Shown here in pieces: positions 1-64,000 of a stretch of 64,000 bases of DNA. Source of the DNA: Gemmobacter aquaticus (GTDB lineage Bacteria; Pseudomonadota; Alphaproteobacteria; Rhodobacterales; Rhodobacteraceae); the NCBI RefSeq assembly GCF_007859075.1, contig NZ_VOAK01000021.1, positions 124,001 to 188,000 of the forward strand, read 5' to 3'. The position numbers and the translations under genes were made by a program. Positions within the stretch are counted from its first letter, which is position 1. Every line of letters starts with the position of its first letter. The notes below the pieces were generated by a model that was not told the DNA's origin, did no database searches, and saw nothing but the letters and a program-made list of their open reading frames with translations.

Positions 1-320
1 ATCAGTTGCAGGGCGTGGCGCATCGACTGGCGATGGACATCAAGACCCAGCGGGATGCGCGCGTTCCGCTCGTTGTCGATCAGGTCCTGCAGGCTGCCAC
101 CCTTGCGGCCCTTATACCAGCCCATGCCCCAAGTGGTCTTGTCCAGATGGGTATGCGCGTCGACCAGGGTCGGGATGGCGATGGCGCCCTGCCCGTCCTC
201 GACCGCAACGCCGGTCGCCGAAAGCGCGGCCCCGATTGCGGCAATGCGCCCGTCGCGGATCAGAAGGTCGGCGGCCGCGCCACCCATCGGGCGGATATTC
301 CGGATCAGAAGATCGCTCAT
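1..320 (-). CDS. Amidohydrolase, cytosine-deaminase-like (partial, N-terminal part only)
   Basis: The gene starts at the ATG complementary to 318-320, six bases after a GAGG ribosome site, and runs off the left edge after about 106 codons. The protein opens with a short composite domain and then VDAHTHLDKTTWG; the HxH pair there is the metal-binding motif of the amidohydrolase superfamily, and the HLDK context resembles cytosine deaminase/N-isopropylammelide-type members. It starts 3 bases after the ABC permease stop, so it is probably the last or a late gene of that import operon and hydrolyses the imported substrate in the cytoplasm. The substrate cannot be deduced because the catalytic half is missing. 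Confidence 0.85.
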   Translation of the reverse strand, partial: MSDLLIRNIRPMGGAAADLLIRDGRIAAIGAALSATGVAVEDGQGAIAIPTLVDAHTHLDKTTWGMGWYKGRKGGSLQDLIDNERNARIPLGLDVHRQSMRHALQL

Positions 321-323
321 CAC

Positions 324-1256
324 TTACCTCAGTTTCGGGTTCAGCGCGTCGCGCAGCCAGTCACCCAGCAGGTTGACCGAGACGACAAGCAGACAAAGTT
401 GCATCACAGGGAACAGAACGATCCACCACATGCCCGAGAACAGGAACTGGTTGCCCAGCCGGATAAGTGTGCCAAGGCTTGGCTGGCTGGGCGGCATCCC
501 GATCCCGAGAAACGACAGCGTCGCCTCGGTCAGGATGGCCATGCCAAAGTTCAGCGTCGCCGCGACAAGGATCGGTGTCAGGGTATTGGGCAGGATATGC
601 CGAAACATGATGCGCCGCGCCGGCACCTTGAGGAGTTGCGCCGCCTGTACATATTCCTTGCGCCGCTCGACCGCTGTTTGCGCGCGCACGGTCCGGGCAT
701 ATTGCACCCAACCGCTCAGCACGATCGCCAGCACCAGGACCCCGCCTGCCCCCACATCGCGCAAGGAAGGTGGCAGCAATTCCCGCACGATGGCGCTGAC
801 GAGGATTGCGATCAGGATGGTCGGGATCGACAGAAGGATGTCGCCCACCCGCATCAGCGCGTCTTCGACGATACCGCCATAATAGCCTGCAACCAGGCCG
901 GTTCCGATCCCGATGATCAGCGCCAGCACGACCGAGGCGATGCCGATCAGGATCGAGATGCGCGAGCCGTAAAGGATGGCCGAAAGAATATCGCGGCCCT
1001 GCGTATCGGTGCCCAGAAGATAGGGCCATTGCCCGCCCTCCAGCCAGATCGGCGGGATCTCGGCATTCCACAGTTCCAGCTGAGCCGGATCATAGGGGTT
1101 CTGCGGGGCATAGAGCGGAGCAGTAAAGGCGCTCACGATCAGCACGGTCAGCAGGATCGCCGCAAGGACCGCGCTGCGCTGATGGGTGAACGACCACCAC
1201 AGATCGCTCTGCCGGATACGGGTCAGCAATCCGGGGGATGTGAGATTGACTGTCAT
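324..1256 (-). CDS. ABC transporter permease, DppC/OppC type
   Basis: A 310-residue inner-membrane permease of the peptide/nickel/opine importer family. It has one N-terminal membrane helix (about residues 30-48), a periplasmic stretch with the family signature LLGTDTQGRD near residues 80-90, then five more helices. The cytoplasmic EAA loop lies around residues 200-225 and reads EYVQAAQLLKVPARRIMFRH. It pairs with the DppB-like permease immediately upstream (4-base gap) and the periplasmic binding protein before that. No ATPase gene is visible within the window in this operon; it may lie beyond the left edge. Confidence 0.93.
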   Translation of the reverse strand: MTVNLTSPGLLTRIRQSDLWWSFTHQRSAVLAAILLTVLIVSAFTAPLYAPQNPYDPAQLELWNAEIPPIWLEGGQWPYLLGTDTQGRDILSAILYGSRISILIGIASVVLALIIGIGTGLVAGYYGGIVEDALMRVGDILLSIPTILIAILVSAIVRELLPPSLRDVGAGGVLVLAIVLSGWVQYARTVRAQTAVERRKEYVQAAQLLKVPARRIMFRHILPNTLTPILVAATLNFGMAILTEATLSFLGIGMPPSQPSLGTLIRLGNQFLFSGMWWIVLFPVMQLCLLVVSVNLLGDWLRDALNPKLR

Positions 1257-1259
1257 GGC

Positions 1260-2231
1260 TTAGGCCTTGCTGTTGCGCAGGCGCGGGTCGATCAGCGCAT
1301 AGGTGATGTCCACCAGCGTGTTCAGCGCGACAAAGATGAACGAGACGATGCAGAGGTAGGCGGCCATCACCGGGATATCGACGAAGGTCACCGCCTGGAT
1401 GAACAGAAGCCCCATGCCCGGCCACTGGAACACGGTCTCGGTGATCAGCGCGAATGCGATCAGTGAGCCGATGTTCATCGCCGTCATTGTCACCACCGGC
1501 ATCAGGCAGTTGCGCAGGGCATGGCTGTAGTGCACCCGCCAGGCCGGAACGCCGCGGGCACGGGCAAACTTGATGAAATCCGATCGCAGCACCTCGAGCA
1601 TCTCGGCCCGCACAAGGCGCATGACCAGCGTGATCTGATAGAAGGACAGCGCGATCGACGGCAGGATCAGGGCGGCGCGCCCCGACGGTGTCAAAAGCCC
1701 GGTTGTCCACCAGCCGATACTGACCACATCCCCCCGGCCAAAGGCAGGTGCGATGTTGAGCATGACGGAAAACACGAGGATCAGCAGGATACCGATCACG
1801 AAACTGGGCAGCGAAACCCCGATGATCGAGACGAACTGCAAGGCCTCGGAATACCACTTCCGGCGGTGAATCGCGGTGATGACGCCAAGTGGCACCCCCA
1901 CCACCAGCGAAATGATCGTGGCCATCAGCACCAGTTCGATCGTCGCCGGAAAGCGCTCGGCGATGAGGCTCATCACCTCTTGCTGGTTGCGATAGGAAAT
2001 CCCGAAATCGCCCTGCACTGCGTTGCCGACAAAGCGCAGGTACTGCATGACCACCGACTCGTTCAGGCCAAGCCGCTCGCGCAGCGCGTCACGCTCGGCC
2101 TGCGAGGTCTGCTCGTTCACCATGAGCTGAATGGGGTCTCCGACGAAGCGGAAGATCATGAAGGCCATCAGCGCCACGACAAGCATGACAAGCGCCGCAT
2201 TGGCCAGCCGTTTGATAAGGAAGACTATCAC
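1260..2231 (-). CDS. ABC transporter permease, DppB/OppB type
   Basis: A membrane permease of about 323 residues forming the second half of the translocation pore. The chosen start is a GTG at 2231, preceded by GGGAG with 8-base spacing; the longer frame to 2282 would add an unlikely Pro/Gly-rich leader that overlaps a stem-loop. The N-terminus VIVFLIKRLANAALVMLVVA is the typical first helix of DppB proteins. The EAA-type loop, around residues 205-230, contains LRSDFIKFARARGVPAWRVH. It follows the substrate-binding protein gene, separated by a strong hairpin, and is coupled to the DppC-like gene downstream. Confidence 0.92.
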   Translation of the reverse strand: MIVFLIKRLANAALVMLVVALMAFMIFRFVGDPIQLMVNEQTSQAERDALRERLGLNESVVMQYLRFVGNAVQGDFGISYRNQQEVMSLIAERFPATIELVLMATIISLVVGVPLGVITAIHRRKWYSEALQFVSIIGVSLPSFVIGILLILVFSVMLNIAPAFGRGDVVSIGWWTTGLLTPSGRAALILPSIALSFYQITLVMRLVRAEMLEVLRSDFIKFARARGVPAWRVHYSHALRNCLMPVVTMTAMNIGSLIAFALITETVFQWPGMGLLFIQAVTFVDIPVMAAYLCIVSFIFVALNTLVDITYALIDPRLRNSKA

Positions 2232-2257
2232 GTTACCAGCTCCCGTTGGATGCGTTG

Positions 2258-2280
2258 GCCCGGCGCGCTTGGCGCCGGGC
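2258..2280 (-). terminator. Stem-loop between binding-protein and permease genes
   Basis: A perfect 9-bp inverted repeat, GCCCGGCGC with its complement GCGCCGGGC and a 5-base loop, lies 20 bases past the binding-protein stop and 27 bases before the permease GTG. There is no U-run. This position is typical of a partial terminator or mRNA-stabilising hairpin that raises the level of binding protein over permease. Function is inferred. Confidence 0.6.
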
Positions 2281-2300
2281 AAGGGATTGGTTCAGCGCAA

Positions 2301-3863
2301 TCACTCTGCCATGCGGGTCAGCCAGTGGCGGCCCTTGTTGTCCGAAAGCTGGACGACACTCTCCACCTTGTCAGAGGTGGCCCAGGCCATCGGCTGCTGA
2401 TGGAACGGCAGCATGATCGACTCGTCCTTCACGATCTTGAGCGCCGCGCTTTGCAGGGCCAGACGCTTTTCGCGGTCAAGTTCGGTCGAGGCCGCGATGA
2501 TCAGCTTGTCCATCTCAGGATAGGACCAGCCCCCCCAGTTGAACACCCCCGCGTTTTCCGACTTGGTCTGGAAGGTCTGCAGCAGGATCGAATAGCTGTC
2601 GAGCATCGGCTCGTTGGCCCAGCCAAAGGCGAACATGTCCGCCTCGCCATTGGTCAGCTTGACCTGCTGGACGGCGTTCGGGGCGATGTTGAGGCGCGGG
2701 GCAAGACCCACGCGCGTCAGCATTGACACCAGCGCGTTGCAGATCTCTTCCTCGTTTACCCAGAGGTCGTTGGAGCACATGATCTCGAAGGCATAACCTT
2801 CGGCACCCAGTTCCTTGATCATCGCTGCGGCCTTTTCCGGATCATAGGCCGGCGGCGTGTCGAGGGCAGGATCGTAGCCCGGAATCGCGGGGGCGACGAC
2901 CGTCCCGGTCACGCGCGACTTGCCACGCATCACCTTGTCGCGGATCAGGTTCAGGTCGATGGCAAGGCCCACCGCCTCACGCATCTTCTTGTCCTTGAAG
3001 AGGTTCGGCTCGCCGTTGTGCAGCTTGTCCTGGAAGTTGAAGCCGAACATGATCGTGCGCAGTTCGTTGCCTTCCATCACCTTGACGTTCGGCGCAGCGG
3101 CGAGGCGCGGCAGATCCTGCACAGGCGCTTTTTCGGTAAAGTCGATCTCACCCGAAAGCAGCGCCGCAACGCGCGTCGCCTCGGACGAGATCGGGGTGAA
3201 CTCGATGCGTTCCAGATTGTGCTTGGGCGCATCCCACCACCCGGTATTCGCAACAAGAATGGTCTTGCTGTCGGGCACGCGGCTTTCCACGATGAAGGGA
3301 CCCGTGCCATTGGCGTTGAAGGTCGGATAGCCCTCGACCTTCTTGGCCACGTCGGTCGGGACTTCGGCGTTGTGCTCTTTCAGCCAGCCTGCATCAAACA
3401 TGTGGATGTTCGTCAGGTCATTGAGCAGCAGCGGATAGGTGCCGACCAGTTCGATATCGACGGTGTAGTCGTCGACCTTGGTGGCGGATTTGTAGGCCGG
3501 CAGGTTGCCCTTCAGGGGCGAATCCGGATGGCTGACCCGCGCGAGCGAGGCTACAACGTCGTCGGCGGTGAATTCGGCGCCGTCATGGAACTTGACGCCC
3601 TGGCGCAGCTTGAAGCGCCAGATGTTGTTGGGCATCACTTCCCATTCGGTCGCCAGCGCCGGTTCGATCTTCAGATCGGCATCATAGCGGACCAGACCTT
3701 CATAGACGTGGTTCAGGAAGCTGATGGTGAAGGTGGAGCCATAGGAGTAGGGGTCCAGCGAGTTGATATCGCGTGCGGCACCCCAACGCAGGGTCTGCGC
3801 GGTTCCGGTCGTGGCGAGGCAGGCGAGGGCTACGCCGGCAAGCAGGGTGGTTCTCAAGATCAT
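2301..3863 (-). CDS. ABC transporter substrate-binding protein, family 5 (SBP_bac_5)
   Basis: A 520-residue periplasmic solute-binding protein of the DppA/OppA class. A clear Sec signal peptide (MILRTTLLAGVALACLATTG, cleaved about residue 22 after TAQ) is followed by LRWGAARDINSLDPYSYGST, the usual start of the mature family-5 domain. The conserved segment KLRQGVKFHDGAEFTADDV lies near residues 85-105. It is the first gene of a minus-strand operon with two permeases and an amidohydrolase. The ligand is unknown; a peptide, hydantoin or pyrimidine-like compound would suit the downstream amidohydrolase. Confidence 0.95.
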   Translation of the reverse strand: MILRTTLLAGVALACLATTGTAQTLRWGAARDINSLDPYSYGSTFTISFLNHVYEGLVRYDADLKIEPALATEWEVMPNNIWRFKLRQGVKFHDGAEFTADDVVASLARVSHPDSPLKGNLPAYKSATKVDDYTVDIELVGTYPLLLNDLTNIHMFDAGWLKEHNAEVPTDVAKKVEGYPTFNANGTGPFIVESRVPDSKTILVANTGWWDAPKHNLERIEFTPISSEATRVAALLSGEIDFTEKAPVQDLPRLAAAPNVKVMEGNELRTIMFGFNFQDKLHNGEPNLFKDKKMREAVGLAIDLNLIRDKVMRGKSRVTGTVVAPAIPGYDPALDTPPAYDPEKAAAMIKELGAEGYAFEIMCSNDLWVNEEEICNALVSMLTRVGLAPRLNIAPNAVQQVKLTNGEADMFAFGWANEPMLDSYSILLQTFQTKSENAGVFNWGGWSYPEMDKLIIAASTELDREKRLALQSAALKIVKDESIMLPFHQQPMAWATSDKVESVVQLSDNKGRHWLTRMAE

Positions 3864-4218
3864 GGTCGGTCCCTGTTGAAGGCCCGTCTCCTCCCGGTCT
3901 GGTGCCGGGACTTGCGAGCTGGTGATGGACGAAGGCTTTGCGGTCGTTCGGTCCTGTCTTCACTGTCAGAATTGCGGACCTTTTTGTCAATCATTTTGTC
4001 GACAATTTTTTCGACACCTCGATCCAGCTCTTTCGACGGTGCTTGCCAGAATGGCCATTATTGCCATCGCAGCCACATTTTTCCGCAGTTTGCGGTCAAA
4101 TATACCACGAGAAGAGGCAGGGTTGCACTATGCCAGCCACATCACGGCGCTGGTCAGCGACAGGGCCGATCCGATACAGAAGGCGACTGGCACCCGTGGA
4201 ATCACGCAGATCTGCGGT
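3864..4218. other. Intergenic region with promoter of the ABC operon
   Basis: No gene is supported in these 355 bases. The stretch around 3960-4020 is markedly AT-richer than its surroundings and holds a 10-bp palindrome at 3996-4005 (annotated separately). The ribosome site of the binding-protein gene (AGGGAC) is at its left end. The right part, up to the abrB stop, shows nothing I can interpret. Confidence 0.6.
3996..4005. promoter_or_regulatory. Palindromic operator TTGTCGACAA
   Basis: TTGTCGACAA is a perfect 10-bp palindrome in an AT-rich run about 135 bases upstream of the binding-protein start. The form TTGTNNACAA is common for GntR regulators of the FCD subfamily. A related sequence, TTGTATACAT, lies before the GntR gene at 5332. 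I infer that this GntR protein may control the ABC operon. Confidence 0.45.
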
Positions 4219-5259
4219 CTAGGAACCCGGTCGCCCGATGCCGATCAGGCGGGCCGCGACCGGCGCGCCAAGGATAACCACCACCATGCGCGTCAGGTGA
4301 TGCAGGATCACAAAGCCAAGGTCGGCACCCGCCACCAGCGCAAGTACCGTCATCTCTGCCTGCCCGCCCGGCGCGAAGGCCAGAAATCCCTCAACCGGAT
4401 TTGCGAGCCCCGTCAGGGTGACAAGTTCGGTAAAGGCAGCGGCAAGAACCGCCAGAATGGCGACAAAGGCGAGGCCGGACAGGACAAAGCCCCGCAGTTC
4501 GCGCAAGGTGACGCCCACGTACTGGACCCCGATGCTGATACCGATGAAAAGCTGCGCCGCCAGAATGGCCTCGGCGGGCGGGCGGGCGTGGATCAGCCCA
4601 GACAGGGAGAGCGCGGCGGTCACGATCATGGGCCCAAGGATCGAGGCTCCAAATAGGCCGAGCCGTTCGGCGCCTTTCCAGCCGATCAGGGCGGCGGCGG
4701 ACATAAGGATGATCTCTGAAACCGGAAGATCGCGAAGCGGCGCACCTATGGCACCGGTCAACCCCGCGCCGTAAAGCCCCGAGAGGATCATCGGGGCGGC
4801 GGTCACAATCACCAGAACCCGGGTCGCGTGGATCAGGGACAGGGCGCGCACATCGGCACCGGCCTCCTGGCCGAAGGTCACCATGTCATGCAGCCCGCCG
4901 GGCATTGCGGCATACCACGACGTCACGGGATCAAATCCCAGGCGTCGAAAGAACGGCACGCCGACGAGGCCGATCAGCACCACATAGATTGGGACCAGCG
5001 CCACGCTGCCCGCCATCTGCGGGATGCGCCCCACCACCTCGGGCGTGATCGATGCGCCGATCGCGACCCCCAGAATGGTCCGCGCCAGGGTGGAGAGGAG
5101 CCCCACCCCCTTGAGCGGCATTCCGGCCAGAGCCGCGAGCAGACAGACGGCCATCGGTCCGAAGAGGAAGGGCAGCGGAAAACCGGCCAATTTGAACAGG
5201 ACGGCACCCGCGAACGCAATTCCGAATGTCACAAGCCGCATGGACAGCGAAGAAAACAC
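4219..5259 (-). CDS. AbrB family membrane protein (duplicated AbrB domain)
   Basis: A hydrophobic protein of about 346 residues with roughly ten predicted membrane helices and an internal two-fold repeat. The glycine-rich segments AAMPGGLHDMVTFG and FAPGGQAEMTVLAL in equivalent places mark the duplicated AbrB/ammonia-monooxygenase-like family. The start used is the GTG at 5259, preceded by AAGGAG at 7-base spacing; an ATG at 5241 is the alternative. It diverges from a GntR regulator, sharing a 72-base promoter region. Members are predicted transporters, sometimes linked to dicarboxylate or small-acid uptake, but no substrate is firmly known. Confidence 0.85.
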   Translation of the reverse strand: MFSSLSMRLVTFGIAFAGAVLFKLAGFPLPFLFGPMAVCLLAALAGMPLKGVGLLSTLARTILGVAIGASITPEVVGRIPQMAGSVALVPIYVVLIGLVGVPFFRRLGFDPVTSWYAAMPGGLHDMVTFGQEAGADVRALSLIHATRVLVIVTAAPMILSGLYGAGLTGAIGAPLRDLPVSEIILMSAAALIGWKGAERLGLFGASILGPMIVTAALSLSGLIHARPPAEAILAAQLFIGISIGVQYVGVTLRELRGFVLSGLAFVAILAVLAAAFTELVTLTGLANPVEGFLAFAPGGQAEMTVLALVAGADLGFVILHHLTRMVVVILGAPVAARLIGIGRPGS

Positions 5260-5289
5260 AATCCTGCTCCTTGCCGATTCTGCATCCAG

Positions 5290-5307
5290 TTGTATACATA
5301 TGGATAC
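5290..5307. promoter_or_regulatory. Putative GntR operator in the abrB/gntR divergent promoter
   Basis: TTGTATACAT (5290-5299) contains the palindrome TGTATACA. An overlapping dyad, GTATAC-N4-GGATAC, covers 5292-5307. It sits between the two divergent starts and resembles the TTGTCGACAA palindrome at 3996. It is most simply the autoregulatory site of the adjacent GntR protein. Confidence 0.5.
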
Positions 5308-5331
5308 TATAATGGCAAGTGAGGTGTCTGC

Positions 5332-6000
5332 ATGGCTGAGGACAGCGACCTTTCCCAAGGGCAAGGCGCCTATCGCCAATTGCTTGAAGAGGTGCGCGCT
5401 GGCAGGCTCGGCCCAGGAACGCGCCTGCGCGAAACCGATCTGGCCGCGCGTCTGGGAATCAGCCGAACGCCCGTACGCGAGGCGATCCGTCAGCTAGAGG
5501 CCGATGGGCTGGTCGTGCATTTGCCGCGCCAGGGCGCGACAGTGCGCAGCCTCGATTATGCCGAAGTGATCGAGCTTTATGAGATGCGGGCGGTGCTGGA
5601 GGGGACGGCGGCGCGGCTTGCGGCACGGGCCGCATCCGAGATCGAACTGGCAGAGCTTGCCGCACTGAACACTGACCTGGCCTCTGCCCCACCGGGCCCC
5701 ATTGCACGCGAGTTGAACCGGCAGTTCCACCGCACCCTGCTTGACGCCGCGCGCAACCGGTTTCTGGTCAAGGCGGTCAGCGCGCTGCAAAAGACGCTGC
5801 TGATCCTTGGGCCCAGCACGCTCACCGACCCTGACCGCGTGACGGCCTCTCTGGGCGAACATGCAGCAGTCCTTGTGGCGCTGCAGGCCCGTGACGGGGT
5901 TGCGGCAGAGGCGGCGATGCGGGCCCATGTCGAAGCGGCCCTTTCAATGCGCATCCGCGCCATGCGCGGTCGCGAGATCCCACTGCACGACGAGGCGTAG
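5332..6000 (+). CDS. GntR family transcriptional regulator, FCD subfamily
   Basis: A 222-residue cytoplasmic DNA-binding protein. The N-terminal winged helix (residues 10-75) includes the recognition helix region ISRTPVREAIRQLEADGLV, a signature of FadR/GntR proteins. The remainder is an all-helical FCD effector domain starting near YEMRAVLEGTAARLA and holding the metal-ligand histidines typical of the subfamily. The ATG at 5332 follows GAGG with 7-base spacing. It is divergent from abrB and likely represses abrB and itself; the ABC operon to the left is another possible target. The effector is probably a small carboxylic acid. Confidence 0.93.
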   Translation: MAEDSDLSQGQGAYRQLLEEVRAGRLGPGTRLRETDLAARLGISRTPVREAIRQLEADGLVVHLPRQGATVRSLDYAEVIELYEMRAVLEGTAARLAARAASEIELAELAALNTDLASAPPGPIARELNRQFHRTLLDAARNRFLVKAVSALQKTLLILGPSTLTDPDRVTASLGEHAAVLVALQARDGVAAEAAMRAHVEAALSMRIRAMRGREIPLHDEA

Positions 6001-6041
6001 ACCCCCGTCGCAGAGGGACAAAGCGCAGAGCGGTCAGGCGA

Positions 6042-6431
6042 TCAGTCCTGCAGTTCGGACAGGGGACGGGGGCGCCCCTCGCTGTCCAGTGCGACGAAGG
6101 TGAAGATGGCATCGGTCACCTTCACGCTTTCTTCGGCATATCTGTTGCGCCGCCATGCTTCGACATGGATGCGCATCGATGTCCGGCCGGTGGAAACCAT
6201 GTCTGCGTAAAGCGACACTTCATCCCCGACCTTTACAGGCTTGTGGAAGGTCATCCCCTCGACCGCGATGGTGGCCGAACGGCCCCGCGCCACCCTCGCG
6301 GCAAGATTGCCCGCCGCAAGGTCCATCTGTGCCATCAGCCAGCCACCAAAGATATCGCCCGACGGGTTGGTGTCGGCGGGCATGGCGATGGTACGGATGA
6401 CGGGCTCGCCCGCGGGCTGATCAGAGGACAT
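6042..6431 (-). CDS. Acyl-CoA thioesterase, YciA-like hotdog protein
   Basis: A single-hotdog-domain protein of about 129 residues. NPSGDIFGGWLMAQMDLAAG near residues 24-43 is the active-site helix motif of YciA/BACH-type acyl-CoA thioesterases, with the conserved Asp in MAQMD. MTFHKPVKVGDEVSLYADM follows as the usual beta-strand pair. It should hydrolyse cytosolic acyl-CoA thioesters. The ATG at 6431 is preferred over a GTG two codons upstream; neither has a strong ribosome site. It is convergent with the GntR gene and appears monocistronic. Confidence 0.9.
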   Translation of the reverse strand: MSSDQPAGEPVIRTIAMPADTNPSGDIFGGWLMAQMDLAAGNLAARVARGRSATIAVEGMTFHKPVKVGDEVSLYADMVSTGRTSMRIHVEAWRRNRYAEESVKVTDAIFTFVALDSEGRPRPLSELQD

Positions 6432-6830
6432 GGCCACAAGCGGATGCGGGCGGTCGGGTATCCATGTTGTGTCCCTCGTTCAGATAGTCGCCAGTTTCGG
6501 CGGCAGCGGCCCATCATGCGACCGAAAAGGAACATGGTAAAGGCCGTGGTTTCCAACCACCGCCCACACGTGCGCACCCGACCAATCCAGCGTCAATGCA
6601 CCATCAATGACAGCGTGGCAACTTTCGCAAAATGGATAGCGTGGCTGCAACGGGGTACCTATCAACAAACCATAGGGCGACCAGGATTGCCGGCACATAC
6701 TTTGGAACCGGGTCGATCAATGTAGGGGCCCAATTGATACCGCAGGCTGACTGTCAGCCCGGAAGAACGGATCGGGTATGCCGACACACTGACCGTGTCC
6801 ATGCGCACAAGAAACTTAGAAAGGTCGTCC
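6432..6830. other. Intergenic region, no firm gene
   Basis: About 400 bases between the thioesterase start and the CPBP protease start. Base composition is less GC-rich than the flanking genes. The only frame with protein-like character is on the minus strand at 6480-6698 (listed separately). The ribosome site of the protease (AAAGG) lies at the right end. Confidence 0.5.
6480..6698 (-). CDS. Possible small protein or gene remnant, 72 residues
   Basis: The frame includes CESCHAVIDGALTLDWSG, then HVWAVVGNHGLYHVP. A CxxC-like start and a believable amphipathic composition make it look more protein-like than most antisense frames here. No ribosome site is obvious and I recognise no family. It could be a decayed gene or chance. 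The mixed third-position base usage differs from the strongly GC3-biased neighbours. Confidence 0.25.
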   Translation of the reverse strand: MCRQSWSPYGLLIGTPLQPRYPFCESCHAVIDGALTLDWSGAHVWAVVGNHGLYHVPFRSHDGPLPPKLATI

Positions 6831-7694
6831 ATGACAGAAACAAGTGTCGCCGCTCAACCGATGTGGCTTCGGATTCTGCAGTCGCCGCTGACGCGCCTGA
6901 TCGTTCTGGGCGCCGCCATGTTCCAATTCATGGGATGGGCCCAGGCCCGCCTGGAGCAATTCCACGATACTCCGCTACTGGGCGTGCCCATCCAGATCGC
7001 TCTGGGTCTGGCGGCGATTGCCCTGTACGTGGCCTATGGAAAGTTCATCGAACGTCGCGACGTGACCGAACTGTCAACGCCGGGTCTTGGCCGGGAATGG
7101 GTCATTGGCGCCCTCATTGGGGCAGGCCTCTATACCGCTTGCGCCGTGATCTTGATGGTGCTTGGCATCTACAAGGTCGAGGGGCTTAATCCCTTGGCGT
7201 TCCTGATCCCCAACCTGGCCCTGGCGATCAAATCGGGGGTCTTCGAAGAACTTCTGTTTCGCGGCGTCCTGTTCCGGTCGGTCGAGGCCATATTTGGCAG
7301 TTGGGTCGGAATTCTGGTCTCATCGCTCGTGTTCGGTCTGCTGCATCTCCTGAATCCGGACGCCACACTCGGCGGGGCCATCTACATTAGTATCGAAGCG
7401 GGGCTGCTGCTTGCCGCTGCCTATCTTGTCACGCGCCGCTTGTGGATCTGCATGGGGTTTCACATGGCATGGAACTATTTCCAGTCGGCCGTCTTTTCCG
7501 GTGTCGTCTCCGGCGCCGTCAGCGACCCTGGGCTGCTCAAGGCTAAAATTGAAGGGCCTGAACTGCTGACAGGGGGCAGCTTCGGGATGGAACATTCGGT
7601 GGTCGCGCTGGTGCTGTGTACGACGACCGGTGTGATCCTGCTGATGATCGCCATCCGCCGCGGCCACATCATGCCGCCGATGTGGAAGCGCTGA
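6831..7694 (+). CDS. CPBP family intramembrane metalloprotease
   Basis: An integral membrane protein of about 287 residues with around eight hydrophobic segments. The Abi/CPBP motifs are all present: EELLFRG at residues 139-145 (paired glutamates and the arginine), FGLLH with His172, and FHMAWN with His211 and Asn215. These are the predicted zinc-binding and catalytic residues of Rce1-like intramembrane endopeptidases. The start at 6831 is supported by AAAGG at 6-base spacing; an in-frame start 36 bases upstream lacks one. It stands alone, facing a tRNA gene. The substrate is unknown; bacterial homologues act in bacteriocin self-protection or membrane protein maturation. Confidence 0.9.
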   Translation: MTETSVAAQPMWLRILQSPLTRLIVLGAAMFQFMGWAQARLEQFHDTPLLGVPIQIALGLAAIALYVAYGKFIERRDVTELSTPGLGREWVIGALIGAGLYTACAVILMVLGIYKVEGLNPLAFLIPNLALAIKSGVFEELLFRGVLFRSVEAIFGSWVGILVSSLVFGLLHLLNPDATLGGAIYISIEAGLLLAAAYLVTRRLWICMGFHMAWNYFQSAVFSGVVSGAVSDPGLLKAKIEGPELLTGGSFGMEHSVVALVLCTTTGVILLMIAIRRGHIMPPMWKR

Positions 7695-7702
7695 AATGCA
7701 AC

Positions 7703-7729
7703 GGGGGCGAGCCAGACAGGCATGCCCCC
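7703..7729 (+). terminator. Weak hairpin after the CPBP gene
   Basis: GGGGGC (7703-7708) can pair with GCCCCC (7724-7729) across a 15-base loop, 8 bases past the protease stop. There is no U-run, so it is only a candidate terminator. Confidence 0.3.
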
Positions 7730-7801
7730 CAAGTCCTTGGGACAGGCTTGCTGTGGTGTCGCCGAACGACAGGTTATCGCAGGCGGTCCAAGAGGAGAAA
7801 G

Positions 7802-7878
7802 TGGTGGCGAGGGGGGGACTCGAACCCCCGACCCCGCGATTATGAGTCGCGTGCTCTAACCAGCTGAGCTACCTAGCC
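7802..7878 (-). tRNA. tRNA-Met (CAT), elongator type
   Basis: On the minus strand a 77-base cloverleaf begins GGCTAGGTAGCTCAGC. The anticodon stem CGCGA/TCGCG encloses the loop CTCATAA (anticodon CAT), and the T stem GGGGG/CCCCC has the loop TTCGAGT. The D-arm and 77-base layout match elongator Met rather than initiator Met. CCA is not encoded. The acceptor stem has one mismatch: T4 (7875) faces C69 (7806), whereas the 3' side CCTCGCC would pair perfectly with GGCGAGG. This is either a tolerated U-C mismatch or a base change. Confidence 0.95.
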
Positions 7879-7962
7879 ACTGGCGCGCTACTTAGTGAAG
7901 CGCGTCGGGGGGGTCAAGCGGGAATCGCACATTTCCCAATGCCGTATTCCGCAGCCATGGGT

Positions 7963-9969
7963 CTAGCGGACATGGGCCGCACGCGGCCGGCCTGCGGCAG
8001 TGGCAACCACATTTGCCTCGATGACCATCCGGCGGCCCTCAATCTCGACCTCGCGGATGTCACGCTTCAGTTGAACCTCGGCGTCTTCGGCCCCGGCACG
8101 GGCGGCGCGGGACAGCACTTCCGCAGAGAGGCTGGCTTCAAGGGCGGCGAGTGCGTCCTCAAGCCTTGGGAAAGACTGGTTACCGTCGGGCAGATGCGCA
8201 ACAAAACGACCTTCACCGGGACAGGAGACAAGGCCCGTGGCTGTCTGGCGAACCTGCCCCACAACGGCACCAATCGCGTTTGCGACATCGGCGTGATCGG
8301 GAAGGATCATCTCGGCGCCGAGGAAGATGCCGACCGCACCGTAGTATGAGGGCGCCGACGCCCCCAACCCGATCACCGGAACGCCAAGGCGCAGCGTGGT
8401 CTGCACGACACCCCTGTGCCCCGCAATGCCAAGACGCGTCAGGACATGCCGGGCCAAAGCACCCGGGTCCTCATCCCCAAGGGCGGGGTCTTCGGCGAAT
8501 GCAGCCTCCAGCAGGCAATCGGCTGTCTGATGGGTCAGCTGATCGATGATGCGTTGCGCAAGATCCTTGGGGTCGGTCGCGAAACGCTCACCCTTGCCGG
8601 TGCGGCGGCGGCCCATCAGGCGCAGGGCCTTTTCCGCGGCCGCCCGGTCCCAGGCATCAAGCCGGCCCAGAACATGGCTTGCGTCTGATGGCGTGACGCC
8701 GGCGATCATTACAAGGCCGCGTGCAACCAGCCGGTCCATCGCCGCAACCTCAAGCCGCGAGGTGATGGGGCGGGCCATGGGCATGGGTTCGGTGATCCGC
8801 GCCAGGAGGGCCTCTTCCCGCGCCGAAAGCCCACCCGACGATCCGGGCATCGGCACGACAAAGCGGCCGTCGAATTCGCCGGCAACCTCGGTCGAAAGCG
8901 CCCGATCAAGGGCGGCATGGACCATCGCCCCGTGATCCTGCGCCAGAAGCGACACCGGGATCAGACGACGCGGTCCAAGACGCAGACCTCCGTCCAGACC
9001 GGACTGGATCAGATGCACCTCGGAATCGCCGCCAAGCCCGGTCGTGCGCATCGCCACCGCCTCGACCATCGTGCGGAAGCCGCCGACGCGGGCGCCTTCG
9101 GGGTCGATCTCGGGCAAGCCATCCTTCAGAAGTGCGACATCGGTCGTCGTCCCCCCGATGTCCGAGACCAGCGCATCGCTTTGCCCCGTCAGCCAGCGCG
9201 CACCCACGATCGAGGCGGCAGGTCCCGAGAGGATCGTCTCGATCGGACGCTCCCGCACCATGGCAGCCGAGATCAGCGCCCCATCACCCCGCACCACCAT
9301 CAAGGGCGCGTCGATCCCCACGGCATCAAGGTGGCTTTCGCAGGCCGCAACCAGACGGTCGATCATCCCGATCAGACGGGCGTTCAACACCGCCGTCAGC
9401 GCGCGCTTGGGGCCGTTCAGCCCGGCCGACAATTCATGCGAGCAGGTCACAGGCCGACCCGTCGCGGCACGGATCGCCTCGCGCGCGGCGACCTCATGCG
9501 CGGGATTGCGGGTGGCGAAACGGGCGGCGACGGCAAAGCCCATGACCTCGGGCGCAAGGCGCGCCACTTCGGCGGAAAGCCGGGCGAGATCCAGCGGTGC
9601 GGCCTCGGCCCCCGAATGTTCGTGCCCACCAGCCAGCAGCAGAACCGGATCACCCCCAAGCGCCTCGGTCAGGCCGCCCCTTTCAAGATCGGCCTCGTCG
9701 AAGCCGATGAAGATCAGCGCAACGCGTCCGCCCTGCCCTTCAACCAGCGCATTGGTTGCAAGCGTCGTTGACAGCGAGACAAGTGCGATCTGCGATGGCG
9801 CGACGCCTGCGGCGGCAAGCGCCGCATCGACCGCACGGCCAATCCCTTGTGACAGGTCGGCCCGTGTGGTCAGTGATTTTGCCTTGCCCAGCACATGCGT
9901 CGCCGCCTCATCCACGATGACTGCGTCGGTATAGGTGCCGCCGGTATCGACACCGAGGAAATAAGCCAT
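7963..9969 (-). CDS. Hydantoinase/oxoprolinase family protein, HyuA-like
   Basis: A 668-residue ASKHA-fold ATPase. GVDTGGTYTDAVIVDE at residues 5-20 is the N-terminal phosphate-binding motif, and VSDIGGTTTDVALL near residue 280 is the second. The domain order (Hydant_A_N, Hydantoinase_A, C-terminal part) matches subunit A of N-methylhydantoinase/5-oxoprolinase, which opens a five-membered ring at the cost of ATP. The start ATG at 9969 follows AGGGG. No HyuB subunit gene is adjacent, so it may act alone or with a distant partner. It is preceded on the same strand by argE with an intergenic repeat between them. Confidence 0.9.
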   Translation of the reverse strand: MAYFLGVDTGGTYTDAVIVDEAATHVLGKAKSLTTRADLSQGIGRAVDAALAAAGVAPSQIALVSLSTTLATNALVEGQGGRVALIFIGFDEADLERGGLTEALGGDPVLLLAGGHEHSGAEAAPLDLARLSAEVARLAPEVMGFAVAARFATRNPAHEVAAREAIRAATGRPVTCSHELSAGLNGPKRALTAVLNARLIGMIDRLVAACESHLDAVGIDAPLMVVRGDGALISAAMVRERPIETILSGPAASIVGARWLTGQSDALVSDIGGTTTDVALLKDGLPEIDPEGARVGGFRTMVEAVAMRTTGLGGDSEVHLIQSGLDGGLRLGPRRLIPVSLLAQDHGAMVHAALDRALSTEVAGEFDGRFVVPMPGSSGGLSAREEALLARITEPMPMARPITSRLEVAAMDRLVARGLVMIAGVTPSDASHVLGRLDAWDRAAAEKALRLMGRRRTGKGERFATDPKDLAQRIIDQLTHQTADCLLEAAFAEDPALGDEDPGALARHVLTRLGIAGHRGVVQTTLRLGVPVIGLGASAPSYYGAVGIFLGAEMILPDHADVANAIGAVVGQVRQTATGLVSCPGEGRFVAHLPDGNQSFPRLEDALAALEASLSAEVLSRAARAGAEDAEVQLKRDIREVEIEGRRMVIEANVVATAAGRPRAAHVR

Positions 9970-10062
9970 GGTCCTGCCCCTGTTCGCTGGCATCCGGTTT
10001 AGGGCGCCGGGAGGGAAAGATCATCCCCCATGGCGACCAGAACTTGTGCGGTACCGGCAGAT

Positions 10063-10115
10063 CGGGGGCGCTGCCCCCGCCCGTTCCGGGCTCCCCCGGG
10101 ATATTTGGAAAGGAA
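10063..10115. repeat. Rhodobacteraceae-type intergenic repeat element
   Basis: CGGGGGC-GCT-GCCCCCG (10063-10079) is a perfect 7-bp hairpin. It is followed by CCGGG-N4-CCCGG and then GATATTTGGAAAGGAAA. This arrangement of GC-rich hairpins plus a CCCGGGATATTTGG-like tail recurs between genes in many Rhodobacteraceae genomes, as I recall. It lies just after the argE stop and may terminate argE transcription. Only one copy was noticed in this window. Confidence 0.55.
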
Positions 10116-10121
10116 AGCGGA

Positions 10122-11270
10122 TCAGAGGCCGGACTCGAGCCGCGCAAGCAACGCCTCGAGCATCGCCTCGCAGCGTGCCATCTGCTCGACCGTCACGAAT
10201 TCGTCGGGCTTGTGGCCCTGCGCCATCGATCCGGGGCCGCAGATCACCGTGGGGATGCCAAGCCGCTGCGAGAAAAGGCCGCCTTCGGTGCCGAAGGCCA
10301 CCTTGATCGTGCCATTGGCGCCCGTCAGCGATTTGACAAAGTTCACCACCTGCGCATCGCTGGGCGTGCCGAGGCCGGGATAGTCCCAAAGCCGCTCCAC
10401 CCGGATCTCCGCCTCGGGGAAGGCGGTTTTCAGCGGCGCGGTGATCCTGTCAGCCGCCGCGCGAAGGGACAGGATCAGCGTCTCGGGGTCATGCTCGGCA
10501 AGGCTGCGGATCTCGAAGTCGAGCGTGGCGGTGTTGGGCACGATGTTGACCTGAACACCGCCCTGCATCTTGCCGACGTGGATCGTCGAATAGGCCACGT
10601 CATAGTCACCATCGAACGGACCTTCGGCCGCCACCTGCGCCTGAAGGGCGCGCACCTCACCCATGAAATCCGCTGCCAGATGCAGCGCGTTCAGTGCAAG
10701 GGGCGCAAGGGCCGAATGACCCTCGCGGCCGATGCAGGTAGCCCGCAGCGCGATCTTGCCTTTGTGGCCGGTCGCAACCTGCATGTTGGTCGGCTCTCCG
10801 ACGATACAGAAGCGCGGTTTGACGGGGGCTTTCGCCAGCATGGCAACAAGCGAGCGCACCCCCATGCAGCCGATCTCTTCGTCATAGGACAGTGCAAGGT
10901 GCAGCGGCACTTTCAGCGGGCGCTTCGCCGCCTTCAGCATGGCGTCGATCGCAAGGGCGCAGAAGCCCTTCATGTCGGCCGCGCCCCGACCATAGTAGCG
11001 GCCATCCTCTTCGGTCAGCGCAAAGGGCGGTTTGGTCCAGGCCTGGCCTTCGACCGGAACGACATCCGTGTGGCCCGAGAGCATGACACCCCCCTGCCCT
11101 TCGGGCCCGACTGTCGCATAAAGGTTGGCCTTCTGGCCCTCTGCATCAGGGATCAGCGTCACGGCGATGCCCGCGTCCTCAAGCCGCGCCTTGATCCAGT
11201 GCATCAGCTGCAAGTTCGGTCGCGCGCTGACCGTATCGTGGCGCATCAGTTGCTCGAAGATATCTCGCAT
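10122..11270 (-). CDS. argE: Acetylornithine deacetylase
   Basis: A 382-residue cytosolic M20 metallopeptidase-family enzyme that would hydrolyse N-acetylornithine to ornithine and acetate in arginine synthesis. Metal and catalytic motifs are intact: SGHTDVVP (His and Asp ligands, about residues 65-72), GRGAADMKG (about 94-102), and YDEEIGCMG with the catalytic Glu pair (about 129-137). Length and the C-terminal GPGSMAQGHKPDEFV motif fit ArgE better than DapE. The neighbour is a hydantoinase-like gene, so an alternative role in acyl-amino-acid catabolism is possible. It is the first gene of a short minus-strand unit. Confidence 0.88.
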   Translation of the reverse strand: MRDIFEQLMRHDTVSARPNLQLMHWIKARLEDAGIAVTLIPDAEGQKANLYATVGPEGQGGVMLSGHTDVVPVEGQAWTKPPFALTEEDGRYYGRGAADMKGFCALAIDAMLKAAKRPLKVPLHLALSYDEEIGCMGVRSLVAMLAKAPVKPRFCIVGEPTNMQVATGHKGKIALRATCIGREGHSALAPLALNALHLAADFMGEVRALQAQVAAEGPFDGDYDVAYSTIHVGKMQGGVQVNIVPNTATLDFEIRSLAEHDPETLILSLRAAADRITAPLKTAFPEAEIRVERLWDYPGLGTPSDAQVVNFVKSLTGANGTIKVAFGTEGGLFSQRLGIPTVICGPGSMAQGHKPDEFVTVEQMARCEAMLEALLARLESGL

Positions 11271-11398
11271 TGCCTCATCCCTTCTTATGTCTGCACAAAT
11301 AGCGCCAAGTCAGCGTCGGGGAAAGTGGCTTTGCAGGGCAAGGTCTTTCCTTTCGGCGCCCGTGCTGTCAGGTTGCGCCAGCTTTTGACGGAGTCCGC

Positions 11399-12007
11399 AT
11401 GCGCCTTGCCTTCCTCATGCCCGCCCTGATCCTTGGCGGCGCCGCCTCTGCCGCGCCCGACGGCCCTGTGGCGCGCGCCGTGATGGCGCAGCAGCTGTTT
11501 GATGCGGGCGTCACCACACGCGACGGGCTGACTCAGATCGCTGCGGCCCGGCTCGCTGCGGGCATCACCATGCAGCCGATCCCACGCGAACTAAAGGTTG
11601 AAGGCAAGGGCAAGGCCGAAGATGCGCCCCTGCCTCTGGATGCAGCGCAGATGCTGGCGGCGGCGCGTGCGGCTGTGGCGATGGATGAAACTCTTGGCAT
11701 TCTGATGACCTCGACCGAGGCAACGGCCGAGGTTCTGCCCAAGGACAGCCTGCGCATGTCGGAAGCTGCGCTGGCCCCAGGCCAGTCCCATCTGTACGAA
11801 ATGCCCGCCGAAGGGGGTGTTGCGCTCGATATCGGTGTGCTGGCAGCATCTGGCACGCGGATCGCGCTGGAGGTTGCTCAAGGTGAGCAGATCCTCTGCC
11901 GCGCCGAGCGTCTGTGCAGCGTGACCCTGACGGAAAGCGCGCAGATCACCGTCACCCTGCACAATCCGGGCGAAGGCGCGGCGGGCTATCGGCTGCTGAC
12001 CAACTGA
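11399..12007 (+). CDS. Secreted hypothetical protein, 202 residues
   Basis: Starts with a clear Sec signal peptide (MRLAFLMPALILGGAASA, cleavage after ASA near residue 18). The ATG follows ACGGAG at 5-base spacing. Residues 25-115 are Ala-rich and helical. The C-terminal 75 residues alternate hydrophobic and polar as a beta domain with two cysteines (LCRAERLCSV, about residues 165-174) that could form a disulfide. The ending GYRLLTN resembles pre-peptidase C-terminal beta-sandwiches. I do not recognise a specific family. It is convergent with the FtsX permease gene and probably periplasmic. Confidence 0.75.
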   Translation: MRLAFLMPALILGGAASAAPDGPVARAVMAQQLFDAGVTTRDGLTQIAAARLAAGITMQPIPRELKVEGKGKAEDAPLPLDAAQMLAAARAAVAMDETLGILMTSTEATAEVLPKDSLRMSEAALAPGQSHLYEMPAEGGVALDIGVLAASGTRIALEVAQGEQILCRAERLCSVTLTESAQITVTLHNPGEGAAGYRLLTN

Positions 12008-12023
12008 CCCGCCGCCACCGAGG

Positions 12024-14537
12024 TCAATCCTGCGGCCGCAACACCCGCGCCGGGCGGGCGGCAAGTGGTCGCAGAATGAAGACGACGCTGGCAACAAGGC
12101 TGGCTGCAATGCCCACAAGCACGACCGAAAGGGCCGAGAGCGGCTCAAAGCTGTAGCTTGCCTCCATCACCCAAACCATGACGACCCACCCGGAAATGGC
12201 CCCTACCAAGATGGCAACCAGTCCCGCCGCAGCCCCCATCAGCGCCTGTCGCATGAGGAAGCCGCCAAGGATTTGCCGACGAGTCGCGCCCAGCACCTTG
12301 AGCACCGCCGATTCGTACACCCGCGCAGGCTCACCGGCGGCGGCGGCACCGATCAGCACAACAAAGCCGGTCAGAAGCACCGCACCGGCCGACCAGACCG
12401 TGGCGGTCGCAATCGCATCCAGCGCCTCGGTCACGCGGTCGATCACGTCACGCACGCGGATCGCGGTGATGTTGGGCCAGTTGTTGGAAAGGGTGCGCAG
12501 GAACCGCGCCTCGGATTCGGGCGGCGTATAGACCGTCGCGATATGGGTATGGGGTGCGCCCGAAAGGGCGGCTGCGTTCAGCGTCAGCACAAAGCCCATG
12601 CCCCCCGTCGCGAAATCGACCGCACGAAAGCTGGTGATCCGTGCGGTGATATCGCGGCCCAGCACGTTGATCGTCAGACTGTCGCCCAGCTTCAACCCCA
12701 GCTCCTCAGCCTCGGTCGCCGAAAAGCTCACTTGCGGCTCGCCGGAGTATCCCTCGGGCCACCAGGTGCCTTCGGTGATCGTGGTGCCCTTGGGCAAGGC
12801 GTCGGCATAGGTGATGCCCCGATCGCCACGGACGACCCAGTGATCACCGGCAACCTCTTTGGCCGGGCGGCCGTTGATCTGGGTGATGACCCCGCGCAGC
12901 ATGGGCGCCGTATCGACCCGGCTGATCTCGGCATCACCGTCTGTCAGCGTTCGGAAGGGTTCGATCTGATCGGGCTGGATATCGACAAGAAAGTAGGCCG
13001 GCGCGCGGTCCGGAAGGTCGCGGTCGATGGCGCTGCGCAGGTTGGTGTCGATCTGCCCGACTGTCGCCAGCACGGAAAGACCCAGCCCAAGAGACAGGAT
13101 CACTGACACCGTCTCGCCGCGCTCTGCACCGATGGCGCCAAGAGCCGCGCGCAGCCGCATCCGCCCCCGTAGCCTGCGGGCGACACGCCGGGCGAGGTGG
13201 CGCAGGCCTATTGCGACCGCGACGAGCAGGCCCAAGGTCGCCGTGACCCCGGCAAGCGTGCCAAGCGCAAGCTGCCATGCGCCCGACATCAGGACCGCGC
13301 CCCCGATCAGCAGAAGCGCCAGCACCCCGACCCGCAAGACCCTGCCCGCGCGCGGCAGCACACTGCGCCCCGCGCCGCGATAGAGTGCCGCCGCACGCAC
13401 CCGCTCGGTCTGTGCAAGCGGCCACATGGCAAAGATCAACGCGGTCAGCAGGCCGTAAAACGCGGCCTCGGCCATCGGGCGGGCATAAAGTCCAAACGCT
13501 GTGGGAAATGGCATGGCAGCAGAAATCAGGGGGGCCGTAAGCAGAACGCCCACCGCACCAAGCGCCAGCCCGGCCAGAACACCCACACCCGCCAGCAGGC
13601 CCACTTGGATGAGGTAGATGCGAAAAACGAGGCCACTTTCGGCGCCCAGCGTCTTCAACGTCGCAATGACGGGCACCTTGCCCTCTAGCCACGCCCGCAC
13701 GGCGCTTGAAACGCCAACACCGCCCACTGCGAGCCCTGCGAGACCGACCAGCACAAGAAAAGATCCGATCCGCTCGACAAAGCGTTCGGTGCCGGGGGCT
13801 GCGTTGCGCGTGTCACGCCAGCGAAGGCCCTTGTCGGTGAATGTCGCCTCGGCCTGCACTTGAAGCGCCGCAAGATCGGTGCCCGGCGGCAGATCCAACC
13901 GGTATTCGCTGTCATAAAGCGAGCCCGCCATCAGAAGCCCCGACCCTTCAAGATCTGCGCTGCGCACAAGCATGGGTGGCCCAAGGCCAAAGCCGGCGGC
14001 CGCACTGTCTGGCTGACGCAACAGCGCGGCAGTGACACGGAAATCCCGCTCTCCCAACCGAACCGTGTCGCCCGGCGCAACGCCCAGACGCTCCAGCAGC
14101 ACCGGATCGATGACAGCACCCGGAAGTCCATTTTTGTCGACGCCGAGCGCCTCGTCGAGCGGGATCGGCGGATCAAGCTCTACCGCGCCGAACAGGGGGT
14201 AAAGATCATCGACTGCCGTCACCTGTGTCAGCGCCCGCGCCTCGCCCGCACCGACCATCGATCGGAACTCGATCACTTCGGACACGCGTTCGGCCACCTC
14301 GGCCATGAAGGCGCGCTCATCAGGATCAGCCCGCCGGTAGGTGAACTCCATCTGGGCGTCTCCGCCCAGAATCACGGCCCCCTGCGAGGCAAGTCCCGCC
14401 CCGATCGCTGCACGCACCTGCCCGACGGCGGCAATCGCCGCCACCCCAAGCGCGATGCAGGTCAGGAAAATGCCAAAGCCGCGCAATCCGCTGCGCAGGT
14501 CGCGTCGTGCCAGACGCCACGCCAGCGTCCAGCTCAT
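12024..14537 (-). CDS. ABC transporter permease, FtsX/YbbP family
   Basis: An 837-residue membrane protein with two FtsX-type permease units. There is an N-terminal helix (about residues 18-40), a large MacB-like periplasmic domain (about 45-245), and helices near 255-375. A central pair lies near 400-450, a second periplasmic domain spans about 480-700, and three C-terminal helices end the protein. The layout and length match E. coli YbbP. Its start overlaps the stop of the ATPase gene by 4 bases (ATGA), so the two are translationally coupled. Together with the ATPase and the nearby TesA homologue this is the conserved ybbA-ybbP-tesA neighbourhood, thought to export or extract lipophilic compounds from the membrane. 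Confidence 0.9.
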   Translation of the reverse strand: MSWTLAWRLARRDLRSGLRGFGIFLTCIALGVAAIAAVGQVRAAIGAGLASQGAVILGGDAQMEFTYRRADPDERAFMAEVAERVSEVIEFRSMVGAGEARALTQVTAVDDLYPLFGAVELDPPIPLDEALGVDKNGLPGAVIDPVLLERLGVAPGDTVRLGERDFRVTAALLRQPDSAAAGFGLGPPMLVRSADLEGSGLLMAGSLYDSEYRLDLPPGTDLAALQVQAEATFTDKGLRWRDTRNAAPGTERFVERIGSFLVLVGLAGLAVGGVGVSSAVRAWLEGKVPVIATLKTLGAESGLVFRIYLIQVGLLAGVGVLAGLALGAVGVLLTAPLISAAMPFPTAFGLYARPMAEAAFYGLLTALIFAMWPLAQTERVRAAALYRGAGRSVLPRAGRVLRVGVLALLLIGGAVLMSGAWQLALGTLAGVTATLGLLVAVAIGLRHLARRVARRLRGRMRLRAALGAIGAERGETVSVILSLGLGLSVLATVGQIDTNLRSAIDRDLPDRAPAYFLVDIQPDQIEPFRTLTDGDAEISRVDTAPMLRGVITQINGRPAKEVAGDHWVVRGDRGITYADALPKGTTITEGTWWPEGYSGEPQVSFSATEAEELGLKLGDSLTINVLGRDITARITSFRAVDFATGGMGFVLTLNAAALSGAPHTHIATVYTPPESEARFLRTLSNNWPNITAIRVRDVIDRVTEALDAIATATVWSAGAVLLTGFVVLIGAAAAGEPARVYESAVLKVLGATRRQILGGFLMRQALMGAAAGLVAILVGAISGWVVMVWVMEASYSFEPLSALSVVLVGIAASLVASVVFILRPLAARPARVLRPQD

Positions 14538-15220
14538 GCCGCCACCCCGTCCGCCGCAATGCGTCCGTCGAGCAGACGCACCACACGGTCGCAGCGCGCC
14601 GCAAGCTCGGGCGCGTGGGTGACCATGATCAGGGTGGCGCCATGCCGGTCGCGCAGGTCAAAGAGCAGATCCATCACCGCAGCGCCGTTTGCGGCATCGA
14701 GGTTGCCCGTCGGCTCATCCGCAAGAAGGATCTCGGGGCGCGAAACGACGGCGCGGGCAAGCGCCACGCGCTGCTGCTCGCCCCCCGACAGTTGCGCAGG
14801 CACATGGTCAAGCCGGTGGCCCAGCCCCACCGCTCGCAACTCGGCCTCGGCCCGGTCAAAGGCATCTGCTGCGCCGGCCAGTTCCAGCGGCAGCGCCACG
14901 TTCTCCAGCGCCGTCATGGTCGGGATCAGGTGAAAGCTCTGGAATACCACGCCCATGCTGCCGCGCCGAAAGCGGGCCAGCGCGTCCTCATCCATTGCGC
15001 CAAGGTCATGTCCAAGCGCGCGGACCGTGCCTGCCGTTGGACGCTCCAGCCCGCCCATCAGCATCAGAAGCGAGGACTTGCCCGACCCGGACGGGCCGAT
15101 CAACCCGACCGACTGGCCCCGTTCAACTGTCAGTGTGATGCCCCGCAGCACCTCGACCGGGCCGGCGTTTCCCGCCAATGTCAGCTGCGCCCCGTCAAGC
15201 GCGAGAATCGGTTCAGCCAT
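14534..15220 (-). CDS. ABC transporter ATP-binding protein, YbbA/LolD-like
   Basis: A 228-residue nucleotide-binding subunit of the MacB/LolD class. Walker A is GPSGSGKSSLLMLMGG (about residues 42-57), the signature is LSGGEQQRVALARA (about 142-155), and Walker B ILLADEPTGNLD follows directly. The Q-loop is FQSFHLIPTM. The ATG at 15220 is chosen because AGAGG lies 8 bases upstream; a start two codons earlier is possible. It energises the FtsX-type permease encoded downstream with a 4-base overlap. It is divergent from the TesA-like gene. Confidence 0.93.
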   Translation of the reverse strand: MAEPILALDGAQLTLAGNAGPVEVLRGITLTVERGQSVGLIGPSGSGKSSLLMLMGGLERPTAGTVRALGHDLGAMDEDALARFRRGSMGVVFQSFHLIPTMTALENVALPLELAGAADAFDRAEAELRAVGLGHRLDHVPAQLSGGEQQRVALARAVVSRPEILLADEPTGNLDAANGAAVMDLLFDLRDRHGATLIMVTHAPELAARCDRVVRLLDGRIAADGVAA

Positions 15221-15272
15221 GCCCATTGCCTCTTGTCTCTGCCCGTCACGTGTTTCTGCATTTGCATATGGG

Positions 15273-15911
15273 GTGCGCCGGCATTCCGGCAACGCCTTCA
15301 TCGCATTGATTTTGTCGACCACCGCCGTCGCGGCCGAACCCGTGACAGTGGTCGCACTGGGCGACAGCCTGACCGCGGGCTACGGCCTGCCGGAGGGCGA
15401 GGGATTCGTTCCGCAGCTTCAGAAGTGGCTCGATGCGAAAGGGGCCGAGGCGGTTGTGGTCAATGCCGGCGTGTCGGGCGACACCAGCGCGGGGGGACTT
15501 GCGCGGCTCGACTGGTCCCTGACACCCGATACCGATGCGCTGATCGTGGCCCTTGGCGGGAACGACCTTCTGCGCGGGCTCGATCCTGCGATTACGCGCG
15601 ACAATCTGGATGCGATCCTGACGAGCGCCGACGGGCGCGACCTGCCGGCTCTGCTGATCGGCCTGCCCGGTCCCACCAACTATGGGATCGAATGGAAAGA
15701 GCAATTCGACGCGATCTTCCCCGACCTTGCGAAAAAGCACGGCGCGCTGATCGAGCCGAATTTCATGGCCGGGATCGGTGGCGGCGAGCCCGAGGCGATG
15801 CGCCCCTATCTGCAGGCGGATGGCATCCACCCCTCTGCCGAAGGGGTCAGCCGCATCGTGGCGCAGCTTGGCCCACGCGTTCTTGAGTTGATCGAGCGCG
15901 CCAAGCCCTGA
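15273..15911 (+). CDS. tesA: Arylesterase / lysophospholipase L1, TesA-like SGNH hydrolase
   Basis: About 212 residues, exported. The chosen GTG start gives a convincing signal peptide (MRRHSGNAFIALILSTTAVA, cleavage near AVAA). An ATG at 15219 overlapping the divergent ATPase start is the alternative. SGNH blocks are present: GDSLTAGYGL (nucleophile Ser), the Gly in NAGVSGDTSAGG, LGGNDLLRG (Asn), and DGIHPSAEG with the catalytic Asp/His near the C-terminus. It should act in the periplasm on esters or thioesters and lysophospholipids. The divergent pairing with the YbbA/YbbP-type exporter is conserved in Proteobacteria. Confidence 0.9.
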   Translation: MRRHSGNAFIALILSTTAVAAEPVTVVALGDSLTAGYGLPEGEGFVPQLQKWLDAKGAEAVVVNAGVSGDTSAGGLARLDWSLTPDTDALIVALGGNDLLRGLDPAITRDNLDAILTSADGRDLPALLIGLPGPTNYGIEWKEQFDAIFPDLAKKHGALIEPNFMAGIGGGEPEAMRPYLQADGIHPSAEGVSRIVAQLGPRVLELIERAKP

Positions 15912-15934
15912 AGCAGGCGACGTGATGCGGGCGT

Positions 15935-15952
15935 CGGGCCGCTTACGGCCCG
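15935..15952. terminator. Bidirectional hairpin between tesA and the carboxypeptidase gene
   Basis: CGGGCCG-CTTA-CGGCCCG forms a 7-bp stem with a 4-base loop between two convergent genes and overlaps the stop codon of the minus-strand gene. There is no long U-run. A terminator role is inferred from position. Confidence 0.5.
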
Positions 15953-17568
15953 ATCGTGAAGCACTGCGAGCCGCGCGCCTGCAGGCGCAGACAGGCCAGC
16001 TCTGCCTGTTTCTGGCTCAGCCCCATGAAGTTTGCATCATACCCCGACGACCGCTGAACGATCTTGCGCAGCGATTCGTCAAGCGTTGCGCTTTCTTCAA
16101 GCATGGTTTGCATCAGCGCACGCTCTGCCGTCATCCGGCTTGCAAAACGGCCAATGTTGATGCCCCAGTGACGCCCCCCCGAGGTGGAGATCCGGGTGAC
16201 AACTTCCGGCTCGGTCGGGACCGGCTCAACCGACGCGATCTGCTCGCCCGACGAGGTATGGATCACTGTCGGCACATGCGCGGGCTCGGGTGCGGGTGGT
16301 GCGGGGGTCGCCGCGATCGAGGCCAGCGAGACCACGCTTCCCGCATCGGGTTGCGGAGCCGCGGCGAAGGCAACCGAGTCTGCACCGCCGCCCGTCGCTT
16401 CGGCCAGCGCGCCGGCAATGTCGCCCTGCATGGCGTTCACGGCAACCTCTGCGGCAATCATCTCGGCCAGAGGGTCGCTTGCGGCATCAAGTGAAGCCGG
16501 GGCGGGCGCGGCTGCCACCGGAGCAATCTCTTGCGCGGCCGTTGCAACCATCAACGCAGGTGCTGCAGAAACAGCCGGGCGCGGGCGCGGCCGGAGTGAA
16601 CTGCGCACCGCACCGCTGACGCGCACAACCTTGGCGCCTGCCGTCGGATCGTTCTCGGCCATCAGCGCCGGGTCGCCATCGGCGGCCGGGTCGATCGCAG
16701 GGGCAATCGGAGCAGGCGGGATCACGGCCTTGCCCGGTTTGACCTTGGCAAAGCCCAAATCCAGAAGCTCGGCCACCTTGGCATTGCGCTGCGCGGTCGA
16801 GGTGCCGCCAAAGACGGTCGCGATGATCCGCACGCCGTTGCGCTCGGCCGAGGCCGTCAGGTTGAAACCCGCCGCGTTGGTGAAGCCCGTCTTGATCCCG
16901 TCGGCGCCCCGATAGGCATCGAGGAACTTGCGGTTGGTCGAGACCACATCCGTCACGCCGGCATCCGTCTCGCGGCGCGAGAAAATGTTGTAGTATTCAG
17001 GGAAGTCGTAGAACAGCCGGCGGCCCAGGATCGACATGTCATGCGCCGTCGACAGGTGCCCTTTCGAGGTCAGCCCGTTGCAGTTCACGAAGGTCGAGTT
17101 GTTCATCCCGATCTGCTTGGCCGTGCGGTTCATCCGCTTGGCAAAGCCCGCCTCGGACCCACCAATGGCCTCACAGATCGCTGTCGCGGCGTCGTTGGCC
17201 GATTTGATGGCAGCAGCGCGGATCAGGTGGCGCAACGCGATCTTCTGCCCCGGCCGCAGGCCCAGACGAGAGGGCGCCTGACCGGCCGCGTATTTTGTGA
17301 CCGTGACCATCGAATCAAGGCTGATCTCGCCGCTATTGACCGCCTGGAAGGCGATATAGAGCGTCATCATCTTCGTCAGCGATGCCGGATGCAGCCGCGT
17401 GTCGGCGTTGTTGGCGTAGATCGTCTCGCCAGTCCGTGCATCCATGACATAGGCGGCATATGGCGCAGCGGAAGCCGGGGTCGGCTTGGTGGCCGAACAG
17501 GCTGCCGCCGCCAGAAATGCGGCCATCAACGTAATATTACGGACGAATTGCCCAAGTCGCGAAACCAC
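15943..17568 (-). CDS. D-alanyl-D-alanine carboxypeptidase (PBP5/6 type) with C-terminal SPOR domain
   Basis: About 541 residues. The GTG at 17568 follows AGGGG at 7-base spacing. An N-terminal export signal ends near LAAAAC (Cys24, possible lipidation) or ASA (34). The S11 peptidase domain spans about 36-290 with all active-site motifs: SLTK (Ser63, Lys66), SAN (123-125) and KTG (226-228). It trims the terminal D-Ala of peptidoglycan pentapeptides. An Ala/Pro-rich linker (about 300-450) leads to a C-terminal SPOR-like domain containing WGINIGRFASRMTAERAL, which would bind septal denuded glycan. A role in division-site wall maturation is inferred. Confidence 0.92.
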   Translation of the reverse strand: MVSRLGQFVRNITLMAAFLAAAACSATKPTPASAAPYAAYVMDARTGETIYANNADTRLHPASLTKMMTLYIAFQAVNSGEISLDSMVTVTKYAAGQAPSRLGLRPGQKIALRHLIRAAAIKSANDAATAICEAIGGSEAGFAKRMNRTAKQIGMNNSTFVNCNGLTSKGHLSTAHDMSILGRRLFYDFPEYYNIFSRRETDAGVTDVVSTNRKFLDAYRGADGIKTGFTNAAGFNLTASAERNGVRIIATVFGGTSTAQRNAKVAELLDLGFAKVKPGKAVIPPAPIAPAIDPAADGDPALMAENDPTAGAKVVRVSGAVRSSLRPRPRPAVSAAPALMVATAAQEIAPVAAAPAPASLDAASDPLAEMIAAEVAVNAMQGDIAGALAEATGGGADSVAFAAAPQPDAGSVVSLASIAATPAPPAPEPAHVPTVIHTSSGEQIASVEPVPTEPEVVTRISTSGGRHWGINIGRFASRMTAERALMQTMLEESATLDESLRKIVQRSSGYDANFMGLSQKQAELACLRLQARGSQCFTIGP

Positions 17569-17739
17569 GTCGCTGCCCCTTGCCTTCGTTTCTGCCTCAG
17601 CGCCCCTGTTTCCGGGGCTTTGGATCGAGCCTAGCACAGCATCGCGCCGGGCGAAAACCCCGTAAATTCCGTGGGGTTAGCCTGTGACATTCATGCACTC
17701 TCGCATATCTTGTGGTTCATTTTATGCCGCAACACCATA

Positions 17740-18444
17740 TCAAGCAGTGAAACCGCGCAGCAAGGCCGCAAATCCGGAAAGATCGGGCAACTCGGCAAAT
17801 CTTGGGTGGCCGTGCGGCGGATCTGCGCGCTCCAGTGCCCATGTCAGCTGATGGGGAACATGGACACCCCAGCCACCGGCCTCGATCACCGGAAGCACGT
17901 CGGATTTCAAGGAATTGCCCAGCATCATCGCCTGCCCTGACTGAACCCCGTGGCGCGAGAAGATGCGCGCATAGACCTCGGGGCGCTTGTCAGAAACGAT
18001 CTCGACCGCGGTAAACAGATCTCCAAGACCCGATTGCGCCAGCTTGCGCTCCTGATCCAGCAGATCGCCCTTGGTGATCAGGACGACCTGCGCGCCATGC
18101 TGGGCGGCAGCCACCACCGCCTCGCGGGCATGGGGCAAAAGCTCGATCGGATGTTCAAGCATCTCGCGCCCCGCCGCCATCAACTCGGCGATCACCGATG
18201 TCGCAACGCGGCCATCGGTCACCTCGATCGCGGTTTCGATCATCGAAAGGACAAATCCCTTCACGCCGAATCCATAGTGGCCGATATTGCGTCGCTCGGC
18301 TGCCAGAAGGCGCTCGTGCAGGTGCTCGGGTGCGACATGATCGGCCAGAAGGCGCTCGAACCTGTCTTGCGTCAGGCGGAAGAAGGCCTCGTTCTGCCAG
18401 AGCGTGTCGTCGGCGTCGAATCCGATGAAGTTGATCTCGTTCAT
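17740..18444 (-). CDS. HAD family hydrolase
   Basis: About 234 residues. Motif I is [14 protein letters not shown] (residues 5-18), motif II is VVLITKGD, motif III is the Lys in [13 protein letters not shown], and motif IV is [14 protein letters not shown], where the acidic residues are partly replaced by Asn/Ser. A four-helix cap lies between motif I and II. It is probably a phosphatase of the phosphoglycolate/YjjG-like class acting on a small phosphometabolite. The ATG at 18444 is preferred to the longer frame because the family begins just before motif I. It is divergent from clpS with about 115 bases between. Confidence 0.87.
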
Positions 18445-18559
18445 GGCGCGAACCTGCCCAATGCAAGGAATGAACGCCAGCCCTTTTGATTCCACCTCGT
18501 TGCGCGCTATACTTCGCGCTCTGATCCGCCCCGCGATTCCGCCCAGCCCGGAGAGTGCC

Positions 18560-18901
18560 GTGCCCCTTCATCCAGTCATGATGTCCGAACAAGTTCCGGG
18601 GAATGGTCCCGAGACGTCGATCATGACGAAGGCAAAGCCGCGCACGCAGCGACCGCCGCTGTACAAGGTGCTGCTGCTGAACGACGACTACACCCCCATG
18701 GAATTCGTGGTCCATATCCTTGAGCGGTTCTTTGGCCTGAACCATGCGCAGGCGTTCGAGATCATGCTGACCGTCCACAAGAAGGGACTGGCGGTGGTCG
18801 GTGTCTTCTCGTTTGAGGTCGCCGAGACCAAGGTGGCGCAGGTGATGGACTTTGCCCGCCGCCACCAGCACCCGCTGCAATGCACCATGGAAAAGGAGTG
18901 A
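18560..18901 (+). CDS. clpS: ATP-dependent Clp protease adaptor ClpS
   Basis: A 113-residue N-recognin that delivers N-degron substrates to ClpAP. The core has [20 protein letters not shown] with the substrate-binding Asn-Asp-Asp, then [20 protein letters not shown] and a Val-rich C-terminal strand, all characteristic. The GTG at 18560 is chosen because GGAGAG precedes it and the length matches alphaproteobacterial ClpS; an ATG ten codons downstream is possible. The N-terminal 35 residues form the usual flexible extension. It heads a plus-strand run with an rsmC-like gene, an SDR and hemF. clpA is not adjacent. Confidence 0.95.
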
Positions 18902-18924
18902 CCCGGATCTCCGGGGCTGTCTCC

Positions 18925-19917
18925 ATGCGCTCGACCCGCCTCTCTCTGGCGCTGGATTCCGGCGCAATTGCGCTGCCCGAAACGGGGCAGATTGCGGTTC
19001 TGTCTCCGCAGGCGGGGGATGACCTCTCGGCCCTCCCAAAAGACCGCATCGTTGTGGTCACGGGATTCAAGCCCGACCATGACCATTTCAACGCGCGCGG
19101 CTTTGTCTGTGCGACGGCGATGCCAGCGGATTGCGTGGCGGCACTGGTCTGCCTGCCCCGCGCCAAGGCCGGTGCACGCGCGCTGCTAGCCGCAGCCTGC
19201 GCCGCCCTGCCGTCTGGCGCCCCGGTCATCGTTGATGGTCAGAAGACCGACGGGGTCGATTCGATGCTGAAAGACCTGCGCGCCCGTGTCGAGGTGGGTG
19301 AGGTGGTCGCAAAGGCGCATGGCCGGATCTTTGCCTTTCCGGCAGGCGCCGCACTTTCCGACTGGGCCGCTGTGCCGCATGCGTTCGACGGATTCCAGAC
19401 CCTGCCTGGCGTCTTCTCGGCCGATGGACCGGACCGCGGGTCCGAGATGCTGGCAGCCGCCCTACCGCGCAAACTACCCTCGCGCGTCGTCGATCTGGGG
19501 GCCGGATGGGGCTATCTCTCGCGCCGGATCCTGCAGTGCGATGGGGTCAAGGAATTGCATCTGGTCGAGGCTGACCTGACCGCACTCGATTGTGCGCGTC
19601 AGAACATCACCGACCCGCGCGCGCATTTTCACTGGGCCGATGCGACCCTCTGGCAGGTGCCGCATCTGGCAGGCGCGGTCGTCTGCAATCCGCCCTTCCA
19701 CACCGGGCGTGAGGCCGATCCTGCGCTTGGCCTTGCCTTCATCCGCGCGGCAAGCCGCATGCTGGCGCCGGACGGAACGCTCTGGCTGGTTGCGAACCGC
19801 CACCTGCCCTACGATCCGCTTCTGCGCACGACCTTCCGCGAGGTCGAAGACATCGGCGGCGACGGCGTCTTCCGCCTTGTGCGCGCCGCCCATCCCAACC
19901 GACGTGCCGGAGGCTGA
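18925..19917 (+). CDS. rsmC: Class I SAM methyltransferase, RsmC-like (16S rRNA G1207)
   Basis: About 330 residues in two parts. The N-terminal degenerate methyltransferase-like domain spans about 1-160. The C-terminal catalytic domain has the SAM-binding glycine motif VVDLGAGWGYLSRRIL near residue 190, acidic loop LHLVEADLTALD, and NPPFHTG near 255. NPPF is the target-amine motif of m2G methyltransferases such as RsmC/RsmD. The first supported ATG is 18925, without a strong ribosome site but 24 bases past clpS, suggesting coupling. The related RlmG is the alternative assignment. Confidence 0.8.
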   Translation: MRSTRLSLALDSGAIALPETGQIAVLSPQAGDDLSALPKDRIVVVTGFKPDHDHFNARGFVCATAMPADCVAALVCLPRAKAGARALLAAACAALPSGAPVIVDGQKTDGVDSMLKDLRARVEVGEVVAKAHGRIFAFPAGAALSDWAAVPHAFDGFQTLPGVFSADGPDRGSEMLAAALPRKLPSRVVDLGAGWGYLSRRILQCDGVKELHLVEADLTALDCARQNITDPRAHFHWADATLWQVPHLAGAVVCNPPFHTGREADPALGLAFIRAASRMLAPDGTLWLVANRHLPYDPLLRTTFREVEDIGGDGVFRLVRAAHPNRRAGG

Positions 19918-19920
19918 CCC

Positions 19921-20727
19921 ATGTCACTGTCCATTCAAGGGAAAACCGCCATCGTGACTGGCGCGGCGAACGGGCTTGGCCTTGCCATTGCGCGTCACTT
20001 CATCGACCGCGGCGCGAATGTGATGTTTGCCGACATTGACGAGGCGCGGCTGGAGGCTGAGATCGGCGACGAGGCCAAGGGCGAAGGCCCCCTGCGCATG
20101 TTTGCGGGCGATCTGTGCCAGAAGCTGACGATCTCGAACCTGCTTTCGGCGACGATGGACGCCTTTGGGCGCATCGATATTCTGGTCAATGCCGCCCGGC
20201 AGATCGCACTGTCCGATCCACTTAGCCCCGATAGCGACAATGTCGAGGCGCTTTTCAAACAGAACGTGATGACCGGGCTGCGTTTGAGCCAGCAGGTGGC
20301 CCGCCGGATGATCGCACATGCCGAAGGCGATGCGTCAGAGGCTCCGGGCGGGGTGATTGTCAACGTGACCTCGACCACGGCGCGGCAGTCCACACCCGAT
20401 CTGCTGGGCTTTTCGCTTGCATCGGCGGGTGTTGAGCAGATGACCCGCGGACTGGCCCTGTCACTGGCACCCAAGGGCATCCGGGTAAATGCGGTGGCGG
20501 TAGGCTCTGTCCTGACCTCGACCTTGCAGGCGCAATTGAAGCAGCAGCCCGAACTGCGCAGCCAGATCCTTGCCGGAACCCCCCTTGGTCGCATCGCCCC
20601 CGCCGCCGAGGTGGCGGAAACGGTGCAATACCTCGCCTCGGATGCTTCTGCCTTCATGACCGGTCAGGTGCTGCGACTTGATGGCGGTCGCGGGCTTCTT
20701 GACGCCGTGGCGAGTGCCGCGCATTGA
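19921..20727 (+). CDS. SDR-fold protein lacking the catalytic Tyr and Lys
   Basis: A 268-residue Rossmann-fold protein of the short-chain dehydrogenase family. The cofactor loop TGAANGLG (13-20) and acidic FADID (36-40) suggest NAD(H) binding. Ser151 of the catalytic set is present, as is Asn115. At the YxxxK position the sequence is FSLAS, so the catalytic Tyr is Phe164 and the Lys is Ser168. NNAG is replaced by NAAR (90-93). Normal hydride-transfer catalysis is therefore unlikely. It starts 4 bases after the methyltransferase stop and precedes hemF, so it may be a regulatory or structural partner. Frame and codon use are intact, not a pseudogene. Confidence 0.88.
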   Translation: MSLSIQGKTAIVTGAANGLGLAIARHFIDRGANVMFADIDEARLEAEIGDEAKGEGPLRMFAGDLCQKLTISNLLSATMDAFGRIDILVNAARQIALSDPLSPDSDNVEALFKQNVMTGLRLSQQVARRMIAHAEGDASEAPGGVIVNVTSTTARQSTPDLLGFSLASAGVEQMTRGLALSLAPKGIRVNAVAVGSVLTSTLQAQLKQQPELRSQILAGTPLGRIAPAAEVAETVQYLASDASAFMTGQVLRLDGGRGLLDAVASAAH

Positions 20728-20757
20728 CGCGGCGCAGCCCCCGAAGCGGAGTTTCCG

Positions 20758-21612
20758 ATGACTGATGAATTCGCCCCCCGCAAAGATCGCGCCGCCGCCT
20801 GGTTCCGCGACTTGCGCGACCAGATCGTCGCGGCGTTTGAGGCGCTGGAGGCGAAGGCCGGCGGCAGCCACCAGTTCGAGGTCACCCCCACCACCCGCGA
20901 AACCGGCGGTGGCGGGGTGATGAGCGTGTTGCGCGGTGGCCGTGTGTTCGAGAAGGTGGGTGTGAACGTCTCGACCGTCTACGGCACGCTGGGCGAGCGG
21001 GCACAAAAGGCGATGGCTGCGCGCGGCGTGCCGGGCATGGGGGATGACCCGCGCTTCTGGGCCAGCGGCATCAGCCTTGTTGCCCATATGCAGAACCCGC
21101 ACACACCGGCCGTGCATATGAACACCCGCATGTTCTGGACCCCGCATGCCTGGTGGTTCGGCGGGGGCGCGGACCTGAACCCGTGCATCGAATATGCCGA
21201 GGATACCGCGCATTTCCACGCGACGCTTCAGCAGGCCTGCGAAGCGCATGACGCGGGATACTATCCCCGTTTCAAGGCCTGGGCGGACGAGTATTTCTTT
21301 GTGCCCCATCGCGGCCGGGCACGTGGCGTGGGCGGCATCTTCTACGATGATCTGAACACCGGGAATTGGGAGGCTGACTTTGCCTTTACGCAAGCGGTCG
21401 GTCAGGCCTTCCTGCCCGCCTTCCTGCCCGTAACCGAGCGTCGCCTTGGCACGCCCGCGACGGGGGCCGACCGCGAGGCACAGCTTCTGCACCGCGGGCT
21501 TTATGCCGAATACAACCTCGTCTACGACCGCGGCACGAAATTCGGGCTGGAAACCGGGCACAATGCCGATGCCGTCCTGATGAGCCTTCCGCCTGTGGCA
21601 AAGTGGTACTGA
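20758..21612 (+). CDS. hemF: Oxygen-dependent coproporphyrinogen III oxidase
   Basis: A 284-residue cytosolic enzyme that converts coproporphyrinogen III to protoporphyrinogen IX with O2. Characteristic segments are GGGVMSVLRGGRVFEKVGVN, PHAWWFGGGADLNPCIEYAE, RGVGGIFYDDLNTGNWE and the C-terminal YAEYNLVYDRGTKFGLETG. These match bacterial HemF over its full length. It works when oxygen is available, complementing hemN at 57051 that works without it. It sits 30 bases past the SDR-like gene and upstream of a small hypothetical gene in the same orientation, so it is probably in the clpS-to-hypothetical run. Confidence 0.97.
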   Translation: MTDEFAPRKDRAAAWFRDLRDQIVAAFEALEAKAGGSHQFEVTPTTRETGGGGVMSVLRGGRVFEKVGVNVSTVYGTLGERAQKAMAARGVPGMGDDPRFWASGISLVAHMQNPHTPAVHMNTRMFWTPHAWWFGGGADLNPCIEYAEDTAHFHATLQQACEAHDAGYYPRFKAWADEYFFVPHRGRARGVGGIFYDDLNTGNWEADFAFTQAVGQAFLPAFLPVTERRLGTPATGADREAQLLHRGLYAEYNLVYDRGTKFGLETGHNADAVLMSLPPVAKWY

Positions 21613-21622
21613 GGACACGCGC

Positions 21623-21964
21623 ATGAGCGATCTGGTGGTGAAGGCAGCCTATGCGAGTGTTGCCGAAGAAGACGGTCAGGTCTTCGTGGGCTTTGTTGAT
21701 GCGCGCGACGAAAGCTACGCGCTGTTCCGGCAAGCCAAGGCGGGCGGACCGGTGTGGTTTGAGGTGAACGACGAGGATTTCGGCGCTGAAGACGCTGTGG
21801 AAAGCGCGGCGATCGGCCCCGGCGGGCTTGCGATCACCCTACGCGCCGCCAAAGCCGGTCGCTTTGGCTACGCGCGTCAGGTCGTGATCCGGTTGAAGGC
21901 CTGTGACAATGCGGAAGCCGCGCTTGCGCAGCTTGCCGCCATGGGAATTGCCATCGCGGGCTAG
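21623..21964 (+). CDS. Hypothetical protein, 113 residues
   Basis: A soluble acidic protein with no signal peptide or membrane segment. It starts 10 bases after hemF, so it is likely cotranscribed. The pattern of short beta strands (KAAYASVAEEDGQVFVGFVD, then AITLRAAKAGRFGYARQVVI) with a C-terminal helix suggests a small alpha/beta fold. I recognise no family with confidence. It is convergent with the aminotransferase, 3 bases between stops. Context gives only a loose link to heme biosynthesis. Confidence 0.75.
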   Translation: MSDLVVKAAYASVAEEDGQVFVGFVDARDESYALFRQAKAGGPVWFEVNDEDFGAEDAVESAAIGPGGLAITLRAAKAGRFGYARQVVIRLKACDNAEAALAQLAAMGIAIAG

Positions 21965-21967
21965 ACG

Positions 21968-23170
21968 TCACGCCCGCAAAAGCCGGCCGAGCCGCTTTAT
22001 CCCCTCGTCGATCTGCGCCTCGGACGCGCAAGAGAATGACAGCCGCAGCGTGTTGCGGTTTGATCCGTCGGCATGGAAGGCCCCGCCGGGCACGAAGGCC
22101 ACACGTTCCTCGGCGATCGCACGGGCCAGCAGTTGCGCGCCGTCCATCCCCTCGGGCAAGGTCAGCCAGACGAACATCCCACCCTCGGGGCGGGTATACC
22201 GGACACCCTCGGGCATTTCGCGGTCAAGTGCGGCCAGCATCCGCAGGCGGCGCGCGTTATAGGTGCTGCGCAGCTTGGCGACATGGGCATCGAACAGATC
22301 ACGCGCAACCATATGGGTTGCGATCTGGCTCAGGCTTGAGGAATGCAGATCGGCCGCCTGCTTCATCAGCACCAGCCGCCCGATCACCTCGCGCGCGGCG
22401 CAGACCCAGCCCACGCGCAGACCCGGCGCCAGCGTCTTGGAGAACGATCCGCAATAGACGGTCCGGGTGTTTTCGATGCTGCCATTGCGGCGGATATCCA
22501 GCGCGAGGATCGGGGGTACGTCCTCACCCTCATAGCGCAGCGATTGATAGGCGGCGTCTTCGATCACTGCACAGTTCAGGGCCTCGGCCTGATCGAGCAG
22601 CGCCTCGCGGCCGCGCTGGTCCAGCGTCTCGCCGGTCGGGTTGGCGAAATCGGACGACAGATAGGCAAACTTCACCGCCCCACCCGCAGCCTTGGCCTCT
22701 GCCCTGACCGCCTCCGGTGCTGCGTTCGACAGCGGGTCCAGTCGCACATACCGCGGCTCATAGGCGTTGAAGGCGCCGAGCGCTCCCAGATAGGTCGGCC
22801 AGCCCACCATCGCGGTGTCGCCGGGCGACAGGAACAGCTTGCCCAGATAATCCAGCGCCTGCTGCGAACCTGAGGTGATCAGGATGTTGTCCGCCGCGCA
22901 CGGGATCCCGATGGCCGCCATGCGACCGGCAATCCATTCGCGCAGCGGCAGATACCCTTCGGACACCGAATATTGCAGCGCTTGTGCGGCCTTTGGTCCA
23001 GACATCGCCTCGGCGAAGGCCTGCGAAAAGGCATCAGACGGGAAAAGGGCCGGGTCAGGAATACCACCTGCGAAAGAGATGATGTCGGGCTGGTCCAGAA
23101 GCTTCAAAAGCTCCCGGATCTCCGAGGCTTTCATCCGCGTGGTCCGCGAGGCCAAAACGTCCGTCCATTG
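21968..23170 (-). CDS. PLP-dependent aminotransferase, class I/II (2-aminoadipate/MocR-like)
   Basis: About 400 residues, fold type I. The start ATG at 23170 (MQWTDVLASRTTRMKASEIR) matches the usual N-terminus of stand-alone LysN/valine-pyruvate-like aminotransferases. ISFAGGIPDPALFP near residues 30-43 is the substrate-recognition stretch. The PLP lysine is in YCGSFSKTLAPGLRVGW (about residue 235) and the ring-stacking Asp/Asn region is SSDFANPTGET. It transfers amino groups between an amino acid and 2-oxoglutarate; substrate uncertain (2-aminoadipate, aromatic or branched-chain). It has its own promoter region, upstream of which dctD ends. Confidence 0.92.
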   Translation of the reverse strand, partial: QWTDVLASRTTRMKASEIRELLKLLDQPDIISFAGGIPDPALFPSDAFSQAFAEAMSGPKAAQALQYSVSEGYLPLREWIAGRMAAIGIPCAADNILITSGSQQALDYLGKLFLSPGDTAMVGWPTYLGALGAFNAYEPRYVRLDPLSNAAPEAVRAEAKAAGGAVKFAYLSSDFANPTGETLDQRGREALLDQAEALNCAVIEDAAYQSLRYEGEDVPPILALDIRRNGSIENTRTVYCGSFSKTLAPGLRVGWVCAAREVIGRLVLMKQAADLHSSSLSQIATHMVARDLFDAHVAKLRSTYNARRLRMLAALDREMPEGVRYTRPEGGMFVWLTLPEGMDGAQLLARAIAEERVAFVPGGAFHADGSNRNTLRLSFSCASEAQIDEGIKRLGRLLRA

Positions 23171-23266
23171 CATCCCGAGTCTCCCCCATTGTCGCGGGCC
23201 CATTGTCGCGGGGCGGAGCCTGCTTCGCACGCAAGAGAAAGTCAATAAGGCTGACCTAACCTTTGG

Positions 23267-24595
23267 TCATCGTCGATAGTCCTTTGCACGGATTCCGTGC
23301 CGGATCAGCTTGTCATAAAAGGTCTTTCGCGGCACATGGAGGCGCGCCATCGCCGCGGTGACATTGCCGCGCGCGATCCGCAAGGCATCGCGGATGACCT
23401 CGGCCTCATAGGCGGCAGTCATGTCGGCGAGGCTTTGCTGCACCCCCTCCTCGCCCGCGTCATCCGCAAGCCCCAGGGCATGGCGCTCGGCGAACTGCTG
23501 CAACTCACGCACGTTTCCGGGCCAATCATGCGCCGCGAGCCGCACCTTCACACCGGGCGTCAGTACAGGGACCGGAACCTTCAGCCGCGCACAGGCCGAC
23601 AGCAGGAAGTGCCGAAACAGCAGCGGCACATCCTCGCGCCGGGCGACAAGCGGCGGCAAGGTCAAGCTGACCGGTGAAAGTCGATAGTAAAGATCGGCGC
23701 GGAAGCGCCCTTCGCTGACACGCACCGCAAGATCCGCCTGCGTGGCACCGATGACCCGCAGATCGAGCGGGCGGGCCTGTTCAGCCCCCGGCACCCAAAG
23801 TTCAGCCGAATCGATCAGCGCAAGGATACGGGCCTGAAGGGCAGGCGACAGGGCCTCAACCTCGTCCAGAAACAGCGTGCCGCGATGGGCTTTCTCCAGG
23901 CGGCCCGGACGCCGGGGCCGGCCAGCCACCGCCTCTGCGCCCAGAAACTCGGCCTCAAAGCGCGCCTCGTCAATGGCGGCACAATTCACATGCAGAAAGG
24001 GCCGCGCCCGCCGGGACGAGGCACGATGCATGACACGGGCCAGCGCCTCTTTTCCCGCGCCCGAAGGGCCGAGGATAAGCGCATCCGCCCCGGCCTCGGC
24101 CACACGCAACGCGGTTTCCCGCAGACGCACCATCGCCGGGCTTTCGCCCAGAAGCTGCGGGCCGCTGTCGCGCGCCGTCTGCATCTGACGCAGCATCCGG
24201 TTCTCGATCACCAGCGCGCGGGCGGCACTTGCGCGGCGCAAGGTGGAAATCAGGTCGTCCACCCCGACGGGTTTCGTCAGAAAGTCCCATGCACCATCCT
24301 TCAGCGCCTGCACCGCCATGGGCACATCGCCATGCCCGGTCAGCAGGATCACGGGCAGGTCCGGGTCCAGCACGCGCAACCGCGCCAGAAGCTCCAACCC
24401 ATCCATGCCGGGCATCCGCACGTCGGTCAGCACCACACCCGGATAGTCGCGTGTCAGCCCGCGCAGCGCATCGGGTGCCGAGGCGAAAGGCTCTGCCGTA
24501 AAGCCCGCGATGCGCAGGGACTGCACCTGCGCGGCCAGAAGATCGGCGTCATCATCGACAAGTCGAACGAGGGGCGCTTGCGGGGCATCGCTCAT
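23267..24595 (-). CDS. dctD: Two-component response regulator DctD-like, AAA+ activator without GAFTGA
   Basis: About 442 residues: receiver domain (1-125) with phospho-acceptor Asp58 in VVLTDVRMPGMDG and Lys108; AAA+ domain (about 147-380) with Walker A GPSGAGKE (176-183) and Walker B TLFLDE (240-245); C-terminal Fis-type helix-turn-helix ending LHVPRKTFYDKLIRHG. The segment that should carry the sigma-54 contact loop GAFTGA reads GAEAVAGRPRRPGRLEKA (about 219-236), so the loop is missing. It overlaps dctB by 4 bases. It should control C4-dicarboxylate uptake, probably dctA, which diverges from dctB; the loss suggests it does not use sigma-54. Confidence 0.9.
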   Translation of the reverse strand: MSDAPQAPLVRLVDDDADLLAAQVQSLRIAGFTAEPFASAPDALRGLTRDYPGVVLTDVRMPGMDGLELLARLRVLDPDLPVILLTGHGDVPMAVQALKDGAWDFLTKPVGVDDLISTLRRASAARALVIENRMLRQMQTARDSGPQLLGESPAMVRLRETALRVAEAGADALILGPSGAGKEALARVMHRASSRRARPFLHVNCAAIDEARFEAEFLGAEAVAGRPRRPGRLEKAHRGTLFLDEVEALSPALQARILALIDSAELWVPGAEQARPLDLRVIGATQADLAVRVSEGRFRADLYYRLSPVSLTLPPLVARREDVPLLFRHFLLSACARLKVPVPVLTPGVKVRLAAHDWPGNVRELQQFAERHALGLADDAGEEGVQQSLADMTAAYEAEVIRDALRIARGNVTAAMARLHVPRKTFYDKLIRHGIRAKDYRR

Positions 24596-26235
24596 GCGCG
24601 GCGCAGCTCCAGCCGGAAGCACGCGCCCTGCCCCTCAACAGCCGGGTCGGCTGACAGGCTGCCGCCAAAGTCACGGGCGATATCGCGGGCGATGACTAGG
24701 CCAAGGCCCACGCCCTGTTCCTTGGTCGTGGCGAAGGGAATGAACAGCTGTCCTGCCACCTCGGGCGCAATTCCGGGGCCGTTGTCCGAAACGGTCAGCG
24801 TCACCCGGTCATCAGCCAAGGCCATCGCGATGCGGATCTCCGGGTCGGGGCGGCCGTCCAGAGCCTCATGCGCATTTTGCAGCAGGTTGACCAGCACCTG
24901 CTCCAGCCGCACCGCCTCGGCCATGACCCTCAGGTCCGGCGGGATCTCAGGGCGGATGATCCGCACCGGCGCACTGCGCATCCGGCTGGCCGTCAACAGA
25001 AGCGAGGCTTCAAAGGCATCCGCCAGCGAGGTGGGCTCGACCAACCCGCGTGCCTTGCGCGAAAAGCTCCGCAATTCGGTGGTGATGCGACCGATGCGGT
25101 CGGTCATACGCAGGATGGAGCCCAGGTTCCCCGAGACATCCGGGGGCGCATCTGCGGGCAGCAGGTGGCGCGCGTTTTCCGACAGTAGCCGAATGGTCGC
25201 AAGCGGCTGGTTCACCTCGTGCGCGACGCCAGCGGCAATCTGGCCAAGGGCTGCCAGCTTGTTGGCCTGCACCAGATCGGCCTGCAGCGTCGCAAGACGC
25301 GCCTCGGCAGCCACCCTCTCACCCATCTCGGTCGAAAGCTCTTGCGTGCGCAGCGCGACCTCGCGCTCCAGATCGGCGCGATAGCGGCGCTCGGCCTGCT
25401 CGCGTGCCTCGGCACGGGCCTTGCCGCGCAGGACGAAACCGGCGCCGCCAGCCAGCGCGGCAAGCACCAGCGCCACCGCCAGTGTCGCCAGCATTGCGGC
25501 CTGTTGCGCCGGGGCTGTCGGCGCGAAAACCGTCAGCCGCCAGCCGATCGAGGGCAGCTCTGCCACCGAGGCGAGCTGCCCTTTGCCCGGCGCAGGCATG
25601 GCACCAAAACGCAGGCCCGGGGTGCTGGACAGAACCACCCGCCCCTCTTCATCGGTGACATGGGTCGCACCGGCCCCATCGGCCCATGCGGCCTCCAGCG
25701 CGTCAAACTCAACCTTGACGACGACCACGCCCAGGACATCCGCCCCGCGCAGCACACTATGCGACAGGTACAGCCCCGGCTTGTGGCTGACCGTGCCAAG
25801 CGCGAACTGCTGTGCGGTGGTGGCGCGCAGGGCATCCGTGAAGTAACGGCGGAAGCTGTAGTCGGCACCGACAAAACTGTCTGGCGCGTCCCAGTTGGAC
25901 GCCGCAAGCGCCGTGCCAGTGCGATCGAGCAGATAGATCACCGCCCCATGGGTTTCGTCGCGCAGGCGATCAAGCTTGCGCGAGACAGGTTCTGTTTCGC
26001 CGGGATTGGCCAGAACTTCGGCCACGAGCGCGTCATCTGCGAGGATCGCAACCACCGCGCGCTGCTTGGCAAGCTCTGCCTCCAGCGCCATGGCGCGCAC
26101 GCGGGCAGAGACGCCGGCCTCTACCTCAAGCCGCGAAAGGGCGGCGCGATGCGACAGCGCAAAGACCTGCGCCAGAAGCAAAAGCCCCAGCAGGGCAAGC
26201 GCAAGACCAGCAATGCGCCGATGCGACAGTGCCAC
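24592..26235 (-). CDS. dctB: C4-dicarboxylate sensor histidine kinase DctB
   Basis: About 547 residues. A first membrane helix (about 8-28), a periplasmic double-PDC sensor (about 30-240) containing the ligand-loop region SFVGADYSFRRYFTDAL, a second helix (about 245-270), a coiled-coil (273-325), then the kinase. The phospho-acceptor is His339 in AAGVAHEVNQPLATIR. The ATP-binding boxes are VLVNLLQNAHEAL, VSDNGPGI and GVGLGLVIARDI. It senses succinate, fumarate or malate and phosphorylates DctD. The GTG at 26235 follows GGAG; the frame is open 5 codons further. It is divergent from dctA. Confidence 0.93.
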   Translation of the reverse strand: MALSHRRIAGLALALLGLLLLAQVFALSHRAALSRLEVEAGVSARVRAMALEAELAKQRAVVAILADDALVAEVLANPGETEPVSRKLDRLRDETHGAVIYLLDRTGTALAASNWDAPDSFVGADYSFRRYFTDALRATTAQQFALGTVSHKPGLYLSHSVLRGADVLGVVVVKVEFDALEAAWADGAGATHVTDEEGRVVLSSTPGLRFGAMPAPGKGQLASVAELPSIGWRLTVFAPTAPAQQAAMLATLAVALVLAALAGGAGFVLRGKARAEAREQAERRYRADLEREVALRTQELSTEMGERVAAEARLATLQADLVQANKLAALGQIAAGVAHEVNQPLATIRLLSENARHLLPADAPPDVSGNLGSILRMTDRIGRITTELRSFSRKARGLVEPTSLADAFEASLLLTASRMRSAPVRIIRPEIPPDLRVMAEAVRLEQVLVNLLQNAHEALDGRPDPEIRIAMALADDRVTLTVSDNGPGIAPEVAGQLFIPFATTKEQGVGLGLVIARDIARDFGGSLSADPAVEGQGACFRLELRRA

Positions 26236-26281
26236 GGCACGGCACTCCACTGTGTTTCATTTTTCGCACTATTACATATTC

Positions 26282-26303
26282 AATGTGTGTTATTCCACAC
26301 ATT
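26282..26303. promoter_or_regulatory. Inverted repeat in the dctB-dctA promoter, putative DctD site
   Basis: AATGTGTG-TTATTC-CACACATT is a perfect 8-bp dyad in the 200-base AT-rich region between dctB and dctA. The TGTG/CACA arms resemble the DctD upstream activating sequences I recall from rhizobia. Assignment to DctD is inference. Confidence 0.55.
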
Positions 26304-26340
26304 TCTCCCAGACACGCCACATCAATACAGCCAATAATCA

Positions 26341-26355
26341 ATGCGTTACACGCAA
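26341..26355. promoter_or_regulatory. Second dyad upstream of dctA
   Basis: TGCGT-TAC-ACGCA (26342-26354) is a second short inverted repeat, about 38 bases from the first and 80 bases before the dctA ATG. Together they could form a paired operator for DctD. Confidence 0.35.
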
Positions 26356-26435
26356 TGCCGCCAAAACGTGCGAACAGACCTTCGCTGACTATCATGCAGT
26401 CACAGAACTGACATCAGCAGGTTGGAGGAGGCCTC

Positions 26436-27800
26436 ATGCATATCGATTCGTCGGCAAACCCGGCGGTGCACGCACCGCGACCCTTTTACAGACATCTCTA
26501 TTTTCAGGTCCTGATTGCGATCGTGGCAGGGGCACTGATCGGGCATTTCCAGCCTGATCTTGGCGTCAACCTCAAACCGCTCGGGGATGGCTTCATCAAG
26601 CTGGTGAAGATGATCATCTCGCCCGTGATCTTCCTGACCATCGTCACCGGCCTTGCCGGGATGGGCAGCCTGCGCGGGGTCGGTGCCGTCGCGGGCAAGG
26701 CATTCGCCTATTTCTTCTTCTTCTCGACCCTCGCGCTGATCGTGGGCCTGATCGTGGCCAATGTCGTGCAGCCCGGCTCGGGCATGAACATCGACCCGGC
26801 CTCGCTCGATGCATCGAAGGTAACCGACTACGCCACCAAAGCGCATGAGACGACGCTGACCGGCTTTGTGCTCGACATCATTCCGACCACCTTCACCTCG
26901 GCCTTTGTCGAGGGCAACATCCTGCAGGTGCTGTTCATCGCCATCCTCTTCGGCATCGCGCTGATCCTGGTGGGCGACAAGGCCAAGCCTGTCGTGGACA
27001 TGCTGGAGGCCATCAGCTTTGCGGTGTTCCGTGTGGTCGACATCCTGATGAAGGCCGCGCCGATCGGTGCCTTTGGCGCCTTTGCCTTTACCATCGGCAA
27101 ATATGGTATCGCCTCGATCGTGAACCTTGCGGCACTGGTGGGCACGTTCTACCTGACCTCGGCGCTGTTCGTCATCGTGATCCTCGGCACCGTCTGCACG
27201 CTGACCGGCTTTTCGATCTTCAAGCTGATCGCCTACCTCAAGGCCGAGCTGCTGCTAGTTCTGGGTACGTCGTCTTCGGAATCGGCTCTGCCGAGCCTGA
27301 TGGAGAAGATGGAGCGCGCCGGATGCGCCCGCCCGGTGGTGGGTCTGGTCGTTCCGACCGGCTATTCCTTCAACCTCGACGGCACCAACATCTACATGAC
27401 GCTGGCGGCGCTGTTTATCGCGCAGGCCACCAACACCGACCTCACGCTGCAACAGCAGATCCTGCTGCTGGCGGTGGCGATGCTGTCGTCCAAGGGGGCT
27501 GCGGGTGTCACGGGTGCGGGCTTCATCACGCTGGCCGCGACGCTTTCGGTGGTGCCGACCGTGCCGCTGGCAGGTATGGCGCTGATCCTCGGCGTTGACC
27601 GCTTCATGTCGGAATGCCGCTCGATCACCAACTTCATCGGCAATGCGGTTGCAACCGTGGTGGTCAGCCGCTGGCATGGCGCGCTGGATGTCGAAAAGTT
27701 CAACGCGGCGCTTGACGGCAAGGTGACGGCGCGCGGCGGCAAGCCCGAGCTGCACGGCGCACCCGCGGGCCTGCAACTGGGCGAGGCCAGCGCAGACTGA
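26436..27800 (+). CDS. dctA: C4-dicarboxylate transporter DctA
   Basis: A 454-residue inner-membrane symporter of the DAACS (glutamate/dicarboxylate:cation) family with about eight helices and two re-entrant loops. Signatures: [15 protein letters not shown] (the serine-rich hairpin 1, about residue 280), [11 protein letters not shown] (about 312-322), and [14 protein letters not shown] in hairpin 2. The strong GGAGGAGG-like site just before the ATG predicts high expression. It imports succinate, fumarate and malate. It is divergent from its regulators dctBD and ends in a strong terminator shared with hemE. Confidence 0.97.
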
Positions 27801-27821
27801 TCGCGCCTTCGGACAGAATCA

Positions 27822-27852
27822 AAGGGGCGGCTGCTGGATGCGGCCGCCCCTT
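27822..27852. terminator. Bidirectional terminator between dctA and hemE
   Basis: AAGGGGCGGC (27822-27831) pairs perfectly with GCCGCCCCTT (27843-27852) across an 11-base loop, between two convergent genes. The A/T flanks provide a short U-tract in either direction. Confidence 0.8.
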
Positions 27853-27872
27853 CTGCATGGCGGGTCGGACGA

Positions 27873-28913
27873 TCAGGCGCCGCGCACGGTGTCGATCATC
27901 AAGCGCACATTCTCGGGGTCGGCATCCGGGGTGATGCCATGGCCAAGGTTGAAGATATGCGGCCCCTTGCGGAAGGCCTCAACCACGCGGCGTGTCTCGC
28001 GCACCAGCGCCTCGCCCCCGGTGACCATATGCCCGGGCGCCAGATTGCCCTGCACGCAGCCATCGACCTGCACATGAGCGGCCGCCCATTCGGGGGTCAC
28101 CGAATTGTCGAGCGCCACGCAATCGGCCCCGGTCGCACGCGCAAATCCGACGTAACCCTGCCCCGCCTCACGCGGGAAGGCGATGATCGGAAGGCCGGGG
28201 TGGCGCGACTTCAGCTCGGCGATGATCCGGGCCACAGGCTTTACCGCGAAATCGGTGAAGTCCGGCCCTTTCAGGCTGCCGGCCCAGCTGTCGAAGAGCT
28301 TGACCACCTCGGCCCCGGCCTTCACCTGTTCCGACAGGTAATCAATCGTCGCATCCGCAATCAGATCAATCAGCGCGGCAAAGGTCGCCCGATCCGCAGC
28401 CTTCAACGCGTGCGCAGGCCCCTGATCCGGCGTGCCGCGCCCGGCGATCATATAGGTGGCGACCGTCCAGGGCGCGCCGGCAAAGCCGATCAGTGTGGTT
28501 TCCCGTGGAAGTTCACGCGACAGTATCCGCACGGTTTCATACACCGGTGAGAGGCGGTCATGAATGGCTGTCGCGGGCTTCAGCGCCGCCATATCCGCAG
28601 GCGTGGTCACGGTCGAAAGCCTCGGCCCCTCGCCGGTTTCAAACCAGAGATCGGCCCCAAGTGCCTGACAGATGAGCAGGATGTCGGCAAAAAGAATGGC
28701 CGCGTCAAACCCATAGCGGCGGATCGGCTGCAGCGTCACCTCGGCCGCAAGGTCGGGGTTGTAGCACAGCTTCAGAAAATCCCCAGCCTGGGCCCGCGTC
28801 GCGCGATACTCCGGCAGATAGCGCCCGGCTTGCCGCATCATCCAGATCGGCGGCGTGGGCAGCACCTCGCCCCGCAGGGCGCGAAGGATGGTTTTCTGGC
28901 TTTGATCGGTCAT
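27873..28913 (-). CDS. hemE: Uroporphyrinogen decarboxylase
   Basis: A 346-residue cytosolic enzyme that removes four carboxylates from uroporphyrinogen III to give coproporphyrinogen [20 protein letters not shown] at residues 18-34 holds the substrate-binding Arg/Asp motif, [13 protein letters not shown] lies near 140, and [12 protein letters not shown] and [15 protein letters not shown] (with the conserved His) follow. Full-length match to bacterial HemE. Divergent from hemC across a 126-base region holding a long palindrome, so the two mid-pathway steps are probably co-regulated. Confidence 0.97.
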
Positions 28914-28936
28914 CGGGCGCCCTTTCCTGTTGCCCC

Positions 28937-28964
28937 TGACTTGCCCCTTAAGGGGATGAAGTCA
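28937..28964. promoter_or_regulatory. Palindrome between hemE and hemC
   Basis: The core CCCCTTAAGGGG (28944-28955) is a perfect 12-bp palindrome, flanked by TGACTT (28937-28942) and AAGTCA (28959-28964), extending the dyad with slightly unequal spacers. It lies 24 bases upstream of the hemE start and about 85 bases upstream of hemC, so it could serve as an operator for either or both. No known regulator is assigned. Confidence 0.45.
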
Positions 28965-29039
28965 AGCGCGGCAGGGTGTCGCCCACCTGCGGCACAGGCG
29001 ACAGTTGAAAGCCGGGCGCACCAAGGCTAGAGCTTGGCC

Positions 29040-29984
29040 ATGACCCAGATGCTCCCCTCCCTTGCAGCGCCGCTGAAGATCGGCACCCGTGGATCGCCGC
29101 TGGCGCTTGCGCAGGCGCATGAAACGCGCGACCGGCTGATGGCGGCCTTCGACCTGCCGCAGGGCGCATTCGAGATCGTGGTGATCAAGACGACCGGCGA
29201 TCGGGTGCTGGATCGCCCGCTGAAAGAGATCGGCGGCAAGGGCCTGTTCACGCGCGAGATCGAGGATGCACTTCTGTCTGGCGGCATCGACATTGCCGTT
29301 CACTCGATGAAGGACATGCCGGTGGCGCAGCCGGAAGGGTTGTTGCTGGACACCTATCTTCCGCGTGAGGATGTACGCGATGCTTTTGTCTCGCCTGCCG
29401 TTGCCCGCCTCGCCGATCTGCCGCAGGGCGCAACCGTCGGATCGTCAAGCCTGCGTCGCCGGGCGCAGCTGAAGGCACGCCGCCCGGATCTGCAACTGGT
29501 CGAGTTTCGCGGCAATGTGCAGACACGCATGAAGAAGCTTCAGGATGGGGTCGCGGTCGCAACCTTTCTGGCCATGGCGGGCCTGAACCGTCTGGGCATG
29601 GCGGATGTCGCGCGATCGGCCATCGCGCCGGAAGAGATGCTGCCCGCCGTTGCGCAGGGCGCCATCGGGATCGAGCGGCGGGCCTCAGATGACCGCGCGG
29701 CTCGGATGCTGGCCGCGATCCATCACCGCGAAACCGGAGAGCGGCTGGCGGCCGAGCGCGCCTATCTCGCAGCGCTCGACGGGTCTTGCGAGACGCCGAT
29801 CGCAGGGCTTGCGGTGATTGAGGGCGGCAGCATCTGGCTGCGGGGCGAGATTCTGCGCCCTGACGGGTCCGAATCGATCACGGGAGAGATACGCGGCCCG
29901 ATTGCCGATGGCGCGGCCATGGGCGAAAGCCTTGCGCGGGATTTGCTGGCGCAAGCACCCAAGGGTTTTTTCGACTGGCGCTAA
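29040..29984 (+). CDS. hemC: Hydroxymethylbilane synthase (porphobilinogen deaminase)
   Basis: About 314 residues. It polymerises four porphobilinogens into hydroxymethylbilane. KIGTRGSPLALAQAHETRD opens the protein; KTTGDR and KEIGGKGLFTREIE carry substrate-binding residues including the catalytic Asp in VHSMKDMP. The dipyrromethane-cofactor cysteine is present in LDGSCETPIAGL (about residue 250). The ATG at 29040 is chosen over a TTG two codons upstream. Divergent from hemE; convergent with yqgE, with only 12 bases between stops. Confidence 0.97.
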   Translation: MTQMLPSLAAPLKIGTRGSPLALAQAHETRDRLMAAFDLPQGAFEIVVIKTTGDRVLDRPLKEIGGKGLFTREIEDALLSGGIDIAVHSMKDMPVAQPEGLLLDTYLPREDVRDAFVSPAVARLADLPQGATVGSSSLRRRAQLKARRPDLQLVEFRGNVQTRMKKLQDGVAVATFLAMAGLNRLGMADVARSAIAPEEMLPAVAQGAIGIERRASDDRAARMLAAIHHRETGERLAAERAYLAALDGSCETPIAGLAVIEGGSIWLRGEILRPDGSESITGEIRGPIADGAAMGESLARDLLAQAPKGFFDWR

Positions 29985-29996
29985 GTCAGTATGGCG

Positions 29997-30551
29997 CTAG
30001 GCCCGCCCCCCGACAGCCGACAGGCTGATCGGATCAATACCCATGATGCGCAGCGCAGCACCCCATTTGCCGGCCTGATCGGACCCAAAGATCAGGGCGT
30101 GTGTCGGCGTCGCGGTCAGCCAGTCGTTGCGGGCGATCTCTGATTCCAGCTGCCCCGGCCCCCAGCCGGCATAGCCAAGCGCAAGAAACGCCTCACGCGG
30201 GCCATGCCCTTGCGCAAGTTCCTGCAGGATATCCAAGGTTGCGGTCATGCCGTAGCCGCCAACAACCTCCAGCGTTCCCTGCTGTGCGAAGTAGTCGTCG
30301 CTGTGCAGCACGAACCCGCGTCCACGTTCGACCGGTCCGCCGAATTGCACGCGGATATCGCGTCCCTCTGGCCCGCGCGGGATTTCGAGATGCTCCAGAA
30401 GCCCCGCAAAGTTCAGATCGTTCGAGGGTTTGTTGATGATCAGCCCCATTGCGCCTTCGGGCGAATGGGCACAGATCAGGATGACGCTTTTTTCAAAACG
30501 CGGATCACCCATGCCCGGCATGGAGATGAGGATAGAGCCACTAAGGTCCAT
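29997..30551 (-). CDS. YqgE/AlgH family protein
   Basis: A 184-residue cytosolic protein of the DUF179/UPF0301 family. The N-terminal GSILISMPGMGDPRFEKSVI, then GAMGLIINKPS and the middle VQFGGPVERGRGFVLHS, are diagnostic of the family. The C-terminal GYAGWGPGQLESEIARNDW completes the fold. Function is not established; homologues were first linked to alginate regulation in Pseudomonas. It is divergent from a DsbD-alpha-like periplasmic protein gene. The start at 30551 is followed by the canonical N-terminus, so it is well supported. Confidence 0.92.
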   Translation of the reverse strand: MDLSGSILISMPGMGDPRFEKSVILICAHSPEGAMGLIINKPSNDLNFAGLLEHLEIPRGPEGRDIRVQFGGPVERGRGFVLHSDDYFAQQGTLEVVGGYGMTATLDILQELAQGHGPREAFLALGYAGWGPGQLESEIARNDWLTATPTHALIFGSDQAGKWGAALRIMGIDPISLSAVGGRA

Positions 30552-30690
30552 GAGCGTCTCCCTTCCTGCAATTATATGATCCTGCTTCTGCCGCTTCTCA
30601 AGGGTGCGCGCGCCACATCGCGCGACTTCGTCATCAATCGTCGCCCGAATGTGATTTCCCTATTTCCCCGGCATCCGTATTTTTCGGGGG

Positions 30691-31491
30691 ATGAAACACC
30701 TTGTCGCGCCACTTGTCCTGATGCTCTCGGTTTCGGCCGCCATCGGCCAGACCCCCGGTCAGGATGACATCCTTCGGGCCGAGCTTCGCCCTGGCTGGCG
30801 CGAGGCGGACGGGCGGCACATCGCCGCGCTGCACTTGCAGCTTGCACCGCATTGGAAGACCTATTGGCGCAGTCCCGGCGACACCGGCGTGCCGCCAGAG
30901 TTTGATTGGGGCGGGTCCCAGAATGTCGGTGCCGTCAGGATCCACTGGCCCCGACCCGAGATCTTTGAGTTTCAGGGCATGAAAACCATCGGTTATGCCG
31001 ATGAACTGGTCCTGCCGGTCGAAATTACCCCCAAGGATCCCTCACGCCCGGTCTGGCTGGCAAGCGATGTCTCTCTGGGCGTCTGCAACGACATTTGCGT
31101 GCCCGCGATGATCGCGCTGTCGGGCGACCTGCCTGCATCCGGCGCGCCCGATGCGTTGATCAAGGCCGCACTTGGCGCGGTTCCCGTCTCGGCGGCGGCG
31201 GCCGGATTGGCCGATCTGGCCTGTATCGTCGAGCCGCTGGCCGATGGCGTGCGCCTGACCGCACGAATGCGCCTTCCCGCCGGCACCGGGCCTGAGATGG
31301 TGGTGCTGGAGCCTTCGGAACCCGCCTGGGTTTCCGAGGCGGAAGTCACGCGTGAGGGCGATGTGCTGATCGCGATGTCGGACATCGTCCCGCCCGAGGC
31401 CGCACCCTTCGACCTGCGGACCGACGCGCTGCGAGTGACGGTGCTCAGCGACGGTCAGGCGGTCGAGGCGACGGGCTGCCCGGTCAACTGA
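30691..31491 (+). CDS. Stand-alone DsbD N-terminal-domain / ScsB-like periplasmic protein
   Basis: A 266-residue secreted protein with signal peptide MKHLVAPLVLMLSVSAAIG. The mature part resembles the N-terminal DsbD/ScsB thiol-disulfide domain: HWKTYWRSPGDTGVPPEFDW, then the redox pair CNDIC (Cys132 and Cys136, CxxxC) followed by VP. No membrane electron-transfer domain is fused or adjacent, which is unusual for DsbD. The ATG directly abuts a G-run, so no normal ribosome site spacing is present. It overlaps the convergent coaBC gene by 37 bases at the 3' ends. A role in periplasmic thiol reduction or copper tolerance is a guess. Confidence 0.85.
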   Translation: MKHLVAPLVLMLSVSAAIGQTPGQDDILRAELRPGWREADGRHIAALHLQLAPHWKTYWRSPGDTGVPPEFDWGGSQNVGAVRIHWPRPEIFEFQGMKTIGYADELVLPVEITPKDPSRPVWLASDVSLGVCNDICVPAMIALSGDLPASGAPDALIKAALGAVPVSAAAAGLADLACIVEPLADGVRLTARMRLPAGTGPEMVVLEPSEPAWVSEAEVTREGDVLIAMSDIVPPEAAPFDLRTDALRVTVLSDGQAVEATGCPVN

Positions 31492-32675
31492 CCCGCGATC
31501 CGCGCGGCCAGCTGGCGTGCGACGGCATCCTTGCCCATGCGGGGCCAGCTTTCCGCGCCCTGATCCGTGATCAGCGTCACCGCGTTTTCGCTTCCGCCCA
31601 TGATGCCGGTCTCGGGGCTGACATCATTCGCCACGATCCAGTCGCACCCTTTGCGGGCCCGCTTGGCCGTGGCGTGTTCGACAACGCGCTCCGTCTCGGC
31701 AGCAAAGCCCACGACGAGCCCCGGCCGCCCCTCGGCCATGCGCGCGATCGTGGCAAGGATGTCGGGATTTTCCGCGAATGACAGGGCGGGGGGCTGGCCT
31801 GTTCCGTCCTTCTTCATCTTCTGGCCTGCCGCATTGGCCACCCGCCAATCCGCGACCGCGGCGGCAAAGACCGCCGCATCGGCGGGCAGGGCTGCGGTGA
31901 CTGCGGCCAGCATCTGCGCGGCAGTCTCGACCCGCACGACGGCAACGCCCTCGGGCGGCGGCACGCTGGCCGGACCGGTGACAAAGGTCACGCGCGCGCC
32001 CAGATCACGCAGTGCCGCGGCCAGCGCCGTGCCTTGCGCGCCAGACGAGCGGTTGGCGATGTAGCGCACAGGATCAATCGGTTCATGCGTGGGGCCTGAC
32101 GTCACCAGAACGTGCCGCCCGTTGAGCGGCCCGTCGGCGAGCGCGCCCTCGATTGCGGCAACGATCTCCAAGGGTTCGGACATCCGACCGGGGCCATATT
32201 CGCCGCAGGCCATCTCGCCCTCATTCGGGCCGACGATACGCACCCCATCACCCCGCAGCACCGCCAGATTGCGCTGCGTCGCCGGGTGGGACCACATCCG
32301 TACGTTCATCGCGGGCGCCAGCAGCACCGGGGTATCGGTCGCCAGCAGCAGCGTTGAGGCCAGGTCATCCGCCCGCCCCTGCGCGGCCTTGGCCATCAGA
32401 TCGGCAGTTGCCGGTGCGACCACGATCAGATCCGCCACGCGGCTGAGCTGGATATGGCCCATCTCGGCCTCTTGCGTCAGATCAAAGAGGTGTTCATGCA
32501 CCTTCTCTCCCGCCAACGCGGAAACCGAAAGGGGGGTCACGAACTCCGCCCCTGCCCGGGTCAGGACTGGCGTCACCGCCGCGCCGCGTTCGCGCAGACG
32601 ACGGATCAGGTCAAGCGCCTTGTAGGCCGCAATCCCGCCGCCGATGACCAGAAGTATCCGTTTGCCGGCCAGCAT
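31455..32675 (-). CDS. coaBC: Bifunctional phosphopantothenoylcysteine decarboxylase / phosphopantothenate-cysteine ligase
   Basis: About 406 residues, two steps of coenzyme A synthesis. CoaC half (1-185): GKRILLVIGGGIAAYKALDL flavin site, catalytic His in GHIQLSRVAD, APATADLMAKAA, the substrate clamp APAMNVRMW, and the active Cys in EMACGEYGPGRM. CoaB half: VLVTSGPTHEPIDPVRYI and NRSSGAQG for CTP/ligase function, ending near residue 400. The ATG at 32675 follows GGAGG with 7-base spacing. Its 3' end overlaps the convergent ScsB-like gene by 37 bases. Confidence 0.96.
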   Translation of the reverse strand: MLAGKRILLVIGGGIAAYKALDLIRRLRERGAAVTPVLTRAGAEFVTPLSVSALAGEKVHEHLFDLTQEAEMGHIQLSRVADLIVVAPATADLMAKAAQGRADDLASTLLLATDTPVLLAPAMNVRMWSHPATQRNLAVLRGDGVRIVGPNEGEMACGEYGPGRMSEPLEIVAAIEGALADGPLNGRHVLVTSGPTHEPIDPVRYIANRSSGAQGTALAAALRDLGARVTFVTGPASVPPPEGVAVVRVETAAQMLAAVTAALPADAAVFAAAVADWRVANAAGQKMKKDGTGQPPALSFAENPDILATIARMAEGRPGLVVGFAAETERVVEHATAKRARKGCDWIVANDVSPETGIMGGSENAVTLITDQGAESWPRMGKDAVARQLAARIAGQLTGQPVASTA

Positions 32676-32756
32676 TCCCACACCTCCGCGCACCTTGCAC
32701 GTAGAAAGCTGTAGGGGCGGCGGCGGCGAAACTCAACCTTTGGGCCGGTACAGGGG

Positions 32757-33632
32757 CTACAAAAGCGACAGCACCTCGGGCGCGTCGGTTTCGATCGCGC
32801 GGCGCAACTTGGCAAAGGCCGCGCATTCCAGCTGCCGCACCCGCTCTTTCGACAGCCCCAGCTCGGTGGCGAGGCTCTCAAGCGTGCGCCCGTCACCACG
32901 CACCTTGCGTTCCAGCACGATATGGCGCTCTCGGGGGTTCAGCCGGGTCAGCGCGCGCGCCAGACGACTGCGCAGATGCGCGGTGTCATGCTCGGCCTCA
33001 ACAAGCGCGCCGGGGCTTGCGCCATCGTCTTCCAGAAGGTCGATCCACTCGCGGCCATCCTCATCGGCGCCCTGCGGCGCGTTGAGAGAGAAGTCCATCC
33101 CCGCCAGCCGCCCCTCCATCATCGCCACATCCGCCAGCGGAACACCCAGATCCAGAGCCACCATCTGGCGCAACTGGTGGGCATCCAGCACCATACCTTC
33201 GGCTGCAGCCTCACGCTCCAGCCGGGCCTGCACGCGCTTCATGTTGAAAAACAGCGATTTCTGCGATGCGGTCGAGCCGGTCCGTACCATAGACCAGTTG
33301 CGCATCACATAGTCCTGAATGCCGGCCTTGATCCACCACACCGCATAGGTCGAAAACCGCACGCCCCGGTCGGGGTCGAACTTGTCGGCGGCCTTCATCA
33401 GGCCAAGGCTCGCTTCCTGGATCAGGTCGTTCATCGGTGCGCCATAGCGGCGGAACCGCGCGGCCATCGACACCGCAAGCCGCATATAGGCCTGCACCAG
33501 ACGGTGCAACGCCGCCTCGTCGCGCCGATCGCGCCAGGCACGGGCCAGCGCAAGCTCGGTTTCCGCATCCAGCATCTCGGACTTCATCGCTTGGCGCGTG
33601 ATCCGATGCTCGTTATATCCATCCAGCGCCAT
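32757..33632 (-). CDS. rpoH2: Alternative sigma factor RpoH, RpoHII type
   Basis: About 291 residues, sigma-70 family group 3. Region 2 includes NDLIQEASLGLMKAADKFDP and RFSTYAVWWIKAGIQDYVMR (-10 recognition). The RpoH box is QKSLFFNMKR at residues 124-133. Region 4 ends TLESLATELGLSKERVRQLE (-35 helix). QKSLFFN rather than QKKLFFN, and the shorter C-terminus, fit the second RpoH of Rhodobacterales, which I recall responds to singlet oxygen and oxidative stress. The ATG at 33632 follows GGAGG closely. Divergent from cobU with only 57 bases between, so promoters overlap. Confidence 0.92.
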   Translation of the reverse strand: MALDGYNEHRITRQAMKSEMLDAETELALARAWRDRRDEAALHRLVQAYMRLAVSMAARFRRYGAPMNDLIQEASLGLMKAADKFDPDRGVRFSTYAVWWIKAGIQDYVMRNWSMVRTGSTASQKSLFFNMKRVQARLEREAAAEGMVLDAHQLRQMVALDLGVPLADVAMMEGRLAGMDFSLNAPQGADEDGREWIDLLEDDGASPGALVEAEHDTAHLRSRLARALTRLNPRERHIVLERKVRGDGRTLESLATELGLSKERVRQLECAAFAKLRRAIETDAPEVLSLL

Positions 33633-33689
33633 GGAACCTCCGTAAGCGGCGTTCATCCGGGACAACCGATTGGATTACGAGGCAACAGC

Positions 33690-34238
33690 ATGACCGGATC
33701 ACCGCGACCCGCAGGATCGCTTCCGCCGCTGACGCTGGTGATCGGGGGCGCGCGTTCCGGCAAGTCGCGCCATGCCGAGGCGCTGGTTGCGGCAACGGGT
33801 CTTCCGCGGACCTATATCGCCACGGCCGAGGCCTGGGATGACGAAATGCGCGCCCGCATTGCCCAGCATCGCACGGATCGCGGCGCGGGATGGCAGACGG
33901 TCGAGGCACCGCAGGATCTGGCGCCCGCACTATGCGCCGTTCCTGCCGGGCGGGTTGTGCTGGTCGATTGCCTGACGCTGTGGCTGACCAACCGGATGCT
34001 GGCGGATGCCGATCTTTCTGAGGACACCGCAGCACTTTTGCGGGCGCTGGACGCCTGCCCCGCACCGGTGGTCATGGTGACCAACGAGTTGGGCTGGTCG
34101 ATTGTGCCGGAAAACGCGTTGGCGCGGCGGTTTCGCGATGCGCAGGGACGGCTAAACCAGACGCTTGCAGCGCGGGCGGATCGTGTCGTCACCGTGATCG
34201 CAGGGCTGCCGCTTGTCCTGAAGGGGGCACCGGCGTGA
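33690..34238 (+). CDS. cobU: Bifunctional adenosylcobinamide kinase/adenosylcobinamide-phosphate guanylyltransferase
   Basis: A 182-residue cytosolic enzyme of cobalamin nucleotide-loop assembly. The P-loop is LVIGGARSGKSRHAEALV (residues 13-30); the guanylylation/GTP motifs are TYIATAEAWDDEMRARI with HRTDRG (conserved His), VLVDCLTLWLTN and VTNELGWSIVPENALARRF. The ATG at 33690 follows GAGG with 7-base spacing. Its stop overlaps the phosphatase gene start by 4 bases, so both are in one operon. No other cobalamin genes are in the window. Confidence 0.95.
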   Translation: MTGSPRPAGSLPPLTLVIGGARSGKSRHAEALVAATGLPRTYIATAEAWDDEMRARIAQHRTDRGAGWQTVEAPQDLAPALCAVPAGRVVLVDCLTLWLTNRMLADADLSEDTAALLRALDACPAPVVMVTNELGWSIVPENALARRFRDAQGRLNQTLAARADRVVTVIAGLPLVLKGAPA

Positions 34239-34798
34239 CGCGTCGCTTGTGGCTGGTGCGGCACGGGCCGACCCATGCGAAGGCCATGATCGGCTGGACC
34301 GACCGCCCAGCCGATCTCAGCGATACAGACTGCCTTGCCCGGCTCTCTGCCGCCCTGCCCGACGTGCCGGTGATCTCGTCTGACCTGAGCCGGGCGATGG
34401 CAACGGCTGATGCGCTGCAAGGCGGGCGCACACGTCTGCCGCATGACCCACGCCTGCGCGAGTTGCACTTTGGCGCTTGGGAAAACCGCACACATGCCGA
34501 GGTAGACGCGACCGAACCCGCGCTTTTGCGGGCCTTCTGGGAACAGGCGGGCGACATATCCCCACCCGGCGGCGAAAGCTGGAACCAGATGGGGCGGCGC
34601 GTTCATGCCGCGATGGATGACCTGCCCCCGCAGGTCATTATTGTCTGCCATTTCGGCCCGATCCTTGCGATGCTGCAGCGCGCAATGGGGTGCGATGTGC
34701 AAGCCGTCTTCGCCCACCGCATCGAACCCTTGTCACTGACCGAGATCGCGGTGGAGGACGCGGGTTGGCAAGTGCTGCGGATCAATCACATTCTGTGA
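34235..34798 (+). CDS. Histidine phosphatase family protein, probably alpha-ribazole phosphatase
   Basis: A 187-residue phosphoglycerate-mutase-like protein. RRLWLVRHGPTHAKAM at residues 2-17 has the RHG catalytic His. SSDLSRAMATADAL, LRELHFGAWENRTHAEV and VICHFGPILAM (second catalytic His) complete the fold. The GTG start overlaps the cobU stop, so translation is coupled. The coupling points to CobC, which dephosphorylates alpha-ribazole-5'-phosphate or adenosylcobalamin-5'-phosphate in the same loop-assembly pathway. The specificity is inferred from context. Confidence 0.85.
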   Translation: MTRRLWLVRHGPTHAKAMIGWTDRPADLSDTDCLARLSAALPDVPVISSDLSRAMATADALQGGRTRLPHDPRLRELHFGAWENRTHAEVDATEPALLRAFWEQAGDISPPGGESWNQMGRRVHAAMDDLPPQVIIVCHFGPILAMLQRAMGCDVQAVFAHRIEPLSLTEIAVEDAGWQVLRINHIL

Positions 34799-34882
34799 TG
34801 GATCACGACACGAAACAGTGTTTGGCCACCCCACATCCCTTTGCTAGACCTGCGGAAAAGCTACAGGCAAAGGACATCGTGC

Positions 34883-35755
34883 ATGGTTTATGAACTCGCA
34901 ATCGGGGATCGCGCCTATTCCAGCTGGTCGCTGCGCGGCTGGCTTTTGTTTGATGCCTTCGGCATTCCGGTCAAACTAAAGACCGCGCGCCTTTACACCG
35001 ACGAGGTGGCGCAAGTCCTGCAGGGCTTTTACCCTGCGCGGACCCTTCCCGCGTTGCGGCTGGCCGAGGGGCTTGCCATCGGCGAGAGCCTGGCCATCGC
35101 CGAGGAACTGGCAAGCCGTCACCCGGATGCGGGGCTCTGGCCTGCTGATCCCGATACAAGGGCCGTTGCACGTATGCTCGCATCAGAAATGCACGCAGGC
35201 TTTTTCGCCCTGCGCAACCACTGCCCGATGAACCTGCGCGTCAGCTATCAGGACTGCGCGCCGCCGGCCGAGGTTCTGGCCGATCTGGCCCGGCTCGAGG
35301 CGCTCTGGTCCTGGGCACGCAAGGCGACAGGGGCCACGGGAGACTGGCTGTGCGGCGCCTATTCGGCAGCGGATGTCTTCTTCGCGCCGGTTGCAACCCG
35401 GATTGCCACCTACAACCTGCCCGTGGGCGCCGAGGCTGCAGCCTATGTTGCAGCACATCTGGCGCACCCCTCGTTCCGTCGCTGGCGGGCCATGGGCATG
35501 GTCGATGGCGCCGATCAAGAGTTCTACCGCCGCGACTATGCCCGCCGCGAATGGCCCGGCCCGCGCCCGCTGGCCGCAAAAGCTGTCGAAGGCTTGCAGG
35601 CCGAAAATGCCACCTGCCCCTATTCCGGCGATCCGGTCACGCATGTGCTGGAGCTTGCGGGGCGCCGCTTTGGCTTTTGCAATGCCTTCTGCCGCGACAA
35701 GACCGTGGCCGACCCTGAGGCCTGGCCGAAATTCATGGCTCTTTACCAATCGTAA
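34883..35755 (+). CDS. Glutathione S-transferase with C-terminal TRASH-like Cys motif
   Basis: About 290 residues. The N-terminal thioredoxin-like GST domain (1-80) has the active-site region YSSWSLRGWLLFDAF with Ser13/Ser14. RTLPALRLAEGLAIGESLAI (53-72) contains the cis-Pro and the glutathione-binding Glu-Ser. A helical C-domain extends to about 215. The last 50 residues carry Cys245, Cys266 and Cys270 (CPYSG then FCNAFC): spacing C-x20-C-x3-C, as in TRASH/YHS metal-binding treble clefs. The ATG at 34883 follows AAGGA with 8-base spacing. It could link detoxification to metal binding. Confidence 0.87.
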   Translation: MVYELAIGDRAYSSWSLRGWLLFDAFGIPVKLKTARLYTDEVAQVLQGFYPARTLPALRLAEGLAIGESLAIAEELASRHPDAGLWPADPDTRAVARMLASEMHAGFFALRNHCPMNLRVSYQDCAPPAEVLADLARLEALWSWARKATGATGDWLCGAYSAADVFFAPVATRIATYNLPVGAEAAAYVAAHLAHPSFRRWRAMGMVDGADQEFYRRDYARREWPGPRPLAAKAVEGLQAENATCPYSGDPVTHVLELAGRRFGFCNAFCRDKTVADPEAWPKFMALYQS

Positions 35756-35799
35756 ACCATTGCGCCCTACCCCGTTAACCAGAGTGAACGGGGCAGGGC

Positions 35800-37320
35800 A
35801 TGGTCACACGCACATTCACCGTCGCCTTTGAAGGCGTCGAGGCACGTCTGGTCGAGGTGCAATGCGCGCTTTCACCGGGCCTGCCTGCCTTCTCGGTGGT
35901 GGGCCTGCCGGACAAGGCTGTGTCCGAGGCGAAGGAACGGGTGCGGGCGGCGCTCTCGGCCATGTCGATCGCGCTGCCCTCAAAACGGATCACGGTGAAC
36001 CTCTCGCCCGCCGATTTGCCGAAAGAGGGCTCGCACTTCGATCTGCCGATTGCGCTGGCCCTTCTGGCGGCGATCGGCATTCTGCCCGCCGAAGAGGTGG
36101 AGCGGGTTGTGGCACTTGGTGAGCTGTCGCTGGACGGGCGGCTGATTGCGGTTGTGGGCGCCCTGCCCGCCGCCGTCGCTGCGGCCGAGGCGGATTGTGC
36201 GCTCATCTGCCCGAAAGCCTGCGGCGCCGAGGCGGCTTGGGTCGGCGCGGCACGCGTGTTCGGGGGTGGATCGCTCGATCAGGTCGTGCGCCACCTGACC
36301 GGCCAATCGCCCATTAGCCCGGCCGAGCCCGGAGAGGTCATGCGGCCTGCAACCACCCGCGACCTGCGCGAGGTCAAGGGACAGGAACGTGCCAAGCGCG
36401 CGCTGGAAATCGCTGCGGCCGGGCGGCACCACCTGATGATGGTCGGGGCGCCCGGTTCGGGCAAGTCGATGCTGGCTGCGCGCCTGCCCGGCCTTTTGCC
36501 CCCCTTGTCCGCAGCCGAGGCGCTGGAAACCTCGATGATCCATTCGCTGGCCGGGTTGCTGACCGAGGGCGGCATCTCGCGCGAGCGTCCGTTCCGAGAG
36601 CCGCACCATACCGCCTCGATGGCCGCGCTGGTGGGCGGCGGGCGTGGGGCCAAACCGGGGGAGATCAGCCTTGCCCATAACGGGGTGCTGTTTCTGGACG
36701 AACTGCCCGAGTTTGCGCGCGCCGTGCTGGAAACGCTGCGCCAACCCATCGAGACCGGCGATGTTGTAGTGGCCCGCGCCAATGCCCATGTGCGCTACCC
36801 CTGCCGGTTTCTGCTGATCGCCGCCGCCAATCCCTGTCGATGCGGGCATCTGGCCGATGCTGCGCGGGCCTGCGCCAAGGCCCCTGCCTGCGGTGAGGAC
36901 TATCTCGGGCGCATCTCGGGCCCGCTGATGGACCGCTTCGATCTGCGCGTCGATGTGCCGCCGGTCTCGTTCACCGATCTCGATCTGCCTGCAACCGGCG
37001 AATCTTCGGCACAGGTGGCCGCGCGGGTGGCAGAGGCACGCGACCGCCAGGCCCGGCGCTTTGCCGCGCACCCGCAGGTGCGCGCCAATGCCGATATCGA
37101 GGGACGGCTTCTGGATGAGGTCGCAAACCCCGATGCCGAAGGCCGCGCGTTGCTTGCCCGCGCGGCAGAGCGGTTTGGCCTTTCCGCCCGCGCCTACCAC
37201 CGCGTTCTGCGTGTCGCGCGCACCATTGCCGATCTGGACGGGTCCGACACGGTGCTTAAGCCACATGTGGCCGAGGCGGTGGGCTACCGCCTGTCACTGG
37301 CGCAGGGCGCGCTGACCTGA
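35800..37320 (+). CDS. comM: YifB/ComM family Mg-chelatase-like AAA+ ATPase
   Basis: A 506-residue protein. The N-terminal Lon-protease-like (ChlI) domain spans about 1-170 and includes GLPAFSVVGLPDKAVSEAKE. The AAA+ core has Walker A GAPGSGKSMLAARLPGLLP (about residue 215), Walker B GVLFLDELPEFARAVLE and the sensor ANPCRCGHL, with Cys-rich loops. The C-terminal Mg-chelatase domain has FGLSARAYHRVLRVARTIAD. ComM is a branch-migration helicase that aids integration of DNA taken up in transformation. The gene appears solitary; convergent with gshB, 3 bases between. Confidence 0.93.
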   Translation: MVTRTFTVAFEGVEARLVEVQCALSPGLPAFSVVGLPDKAVSEAKERVRAALSAMSIALPSKRITVNLSPADLPKEGSHFDLPIALALLAAIGILPAEEVERVVALGELSLDGRLIAVVGALPAAVAAAEADCALICPKACGAEAAWVGAARVFGGGSLDQVVRHLTGQSPISPAEPGEVMRPATTRDLREVKGQERAKRALEIAAAGRHHLMMVGAPGSGKSMLAARLPGLLPPLSAAEALETSMIHSLAGLLTEGGISRERPFREPHHTASMAALVGGGRGAKPGEISLAHNGVLFLDELPEFARAVLETLRQPIETGDVVVARANAHVRYPCRFLLIAAANPCRCGHLADAARACAKAPACGEDYLGRISGPLMDRFDLRVDVPPVSFTDLDLPATGESSAQVAARVAEARDRQARRFAAHPQVRANADIEGRLLDEVANPDAEGRALLARAAERFGLSARAYHRVLRVARTIADLDGSDTVLKPHVAEAVGYRLSLAQGALT

Positions 37321-37323
37321 GCT

Positions 37324-38268
37324 TCAGCCCGCGCGCTTGGCCTCGATCACTTCCCAGATGCGGGCGGCGGTATTGGTTCCATCGAACCGCTCAAGCTCCT
37401 GGATGCCGGTGGGCGAGGTCACGTTGATCTCGGTCAGCCAGTCGCCGATCACATCAATGCCAACGAAAACCTGCCCCTTTTCCTTCAGCACCGGGCCGAT
37501 GGTGCGGCAAATCTCAAGGTCACGCTCTGTCAGGCCCACCGGCTCAGGGCGGCCACCGACATGCATGTTCGACCGCGTCTCACCGGCCTGCGGCACGCGG
37601 TTGATGGCGCCAACGGGCTCACCATCCACAAGGATCACCCGCTTGTCGCCCTTGGCCACCGCCGGCAGGAACTTCTGCACGATCATCGGCTCACGGCTCA
37701 TCGAGGTGAACAACTCGTGCAGCGAGGCAAGGTTGCGGTCATTCGGGTCCAGCCGGAACACACCCGCCCCGCCGTTGCCGTAGAGAGGCTTCAGGATGAT
37801 GTCGCCATGCCGCGCCTTGAAATCACGGATCGTTTTCAGATCGCGCGCGATGGCGGTGGGGGGCGTCAGATGCGGGAAGCGCAGGACCAGAAGTTTTTCG
37901 GGGCTGTTCCTGACCCAGAAGGGATCGTTCACCACCAGTGTTTTCGGATGGATCATCTCAAGCAGGTGGGTGGTGGTGATATAGCCCATGTCGAAGGGTG
38001 GGTCCTGCCGCAGCCAGACCACATCGAATTCTCCCAGATCGACGTCGGTTTCAGGGCCATAGGTCACATGGTTGCCCTGCTCGCGACGCACCTCTATCGG
38101 GAAGCCGCGCGCCATGACCCGGCCTTCGACAAAGGCCAGATGGTCGGGCGTGTAGAAGAACAGCTCATGCCCGCGGGCCTGCGCCTCTAGCGCGATGCGA
38201 AAGCTGCTGTCGGCGTTGATGTTCACCGACCCGATCGGGTCCATCTGGAACGCAACCTTTAGACGCAT
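37324..38268 (-). CDS. gshB: Glutathione synthase
   Basis: A 314-residue ATP-grasp enzyme joining gamma-glutamylcysteine and glycine. The N-terminal [17 protein letters not shown] matches prokaryotic GshB. The ATP-grasp segments are [38 protein letters not shown] and the C-terminal [20 protein letters not shown]. Length is normal. It precedes, in the other direction along the chromosome, yraN-rsmI with an LpoA-like gene, an order widely kept in Rhodobacterales. Glutathione would supply the GST at 34883. Confidence 0.97.
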
Positions 38269-38322
38269 GTCATATCCCCTGTGCTAGCGCCCCTTCCTGC
38301 CAAAGCGCGGCGGGCGATGCAA

Positions 38323-38685
38323 TCACGCAGCAAAGGCGTTCTCAAGGATTTCGACCGAGCCACATGCGTCGACAAGCGCGACGTCGAACCTGGCAGGGGT
38401 GAGTTGCCCCTGCGGCTCATGCCCCAGAAACTCGGCTGCGGCGCTGGCGATCCGCGCCATCTGCCGCATGTCAAGCCGTTCGGCCGCCTGGGCATGGGTG
38501 GCGCTGCACTTCACCTCGATGAAGACGACCGTCGCACCGTCACGCGCGATCAGGTCGATCTCGCCCCCCTTGCCGCGCCAGCGACGGGCGGCGATGTGCA
38601 ACCCCGCCCGCCCATAGTGGCGCGCGACCGCCTCTTCTGCCGCGACCCCGGCATGGTACGATGTCACCCCGCGCGCCTTGCGCAT
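38323..38685 (-). CDS. yraN: YraN family (UPF0102) endonuclease-like protein
   Basis: A 120-residue protein of the restriction-endonuclease-like superfamily. GVAAEEAVARHYGRAGL, RRWRGKGGEIDLIARDG and VVFIEVKCSA give the D-ExK-type putative nuclease core (Asp in GEIDLI, EVK). The function is unproven; it may act on branched or damaged DNA. The ATG at 38685 has GGAGG 4 bases upstream and overlaps the rsmI stop, so translation is coupled. The rsmI-yraN pair is conserved across Proteobacteria. Confidence 0.92.
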   Translation of the reverse strand: MRKARGVTSYHAGVAAEEAVARHYGRAGLHIAARRWRGKGGEIDLIARDGATVVFIEVKCSATHAQAAERLDMRQMARIASAAAEFLGHEPQGQLTPARFDVALVDACGSVEILENAFAA

Positions 38686-39551
38686 CACTCCTCCATCAAC
38701 TTTAACGCGCGCTGGTAAACCTCGCGGCGCGGCAGGCCCAGTGCCTCGGCCACAAGGCCGGCTGCATCCTTGACACGGTGCTCGCGCATCGCGTTGCGCA
38801 GGGCGGTGTCCAGATCCTCGGCGGCGGCGGGCCGGTCGGGGGCCCGGCCGATCAGCACGACGATCTCACCCTTCACCTCACGATCTTCCAGTTCGATGCG
38901 CAACTCTGCCAGCGTCCCGCGCAGCGTCTCTTCGAATCGCTTGGTCAGTTCCCGGCAGATGACCACCTGCCGGGTCTCTTCGATATGGTCGGCCAGTTCC
39001 CCTAACAACTTGTTAAGGCGCTTTGGGCTTTCGTAAAGAATCACCGTCGCCTCCTGCCGGGCGATCCCGGCAAGGAACGTCCCGCGCGCCGCACCGGACG
39101 AGGGTGGAAAGCCCGCAAACAGGAATCGGTCGGACGGCAGGCCCGAAACGGTCAGCGCCGCCAGCACGGCCGAGGGTCCGGGCGCGGCCAGCACCGGATG
39201 CCCCGCCCCGATTGCCGCGCGCGCAAGTTCGAACCCCGGGTCAGAGATCAAGGGCGTTCCGGCCTCGGATGCATAGGCCACCGATTTGCCCTCGGCGATT
39301 GTCGCCATCAGCCGGGTGATCACCCCCTCGCCGCTGTGGTCATGCAGGGCAACCAGTGGCCGGCTGTTCACCGGAATGCCGTGGATCTCCATCAGGTGAC
39401 GCAGGGTGCGGGTGTCTTCCGCCGCCAGCACATCGGCCGAGGCAAGGATATCCAGCGCCCGCAAGGTGATATCTCGCGCCGCCCCGATGGGCGTGGCCAC
39501 AAAATGCACGCCGGCAACCAGCGGCCCGAGCCTTGGCCTCATCTCGCTCAT
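38685..39551 (-). CDS. rsmI: 16S rRNA (cytidine1402-2'-O)-methyltransferase
   Basis: A protein of about 288 residues of the tetrapyrrole-methylase fold. Motifs: VHFVATPIGAARDITLRAL, LAAEDTRTLRHLMEIHGI, LISDPGFELARAAIGAG, AAPGPSAVLAALTVSGLPSD and FLFAGFPPSSGAARG. These are hallmarks of RsmI, which modifies the ribosomal decoding centre. The start ATG at 39551 is preceded by AAGGGG at 9 bases; the longer frame lacks homology. It overlaps yraN by a base triplet region and is divergent from the LpoA-like lipoprotein gene. Confidence 0.96.
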   Translation of the reverse strand: MSEMRPRLGPLVAGVHFVATPIGAARDITLRALDILASADVLAAEDTRTLRHLMEIHGIPVNSRPLVALHDHSGEGVITRLMATIAEGKSVAYASEAGTPLISDPGFELARAAIGAGHPVLAAPGPSAVLAALTVSGLPSDRFLFAGFPPSSGAARGTFLAGIARQEATVILYESPKRLNKLLGELADHIEETRQVVICRELTKRFEETLRGTLAELRIELEDREVKGEIVVLIGRAPDRPAAAEDLDTALRNAMREHRVKDAAGLVAEALGLPRREVYQRALKLMEE

Positions 39552-39644
39552 TGCCCGTAACCCCTTCGCTGGCAAGTTTACTTCCTTCATCCGTCTGCGT
39601 ATTCTCGGCCCTGACCGTCACGCCGACGAGGATGAGGAAGCCCG

Positions 39645-40823
39645 ATGTTCTCTGTTTTTGACAGGGCCCGCAAGACGCTGGGCCGTGCCACCGCTGCGCT
39701 GACCGCGCTGATACTCGCCGCTTGCGTCCCGGCAGGGGGTCCCGGAGGCGGCGGGCCATCGGTCCGGCCGGGCGAAACGGTGCAGGTGGCCCTGCTGGTG
39801 CCCTCGGGGTCGGGACAGGCGACTGACGAATTCATGGCCCGCAGCATGCAGAATGCGGCGCGGCTTGCGATCTCTGACCTGGGTGGCCAGCGGATTGATC
39901 TGCGTGTCTACCCGACCGGCGCAAGCCCGGCGATGGCGAGCTCGCAGGCGATCAAGGCGGTGGACGAAGGCGCCAAGATCATCCTCGGCCCGCTGTATGC
40001 GCAAGAAGCGAATGCCGCAGGTGTGGCTGTCGCCAGCCGTGGCGTGAATGTGCTGGCATTGTCCAACAACGCCGACATCGCCGGGGGCAATGTCTTCATC
40101 CTCGGCCCGACCTTCAGCAATATCGCAGAACAGCTGGCCCGCTATGCCGTCTCGCAGGGCAAGGGCCGGGCGCTGATTGTCCACGGTCAGGGCATCGCTG
40201 GTGAGGCAGGGCGCGACGCGCTGCAGGCCGGCATCAGCCGCGCCGGAGGGGACATCGCCGGGATCGAGGGCTATGAGGTGTCGCAAAACGGCATCGTCGC
40301 CGCGACCCCCCGCATCGTGGCACGCGCCCGCGACACCAGCGCGCAGTCGATCTTCATGACCGCGAACCTTGATGCCGACCTGCCATTGCTGACGCAACTG
40401 CTGCGCGACAACGGCATCGCACCGCCCTCGACCGCCTTTGTCGGCCTGGGACGCTGGGATACGCAGACGCAGGCCCTGACCCTGCCGGGCCTGCAGGGCG
40501 GCTGGTTTGCGCTGCCTGATCCGGCGCTCTACAACCAGTTCGTCGCACGCTATCAGGCGGCCTACGGCGAGGCGCCGCACGCGACTGCCGGGCTGGCATA
40601 TGACGGGATCGCCGCGATCGGGGCGCTTCTCAACCGCGGGGGCAACAATCCGCTCTCGGCCAATGCGCTGACGCAGGGTTCGGGCTTTGCGGGGGTGAAC
40701 GGCATCTTCCGTCTGCGGCGTGATGGCACCAACGAGCGCGGACTGGCAATTGCGACCATCCGGAACAACCAGATGGTCATCCTTGAACCCGCCCCGCGCA
40801 GCTTCCGCGGCGCCGGGTTCTGA
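39645..40823 (+). CDS. Penicillin-binding protein activator, LpoA-like lipoprotein
   Basis: A 392-residue outer-membrane lipoprotein candidate. The signal peptide ends in the lipobox LAAC with Cys27, followed by a Pro/Gly-rich linker. The remainder is a type I periplasmic-binding fold related to the C-terminal domain of E. coli LpoA and to branched-chain amino acid binding proteins (VQVALLVPSGSGQATDEFMA, ILGPLYAQEANAAG). The N-terminal TPR domain of LpoA is absent. LpoA stimulates PBP1a, and its gene lies beside rsmI-yraN in E. coli too, which supports the assignment. Divergent from rsmI. Confidence 0.88.
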   Translation: MFSVFDRARKTLGRATAALTALILAACVPAGGPGGGGPSVRPGETVQVALLVPSGSGQATDEFMARSMQNAARLAISDLGGQRIDLRVYPTGASPAMASSQAIKAVDEGAKIILGPLYAQEANAAGVAVASRGVNVLALSNNADIAGGNVFILGPTFSNIAEQLARYAVSQGKGRALIVHGQGIAGEAGRDALQAGISRAGGDIAGIEGYEVSQNGIVAATPRIVARARDTSAQSIFMTANLDADLPLLTQLLRDNGIAPPSTAFVGLGRWDTQTQALTLPGLQGGWFALPDPALYNQFVARYQAAYGEAPHATAGLAYDGIAAIGALLNRGGNNPLSANALTQGSGFAGVNGIFRLRRDGTNERGLAIATIRNNQMVILEPAPRSFRGAGF

Positions 40824-40884
40824 TCTCAGCGCCCCGGAGTTACCGCAGTTGCACCGCGCCGCCGTTTCTGCCCATGATTTGCTG

Positions 40885-43614
40885 ATGCCGGGGGTCGAGA
40901 TCATCGACCCCCGTGCGCTTTATGCCGCCATCACCGATGCGATCGCCGCCGAGCCGGATCCCCGCAATGGCCGGGCCATCGCCGTGCGCGAGATGGCGCG
41001 CGTCAAGAACGCCGCGAATGCCCTGCTGGCGGAGGCCTTCAAGGAAAGGCCACTTGAAGCGCGGGCGCTGACCCGGACGCAAAGCTATCTGACCGATGGT
41101 CTGGTGACGGTGGCTTTCGATCTGGCGCGCAATCATTTTCATCCCCTGCCAAATCCGACCGAATCCGAAAGGTTGAGCGTGCTGGCCGTGGGCGGCTACG
41201 GCCGCGCCGAGATGGCGCCACATTCCGATGTGGACCTGCTGTTCCTGACACCCTGGAAGGTCACGCCCTGGGCCGAAAGCGTGATCGAGACCATGCTCTA
41301 CATGCTGTGGGATCTGAAGCTGAAGGTCGGCCACAGCTCGCGCACGGTGCGCGACTGCATCCGTCTGGGGCGAGAGGACATCACCATTCGCACGGCGCTT
41401 CTGGAAAGCCGCTTCATCGCGGGCGAGCAGCGATTGGCGCGCGAGCTGGATGACGCGCTGTGGAACGAGCTTTTCCGCAATTCCGGCCCCGAATTCATCG
41501 AAGCCAAGCTCAAGGAGCGGGCCGAACGGCATCGTCGGCAGGGTGGCCAGCGCTATGTGCTGGAGCCGAATGTGAAGGAAGGCAAGGGCGGGCTGCGCGA
41601 CCTGCAGACGCTGTACTGGATCGGCAAGTACCTGAACCGGGTGTCCGACCCTGCCGGCCTTGTGACGGCGGGCCTCTTTACCCAAGAGGAATTCGATACG
41701 TTCAACCGTGCCGAGAACTTTCTCTGGGCCGTGCGCGGGCATCTCCACTACATCTGCAAGCGTCCGATGGACCAGCTGACCTTTGATCTTCAGGTCGAGG
41801 TTGCCTCTCGCATGGGCTATCACGACAGCGGCGGCAGGCGCGCGGTCGAGGTGTTCATGCAGGACTACTTCCGCCACGCAACCCGCGTGGGCGAGCTGAC
41901 CCGCGTTTTCCTGACCCAGCTTGAGGCCCGCCACGCCAAGCCCGAGGCGGCGCTGATTGGGATGTTCCGCCGCAAGAAGAAGGTCCTGCCGATTTTCCGC
42001 GTGGTGCAAGGCCGGATCGACATTGCCGACACCCGCAAGTTCCTTGCCGACAAGCTGAACCTGCTGCGGGTCTTTGAAGAGGCACTGCGCACCGGCTATC
42101 TGATCCACCCCAACATCATGCGGATCATCGCGGCCAACCTGCATCTGATCGATGACGACATGCGCGACGACCCCGAGGCGCAGCGCATCTTCCTCGATCT
42201 GATGCTGAAGCATGGCAACCCGGAACGCGCACTCCGCCGCATGAACGAACTGGGCGTGCTGGGCGCCTTCATCCCCGAGTTCGAGCCGATCGTCGCGATG
42301 ATGCAGTTCAACGTCTATCACCATTTCACGGTGGACGAGCACATCATCCAGTGCATCTCGACCCTGGCCCAGATCGAACGCGGCGAACTGGTCGAGGAAT
42401 TGCCGCTCACCTCGGGCATCCTGAAAGAGGGCGTCAGCCGCAGGGTGATCTATGTCGCACTCCTCTTGCACGACATCGGCAAGGGTCGTCCTGAGGATCA
42501 CTCGATCCTTGGTGCTCAGATCGCCCGCCGCGTGGCGCCGCGCCTTGGTCTGAATGAGGAGGAATGCGAGACGGTCGAGTGGCTGGTCCGCTATCACCTT
42601 CTGATGTCAGACATGGCGCAAAAGCGCGATATCGGCGATCCGCGCACGGTGCGCGACTTTGCCAAGGCGGTAAAGACGCGCAAGCGGCTTGATCTGTTGA
42701 CGGTGCTGACGGTCTGCGACATCCGCGGCGTTGGTCCGGGGACATGGAACAACTGGAAGGCGCAGCTGATCCGGCAGCTCTATCAGCAGACAGCCGAGGC
42801 GCTGGACGGCGGGCTGGAGAACGTCAACCGCGAGCGGCGCGAGAACGAGGCCAAGCGCATGCTGCGCGAGGCGCTGCCTGACTGGGATGCGCGCGACCTG
42901 CGGACCGAGCTGGGCCGCCACTACGCCCCCTACTGGCAGGGTCTGATGACCGACACGCAGGCCACCTTTGCCCGCATGCTGCGCGACCTGCCCGACAACG
43001 AGATCCGCATCGACCTGCACCCTGATCCCGCGCGTGATGCGACACGGGCCTGCTTTGCGCTGGCCGACCATCCCGGCATCTTCTCGCGGCTTGCCGGTGC
43101 ACTCGCGCTTGTCGGCGCCAACGTGGTCGACGCCCGGACCTATACCTCGAAAGACGGCTATGCCACGGCCGTCTTCTGGGTTCAGGACAGCGATGGCCAC
43201 CCCTACGAGGTGACGCGCCTGCCGCGGCTGAGCCAGATGATCGACAAGACGCTGAAGGGCCAGGTGCTGCCCCGCGCCGCCCTTGCCGACCGCGACAAGG
43301 TGAAAAAGCGCGAACGCGAGTTTCGCTTTCCGACCCATATCACCTTCGACAACGAAGGGTCGGAAATCTACACGATCATCGAGGTCGATACCCGCGACCG
43401 CCCCGGCCTGCTCTATGATCTGACACGCACGCTGGCTGCGAACAACATCTACATCGCCAGCGCCGTGATCGCGACCTTTGGCGCACAGGTGGTGGATGCC
43501 TTCTACGTGAAGGACATGTTCGGCTTGAAGCTGCACCAGAAAAACCGGCAGGACGCGCTGGAAAAGAAACTGCGCCAGGCAATCGTCGAGGGCGCCGAAC
43601 GGGCGCAGGCCTAA
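40885..43614 (+). CDS. glnD: [Protein-PII] uridylyltransferase/uridylyl-removing enzyme
   Basis: About 909 residues; the sensor of glutamine that uridylylates PII. The nucleotidyltransferase site is VGGYGRAEMAPHSDVDLLFL (about 102-121). The HD hydrolase motif LLLHDIGKGRPEDHS is near residue 526, and two ACT domains lie at about 730-800 and 835-905 (IIEVDTRDRPGLLYDLTRTL). The start is uncertain: the ATG at 40885 is used, but the frame is open back into the preceding gene and a TTG near 40849 after GGAG is possible. Downstream murJ follows after 9 bases. Confidence 0.94.
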   Translation: MPGVEIIDPRALYAAITDAIAAEPDPRNGRAIAVREMARVKNAANALLAEAFKERPLEARALTRTQSYLTDGLVTVAFDLARNHFHPLPNPTESERLSVLAVGGYGRAEMAPHSDVDLLFLTPWKVTPWAESVIETMLYMLWDLKLKVGHSSRTVRDCIRLGREDITIRTALLESRFIAGEQRLARELDDALWNELFRNSGPEFIEAKLKERAERHRRQGGQRYVLEPNVKEGKGGLRDLQTLYWIGKYLNRVSDPAGLVTAGLFTQEEFDTFNRAENFLWAVRGHLHYICKRPMDQLTFDLQVEVASRMGYHDSGGRRAVEVFMQDYFRHATRVGELTRVFLTQLEARHAKPEAALIGMFRRKKKVLPIFRVVQGRIDIADTRKFLADKLNLLRVFEEALRTGYLIHPNIMRIIAANLHLIDDDMRDDPEAQRIFLDLMLKHGNPERALRRMNELGVLGAFIPEFEPIVAMMQFNVYHHFTVDEHIIQCISTLAQIERGELVEELPLTSGILKEGVSRRVIYVALLLHDIGKGRPEDHSILGAQIARRVAPRLGLNEEECETVEWLVRYHLLMSDMAQKRDIGDPRTVRDFAKAVKTRKRLDLLTVLTVCDIRGVGPGTWNNWKAQLIRQLYQQTAEALDGGLENVNRERRENEAKRMLREALPDWDARDLRTELGRHYAPYWQGLMTDTQATFARMLRDLPDNEIRIDLHPDPARDATRACFALADHPGIFSRLAGALALVGANVVDARTYTSKDGYATAVFWVQDSDGHPYEVTRLPRLSQMIDKTLKGQVLPRAALADRDKVKKREREFRFPTHITFDNEGSEIYTIIEVDTRDRPGLLYDLTRTLAANNIYIASAVIATFGAQVVDAFYVKDMFGLKLHQKNRQDALEKKLRQAIVEGAERAQA

Positions 43615-43623
43615 GGACCGGAC

Positions 43624-45180
43624 ATGAGCAAGGGGCTGATCCGCAATGTCGTGACGCTTGGCGGCTGGACATTGCTCTCGCGCGGCGCGGGCTTCGCGCG
43701 CGACGTGATGATGGCGAACTATCTGGGCGCGGGACCGATGTCGGATGCGTTCTTTGTCGCGCAATCCCTGCCCAACATGTTCCGACGGTTCTTTGCCGAA
43801 GGCGCCTTCAACCAGGCCTTCGTGCCGCTTTTTGCCAAAAAGGCCGAAGCCGGCGAGGACGCGCAGGCCTTTGCGCAGGACGCCTTCAATGGCATGACGG
43901 CGCTGCTTGTCGTCTTCTCGATCATCGGAACGCTGGCGATGCCGCTTCTGGTGTGGATGATGGCCGCCGGCTTTGCCGGGGATGACCGCTTTGATCTGGC
44001 CGTAACCTATGGCGAGATCGGCTTTTCCTACATCCTGTTCATCAGCCTTGTTGCACTCCTGTCTGGTGTTCTGGTCACCAAGGGGCGCTTTACCGAGGCC
44101 GGGTTCGTGCCGGTCCTGATGAACCTTGCCTTCATCGCGTCCATGCTGCTGGCCGACTGGCGTGGCTGGAACATGGGGCTGACGCTGGCCTGGACGCTGC
44201 CGCTGACGGGCGTTCTGCAATTCGGCTTCACATGGTTTGCCGCACGTGCGGCGGGGCATACCTTCACCCTCGGGCGACCGCGCTGGACACCGGATCTGAA
44301 ACGGCTCGCGATCATCGCGGGGCCCGCGATCCTTGCGGGCGGGGTGGTGCAGATCAACCTGCTGGTCGGTCGACAGGTGGCATCCTTTACCGAGGGCGCC
44401 GTGGCCTGGATGTCCTATGCTGACCGGCTATATCAACTGCCGCTTGGCGTCGTCGGCATCGCCATCGGAACGGCGCTGCTGCCTGATCTCAGCCGCCGAC
44501 TGCGCGCGGGCGATGCCGAGGGCGGACGGGCGTCCTTTAACCGGGGGGCCGAGTTCGCGCTCGCGCTCACCCTGCCCGCGGCGGTTGCGTTGGTGGTTAT
44601 CGCCATGCCGCTTATACAGGTGCTGTTCCAGCGTGGCGCTTTTGGCGCGGATGACACGGCCAATACCGCGCTGGTTCTGGCCGCCTATGGGCTCGGCCTG
44701 CCCGCCTTTGTGCTGCACAAGGTTCTGCAGCCACTCTACTACGCGCGCGAGGATACGCGGCGACCGTTCAAGTTCGCCGTCTGGTCGATGGTCGTGAACG
44801 CGGCCTTTGCCATTGGGATGATGCCGGTGATGGGCTTTGTCGCCGCAGCGCTCGCCACCTCGGTTTCCGGCTGGACGATGGTCTGGCAGTTGTGGCGCGG
44901 ATCGCGTGGCATGGACGATGCGGCCCGGTTTGACGACCGTTTCAAGCAGCGCCTGCCACGGATCATCCTCGCCGCCCTCGTGATGGGGGTCGTGCTGTGG
45001 GGTATGACCGTCCTGCTTGGCCCCGCACTCGATGTTGCGCGCTGGCGCTGGATGGCACTGGCTGCGCTGGTCTTCGGCGGGATGCTCTCGTACTTCGGCG
45101 CCGGAACCCTGTTCGGGGCATTCCGACTGGCCGAGTTCAAGGCGCTGATGCGCCGCCGTCGCGATACGGATGCGGGCTGA
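43624..45180 (+). CDS. murJ: Lipid II flippase MurJ
   Basis: A 518-residue inner-membrane MOP-superfamily flippase with about 14 helices that moves lipid II to the periplasmic face. The N-terminus has GGWTLLSRGAGFARDVMMAN and then RRFFAEGAFNQAFVPLF, the conserved Arg-containing motif of MurJ. PLYYAREDTRRPFKFA lies near residues 365-385. It starts 9 bases after glnD; the glnD-murJ order is widespread in alphaproteobacteria. It ends flush against the convergent ccoS stop (no intergenic bases). Confidence 0.96.
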   Translation: MSKGLIRNVVTLGGWTLLSRGAGFARDVMMANYLGAGPMSDAFFVAQSLPNMFRRFFAEGAFNQAFVPLFAKKAEAGEDAQAFAQDAFNGMTALLVVFSIIGTLAMPLLVWMMAAGFAGDDRFDLAVTYGEIGFSYILFISLVALLSGVLVTKGRFTEAGFVPVLMNLAFIASMLLADWRGWNMGLTLAWTLPLTGVLQFGFTWFAARAAGHTFTLGRPRWTPDLKRLAIIAGPAILAGGVVQINLLVGRQVASFTEGAVAWMSYADRLYQLPLGVVGIAIGTALLPDLSRRLRAGDAEGGRASFNRGAEFALALTLPAAVALVVIAMPLIQVLFQRGAFGADDTANTALVLAAYGLGLPAFVLHKVLQPLYYAREDTRRPFKFAVWSMVVNAAFAIGMMPVMGFVAAALATSVSGWTMVWQLWRGSRGMDDAARFDDRFKQRLPRIILAALVMGVVLWGMTVLLGPALDVARWRWMALAALVFGGMLSYFGAGTLFGAFRLAEFKALMRRRRDTDAG

Positions 45181-45339
45181 TCAGGGTTTCGGCCGGTCGT
45201 CGTAGTCGGTTGTCAGGATGCGGTTCGCATCACCCTGTGGGTCATCGAATTGCCCCTTCTTCAGCGCCCAGAAGAAGGCGGCAAGTCCAATGCCCCCCAG
45301 AAACAGGGAAATCGGGATCAGGATGGTCAGGATTTCCAT
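45181..45339 (-). CDS. ccoS: cbb3-type cytochrome oxidase assembly protein CcoS
   Basis: A 52-residue single-helix membrane protein: residues 2-26 (EILTILIPISLFLGGIGLAA and on) form the helix, followed by ALKKGQFDDPQGDANRIL, the conserved CcoS tail. It is needed to insert heme and copper into CcoN. It is the last gene of ccoGHIS, 3 bases after ccoI, and its stop abuts the murJ stop. The ATG at 45339 is the only start that includes the helix. Confidence 0.95.
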   Translation of the reverse strand: MEILTILIPISLFLGGIGLAAFFWALKKGQFDDPQGDANRILTTDYDDRPKP

Positions 45340-45342
45340 GGA

Positions 45343-47562
45343 TCAGCGCAGCCTCAACGCGTTCAGCGTGACAGAGATGGAAGAGAGCGACATCGCAAGC
45401 GCCGCCGCCAGTGGGGTCGCCGCCCCCACCAGTGCCAGAGGCACCGCAACGACGTTATAAGCCGCCGAGATCGCGAAGTTTTCCTTGATGCGACTTGCCG
45501 ATTGGCGGGCGATGCGCGCGGCATCGCCGATGGGGGCCATGTCTTGCCCCAGAAGCACGATGTCGGATGCGGTACGCGCAGCCTCCAGCGCGGTCGCGGG
45601 CGAGATTGAGACATGGGCTGCGGCCAGCGCCGCAGTGTCATTGAGCCCGTCCCCCACCATCAGCACACACCGCCCCTGCGCCGTCAGATCGGCCACCATC
45701 GCGGCCTTTTCAGCGGGCAGCGCGCCTGCGGTGTAGTCGAGGATGCCCAGCCGTGCCGCCAGCGCGGCAACCGCACCTTCGGTATCACCGGAAATCAGGC
45801 GGATCTGTTTGCCCTGCCGCCGCAACTCGGCGATCGCCTCGGCCGCGCCGGGGCGCAGACTGTCGGTGAAGGTAAAGGCATGCGGCGCGCCATCCCCCAT
45901 GCAGAGCCAAGTCGCGGTCACACCCAGATCGGTCTCTGCCCCGCACCACCCGGCCCGACCCAGTCGAACCCGGCGACCATGCCAGGTGCCCTCGACGCCA
46001 TAGCCCGGCACCTCGGTCAGATCGGCGACCGTCTCGGGGCGCAGCCCTGCCGCACGCGCGCCCAGAACCAGAGCCTGCGCCAGCGGATGTGACGAGCCCT
46101 CGGCCAGCGCCATCGCAAGCTCGGCGGCCTGCCGGGGGTGATCGCCCAGATTGGTCAGTTCCGGCACACCCATCGTCAACGTCCCGGTCTTGTCAAAGAC
46201 GACGGTATCCACCTCGGCCAGGCGCTCCAGCGCCGTGCCCTGCTTGATCAGAAGCCCCTTGCGGAACAGTTTGCCGCTTGCGGCTGTGACCACCGCCGGA
46301 ACGGCAAGGCCAAGCGCGCAGGGGCAGGTGATGATCAGCACCGCAGCTGAGATGTTCACCGCATAGCGGATGTCGCCGCCCGTCGCCCACATCCAGTACC
46401 CGAAGGCCGAGAAGGACAGCAAATGCACCAGAGGCGAATAAAGGCGTGAGGCGCGTTCCGCGAGGCTCGTGTAGCGGGTCTTGGCGCTTTCGGCCACCGC
46501 AACCAGATCGGCCATGCGGTGCAGGCTCGAATCGCGACCCGCCGCCGTCACGCGCAGGGTCAGCGGCCCGGTCAGGTTCACTTCGCCCGCGCTCACGATG
46601 CTGTCGGGGCCGGCCCATGCAGGCAGGCTTTCCCCTGTCAGAAGCGAGCGGTCGATCTCGGACGTGCCCTCAACCACCACACCGTCGACCGGCATCCGCC
46701 CGCCGGGGCGCACGCGCACAAGATCGCCGGGGCGGATTTCCGAAATGGGGGTGATGACCTCGGCCCCGTCCCGCAGGACAGCGGCGCGCGGCACCTCGAG
46801 CGCGGCCAGTTCCTCGGCGGCCGAACGCGCCACGGCACGGGTGCGGTGATCGAGATACCGCCCGAGCAGCAGGAAGAACGCAAGCATAACGGCCGCGTCA
46901 AAATAGGCGTGATGACCCGAATGAATCGTCTCGAAGACCGAGATGGACGAGGCGAGGATCAGCGCGAGGCTGATCGGCACGTCCATGCCCAGCCGTCCGG
47001 CCCGCAGGCTGGCCCAAGCCGAGCGGAAGAACGGCTGGCCCGCAAAGACCACGGTGGGCAGCGCAATCGCCCCGGAAATCCAGTGGAACATGTCGCGCGT
47101 CGCATCCTCGGCCCCCGACCAGACGGCGACCGACAGAAGCATGACGTTCATCATGGAAAAGAACGCCACGCCAAGCCGCATCAGCAGATCACGGCCCTGC
47201 TTGTCGGTTTCGGTCGCGGACAGAAGGCCGGGGTCAAGCTCATGCGCCTCGTATCCGACGCCCTCCAGAACCCCGGCCAGCATGTCGGCATCAACCTCGG
47301 GTGATGCATCGACCGACACACGCTTCATCGTCAGGTTCACGCGTGCCGAATGAACCCCTGGCACTGCGGCCAGTGCGTTCTCGACCGTGGAGATGCAGGC
47401 CGCGCAATGCGCCGTCGGGATAGACAGCACGAGCCGCGCATCCTTTGCCGAAGCAAGCGCAGCAAGCCGCTCGGCTGAGGGCGCGGCCACACAGGCCGGG
47501 CAGGCCGAAACCGCCGTCACGCCATCGCCTTCGGCCAGCAGCGGCCCCTGGACAGTCGCCAT
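45343..47562 (-). CDS. ccoI: Copper-exporting P1B-type ATPase CcoI (FixI/RdxI)
   Basis: A 739-residue inner-membrane P-type ATPase supplying copper to the cbb3 oxidase. An N-terminal cluster CPAC (21-24) precedes the heavy-metal domain with HCAAC (about 53-57). Eight helices follow, the intramembrane metal site is TCPCALG, the phosphorylation site is DKTGTLTMG, the actuator motif is LLTGESLPAW, and MVGDGLNDTAALAAA closes the P-domain. The order and length match FixI. It is third in ccoGHIS, 4 bases after ccoH. Confidence 0.96.
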   Translation of the reverse strand: MATVQGPLLAEGDGVTAVSACPACVAAPSAERLAALASAKDARLVLSIPTAHCAACISTVENALAAVPGVHSARVNLTMKRVSVDASPEVDADMLAGVLEGVGYEAHELDPGLLSATETDKQGRDLLMRLGVAFFSMMNVMLLSVAVWSGAEDATRDMFHWISGAIALPTVVFAGQPFFRSAWASLRAGRLGMDVPISLALILASSISVFETIHSGHHAYFDAAVMLAFFLLLGRYLDHRTRAVARSAAEELAALEVPRAAVLRDGAEVITPISEIRPGDLVRVRPGGRMPVDGVVVEGTSEIDRSLLTGESLPAWAGPDSIVSAGEVNLTGPLTLRVTAAGRDSSLHRMADLVAVAESAKTRYTSLAERASRLYSPLVHLLSFSAFGYWMWATGGDIRYAVNISAAVLIITCPCALGLAVPAVVTAASGKLFRKGLLIKQGTALERLAEVDTVVFDKTGTLTMGVPELTNLGDHPRQAAELAMALAEGSSHPLAQALVLGARAAGLRPETVADLTEVPGYGVEGTWHGRRVRLGRAGWCGAETDLGVTATWLCMGDGAPHAFTFTDSLRPGAAEAIAELRRQGKQIRLISGDTEGAVAALAARLGILDYTAGALPAEKAAMVADLTAQGRCVLMVGDGLNDTAALAAAHVSISPATALEAARTASDIVLLGQDMAPIGDAARIARQSASRIKENFAISAAYNVVAVPLALVGAATPLAAALAMSLSSISVTLNALRLR

Positions 47563-47566
47563 GCTC

Positions 47567-48022
47567 TTAGCCCTTCACGAACAGGTCTATACGTTGCTGG
47601 AAGCGCGTGCCATCCTCGGCCTGCGCCTTGACCTGCAGCATCCACTTCCCCGGCGCGAGATCCAGCGGCGCGACGAGCCTGCCCGCCTCACGCACGAACT
47701 CGGGCCGCTGGTCCTCGTTGGACGATGTCGTGCGACCCACAAGCACCTCAAGCCCGTTTACCTGAACCGGCAGCCCCGCGCGGTCGGTGAAGGTCAGAAA
47801 CAGGCCCTCGCCTGCGACATACTCATGCTGAAGCGTCCAACCCAAGGCATCTTGCGCATCGCGGGCGGCCTCGAACTCCTGCGAGGCGACGTAGGAATTC
47901 TTCACCTCCAGCCCCGGAAAGGTGGACACAGCCTGCCAAGCCATCACCACATTGACCGCGATGATCACCGCGAATGCGCCCGCCGTTACCAGAAAGACCT
48001 GCCGCCCCGTGATCTCTGCCAT
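47567..48022 (-). CDS. ccoH: cbb3 oxidase assembly protein CcoH (FixH/RdxH)
   Basis: A 151-residue protein anchored by one N-terminal helix (about residues 9-30) with the rest periplasmic. NVVMAWQAVSTFPGLEVKNS, with the helix-end tryptophan and GLEVKNSY, is diagnostic of FixH. It stabilises CcoI and the assembling CcoN/CcoO. The ATG at 48022 follows AAGGAA and a second GGAGG upstream. It is second in ccoGHIS, with 53 bases between it and ccoG. Confidence 0.94.
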   Translation of the reverse strand: MAEITGRQVFLVTAGAFAVIIAVNVVMAWQAVSTFPGLEVKNSYVASQEFEAARDAQDALGWTLQHEYVAGEGLFLTFTDRAGLPVQVNGLEVLVGRTTSSNEDQRPEFVREAGRLVAPLDLAPGKWMLQVKAQAEDGTRFQQRIDLFVKG

Positions 48023-48075
48023 GATCTTTTCCTTTCCTCCGTTGGCCGGGCGACGGTGCGCCGCGCGGGCCACGG

Positions 48076-49518
48076 TTATTTTCCGGCGCCGTTGAAGACC
48101 GTGTCGTGATAGGTCCGCGCCTCTTTGCTGCCGGGCGTCGTCACCGCCTCGGAAACCCAGATGCGGACATCGGTGCGCGCAGACTGCGCGGCCTCGGATC
48201 CGGCCTCCGCCTCAATATAAAGGCGGGCGGACAGCGTGTCATTCGCCGGTACGCGCACGACATTGCCCTCGGCCCCCTCGACCTTCATCGTCACATGCGA
48301 ACCAGAGGTCACCGTCAGTGCGTAGTCGTGATCCGATCCCAGCTTGTTGCGCAAACGGACATCATAGGCATTGCGGATCGTGCCGTCCGAGAGCGTAACA
48401 AACAGCGGGTTGCGAATGGGCGAGACGTTCATGTCGATATCCGACCGCAGGAACAGCGCCACGATCAGACCGATGCCGACGCCGCCCCAAAGCACGGTGT
48501 AGAGCACGGTGCGCGGGCGGAAGACATGTTTCCAGATCGATTTCGGGGGCATCCCGGCGCGCTCGCGCGTCTCATCGGTCAGCGCCAGATAGTCGATCAG
48601 GCCGCGGGGCTTGCCCACCTTGTCCATGATGTCGTTGCAGGCGTCGATGCACAAGCCGCAGGTGATGCAGGCCATCTGCTGACCATCGCGGATATCGATC
48701 CCCATCGGACAGACGTTGACGCAAGCCATGCAGTCGATGCAATCGCCCAACTCATCCGCGCCATCGGCCTTGCGGTGCTTGCCGCGCGGCTCGCCCCGCC
48801 ATTCGCGATAGGCGATGGTCAGCGTATCCTCATCCATCATCGCCGCCTGAATCCGCGGCCAGGGGCAAGCGTAGATGCAGACCTGTTCGCGGAAAAAGCC
48901 GCCAAAGGCAAAGGTGGTGGCCGTCAGGATCGCGATGGTGGTGTAGGCGACCGGATGGGCCTGCCCGGTCAGCAGGTTGCTGAGCAGCGTCGGCGCATCG
49001 GTGAAGTAGAAAACCCAGGCCCCGCCCGTCGCAAGGCCGATCAGCAGCCACAGCGTCCATTTGATCGCGCGCTTGCGGATCTTTTCACCATCCCAGGCTT
49101 GACGATGCAGGCGCAGACGGGCGTTGCGATCCCCTTCGACCCAGCGCTCCACGAGGATCATCAGATCGGTCCACACAGTCTGCGGGCAGGCATAACCGCA
49201 CCAGACCCGCCCCGCCGCCGAGGTGAACAGAAAGAGCCCGAGCCCCGCCATGATCAGAAGCCCGGCCACAAAGTAGAATTCGTGCGGCCAGATCTCGATC
49301 ATGAAGAAGAAAAAGCGTCGATGCGCCAGATCAACCAGAATCGCCTGATCGGGCAGTTCCGGCCCACGATCCCAGCGAATCCAGGGCGCGATGTAATAGG
49401 CGCCCAGCATGAGGGCCATAAGCCACCACTTCAGGGTTCGGAAGGTGCCCTTCACCCGCTTGGGGAAAACCGGCTCGCGCGCGGCGTAAAGGGACGGCTG
49501 GCTATCTTGGCTGGACAC
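48076..49518 (-). CDS. ccoG: cbb3 oxidase assembly ferredoxin CcoG (FixG/RdxB)
   Basis: A 480-residue membrane protein with about five helices and a bacterial-ferredoxin region: CIDCMACVNVCPMGID and CITCGLCIDACN (about residues 265-300), two [4Fe-4S] binding motifs. WCGYACPQTVWTDLM near 105 and CIYACPWPRIQAAM near 212 carry further cysteines. The C-terminal third is a periplasmic IG-like domain. CcoG reduces Cu(II) for oxidase assembly. The start is GTG at 49518 with GGAG 7 bases upstream. It is first in ccoGHIS, behind an FNR box. Confidence 0.96.
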   Translation of the reverse strand: MSSQDSQPSLYAAREPVFPKRVKGTFRTLKWWLMALMLGAYYIAPWIRWDRGPELPDQAILVDLAHRRFFFFMIEIWPHEFYFVAGLLIMAGLGLFLFTSAAGRVWCGYACPQTVWTDLMILVERWVEGDRNARLRLHRQAWDGEKIRKRAIKWTLWLLIGLATGGAWVFYFTDAPTLLSNLLTGQAHPVAYTTIAILTATTFAFGGFFREQVCIYACPWPRIQAAMMDEDTLTIAYREWRGEPRGKHRKADGADELGDCIDCMACVNVCPMGIDIRDGQQMACITCGLCIDACNDIMDKVGKPRGLIDYLALTDETRERAGMPPKSIWKHVFRPRTVLYTVLWGGVGIGLIVALFLRSDIDMNVSPIRNPLFVTLSDGTIRNAYDVRLRNKLGSDHDYALTVTSGSHVTMKVEGAEGNVVRVPANDTLSARLYIEAEAGSEAAQSARTDVRIWVSEAVTTPGSKEARTYHDTVFNGAGK

Positions 49519-49586
49519 GGAGGCACTCCGGCTGACGTTCTGGCGCTTGGTCTGGCGTGATATGCAGGCAGGGAACGCACCCTGCC

Positions 49587-49600
49587 TTGACCTGTATCAA
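49587..49600 (-). promoter_or_regulatory. FNR box upstream of ccoG
   Basis: TTGAC-CTGT-ATCAA matches TTGAY-N4-ATCAA. A class II site would place the start of transcription near 49552, and CATATC (49564-49559, minus strand) fits a -10 element there. It would make ccoGHIS respond to the FnrL encoded at 56242. Confidence 0.85.
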
Positions 49601-49757
49601 AAATCGCATCGCCGATACATCTAAGCCATGCGTCAAAGTGCCCGCCAAGGGCTTTGATAACCATTGCCATGGCCCACCCACGCCTTTGACCGCCCGCCGG
49701 CGGGCTGTCATGCTGCGACGCAGGGTCGCGGGAGGGTGGCCCGACAAGGGGGGAAGC

Positions 49758-50438
49758 ATGGCAGACAAACGCAGCGTCGCACGGTCCGAGGAATTCAGCG
49801 CCGCTGAAATCGGTGCGCTCGCGCACCTTTACCGTGGCGAGGTCTATCGCTCGACCGTCTGGCGCACGCGGCTGGACACGACGACGAACTGGAGCGTGGT
49901 GACGCTTGGGGTGGCGCTTTCGATCACTTTCAGTTCACCCGGCGCCTCTCCGCTGCCGCTGATCCTTGTCGGCGTGCTGATCCTGCTTTTCCTTTCGCTT
50001 GAGGCCCGGCGCTATCGATACTTCAACGTCTGGCGGGCGCGGGCGCGCTGGATCGAGACGCATTTCTATGTGCCCATGCTGCGCGATGGCGATCTGCACA
50101 CCGAAGAAGACTGGCAGCGCGTTCTGGCTGAAGACTACCGCACGCCGCAATATCACGTCAGCTACATGACTGCCGTCGCTCGCCGCATCCGGTCAAACTA
50201 TCTGTGGATCCTGCTCATTCAGGCGTTGGCCTATGTGGGCAAGCTGATGGTCCATCCGGGTGCGGTATCGGGTTGGGATGAATTCGTCAGCCGCGCCGAT
50301 GTCGGTCCGGTGCCGGGCGAGGTCATGCTGCTTGCGGGTCTGGTCTACATCGCAATCTGGGGCGGTCTTGCCGCTTGGGTGACGATTGAGGACCAGCGAC
50401 GGGGCCGCAGGCGCGGGCAAGGCAGCTCCATGGGATGA
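49758..50438 (+). CDS. DUF2270 membrane protein
   Basis: A protein of about 226 residues. After a hydrophilic N-terminus (ALAHLYRGEVYRSTVWRTRL), two helices lie at about 45-85, a cytosolic middle contains RRYRYFNVWRARARWIETHF, and two further helices lie at about 140-160 and 185-205. The RGEVYRSTVWRTRLD motif is characteristic of DUF2270. Function unknown. The ATG at 49758 follows a GGGGGGA site. It diverges from ccoG; the FNR box between could also affect it. It converges on a LysR gene, separated by the candidate small RNA locus. Confidence 0.85.
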   Translation: MADKRSVARSEEFSAAEIGALAHLYRGEVYRSTVWRTRLDTTTNWSVVTLGVALSITFSSPGASPLPLILVGVLILLFLSLEARRYRYFNVWRARARWIETHFYVPMLRDGDLHTEEDWQRVLAEDYRTPQYHVSYMTAVARRIRSNYLWILLIQALAYVGKLMVHPGAVSGWDEFVSRADVGPVPGEVMLLAGLVYIAIWGGLAAWVTIEDQRRGRRRGQGSSMG

Positions 50439-50514
50439 AAGAAGGCACCGCTACCCCCAGGAAACGCGCGAACAGGATGGGGCGGCGGTGCCATGTCCAG
50501 CTTTGGGCCCGGAC
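50437..50514 (-). ncRNA. Candidate FnrL-dependent small RNA
   Basis: No annotated gene explains the FNR box at 50549-50562. Read on the minus strand, its centre lies 41.5 bases before position 50514, and TATGTT (50526-50521) sits where the -10 box belongs. The predicted transcript starts TGTCC, which pairs with GGACA to form hairpin 1. It then has GGCACCGC (50492-50485) pairing with GCGGTGCC (50451-50444), with an inner CCCC/GGGG stem, and ends TTCTTTC: a factor-independent terminator. Length is about 78 bases. The hairpin also lies 6 bases after the DUF2270 stop, so it may only be a terminator for the convergent genes. Direct transcript data are lacking. Confidence 0.45.
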
Positions 50515-50548
50515 ACATGAAACATAGACAGCCCGTGCTGCCACCACC

Positions 50549-50562
50549 TTGACCTGAATCAA
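50549..50562 (-). promoter_or_regulatory. Orphan FNR box overlapping the LysR stop codon
   Basis: TTGAC-CTGA-ATCAA differs from the ccoG box only inside the N4 spacer. It lies between two convergent genes, where an FNR site has no known target. On the minus strand a -10-like TATGTT is correctly spaced; on the plus strand none is seen. Confidence 0.75.
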
Positions 50563-51458
50563 GCGCGGGGCGGCACGGGCGGAAAAAACCCTGTGCCAGA
50601 CTGTCGCAGCACCCAGCGGGTAAAGGCTTTGACGGCGGCGCGTTGCGGACCGGGCCGCGTCACCAGAAAATAACCCTCCTTGTCCGGGTCCTCCATCAAC
50701 AGGCGCAGCCGGCCTGCCGCCAGATCACCCTCGACAAAGGCGCGCGCAACCACGGCCACCCCCTGCCCGTCGCGGGCGGCATCCAGCATCAGGTTGCCGG
50801 GAAGCGAGATGATCGCCGCCCCCTTGCGCCGCGTGAGGCCATTGCCATCCAAAAATGTGCTGGCCTCATTGGTGCCCAGTTCCTGCAACCATGGCAGTCC
50901 TGCCAGATGCGAGAGATCAGCAGCACGGTCTGCCGGCACCAGAGAGGGAGCGGCCACAACAACGATCGACGAGCGCAGGATCAACTGGGCATCAAGCCCC
51001 GGCCAGCCACCGTTGCCGTAGCGCAGGCCCACATCGGCCTCGCGACCGATCTCGCGCATCTCGGGGGCCGGATCGATGGCAATGTCGATCGCCGGATGAT
51101 GTGCGCGGAAGTCCGGCAGGCGCGGCATCAGCCAGCCGGCAGCAAAGGAGGGTGTGGTCGTTATGCGCAGCGGCGCCGTTTCATCGGCGCCCGTGATCTG
51201 CGCAATGGTCGTGGCGATCTGCGAGAACCCTTGGCTCAGCGCCTCGGCGAGCCGCTGGCCGTCGGCGGTCAGTGTCAATCTGCGGCCACCACGGTCAACC
51301 AGCGCCACCCCAAGCTCGCCCTCAAGTGCCCGGATCTGTTGCGAGATCGCGGCGTGCGTCACACCAATCCGCACGCCCGCCTGTTCCAGCGAACGCGCCT
51401 CGGCAAAGGCCGCAAAGGCCCTGAGGGCAGAGAGCGAGGGAAAGCGCCGCCAGTCCAT
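50559..51458 (-). CDS. LysR family transcriptional regulator, GcvA-like
   Basis: A 299-residue regulator. The N-terminal winged helix (1-65) has FPSLSALRAFAAFAEARSLE and then VTHAAISQQIRALEGELGVA, the recognition helix typical of GcvA-type LysR proteins. The effector domain begins near residue 92 (LRITTTPSFAAGWLMPRLPD), characteristic of the GcvA/AmpR group. Target and effector unknown. The divergent short gene at 51556 and the dyad at 51461 suggest autoregulation. Relative to R. sphaeroides, where I recall ccoNOQP adjoining rdxBHIS, this gene appears inserted between the two operons. Confidence 0.92.
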   Translation of the reverse strand: MDWRRFPSLSALRAFAAFAEARSLEQAGVRIGVTHAAISQQIRALEGELGVALVDRGGRRLTLTADGQRLAEALSQGFSQIATTIAQITGADETAPLRITTTPSFAAGWLMPRLPDFRAHHPAIDIAIDPAPEMREIGREADVGLRYGNGGWPGLDAQLILRSSIVVVAAPSLVPADRAADLSHLAGLPWLQELGTNEASTFLDGNGLTRRKGAAIISLPGNLMLDAARDGQGVAVVARAFVEGDLAAGRLRLLMEDPDKEGYFLVTRPGPQRAAVKAFTRWVLRQSGTGFFPPVPPRA

Positions 51459-51460
51459 TG

Positions 51461-51477
51461 TGTAACTTCACCTTACA
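51461..51477. promoter_or_regulatory. Putative LysR operator
   Basis: TGTAA-N7-TTACA, a perfect dyad containing LysR-type T-N11-A spacing, starts 2 bases upstream of the LysR ATG. A second symmetrical element, GATATC-N5-GATATC, lies at 51499-51515. Both sit between LysR and the divergent 28-codon gene. Confidence 0.5.
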
Positions 51478-51555
51478 TTTTGCAAGAATCGCTGAGTCGA
51501 TATCGGCACGATATCAATGCATACATAGGCTATCGAAGATCGAAAGGAGAATACG

Positions 51556-51642
51556 ATGTTAGCCCTGATTGCACAGAGCCTGATGATTGCCAGCCGGATG
51601 GCACCGCAGGATGCCCGGCATGACGATACGCGGAAGCGCTGA
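51556..51642 (+). CDS. Possible 28-residue microprotein
   Basis: An ATG at 51556 is preceded by AAAGGAG at 6-base spacing, one of the best ribosome sites in the window. The product is 28 residues: a hydrophobic N-terminal half (MLALIAQSLMIASRMA) and a charged tail ending DDTRKR. It is divergent from the LysR gene and followed, 22 bases later, by a strong terminator, so it has the layout of a complete transcription unit. It might be a leader peptide, a membrane microprotein or the 5' part of a regulatory RNA. No homologue is recognised. Confidence 0.45.
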   Translation: MLALIAQSLMIASRMAPQDARHDDTRKR

Positions 51643-51663
51643 GACCATGGTGGCAGAACAGTA

Positions 51664-51692
51664 AAGGCCCCCGGACATCATCCGGGGGCCTT
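51664..51692. terminator. Strong bidirectional terminator between the short gene and ccoP
   Basis: AAGGCCCCCGG (51664-51674) pairs perfectly with CCGGGGGCCTT (51682-51692) around the 7-base loop ACATCAT, an 11-bp stem. TTCGAATTTT follows on the plus strand and TTTACTGTT on the minus strand. It ends ccoNOQP and the short plus-strand unit. Confidence 0.9.
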
Positions 51693-51723
51693 CGAATTTT
51701 CAGGGACTGCAGGCTTGCAGAGA

Positions 51724-52605
51724 TTACTCGCCGCCACCCAGGCTATGGACATAGACCGCAACGGCGCGAATCTCATCCTCGGTCAGGCGGGTATTCCAGT
51801 TCGGCATCACACCGAAACGGGCCTTGGTCACGGTTTCGGTCAGCGCCGCCCGGTCCCCACCAAACAGCCAGACAGCGTCGGTCAGGTTCGGCGCGCCCTG
51901 CGCCCGATCACCGGTTCCGTCTTCCATGTGGCAGGCGGTGCAGTTGTCGGTGAAGACCGTGGCACCAGCCGCGGCGCGGGTGGCGTCATGCTCCTGGCCC
52001 GAAAGCTGCAGCACATATTCCACCACATCCCCGATCTGCGTGGCATCCAGCAAACCGTCGGTCCCGAAGGCCGGCATCTGCGAATAGCGCGCATCCGCAT
52101 CGTCGGTGTTGCGGATCCCGTGGGTGATGGTGGTGTGGATCGACTCCATGTCGCCGCCCCACAGCCAGTCATCGTCCAGAAGGTTCGGGAAGCCGACGTT
52201 CCCGGCTGCACCCGCGCCGTGGCACTGGGCGCACCAGGTCTTGAACACGGCCGATCCAGCGGATTTGGCATAGGGGCCAAGTTCCGGATCGGCTGCAATC
52301 GCGTTCAGGTCGGCAGCGGTGAGCTTGGCCTTGATCGGGGCGTTCGCCTCGTCATAGCGCTTGATCTCGTCGCTGACAGCCAGGCGGGTATCACCGGCGG
52401 ATTCGGTGCCCACGATCCCTTGTGTCGCCCGCGAGATCATCGGCCATGCCGGATAGTAGATCGAATAGCCGATCGCCCAGATGATGGTCAGGTAGAACGT
52501 CCACAGCCACCAGCGCGGCATCGGATTGTCGAATTCCTGAATGCCGTCCCACTCATGGCCGGTGGTGCCCACCTCGCCGGGTTTCTTCACTTGCTTGGCG
52601 CACAT
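51724..52605 (-). CDS. ccoP: cbb3-type cytochrome c oxidase subunit CcoP (diheme)
   Basis: A 293-residue membrane-anchored diheme cytochrome c. A short N-terminal segment with [20 protein letters not shown] (the CcoP signature) precedes the single helix (about 33-52). Two periplasmic heme-binding motifs follow, CAQCH (about 125) and CTACH (about 220), with methionine axial ligands in SQMPAFG and GVMPNW. It passes electrons from cytochrome c to CcoO/CcoN. The ATG at 52605 follows AAGGAGG at 7 bases and lies 2 bases past the ccoQ stop. Confidence 0.97.
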
Positions 52606-52607
52606 GA

Positions 52608-52811
52608 TCACGCCTCCTTCTTGTTGCGGGCCGGCTCCGCAAGGTCGGGCGCCGGGCGCCGTTCATTGCGGAAGATCGAGTTGGCGGCATCGTCCTGAAG
52701 TTTCCGGCTGCCCGGGCGATAGGCAAAGAGCACGATCGCCACAAACAGAACGGTCATCAGGATCAGCACCCAGCTGTCTGCGAGCTGGCGGAGGAAGGAA
52801 TAGGTATCCAT
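52608..52811 (-). CDS. ccoQ: cbb3-type cytochrome c oxidase subunit CcoQ (FixQ)
   Basis: A 67-residue single-helix subunit (helix about 14-31: [20 protein letters not shown]), with the conserved FAYRPGSR just after the helix and a charged, cytoplasmic tail. It stabilises the oxidase and, in R. sphaeroides, is reported to protect it under oxygen. Third gene of ccoNOQP. The short gap to ccoO and the near-overlap with ccoP show tight coupling. Confidence 0.95.
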
Positions 52812-52821
52812 GCCTGCCCCC

Positions 52822-53547
52822 TTACCGGTCCGGGTCTGGCTGGAAGGTCGAGAAGTCGACCATCGTCCCCAGAACCTGAAGATAGGCGATCAGCGCGTCC
52901 ATCTCGGTCAGAGCGGGCTGACCATCGAAGTTGCGCACCTGCGCCTTGGGATAGCGGGCCAGCAGCCCCTCGGTGTCAGCGTTGGGATCCGCCTGGGCCA
53001 CGAAATCGGCCTGCGCATTCTCCATCGCCTCATCCGAGTAGGGCACACCAACCAGCCGGTTTGCGGCCATGCTGTCCGCGATATGATCGGCAGTGATCAC
53101 ATTGCCCATCAGATACTCGTACTTGGGCATCACCGATTCAGGCACCACGGATTGCGGACTGATCAGGTGCTGCACGTGCCATTCGTCCGAATAGCGGCCA
53201 CCGACCCGCGCGATATCGGGTCCCGTGCGTTTCGAACCCCACTGGAACGGGTGGTCGTACATCGACTCCGCCGCCAGCGAGTAATGGCCATAGCGTTCAA
53301 CCTCGTCCCGCATGGGGCGGATCATCTGGCTGTGGCAGACGTAGCAACCCTCGCGGATGTAGATCTCGCGCCCCGCAAGCTCCAGCGGGGAATAGGGCCG
53401 CACGCCTTCAACCTCTTCGATGACGTTTTCAAGGTAGAACAGCGGCACGATCTGCACGAGCCCGCCAATGGTCACCACCAGAAGTGACAGCACCATTAGC
53501 AGCGTGGCGTGGGTTTCGATTGCCTTGTGTTTGTCGAGGAATGCCAT
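52822..53547 (-). CDS. ccoO: cbb3-type cytochrome c oxidase subunit CcoO (monoheme)
   Basis: A 241-residue membrane-anchored cytochrome c. One N-terminal helix (about 17-38, [20 protein letters not shown]) and one heme motif CYVCH near residue 67, followed by [20 protein letters not shown]. The axial methionine is probably in [11 protein letters not shown]. The ATG at 53547, after GGAGGGG, is chosen over a longer frame that overlaps ccoN. It receives electrons from CcoP. Second gene of the operon, 14 bases after ccoN. Confidence 0.97.
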
Positions 53548-53561
53548 TCTGTGCCCCTCCT

Positions 53562-55163
53562 TCACTCTGCCGGAACGGCCGCAGGTTGCGCCGCCCGAGA
53601 GGGCTGCGCACGCACGGTCATCCAAAGGTTGTAGCACATGATCAGCGCCCCGATCACGAACAGCTGGCCGCCGACGGCGCGCACCACATACATCGGGAAC
53701 TTGGCGGCCACCGTGTCGGCGAATGCGTTCACAAGGAAGCCATTCGCATCGACCTCACGCCACATCAGACCTTCCATGATGCCGGTCACCCACATCGAGG
53801 CGGCATAGAGAACGATCCCGATGGTCGCGAGCCAGAAGTGCCAGCTGACCAGACGCAGCGAGTACAGCCCATCACGGTTCCACAGACGCGGCACCAGGAA
53901 GTAAAGCGCCCCGAAGGTGATCATGCCGTTCCAGCCAAGCGCGCCGGAATGGACGTGGCCGATGGTCCAGTCGGTGTAGTGCGACAGCGAGTTCACGGCC
54001 TTGATCGACATCATCGGGCCTTCGAAGGTCGACATGCCATAGAAGCCGATGGACACCACCATCATCCGGATCACCGGGTCGGTGCGCAGCTTGTCCCATG
54101 CACCCGACAGCGTCATCAGGCCGTTGATCATCCCGCCCCAGGACGGCATCCACAGCATGATCGAGAACACCATGCCCAGCGTCTGCGCCCAGTCGGGCAG
54201 AGCCGTGAAGTGCAGGTGGTGCGGACCAGCCCAGATGTAGAGGAAGATCAGAGCCCAGAAGTGGATGATCGACAGCTTGTAGCTATAGACCGGGCGTTCA
54301 GCCTGCTTGGGCACGAAGTAGTACATCATGCCAAGGAAGCCTGCGGTCAGGAAGAAGCCCACGGCGTTGTGCCCGTACCACCATTGCGTCATGGCATCCT
54401 GCACACCCGAGAAGGCCGAGACCGACTTGGACGAGAAGATACTCACCGGGATGGCAAGGTTGTTGACGATGTGAAGCATCGCCACGGTCAGGATCATCGA
54501 CAGAAGGAACCAGTTTGCCACATAGATATGCGGCTCCTTGCGCTTGATCAGCGTGCCCATGAACGTCAGCAGGAACGCCACCCAGACCACCGCGATCCAG
54601 AGGTCGATGTACCAGACGGTTTCGGCGTATTCCTTGCCTTGCGTGCCCCCGAGAATGTACGAGGTCGCGGCAAGGACGATCATCAGCTGCCAGCCCCAGA
54701 ACACGAACCAGCCCAGATTGCCGCCCCACAGCCGCGTCGCGCAGGTGCGCTGCACGATGTAGAAGGCCGACATGATCAGCGCATTGCCACCAAAGGCAAA
54801 GATCACCGCCGAGGTGTGCAGCGGACGCAGGCGCCCGAAGTTCAGGATGCCCTCGACACCCGGAATGTTCAGCGACGGGAAGGCCAGCTGAAAGGCGATG
54901 AAGTCGCCGACCAGAAAGCCCACGACGCCCCAGAAGGCGGTCGCGATCACGCCGGCGCGCACGACACCGTCGTTGTATTCATTGGCAGAAGCCACGACCT
55001 TCGGCTCATACATGCCGCGTGCCACCACGATGAACGTGGCAGCCGCCGCAAGCATGATGACGATCGCGTTCACCAGATAGGCAGGGTCGAGCGCCCGGTT
55101 CGCCGCGATCGCGGCCAGCACCGCAACCAGGCCGAGCACGACCAATTTAACGTAATCCCACAT
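53562..55163 (-). CDS. ccoN: cbb3-type cytochrome c oxidase catalytic subunit CcoN
   Basis: A 533-residue heme-copper oxidase with about 12 membrane helices. It contains low-spin heme and heme b3/CuB ligands: [36 protein letters not shown] (first CuB His), [17 protein letters not shown] (CuB His pair), and [16 protein letters not shown] (heme ligands). It reduces oxygen to water with high affinity and pumps protons. The ATG at 55163 follows AAGGGA at 6 bases. Two FNR boxes lie upstream, shared with usp, predicting induction at low oxygen. Confidence 0.98.
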
Positions 55164-55261
55164 TTTGCGTCCCTTCGTCATTGCCCGTTCCGCCCCGTTC
55201 ACACGAGTCGGCCGGACACTTTTCGACCCGTTCGCTTTCGCAGAATGTGCGAAAAGCTACT

Positions 55262-55275
55262 TTGATCCATATCAA
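55262..55275 (-). promoter_or_regulatory. FNR box proximal to ccoN
   Basis: TTGAT-CCAT-ATCAA is a perfect FNR consensus, 99 bases upstream of the ccoN ATG. A class II promoter would start near 55227. It probably drives ccoNOQP under low oxygen. Confidence 0.88.
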
Positions 55276-55293
55276 TGCAGTGATGGGTGTGGT

Positions 55294-55307
55294 TTGATCG
55301 AGGTCAA
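55294..55307 (+). promoter_or_regulatory. FNR box proximal to usp
   Basis: TTGAT-CGAG-GTCAA matches the FNR consensus with one transition. TATAGC at 55328-55333 lies where the -10 box of a plus-strand class II promoter should be (start near 55341), 30 bases before the usp ATG. Together with the ccoN box it forms a symmetric divergent FnrL control region. Confidence 0.8.
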
Positions 55308-55370
55308 TGCGTCACAATGGCCGCGCCTATAGCCTCCTGTCACATGTTCATGCCCCGGAAAGGCTAGCAG

Positions 55371-56219
55371 ATGGCATATAAAACCCTAACCACAATCGTC
55401 ACGTCTGATGACGATAACGCCCGTGCGGCGGTAGATGCTGCGGGACGGGTCGCATTGGCGCTTGATGCGCATCTTGATGTGCTTGCACTCGGCGTTGACC
55501 GGACGCAGGCGGGATACTCTTACATAGGCGGTGGTGCCGTCATGCTGCAGGTCGCCATGGAGAAGGCCGAGGCTGACGCCCGAACGGCCGAGGCGGCCGC
55601 GCGCGCCACCCTGTCATCCGCGCCGGTCGATCTGCGCTGGTCGCTGGAAAGTGCCGTGGCGCAGGTTGGAGCGCTTGGTGAACTGGTGGCGCTACGGGCG
55701 CGGTTTGCCGACCTGGTCGTGTTGCCACGCCCCTACGGCAAGGGCCGCGGGGTCGAGGCAGAGGCGGTCATCGAATCCGCACTTTTCGAGGGTCAGGCCC
55801 CGGTGCTGGTTCTGCCGGAATCAGGTGCCATGACAAAGCTGCCCGAACGGGTGGTCATCGGCTGGAATCAGAGTCGCGAGGCAATGGTCGCCGTGCGCCG
55901 CGCCCTGCCGCTGCTTCAGGCTGCACAACTGGTCAACATCGCGGTGATCGATCCGCCACAGCACGGGCCGGAACGGTCGGACCCCGGCGGGATGCTGTGC
56001 CAGATGCTGGTGCGTCATGGCGTCAAGGCCGAGGTTTCGGTTCTGGCGCGGTCAATGCCGCGCATCTCGGACGTGCTCAGCCGACATGTTCGCGACATGA
56101 ACGCGGATCTTCTGGTGATGGGCGCCTATGGCCACTCGCGCTTCCGCGAAGCCATTCTGGGCGGCGCCACCCGCAACATGCTGGAAATGGCCGAAGTGCC
56201 GGTGCTGATGGCGCATTGA
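55371..56219 (+). CDS. Universal stress protein, tandem UspA domains
   Basis: A 282-residue cytosolic protein with two Usp domains (about 1-150 and 155-282). The C-terminal domain has the ATP-binding motif LVMGAYGHSRFREAILGGAT, G-x2-G-x9-G(S/T)-like, so it may bind ATP; in the N-terminal domain that motif is replaced by LVVLPRPYGKGRGVEAEAVI. It is divergent from ccoN and has its own FNR box, so it is probably a low-oxygen-induced stress protein. I recall a Usp gene in the same place in R. sphaeroides. AAGG lies 7 bases before the ATG. Confidence 0.93.
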   Translation: MAYKTLTTIVTSDDDNARAAVDAAGRVALALDAHLDVLALGVDRTQAGYSYIGGGAVMLQVAMEKAEADARTAEAAARATLSSAPVDLRWSLESAVAQVGALGELVALRARFADLVVLPRPYGKGRGVEAEAVIESALFEGQAPVLVLPESGAMTKLPERVVIGWNQSREAMVAVRRALPLLQAAQLVNIAVIDPPQHGPERSDPGGMLCQMLVRHGVKAEVSVLARSMPRISDVLSRHVRDMNADLLVMGAYGHSRFREAILGGATRNMLEMAEVPVLMAH

Positions 56220-56227
56220 TACCGACC

Positions 56228-56256
56228 GGCGTGCCGGATGCTTACTCCGGCACGCC
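56228..56256. terminator. Hairpin between usp and fnrL
   Basis: GGCGTGCCGG (56228-56237) pairs with CCGGCACGCC (56247-56256), loop 9 bases, between the convergent genes and overlapping the fnrL stop. There is no clear U-run, so termination is inferred. Confidence 0.55.
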
Positions 56257-56982
56257 GCCATCACTGTCGTCACCCGCCTCTTCCATCAGCCGTTCCAGAT
56301 CGGGGATGGTGACGTGACGCTTGCCATCAAGGATGATGACGCCATCGCGCTTGAGCGCGGAGATCTGGCGGCTGACCGTCTCAAGCGTCAGGCCCAGATA
56401 ATCGGCCATCTCTTCGCGCGTCAGCGGCAGATCAAAGACCAGCTGCCCCTTGGGCGCGCGCAGGCGTAGCGTGGCATCGCGTCGGGCGATGATGGCGAGC
56501 AGCGAGGCGATCTTTTCCCGCGCGGTCTTGCGGCCCAGAAGCAGCATCCATTCGCGTGCCGCATCCAGTTCGTCCAGCGTCATCTCCAACAAGCGTTGCG
56601 CGACATGCGGGGTGCTCAGCATAAGTTCTTCAAACGGGCGCTTGCGGAAGCAGCACATCACCAGATCAGTGGTCGCGGTGACGTCATAGGCGGCCGTCGC
56701 GCGGCCCGGCCTTCCGACAAAGTCCGACGGCAGCAGCAGACCCACCATCTGGCGGCGACCGTCTTCAAGTGTCTGCGTGAGCGTGGCGATGCCCGAGACG
56801 ACCGAGGCGACAAAATCCATCCGGTCACCTGACCAGATCACCGTCTGTCCCGCCTGATAGGACCGGTAGTACTTGATCTGCTCCAGCTTGTGCAGCTCAG
56901 CCGCATCGCAGCGCGAGCAGACCGCCCGGTGCCGGATGGGACATTCGACGCACTCATGGTGCTCGTGCTGCATGTCATGCAT
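56242..56982 (-). CDS. fnrL: FNR-type oxygen-sensing regulator FnrL
   Basis: A 246-residue Crp/Fnr regulator. The N-terminal cysteines C11, C14, C22 and C25 and the distal C110/C111 provide a [4Fe-4S] cluster that is destroyed by oxygen. The cAMP-type beta-barrel spans 30-130, the dimer helix about 130-160, and the recognition helix LTLETVSRQISALKRDG has the E..SR residues that read TTGAT. It should activate ccoNOQP, ccoGHIS, hemN and usp at low oxygen; the box at 57003, 21 bases upstream of its own ATG, fits negative autoregulation. Ribosome site is weak. Confidence 0.97.
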   Translation of the reverse strand: MHDMQHEHHECVECPIRHRAVCSRCDAAELHKLEQIKYYRSYQAGQTVIWSGDRMDFVASVVSGIATLTQTLEDGRRQMVGLLLPSDFVGRPGRATAAYDVTATTDLVMCCFRKRPFEELMLSTPHVAQRLLEMTLDELDAAREWMLLLGRKTAREKIASLLAIIARRDATLRLRAPKGQLVFDLPLTREEMADYLGLTLETVSRQISALKRDGVIILDGKRHVTIPDLERLMEEAGDDSDGGVPE

Positions 56983-57002
56983 GGGGGCTCGATCTTCCTG
57001 GC

Positions 57003-57016
57003 TTGATCTTAATCAA
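57003..57016 (+). promoter_or_regulatory. FNR box between fnrL and hemN
   Basis: TTGAT-CTTA-ATCAA is a perfect FNR consensus. Its centre lies exactly 41.5 bases upstream of the A of the hemN ATG and 27.5 bases upstream of the fnrL start. This suggests class II activation of hemN and repression of fnrL. Confidence 0.88.
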
Positions 57017-57050
57017 AGCGTTCGCGCGGATACGCATTAAACCTACCCGC

Positions 57051-58406
57051 ATGGAACAGGAATCGCAACTCGCCCGTCTGGGGCTATTCGACGCGCGCGT
57101 GCCGCGCTACACCAGCTATCCGACGGCACCGCATTTCAACAACGCGGTCGATCCGGCGCTTTTTGCAAGCTGGATAGAGGCCATCCCAACGGGGTCGGCC
57201 ATATCGCTCTACGTCCATGTGCCGTTCTGCCGCAGACTGTGCTGGTTCTGCGCCTGTCGCACGCAGGGTACATCGACGGACGAACCCGTGATCGCTTACG
57301 TCGAAACCCTGAAGGCCGAGCTGGAGGTTCTGCGCCGCCATCTCCCCGCAGGGGTGCGGCTTGCGCGGCTGCACTGGGGCGGTGGCACGCCCACGCTGTT
57401 GTCGCCGGGTTTGATTGGCGATCTGGCGGGAAGCATTCTGGATGTCGTCCCGCTGGCGGAGGGGGCGGAGTTCTCTGTCGAGATCGACCCCGATGAAGTT
57501 GACGCCGCACGGCTTGACGCGCTGACCGCTGCGGGCATGAATCGTGCCTCGATCGGGGTGCAGGACTTTGATCCCGAGATCCAGAAGACCATCGGGCGAA
57601 TCCAGCCCTATGAGTTGACACGCGATGTCGTGGACATGATCCGTGATCGCGGTGTGAAAAGCCTGAACGCCGACATACTCTACGGTCTGCCCTATCAGAC
57701 GCCGGCGCGCATCACCGACAGCGTGCAGAAGCTGCTCAGCCTCTCGCCCGACCGGGTTGCGCTCTATGGCTATGCCCATGTGCCGTGGATGAGCCGACGC
57801 CAGCAAATGATCCCCTCGGACACGATTCCGACCCCGCAAGAACGCCTGCGCCTGTTTGAGACCGCCGCGCGCCTGTTTCAGTGGGATGGCTATGATGCGA
57901 TCGGGATCGACCATTTTGCCCGCCCGGATGACGGGCTGGCGGTTGCTGCCCGCACCGGGCACCTGCGGCGCAACTTCCAGGGCTATACCGATGACACGGC
58001 CCCGGTCCTTGTGGGACTCGGCGCCTCGTCGATCTCGCGATTTCCTCAAGGCTTCGCGCAAAACGCATCCGTCACCTCGCAATACGTCAAGGGCGTGCGC
58101 GAAGGGCGGTTCACCACCCACCGCGGCCATGTCTTCGGCGGTGAAGACATCCTGCGCGCCCGCATCATCGAGGCACTGATGTGCGACTTCCGCGTGAACC
58201 GGGCCGAGCTGACGCGCGACTTCGGCGCAACCGATGCGCAACTCGACAGCCTGTTCGCCAGGGCGATGGCGCAATTCGGCACCGTCCTTCGTCAGGACAC
58301 CGGGGGCCTGTCCATCCCGCCAGAGGCACGGCCTTTGACCCGCATGATCGCCCGCGCCTTTGATGCCTACGATCAGACCAAGGCGCAGCACTCAGCCGCG
58401 ATCTGA
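57051..58406 (+). CDS. hemN: Oxygen-independent coproporphyrinogen III oxidase
   Basis: A 451-residue radical-SAM enzyme that makes protoporphyrinogen IX without oxygen. The cluster-binding motif is CRRLCWFCAC with Cys60, Cys64, Cys67 and Cys69 (CX3CX2CXC), as in E. coli HemN. LHWGGGTPTLLSP and SVEIDPDEVDAARLDAL follow, with RIQPYELTRDVVDMIRDRG. In R. sphaeroides I recall the fnrL-linked copy is called hemZ. There is no recognisable ribosome site before the ATG; the FNR box position suggests that transcription starts at the ATG (leaderless mRNA). It complements hemF at 20758. Confidence 0.96.
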   Translation: MEQESQLARLGLFDARVPRYTSYPTAPHFNNAVDPALFASWIEAIPTGSAISLYVHVPFCRRLCWFCACRTQGTSTDEPVIAYVETLKAELEVLRRHLPAGVRLARLHWGGGTPTLLSPGLIGDLAGSILDVVPLAEGAEFSVEIDPDEVDAARLDALTAAGMNRASIGVQDFDPEIQKTIGRIQPYELTRDVVDMIRDRGVKSLNADILYGLPYQTPARITDSVQKLLSLSPDRVALYGYAHVPWMSRRQQMIPSDTIPTPQERLRLFETAARLFQWDGYDAIGIDHFARPDDGLAVAARTGHLRRNFQGYTDDTAPVLVGLGASSISRFPQGFAQNASVTSQYVKGVREGRFTTHRGHVFGGEDILRARIIEALMCDFRVNRAELTRDFGATDAQLDSLFARAMAQFGTVLRQDTGGLSIPPEARPLTRMIARAFDAYDQTKAQHSAAI

Positions 58407-58412
58407 GGGGAT

Positions 58413-58435
58413 CCGCGCGGGTCACGCCCGCGCGG
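58413..58435. terminator. Hairpin between hemN and the glycosyltransferase gene
   Basis: CCGCGCGGG and CCCGCGCGG pair over 9 bp with a 5-base loop between two convergent genes, overlapping the glycosyltransferase stop. No U-run is seen; bidirectional termination is inferred. Confidence 0.55.
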
Positions 58436-59651
58436 GACCATAGCTTTCGACCCAGTCGATCATCTGCGGGAGGCATACGCCTTGCAGGTCATAACGGCTG
58501 ACAATCGTTTCGCGCGCCGCCCGGCGCAGGTCGGTGAACCGTTCCGGGCGCGCCAGCGCCTTGGTCAACAGTTTCGACCAGCCCTCGACATCGAAGAAAT
58601 CGATCAGCCGCCCGTTGACTCCGTCCTCGATCAGCTCCTGCACCGGGGCGGTGCGCGAGCCGACAACAAGGCAGCCCGCGCTCATTGCTTCGAGCATCGA
58701 CCAGCTGAGGACGAAGGGATAGGTCAGATAGGCATGTACCCGGCTGACCTGCAGGATCGAGGTGAAGGTGGGATAGGGCACCTTGCCCAGGAAATGCACG
58801 CGAGAGAGATCAATCCGGTCGCGGACCTCGTTCAGGATGAGGTCCTTCCAGCCCTTGCCGCCCTGCGGCGTGCGGCCATAGCTGACCTCGTCGCCCCCGA
58901 CGATCACAACCTGCGCCTCTGGTCGTTCGGCCAGCACCGCAGGCAGGGCTCGCATGAAGATGTGGTAGCCGCGATAGGGCTCCAGATTGCGGTTCACAAA
59001 GGTCAGAACCTCGTCACCCGCCTTCAGCACGCGGCCATCAGGCAGTGTCAGCGTGGCCGCGGGGTTCGGTTTGACAAGCTCGGTATCGACGCCGTCGAAG
59101 ATCACCTTGATGCTGTCGCGCAAGAGCGGCGGATGGGTCGAGGCTTGCCACTTCGTTGGCGAAAGGGCGCCATCGGCGTGCAGCACCGACTGCCCCAGAT
59201 GAGCGGCGCGGCCCTGTGCGATCATCACCTGATCAAAGGTGTAGGGATCGAATTCGGTATCGAAGCCCACATCGGCCCCGCGGCCCTTGTAGTAGAATTC
59301 GGAATAGACCAGCAGCTTCGCTTCGGGCCAGACCTCTTTCAGGAACAGCGTCTCACCCCAGCCGGAATGGCCGAAGATGACGTCGGGTACATAGCCCTGT
59401 TCCCGCAATTGGAGGCAGGCGCGGGCAACGGTCACGCCCCGGTCGCTCATCTGCGTGAAATTGCGGCCAAGGCGCGTGGCCTTGGGGTCCGGCATCTCGG
59501 TCTTGTGCCGGTAGCGCATCACCGGAATCGGCGACGCCCGGTTGTTCCCGGCATCGGTCAGCGCGCGACAATCATGGCCGCGCGCCTGCATGGCAGGGGC
59601 AAGATGCAGAAACTGGCCGGGAAAATTCTGGTGAACGAAAAGCAGCTTCAT
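58422..59651 (-). CDS. Glycosyltransferase, family 4-like
   Basis: A 409-residue GT-B enzyme. The N-terminal domain starts KLLFVHQNFPGQFLHLAPAM. The C-terminal domain has FVNRNLEPYRGYHIFMRALP, VVIVGGDEVSYG and VHFLGKVPYPTFTSILQVSR. The donor-site acidic motif is PFVLSWSMLEAMSAGCLVVG, with Glu in the EX7E position and a second acid in APVQELIEDG. It probably adds a hexose from a nucleotide sugar to a surface polymer. No other polysaccharide genes are near. It lies 10 bases downstream of the Yej importer genes and may be cotranscribed with them. The ATG at 59651 follows an in-frame TTG. Confidence 0.87.
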   Translation of the reverse strand: MKLLFVHQNFPGQFLHLAPAMQARGHDCRALTDAGNNRASPIPVMRYRHKTEMPDPKATRLGRNFTQMSDRGVTVARACLQLREQGYVPDVIFGHSGWGETLFLKEVWPEAKLLVYSEFYYKGRGADVGFDTEFDPYTFDQVMIAQGRAAHLGQSVLHADGALSPTKWQASTHPPLLRDSIKVIFDGVDTELVKPNPAATLTLPDGRVLKAGDEVLTFVNRNLEPYRGYHIFMRALPAVLAERPEAQVVIVGGDEVSYGRTPQGGKGWKDLILNEVRDRIDLSRVHFLGKVPYPTFTSILQVSRVHAYLTYPFVLSWSMLEAMSAGCLVVGSRTAPVQELIEDGVNGRLIDFFDVEGWSKLLTKALARPERFTDLRRAARETIVSRYDLQGVCLPQMIDWVESYGPARA

Positions 59652-59661
59652 CAATGACCCG

Positions 59662-61245
59662 CTATGACCCGAAGGCCGCCTGCATCAGCGTCCGGGTATA
59701 GTCGCTTTGCGGCGCATTGAACACAGCCACCCCGTCGCCCGCCTCGACCACGTCACCCGCGCGCATCACGATCACCTTGTGCGACAGCGCACGCACCACA
59801 CGCAGGTCGTGGCTGATAAACAGATAGGCCAGTCCCCATTTGCGCTGCAGCCCCCGCAGCAGATCGACGATCTGCACCTGAACCGTCATGTCGAGCGCCG
59901 AGGTGGGTTCGTCCAGCACCACAAGTTTCGGGCGCAGGATCATTGCGCGGGCAATGGCGATGCGCTGGCGCTGGCCACCGGAAAATTCGTGCGGGTAGCG
60001 CCCCATCGCCTGCGCATCGAGCCCGACCTCACCCATGATCTCGGCCACCATCTCGCGACGGTTGCGGCCGGGCTCAACGCCATGGACGCCCAGGCCTTCG
60101 GCGATGATCTCCTCGACCGTCATGCGCGGTGAAAGCGAACCGTAGGGGTCCTGAAAGACGATCTGCATGTCGCGACGCAAATCGCGCAAGGCGCGCCCCT
60201 TCAGCCCGGCTATGTCACGGCCCATGAAGACGATCCGCCCGTCCGACGGGATCAGCCGCATCAGGGCCAGCGCAAGTGTGGTCTTGCCCGACCCGCTTTC
60301 GCCGACGATGCCAAGCGTCTCGCCCGCACGCACGGAAATAGTGGCGTCGTTCACGGCCTTTACATGGCCGGTAACCCGCCGCAGCAGCCCGGTCTGGATC
60401 GGGAACCAGACGCGCAGGTTTTCGGCGCGCACCACCTCGGCCGCATCCGGCGCGATGGGTTCGGGCCGGCCCTTCGGTTCGGCCGCCAGCAGTTTCTGCG
60501 TATAGGGATGCTGGGGTGCGGCAAAAATCTCGGCCGTCCTGCCCTGCTCGACGATCTCGCCGTCCTTCATCACGCAGACCCGATCGGCGATCCGCCGCAC
60601 GATGTTCAGATCATGGGTGATGAACAGCATCGATAGCCCCTCTCGGGCCTTCAGATCTGCCAGAACATCCAGGATCTGCGCCTGGATCGTCACATCAAGC
60701 GCCGTTGTCGGCTCATCGGCGATCAGAAGCTCCGGCCCGTTGGCCAGCGCCATGGCGATCATCACCCGCTGTCGCTGCCCACCCGAAAGCTGGTGCGGAT
60801 AGGCGGCAAGCCGGCTCTCTGCCTCGCGGATACCAACTTTCTGCAAAAGCTCGATGATGCGCGCGCGCGCCGGGGCACCGGTCAGCCCCTGATGCAGGGC
60901 AAGGCTTTCGCCGATCTGCTTTTCAATCGTGTGCAGCGGGTTCAGCGAGGTCATCGGCTCTTGAAAGATAAAGCTGATGTCATTGCCACGAATGGCGCGC
61001 AGTTCACCCTCGGACGCGCCGATCATCTGGCGACCTTGATAGGTGATGGACCCATCGACCTGTGCCGCATCCCCCAAAAGCGAGACGGTCGACAGCGCCG
61101 TGACTGACTTGCCCGACCCGCTTTCCCCGACCAGCGCCACGGTTTCGCCCTTGGACACCGTGAAGCTGACCCCGCGCACGGCGTGGATCACGCGACCGTC
61201 CTGACGGAAACGGATGTTCAGGTTATCGACGCCAAGGACGGTCAT
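59662..61245 (-). CDS. yejF: ABC transporter ATP-binding protein with two ATPase domains, YejF-like
   Basis: A 527-residue fused ATPase. Domain 1 (1-255): Walker [14 protein letters not shown], signature [15 protein letters not shown], Walker [13 protein letters not shown]. Domain 2 (about 265-527): Walker [16 protein letters not shown], signature [16 protein letters not shown], Walker [16 protein letters not shown]. The GSIxGSG-type peptide importer architecture matches E. coli YejF. It energises the YejB/YejE permeases and overlaps yejE by 4 bases. Homologues import oligopeptides such as microcin C. Confidence 0.92.
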
Positions 61246-62351
61246 TTGAAAGTCTTCCTCGGGTCGAAGGCATCACGCACGCCTTCAAATATGAAGACCA
61301 GAAGCGAAAGCATGATCGCGAAGGTGAAGAAAGCGGTAAAGGCCAGCCATGGCGCCTGAAGATTGTCCTTGGCCTGCTGGGTCAACTCTCCAAGGCTGGG
61401 GGCCGAAGCGGGCAGGCCAAAGCCAAGGAAATCGAGCATGGCCAGCGTGCCGATGGTGCCAGTGATCAGGAAGGGCAGCATGGTCAGGGTCGCGACCATG
61501 GCATTGGGCAGCACATGGCGGAAGATGATGACGCGGTCGGTGACACCAAGCGCCTTGGCCGCACGCACATATTCAAAATTGCGCGCCCGCAGGAACTCGG
61601 CCCGCACCACCCCGATCAGCGAGGTCCAGCCAAACACAACCATCAGCGCGACAAGCAGCCAGAAGTTCATCCGCCAGATCGCCGCGACGATGATGATGAC
61701 GTAAAGCGTGGGCGTCGCGCCCCATATCTCGATGACGCGCTGGAAGATCAGATCGACCCACCCGCCAAAATAGCCCTGCACCGCGCCCGCGGCGATGCCC
61801 ACGACCGAGGTCAGCAAGGTCACCACCAGCGCAAAGGTCACCGACAGGCGGAACCCGTAGATCACCCGCGCCAGCACATCGCGCGCGGTATCATCGGTAC
61901 CCAGCCAGTGCTGCGCGTCGGGCGCACTTGGCGCGGCGCCCCCGATGTCATTGATCGTGTTGAAGCTGTAGGGCACCGGTGCCCAGAGGATGAAGCCGCG
62001 ATTGACGGGCTGCCCCTCGACCGTGCCCTTGTCGCGCGCCTCGGCCAGAAAGCCCTCGGGGTCATCCCAGCAGGCCTGCGATCCGGCCGTCATGATCAGG
62101 CATTGCACCTCGGGGTCGCGATAGGCGGCCTCGGTCTGGAAGTCGCCGCCAAAGGCGGTTTCCGGGTAGAACCGCAGGAAGGGAACATGCCATTCGCCAT
62201 CAAAGCGCACCAGCAGCGGCTTGTCATTCGCAACCAGTTCCGCACAGAGCGAAATGCCGAACAGCACCGCAAAGATCCACAGCGACCACCACGCCCGACG
62301 GTTGGCCTTGAAGTTGCGCCAGCGGCGCTGGTTCAGGGGCGAAAGCGCCAT
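61242..62351 (-). CDS. yejE: ABC transporter permease, YejE-like
   Basis: A 369-residue inner-membrane permease. The long first periplasmic loop (about 38-165) includes the WHVPFLRFYPETAFGGDFQT segment seen in YejE. HWLGTDDTARDVLARVIYG precedes the transport helices. The EAA loop FEYVRAAKALGVTDRVIIFR lies around residues 255-275. Genes yejB and yejF flank it with 3-base gap and 4-base overlap. It contributes half of the pore for oligopeptide uptake. Confidence 0.92.
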   Translation of the reverse strand: MALSPLNQRRWRNFKANRRAWWSLWIFAVLFGISLCAELVANDKPLLVRFDGEWHVPFLRFYPETAFGGDFQTEAAYRDPEVQCLIMTAGSQACWDDPEGFLAEARDKGTVEGQPVNRGFILWAPVPYSFNTINDIGGAAPSAPDAQHWLGTDDTARDVLARVIYGFRLSVTFALVVTLLTSVVGIAAGAVQGYFGGWVDLIFQRVIEIWGATPTLYVIIIVAAIWRMNFWLLVALMVVFGWTSLIGVVRAEFLRARNFEYVRAAKALGVTDRVIIFRHVLPNAMVATLTMLPFLITGTIGTLAMLDFLGFGLPASAPSLGELTQQAKDNLQAPWLAFTAFFTFAIMLSLLVFIFEGVRDAFDPRKTFK

Positions 62352-62354
62352 AGC

Positions 62355-63512
62355 CTAGCCCCTCCCCTCAAAGTCGATGCGCGGATCGACGAACACATAC
62401 ATCATGTCCGACAGGATCCCCACGACCAGCCCCAGAAGGCTGAAGAAGAAGAGCGTGCCAAACAGCACCGGATAGTCGCGCGCGACTGCCGCCTCGAACC
62501 CCAGGCGGCCAAGGCCATCGAGCGAGAAGATCGTCTCGATGATCATCGACCCGCCAAAGAAGACACTGACGAATACCGCAGGAAAACCCGCGATCACGAT
62601 CAGCATGGCGTTGCGGAAGACATGGCCGTAAAGCACCCGACCTTCGGACAAGCCCTTGGCGCGGGCGGTCATCACGTACTGCTTGCGGATCTCGTCCAGG
62701 AAGCTGTTCTTGGTCAGCAGCGTCATCGTCGCAAAGCTGGAGATGGTCGAGGCGGTGATCGGCAAGACCATGTGCCACAGGTAGTCGGTGATCTTCTGCC
62801 ACCAGGGCAGCTCATTCCAGTTTTCCGACACGAGCCCCCGCAGCGGGAACCACTGGAAATACGACCCGCCCGCGAAGAGCACCATAAGCATGACCGCGAA
62901 CAGAAATCCCGGAATGGCATAACCCACGATGATCGCGCCCGAGGTCCAGGTATCAAAGGCCGTGCCGTCACGCACCGCCTTGCGGATACCGAGCGGGATG
63001 GAGATCAGATAGGCGATCAGCGTCGACCACAGGCCAAGCGAGATCGAGACCGGCATCTTTTCCAGCACCAGATCGACCACGCTGATCGACCGGAAGTAGC
63101 TGGTGCCGAAATCGAAGCGCAGATAGTTGCCCATCATGATCCAGAACCGCTCGATCATGCCGATGGTCTCTTTGCGGCACTCGGGCGCCGCGGTCGTGAC
63201 GGGTCCGGTGTAGCCCGCGTCGCAGACGATGCGGGCAAAGCCGAACTCGGCCTCAAGCTGGTCGATGAATTCGGGCGGCAGGCCACGGGCGCCGATATAG
63301 CCGCCGCTGTCCTGCGCACCGGCCTGTTCGGCGCCTGCGTCACCCGCCCCGCCTGCGACGCTCTTGAAGGCATCGCCCTGGCCTTCCAGCCGGGCCAGAA
63401 CCTGTTCAACCGGACCACCGGGCACGAATTGCGTCAGCGCGAAGTTGATCAGCATGATCCCGAACAACGTCGGGATGATCAGCAGCAACCTGCGAAGGAT
63501 ATAGGCGCCCAT
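62355..63512 (-). CDS. yejB: ABC transporter permease, YejB-like
   Basis: A 385-residue permease. The N-terminus [20 protein letters not shown] is typical of YejB. Between residues 48 and 85 there is a Gly/Ala/Gln-rich periplasmic stretch ([18 protein letters not shown]), making it somewhat longer than E. coli YejB. A cysteine pair in the periplasmic loop (about 97 and 112) flanks [10 protein letters not shown]. The EAA loop [20 protein letters not shown] is near 285-304. It follows the binding-protein gene by 22 bases. Confidence 0.92.
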
Positions 63513-63534
63513 GGGGTGCGTCTGCCTGCCCTGT

Positions 63535-64000
63535 TTACTTGATGGCGCCGGCGGATTTCAGTGCGGCGGCCTTGTCCGCGTCATACCACCAGAAATCCAG
63601 CTCGCCCAGTGCATAGGGCGGCAACGCCTCAGGGTGGGCATACATGTCATAGTAGGCGACGGTATGCGTGTTCTTGTACCATTGCGGTATCCAGAAGCGT
63701 TCGGCGCGCAGCACGCGATCAAGCGCCTTGGTAGCGATGGTCAGCTCGTCGTTCGAGCCGGCGGCCAGCACCGTGTCAATCAGACGGTCCACCGCGGGCG
63801 ATTGCAGACCCATCAGGTTGAAGGCCGACACATTCGCTGTCTCGGACCCGAAGTACTGCTTGAGTTCCGAGCCCGAGATATAGTTCGACCGCGCATTGCC
63901 GGTGATCAGGTCAAAGTCATAGGCGGGCGGGCGGGTGCGGCTTTCCATCTGTGCCGGATCGACCTTGGTGTTCAGCGCATCGATGCCAAGTGCGCGCAGG
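63535..64000 (-). CDS. yejA: ABC transporter substrate-binding protein, YejA-like (partial, C-terminal part)
   Basis: Only the last 154 codons are in the window; the gene continues past the right edge. The segment [20 protein letters not shown], then [20 protein letters not shown] and a terminal [19 protein letters not shown], matches the C-terminus of YejA-type family-5 solute-binding proteins. Its position before yejB-yejE-yejF confirms the assignment. It should bind oligopeptides in the periplasm. Confidence 0.9.

Follow-up and report, generated by a model that had tools for sequence, protein, structure and literature searches.

Positions 50514-50437 on the minus strand of the 64-kb window (the whole stretch of DNA analysed here) probably encode a discrete small RNA of two hairpins that, judged from sequence comparison, would be controlled by FnrL and is likely to act in trans through its loop. 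At low oxygen FnrL would switch this RNA on; we infer both its transcription and its dependence on FnrL. Within the genus, the RNA stands apart from ccoNOQP and would be made from a class II FnrL promoter of its own. In most relatives of our first set the module lies at the 3' end of ccoNOQP, whose mRNA is under FnrL control, and it would presumably be released from this mRNA. The RNA is predicted to end after the loop hairpin, the second of the two, which would expose a nearly invariant loop as the likely active part. Action in trans would most likely involve pairing of the loop core, UGUUCGCGC, with mRNAs, as FnrS or small RNAs derived from 3' UTRs do, and such pairing is in our judgement the likeliest mode of action. 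To the broader proposal of a family-wide, oxygen-responsive small RNA in the Rhodobacterales, reached by two interchangeable FNR routes and acting on conserved targets through its loop, we give slightly better than even credence.

The locus and its predicted promoter

Between the DUF2270 gene (49557-50438, plus strand) and the LysR gene (50559-51458, minus strand), which converge and whose names were both confirmed by Pfam, lies an FNR/FnrL box at 50549-50562 (TTGACCTGAATCAA; read on the minus strand, TTGATTCAGGTCAA), the putative promoter element of the RNA. Along the minus strand this box (50562-50549) is followed by a -10-like TATGTT (50526-50521), whose first base is 29 past the box centre, by the predicted start at 50514, by the first hairpin, by the second hairpin with its loop, and by TTCTTTC. 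The 5' hairpin pairs TGTCC with GGACA (50515-50511/50498-50494, minus strand). The main hairpin (50492-50444, minus strand), of the HRC-8-4 type discussed below, has a covarying stem, GGCACCGC/GCGGTGCC (50492-50485/50451-50444), an inner CCCC/GGGG stem and the nearly invariant loop UCCUGUUCGCGCGUUUCC (50477-50460), and the U-rich tail behind it (50443-50437) probably marks termination. The box between the convergent genes, the -10-like hexamer at class II spacing, both hairpins, the inner stem and the final TTCTTTC all lie exactly where a sequence-only reading of this DNA had put them. The same reading had predicted a start at about 50514. Class II spacing points to this position, and so does the onset of conservation: among the genus's 10 other genomes, eight have blastn matches that begin at query positions 56-58 (window positions 50515-50513), within one base of the prediction. 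At the other end, these alignments stop at query positions 113-139, mostly near the U-tail. The stop codon of LysR (50559-50561, minus strand) is overlapped by the box, and that of DUF2270 is reached by the last bases of the predicted RNA. A simple consensus scan gave no sigma-70 promoter, nor did it call the main hairpin a terminator.

The FNR-box pattern occurs five times in the window, against 0.05 expected. The other four boxes lie before ccoG (box at 49587-49600, gene at 49518-48076, both minus strand), as a pair (at 55262 and 55294, together spanning 55262-55307) in the interval between ccoN and a divergent universal stress protein gene, and in the interval between fnrL and hemN. The last of these is a perfect box, TTGATCTTAATCAA, at 57003-57016. 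The fnrL gene itself (56242-56982, minus strand) is assigned by the NCBIfam equivalog NF045989. The window's ccoP is at 51724-52611 (minus strand); the RNA lies directly behind this gene in the majority of the first-set relatives.

FNR boxes and the position of the RNA relative to ccoP

The presence of a box follows the position of the RNA relative to ccoP, a pattern that we refer to as the box rule. A copy was scored as behind ccoP when it lay no more than 110 nt from the end of the ccoP match, and a box was counted when it lay no more than 200 nt upstream of the loop. We considered 139 copies (the first 20 loci plus the matches listed, with repeats removed); the 11 copies with no cco, LysR or DUF2270 neighbour and the repeated contigs L027, L055, L073, L076 and L077 were removed before counting, and L102 was left out (locus edge). 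Among the matches listed (123 first copies), none of the 77 copies directly behind ccoP had a box of its own, whereas a box lay just upstream in 44 of the 45 copies separated from ccoP; in the 45th (L017), the box is centred 195 nt upstream, just beyond the counted range. Boxes have a background rate of 199 in 4427 windows of 200 nt, at which none in 77 is only mildly unusual (p 0.03), and the weight of the rule therefore rests on the 45. The rule was repeated in 30 weaker matches from the same family, which a model based on the first set had picked up and where a box was present in all nine separated copies and in none of the 21 behind ccoP; the 30 strongest fetched family loci (L145-L174) were left out of the box counts. 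Furthermore, a quick tree of CcoG that covers 105 of 152 loci shows 13 changes of setting, and its nine supported independent pairs all obey the rule (p 0.004).

Upstream of ccoN, an FNR box was present in all 39 adjacent loci among the matches listed that had the ccoN start and the preceding 400 nt in view. Binding of FnrL before ccoN has been found experimentally in R. capsulatus and R. sphaeroides, according to the available parts of two reports (PMC4634722, PMC4263372). For the separate copies, 53 promoters show a -10-like signal 29 bases past the box centre, which is the class II position: A2 and T6 are present there in 21 of the 53, and an A or T follows one base further on in 94%. A good -10 hexamer occupies this position in just four of the 53, so the signal is weak in many of them.

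The sequence-only reading depended on the box and the stems being kept in close relatives, and both are. The box lies within 250 nt upstream of the loop at 16 of the first 20 loci, the four others all being directly behind ccoP, and the stems covary, at 14 of 14 pairs. The FnrL-activated small RNA which that reading proposed accounts best for where a box occurs and where it is missing, and is supported as an account in which transcription and FnrL dependence are both predicted.

Distribution and structure of the two-hairpin module

A blastn search of 61 genomes with a query of 141 bases gave matches in 20: the genome under study, all 10 others of the genus and nine of the family. The 18-nt loop is identical in all 20, and the stems and flanks vary. 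Scanning an 84,980-species collection for this 18-mer returned at least 119 stretches, so that the first set samples the existing matches; genera represented among those listed include Paracoccus, Rhodobacter, Roseovarius and Shimia. In Paracoccus denitrificans, the copy (L090) has the 3' UTR form. A cco, LysR or DUF2270 neighbour was found for 128 of the 139 copies among the matches listed, and wherever ccoP and ccoG were both in view in these, the RNA always lay between them on the same strand. At L017 the neighbours are instead a stress-protein gene and FixI. Nine of the 11 neighbourless copies, from Verrucomicrobia, Rhizobium, Methylobacterium and the like, were rejected as chance, and the other two (L131 and L139) may be genuine. 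DUF2270 (antisense) and LysR recur in the family as optional inserts between ccoP and ccoG, either before or after the RNA.

With a covariance model, the genome under study contained a single copy (65.4 bits; the next match scored 18 bits). At E<=0.01 and with strict filters, the model matched 197 of 395 genomes of the family. The ccoO gene is present in 365 of the 395, and the RNA was found in none of the 30 genomes without it (20 listed and 10 read off as numbering gaps) versus 197 of the 365 with it (p 6e-10). When 20 model-negative genomes were inspected behind ccoP, four (L356, L367, L368 and L369) held a hairpin with the full or partial core, so that 197 is a lower bound, and no recognisable core stood behind ccoP in the remaining 16. 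Strong hairpins without the loop core are found behind ccoP in L351, L360, L362 and other model-negative genomes, and these could be either diverged copies or plain terminators. Loss or strong divergence of the RNA is common within the family. A class-wide draw of 289 genomes yielded 10 matches, three in the family and seven outside it (E 6e-4 to 9e-3); the seven were dismissed as chance, with no cco gene and no FNR box detected in the DNA examined.

For the predicted RNA the folding energy is -36.4 kcal/mol (z -2.42), and the whole plus strand folds no better than its shuffles (z -0.20). We aligned 60 diverse copies out of the 124 distinct ones among the matches listed. Each of the 14 stem pairs is altered at both positions in at least one of these sequences, 85.3% of the alignment cells at these pairs can pair, and the covariation score is 0.432, versus 0.237 for shuffled and at most 0.240 for slid alignments. 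Upstream of the main hairpin, a stem is predicted in all 21 own-promoter RNAs with short spacing (mean z -2.3; p<=0.1 in 19 of 21). At the loci behind ccoP, the mean z is -4.2 for the 32 nt that precede the main hairpin (p<=0.1 in 75 of 77, among the matches listed) and 0.14 for control segments 200 nt upstream; the z scores of these 5' segments come from plain letter shuffles. The two-hairpin module is thus present in both settings, free or behind ccoP. The invariance of the loop is partly circular, because the copies were found through it; among the 30 weaker family members, which were found with the covariance model, the core UGUUCGCGC is kept in 28 and GUUUCC in 11. After the stem, T is weakly enriched, with at least four T in eight bases in 66 of 128 copies among the matches listed versus 19 of 128 controls.

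Mode of action, rival explanations and known systems

Complements of the loop core are not enriched in the window (12 versus 12.4 expected, the RNA itself included) or in the genome under study (39+44 versus 47+62 for the reversed control). Complements with an ATG close behind occur in 31 of 37 genomes, at counts above the reversed control. These counts lend no support to pairing, because the reversed control does not resemble a ribosome-binding site and because there are as many in genomes from other families, where the RNA model gave nothing convincing. Three complement sites in the genome under study look like real ribosome-binding sites. At L212, around base 1500, an exact 12-nt complement of the loop (G000:C1:833951-833962) covers the ribosome-binding site in front of the gene for a 76-aa membrane protein that had no Pfam match; at L227 and L239, contiguous 10-nt complements lie at the putative ribosome-binding sites of what are presumably a SelO-like protein and a RamA-like corrinoid activator, respectively. 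Across 10 loci of the 76-aa protein, including our own, AACAGGAG precedes the gene in eight and a complement of at least 10 nt in three, and two of 14 loci of the RamA-like gene have the 10-nt complement. The sites at the 76-aa protein and the RamA-like gene, which are only partly conserved, may be regarded as the best leads. The 12-nt complement is no recurrent feature ahead of ccoG, ccoN, ccoO, ccoP, LysR or FixI: of 465 gene starts, 11 have it within two mismatches, five of them among the 105 ccoG starts.

Judging from its place, taxon and architecture, the main hairpin is HRC-8-4, a motif defined computationally from 160 representatives in the Rhodobacterales, between ccoNOQP and ccoGHIS (PMC8632094, RNA Biol 2021). 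The sequence-only reading, which knew of no described RNA here, is corrected on this point. The authors of HRC-8-4 speculated that it is a riboswitch or a terminator bound by HvrB, and reported that hvrB, when present, is always downstream of the motif (PMC8632094). In line with their suggestion, the module might be a cis switch embedded in a terminator (an HMP-PP or guanidine-IV riboswitch, or an HvrB-bound terminator) that controls the gene downstream; both the terminator-like stem with its conserved tip (PMC8632094) and the same-strand ccoG, which follows downstream in most of the listed loci that have it in view, agree with this. However, there is no co-directional gene immediately downstream in the window for such a switch to control, since DUF2270 is antisense and ccoG has its own box, and the opposite-strand DUF2270 is the next detected downstream gene both there and in 13 other loci among the matches listed. 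Likewise, an extra FNR box stands before ccoG, in the interval between it and the RNA, in 91 of 100 loci among the matches listed (in all 37 separated loci, and missing from nine of the 63 adjacent ones). Four loci among the matches listed (L025, L037, L041 and L096) carry two or three hairpins in tandem behind ccoP, about 91 nt apart in three of them and 286 nt apart in L041; the stems of the tandem copies differ, the loop is the same, and the later copies have no FNR box. The box of ccoG, the antisense DUF2270 and the tandem copies speak against a general role as a cis-acting switch, and such a switch would also leave the box rule without an explanation; we consider it unlikely. As the box rule argues against the riboswitch idea, bench work is redirected.

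It is very unlikely, in our estimation, that the module merely terminates transcription or stabilizes the 3' end of the gene upstream (LysR here, ccoP elsewhere), with the box incidental or belonging to another gene. Such a role would suit the position of the RNA, close after LysR here and directly after ccoP in 77 of 123 copies among the matches listed, and it would suit the raised T content after the stem, but a terminator does not need an invariant loop, and it leaves aside the box and -10-like signal of the modules that lie apart from ccoP. Moreover, the detected upstream gene (DUF2270) is antisense at L054, L074, L185 and L197. There is also an outside chance that the RNA is FnrL-controlled but that its loop, instead of pairing with mRNAs, is bound by a protein or forms a kissing dimer in which CGCGCG pairs with its own copy. 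This would accommodate the very strong constraint on a loop whose complement is neither enriched nor conserved, as well as the 6-bp self-duplex of the loop (-11.3 kcal/mol) and the presence of CGCGCG in 24 of the 30 weaker members; against it, CGCGCG has been lost in the other six, and none of the results suggests a protein partner.

If the module is indeed an FnrL-controlled small RNA that acts in trans, then making the high-affinity oxidase would automatically issue a regulatory RNA. An orphan motif would gain promoter logic and a testable function, as an FnrL-controlled small RNA tied to the cbb3 oxidase, and a large and environmentally important group would have its counterpart of FnrS. 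It would also provide a natural case of a regulatory RNA that has moved several times between the 3' end of an mRNA and an independent gene, with its control kept.

Rfam holds FnrS, and a search of the window at the gathering score returned a tRNA only, while a search of the region at E 10 gave no match to FnrS. A weak hit to CcsR1 (RF02791) scored 12 bits (E 1.6) against a gathering score of 65.3 and was taken as chance, as were weak scores to miRNA families. In the literature searched, which omits most subscription papers, a single paper names HRC-8-4; the main text of that paper (PMC8632094) does not contain 'Fnr', and the loop sequence had no match in the literature. The available parts of PMC6238624, PMC4809877, PMC4634722 and PMC8139620 describe no such RNA, those of PMC8625941 and PMC5398030 contain none of the terms sought, and Table 1 of PMC5107571 could not be mapped to the place of the RNA. 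Thus the motif is known, and neither its promoter rule, nor the module of two hairpins, nor the small RNA reading was found in print within a search that most subscription papers lie outside.

Compared with known systems, the RNA of the window and its relatives shares with HRC-8-4 the restriction to Rhodobacterales, the location between ccoNOQP and ccoGHIS, and a strong terminator-like stem with conserved nucleotides at its tip. Unlike in the description of HRC-8-4, there is a LysR gene upstream here, which we do not equate with hvrB, and the FNR promoter, the second hairpin and the small RNA reading go beyond that description. In E. coli, FNR activates the small RNA FnrS when oxygen is low, according to the available parts of PMC4263372 and PMC8139620, and our candidate resembles FnrS in being preceded by a putative FNR box at class II spacing. 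It differs from FnrS in having no Rfam match and in being tied to the cbb3 oxidase locus, in the relatives examined mostly to the 3' end of an mRNA. In R. sphaeroides, RSs0019 (Pos19) and RSs2461 are reported, in the part of PMC4263372 available, as separate small RNAs with FnrL bound at the putative promoter; we liken them to the present RNA by description and not by sequence. UdsC and other small RNAs of R. sphaeroides are reported to derive from 3' UTRs. UdsC, from the same bacterial order, is similar in being drawn from the 3' UTR of an mRNA, but different genes are involved, and the module described here also occurs as a free gene with a putative promoter of its own.
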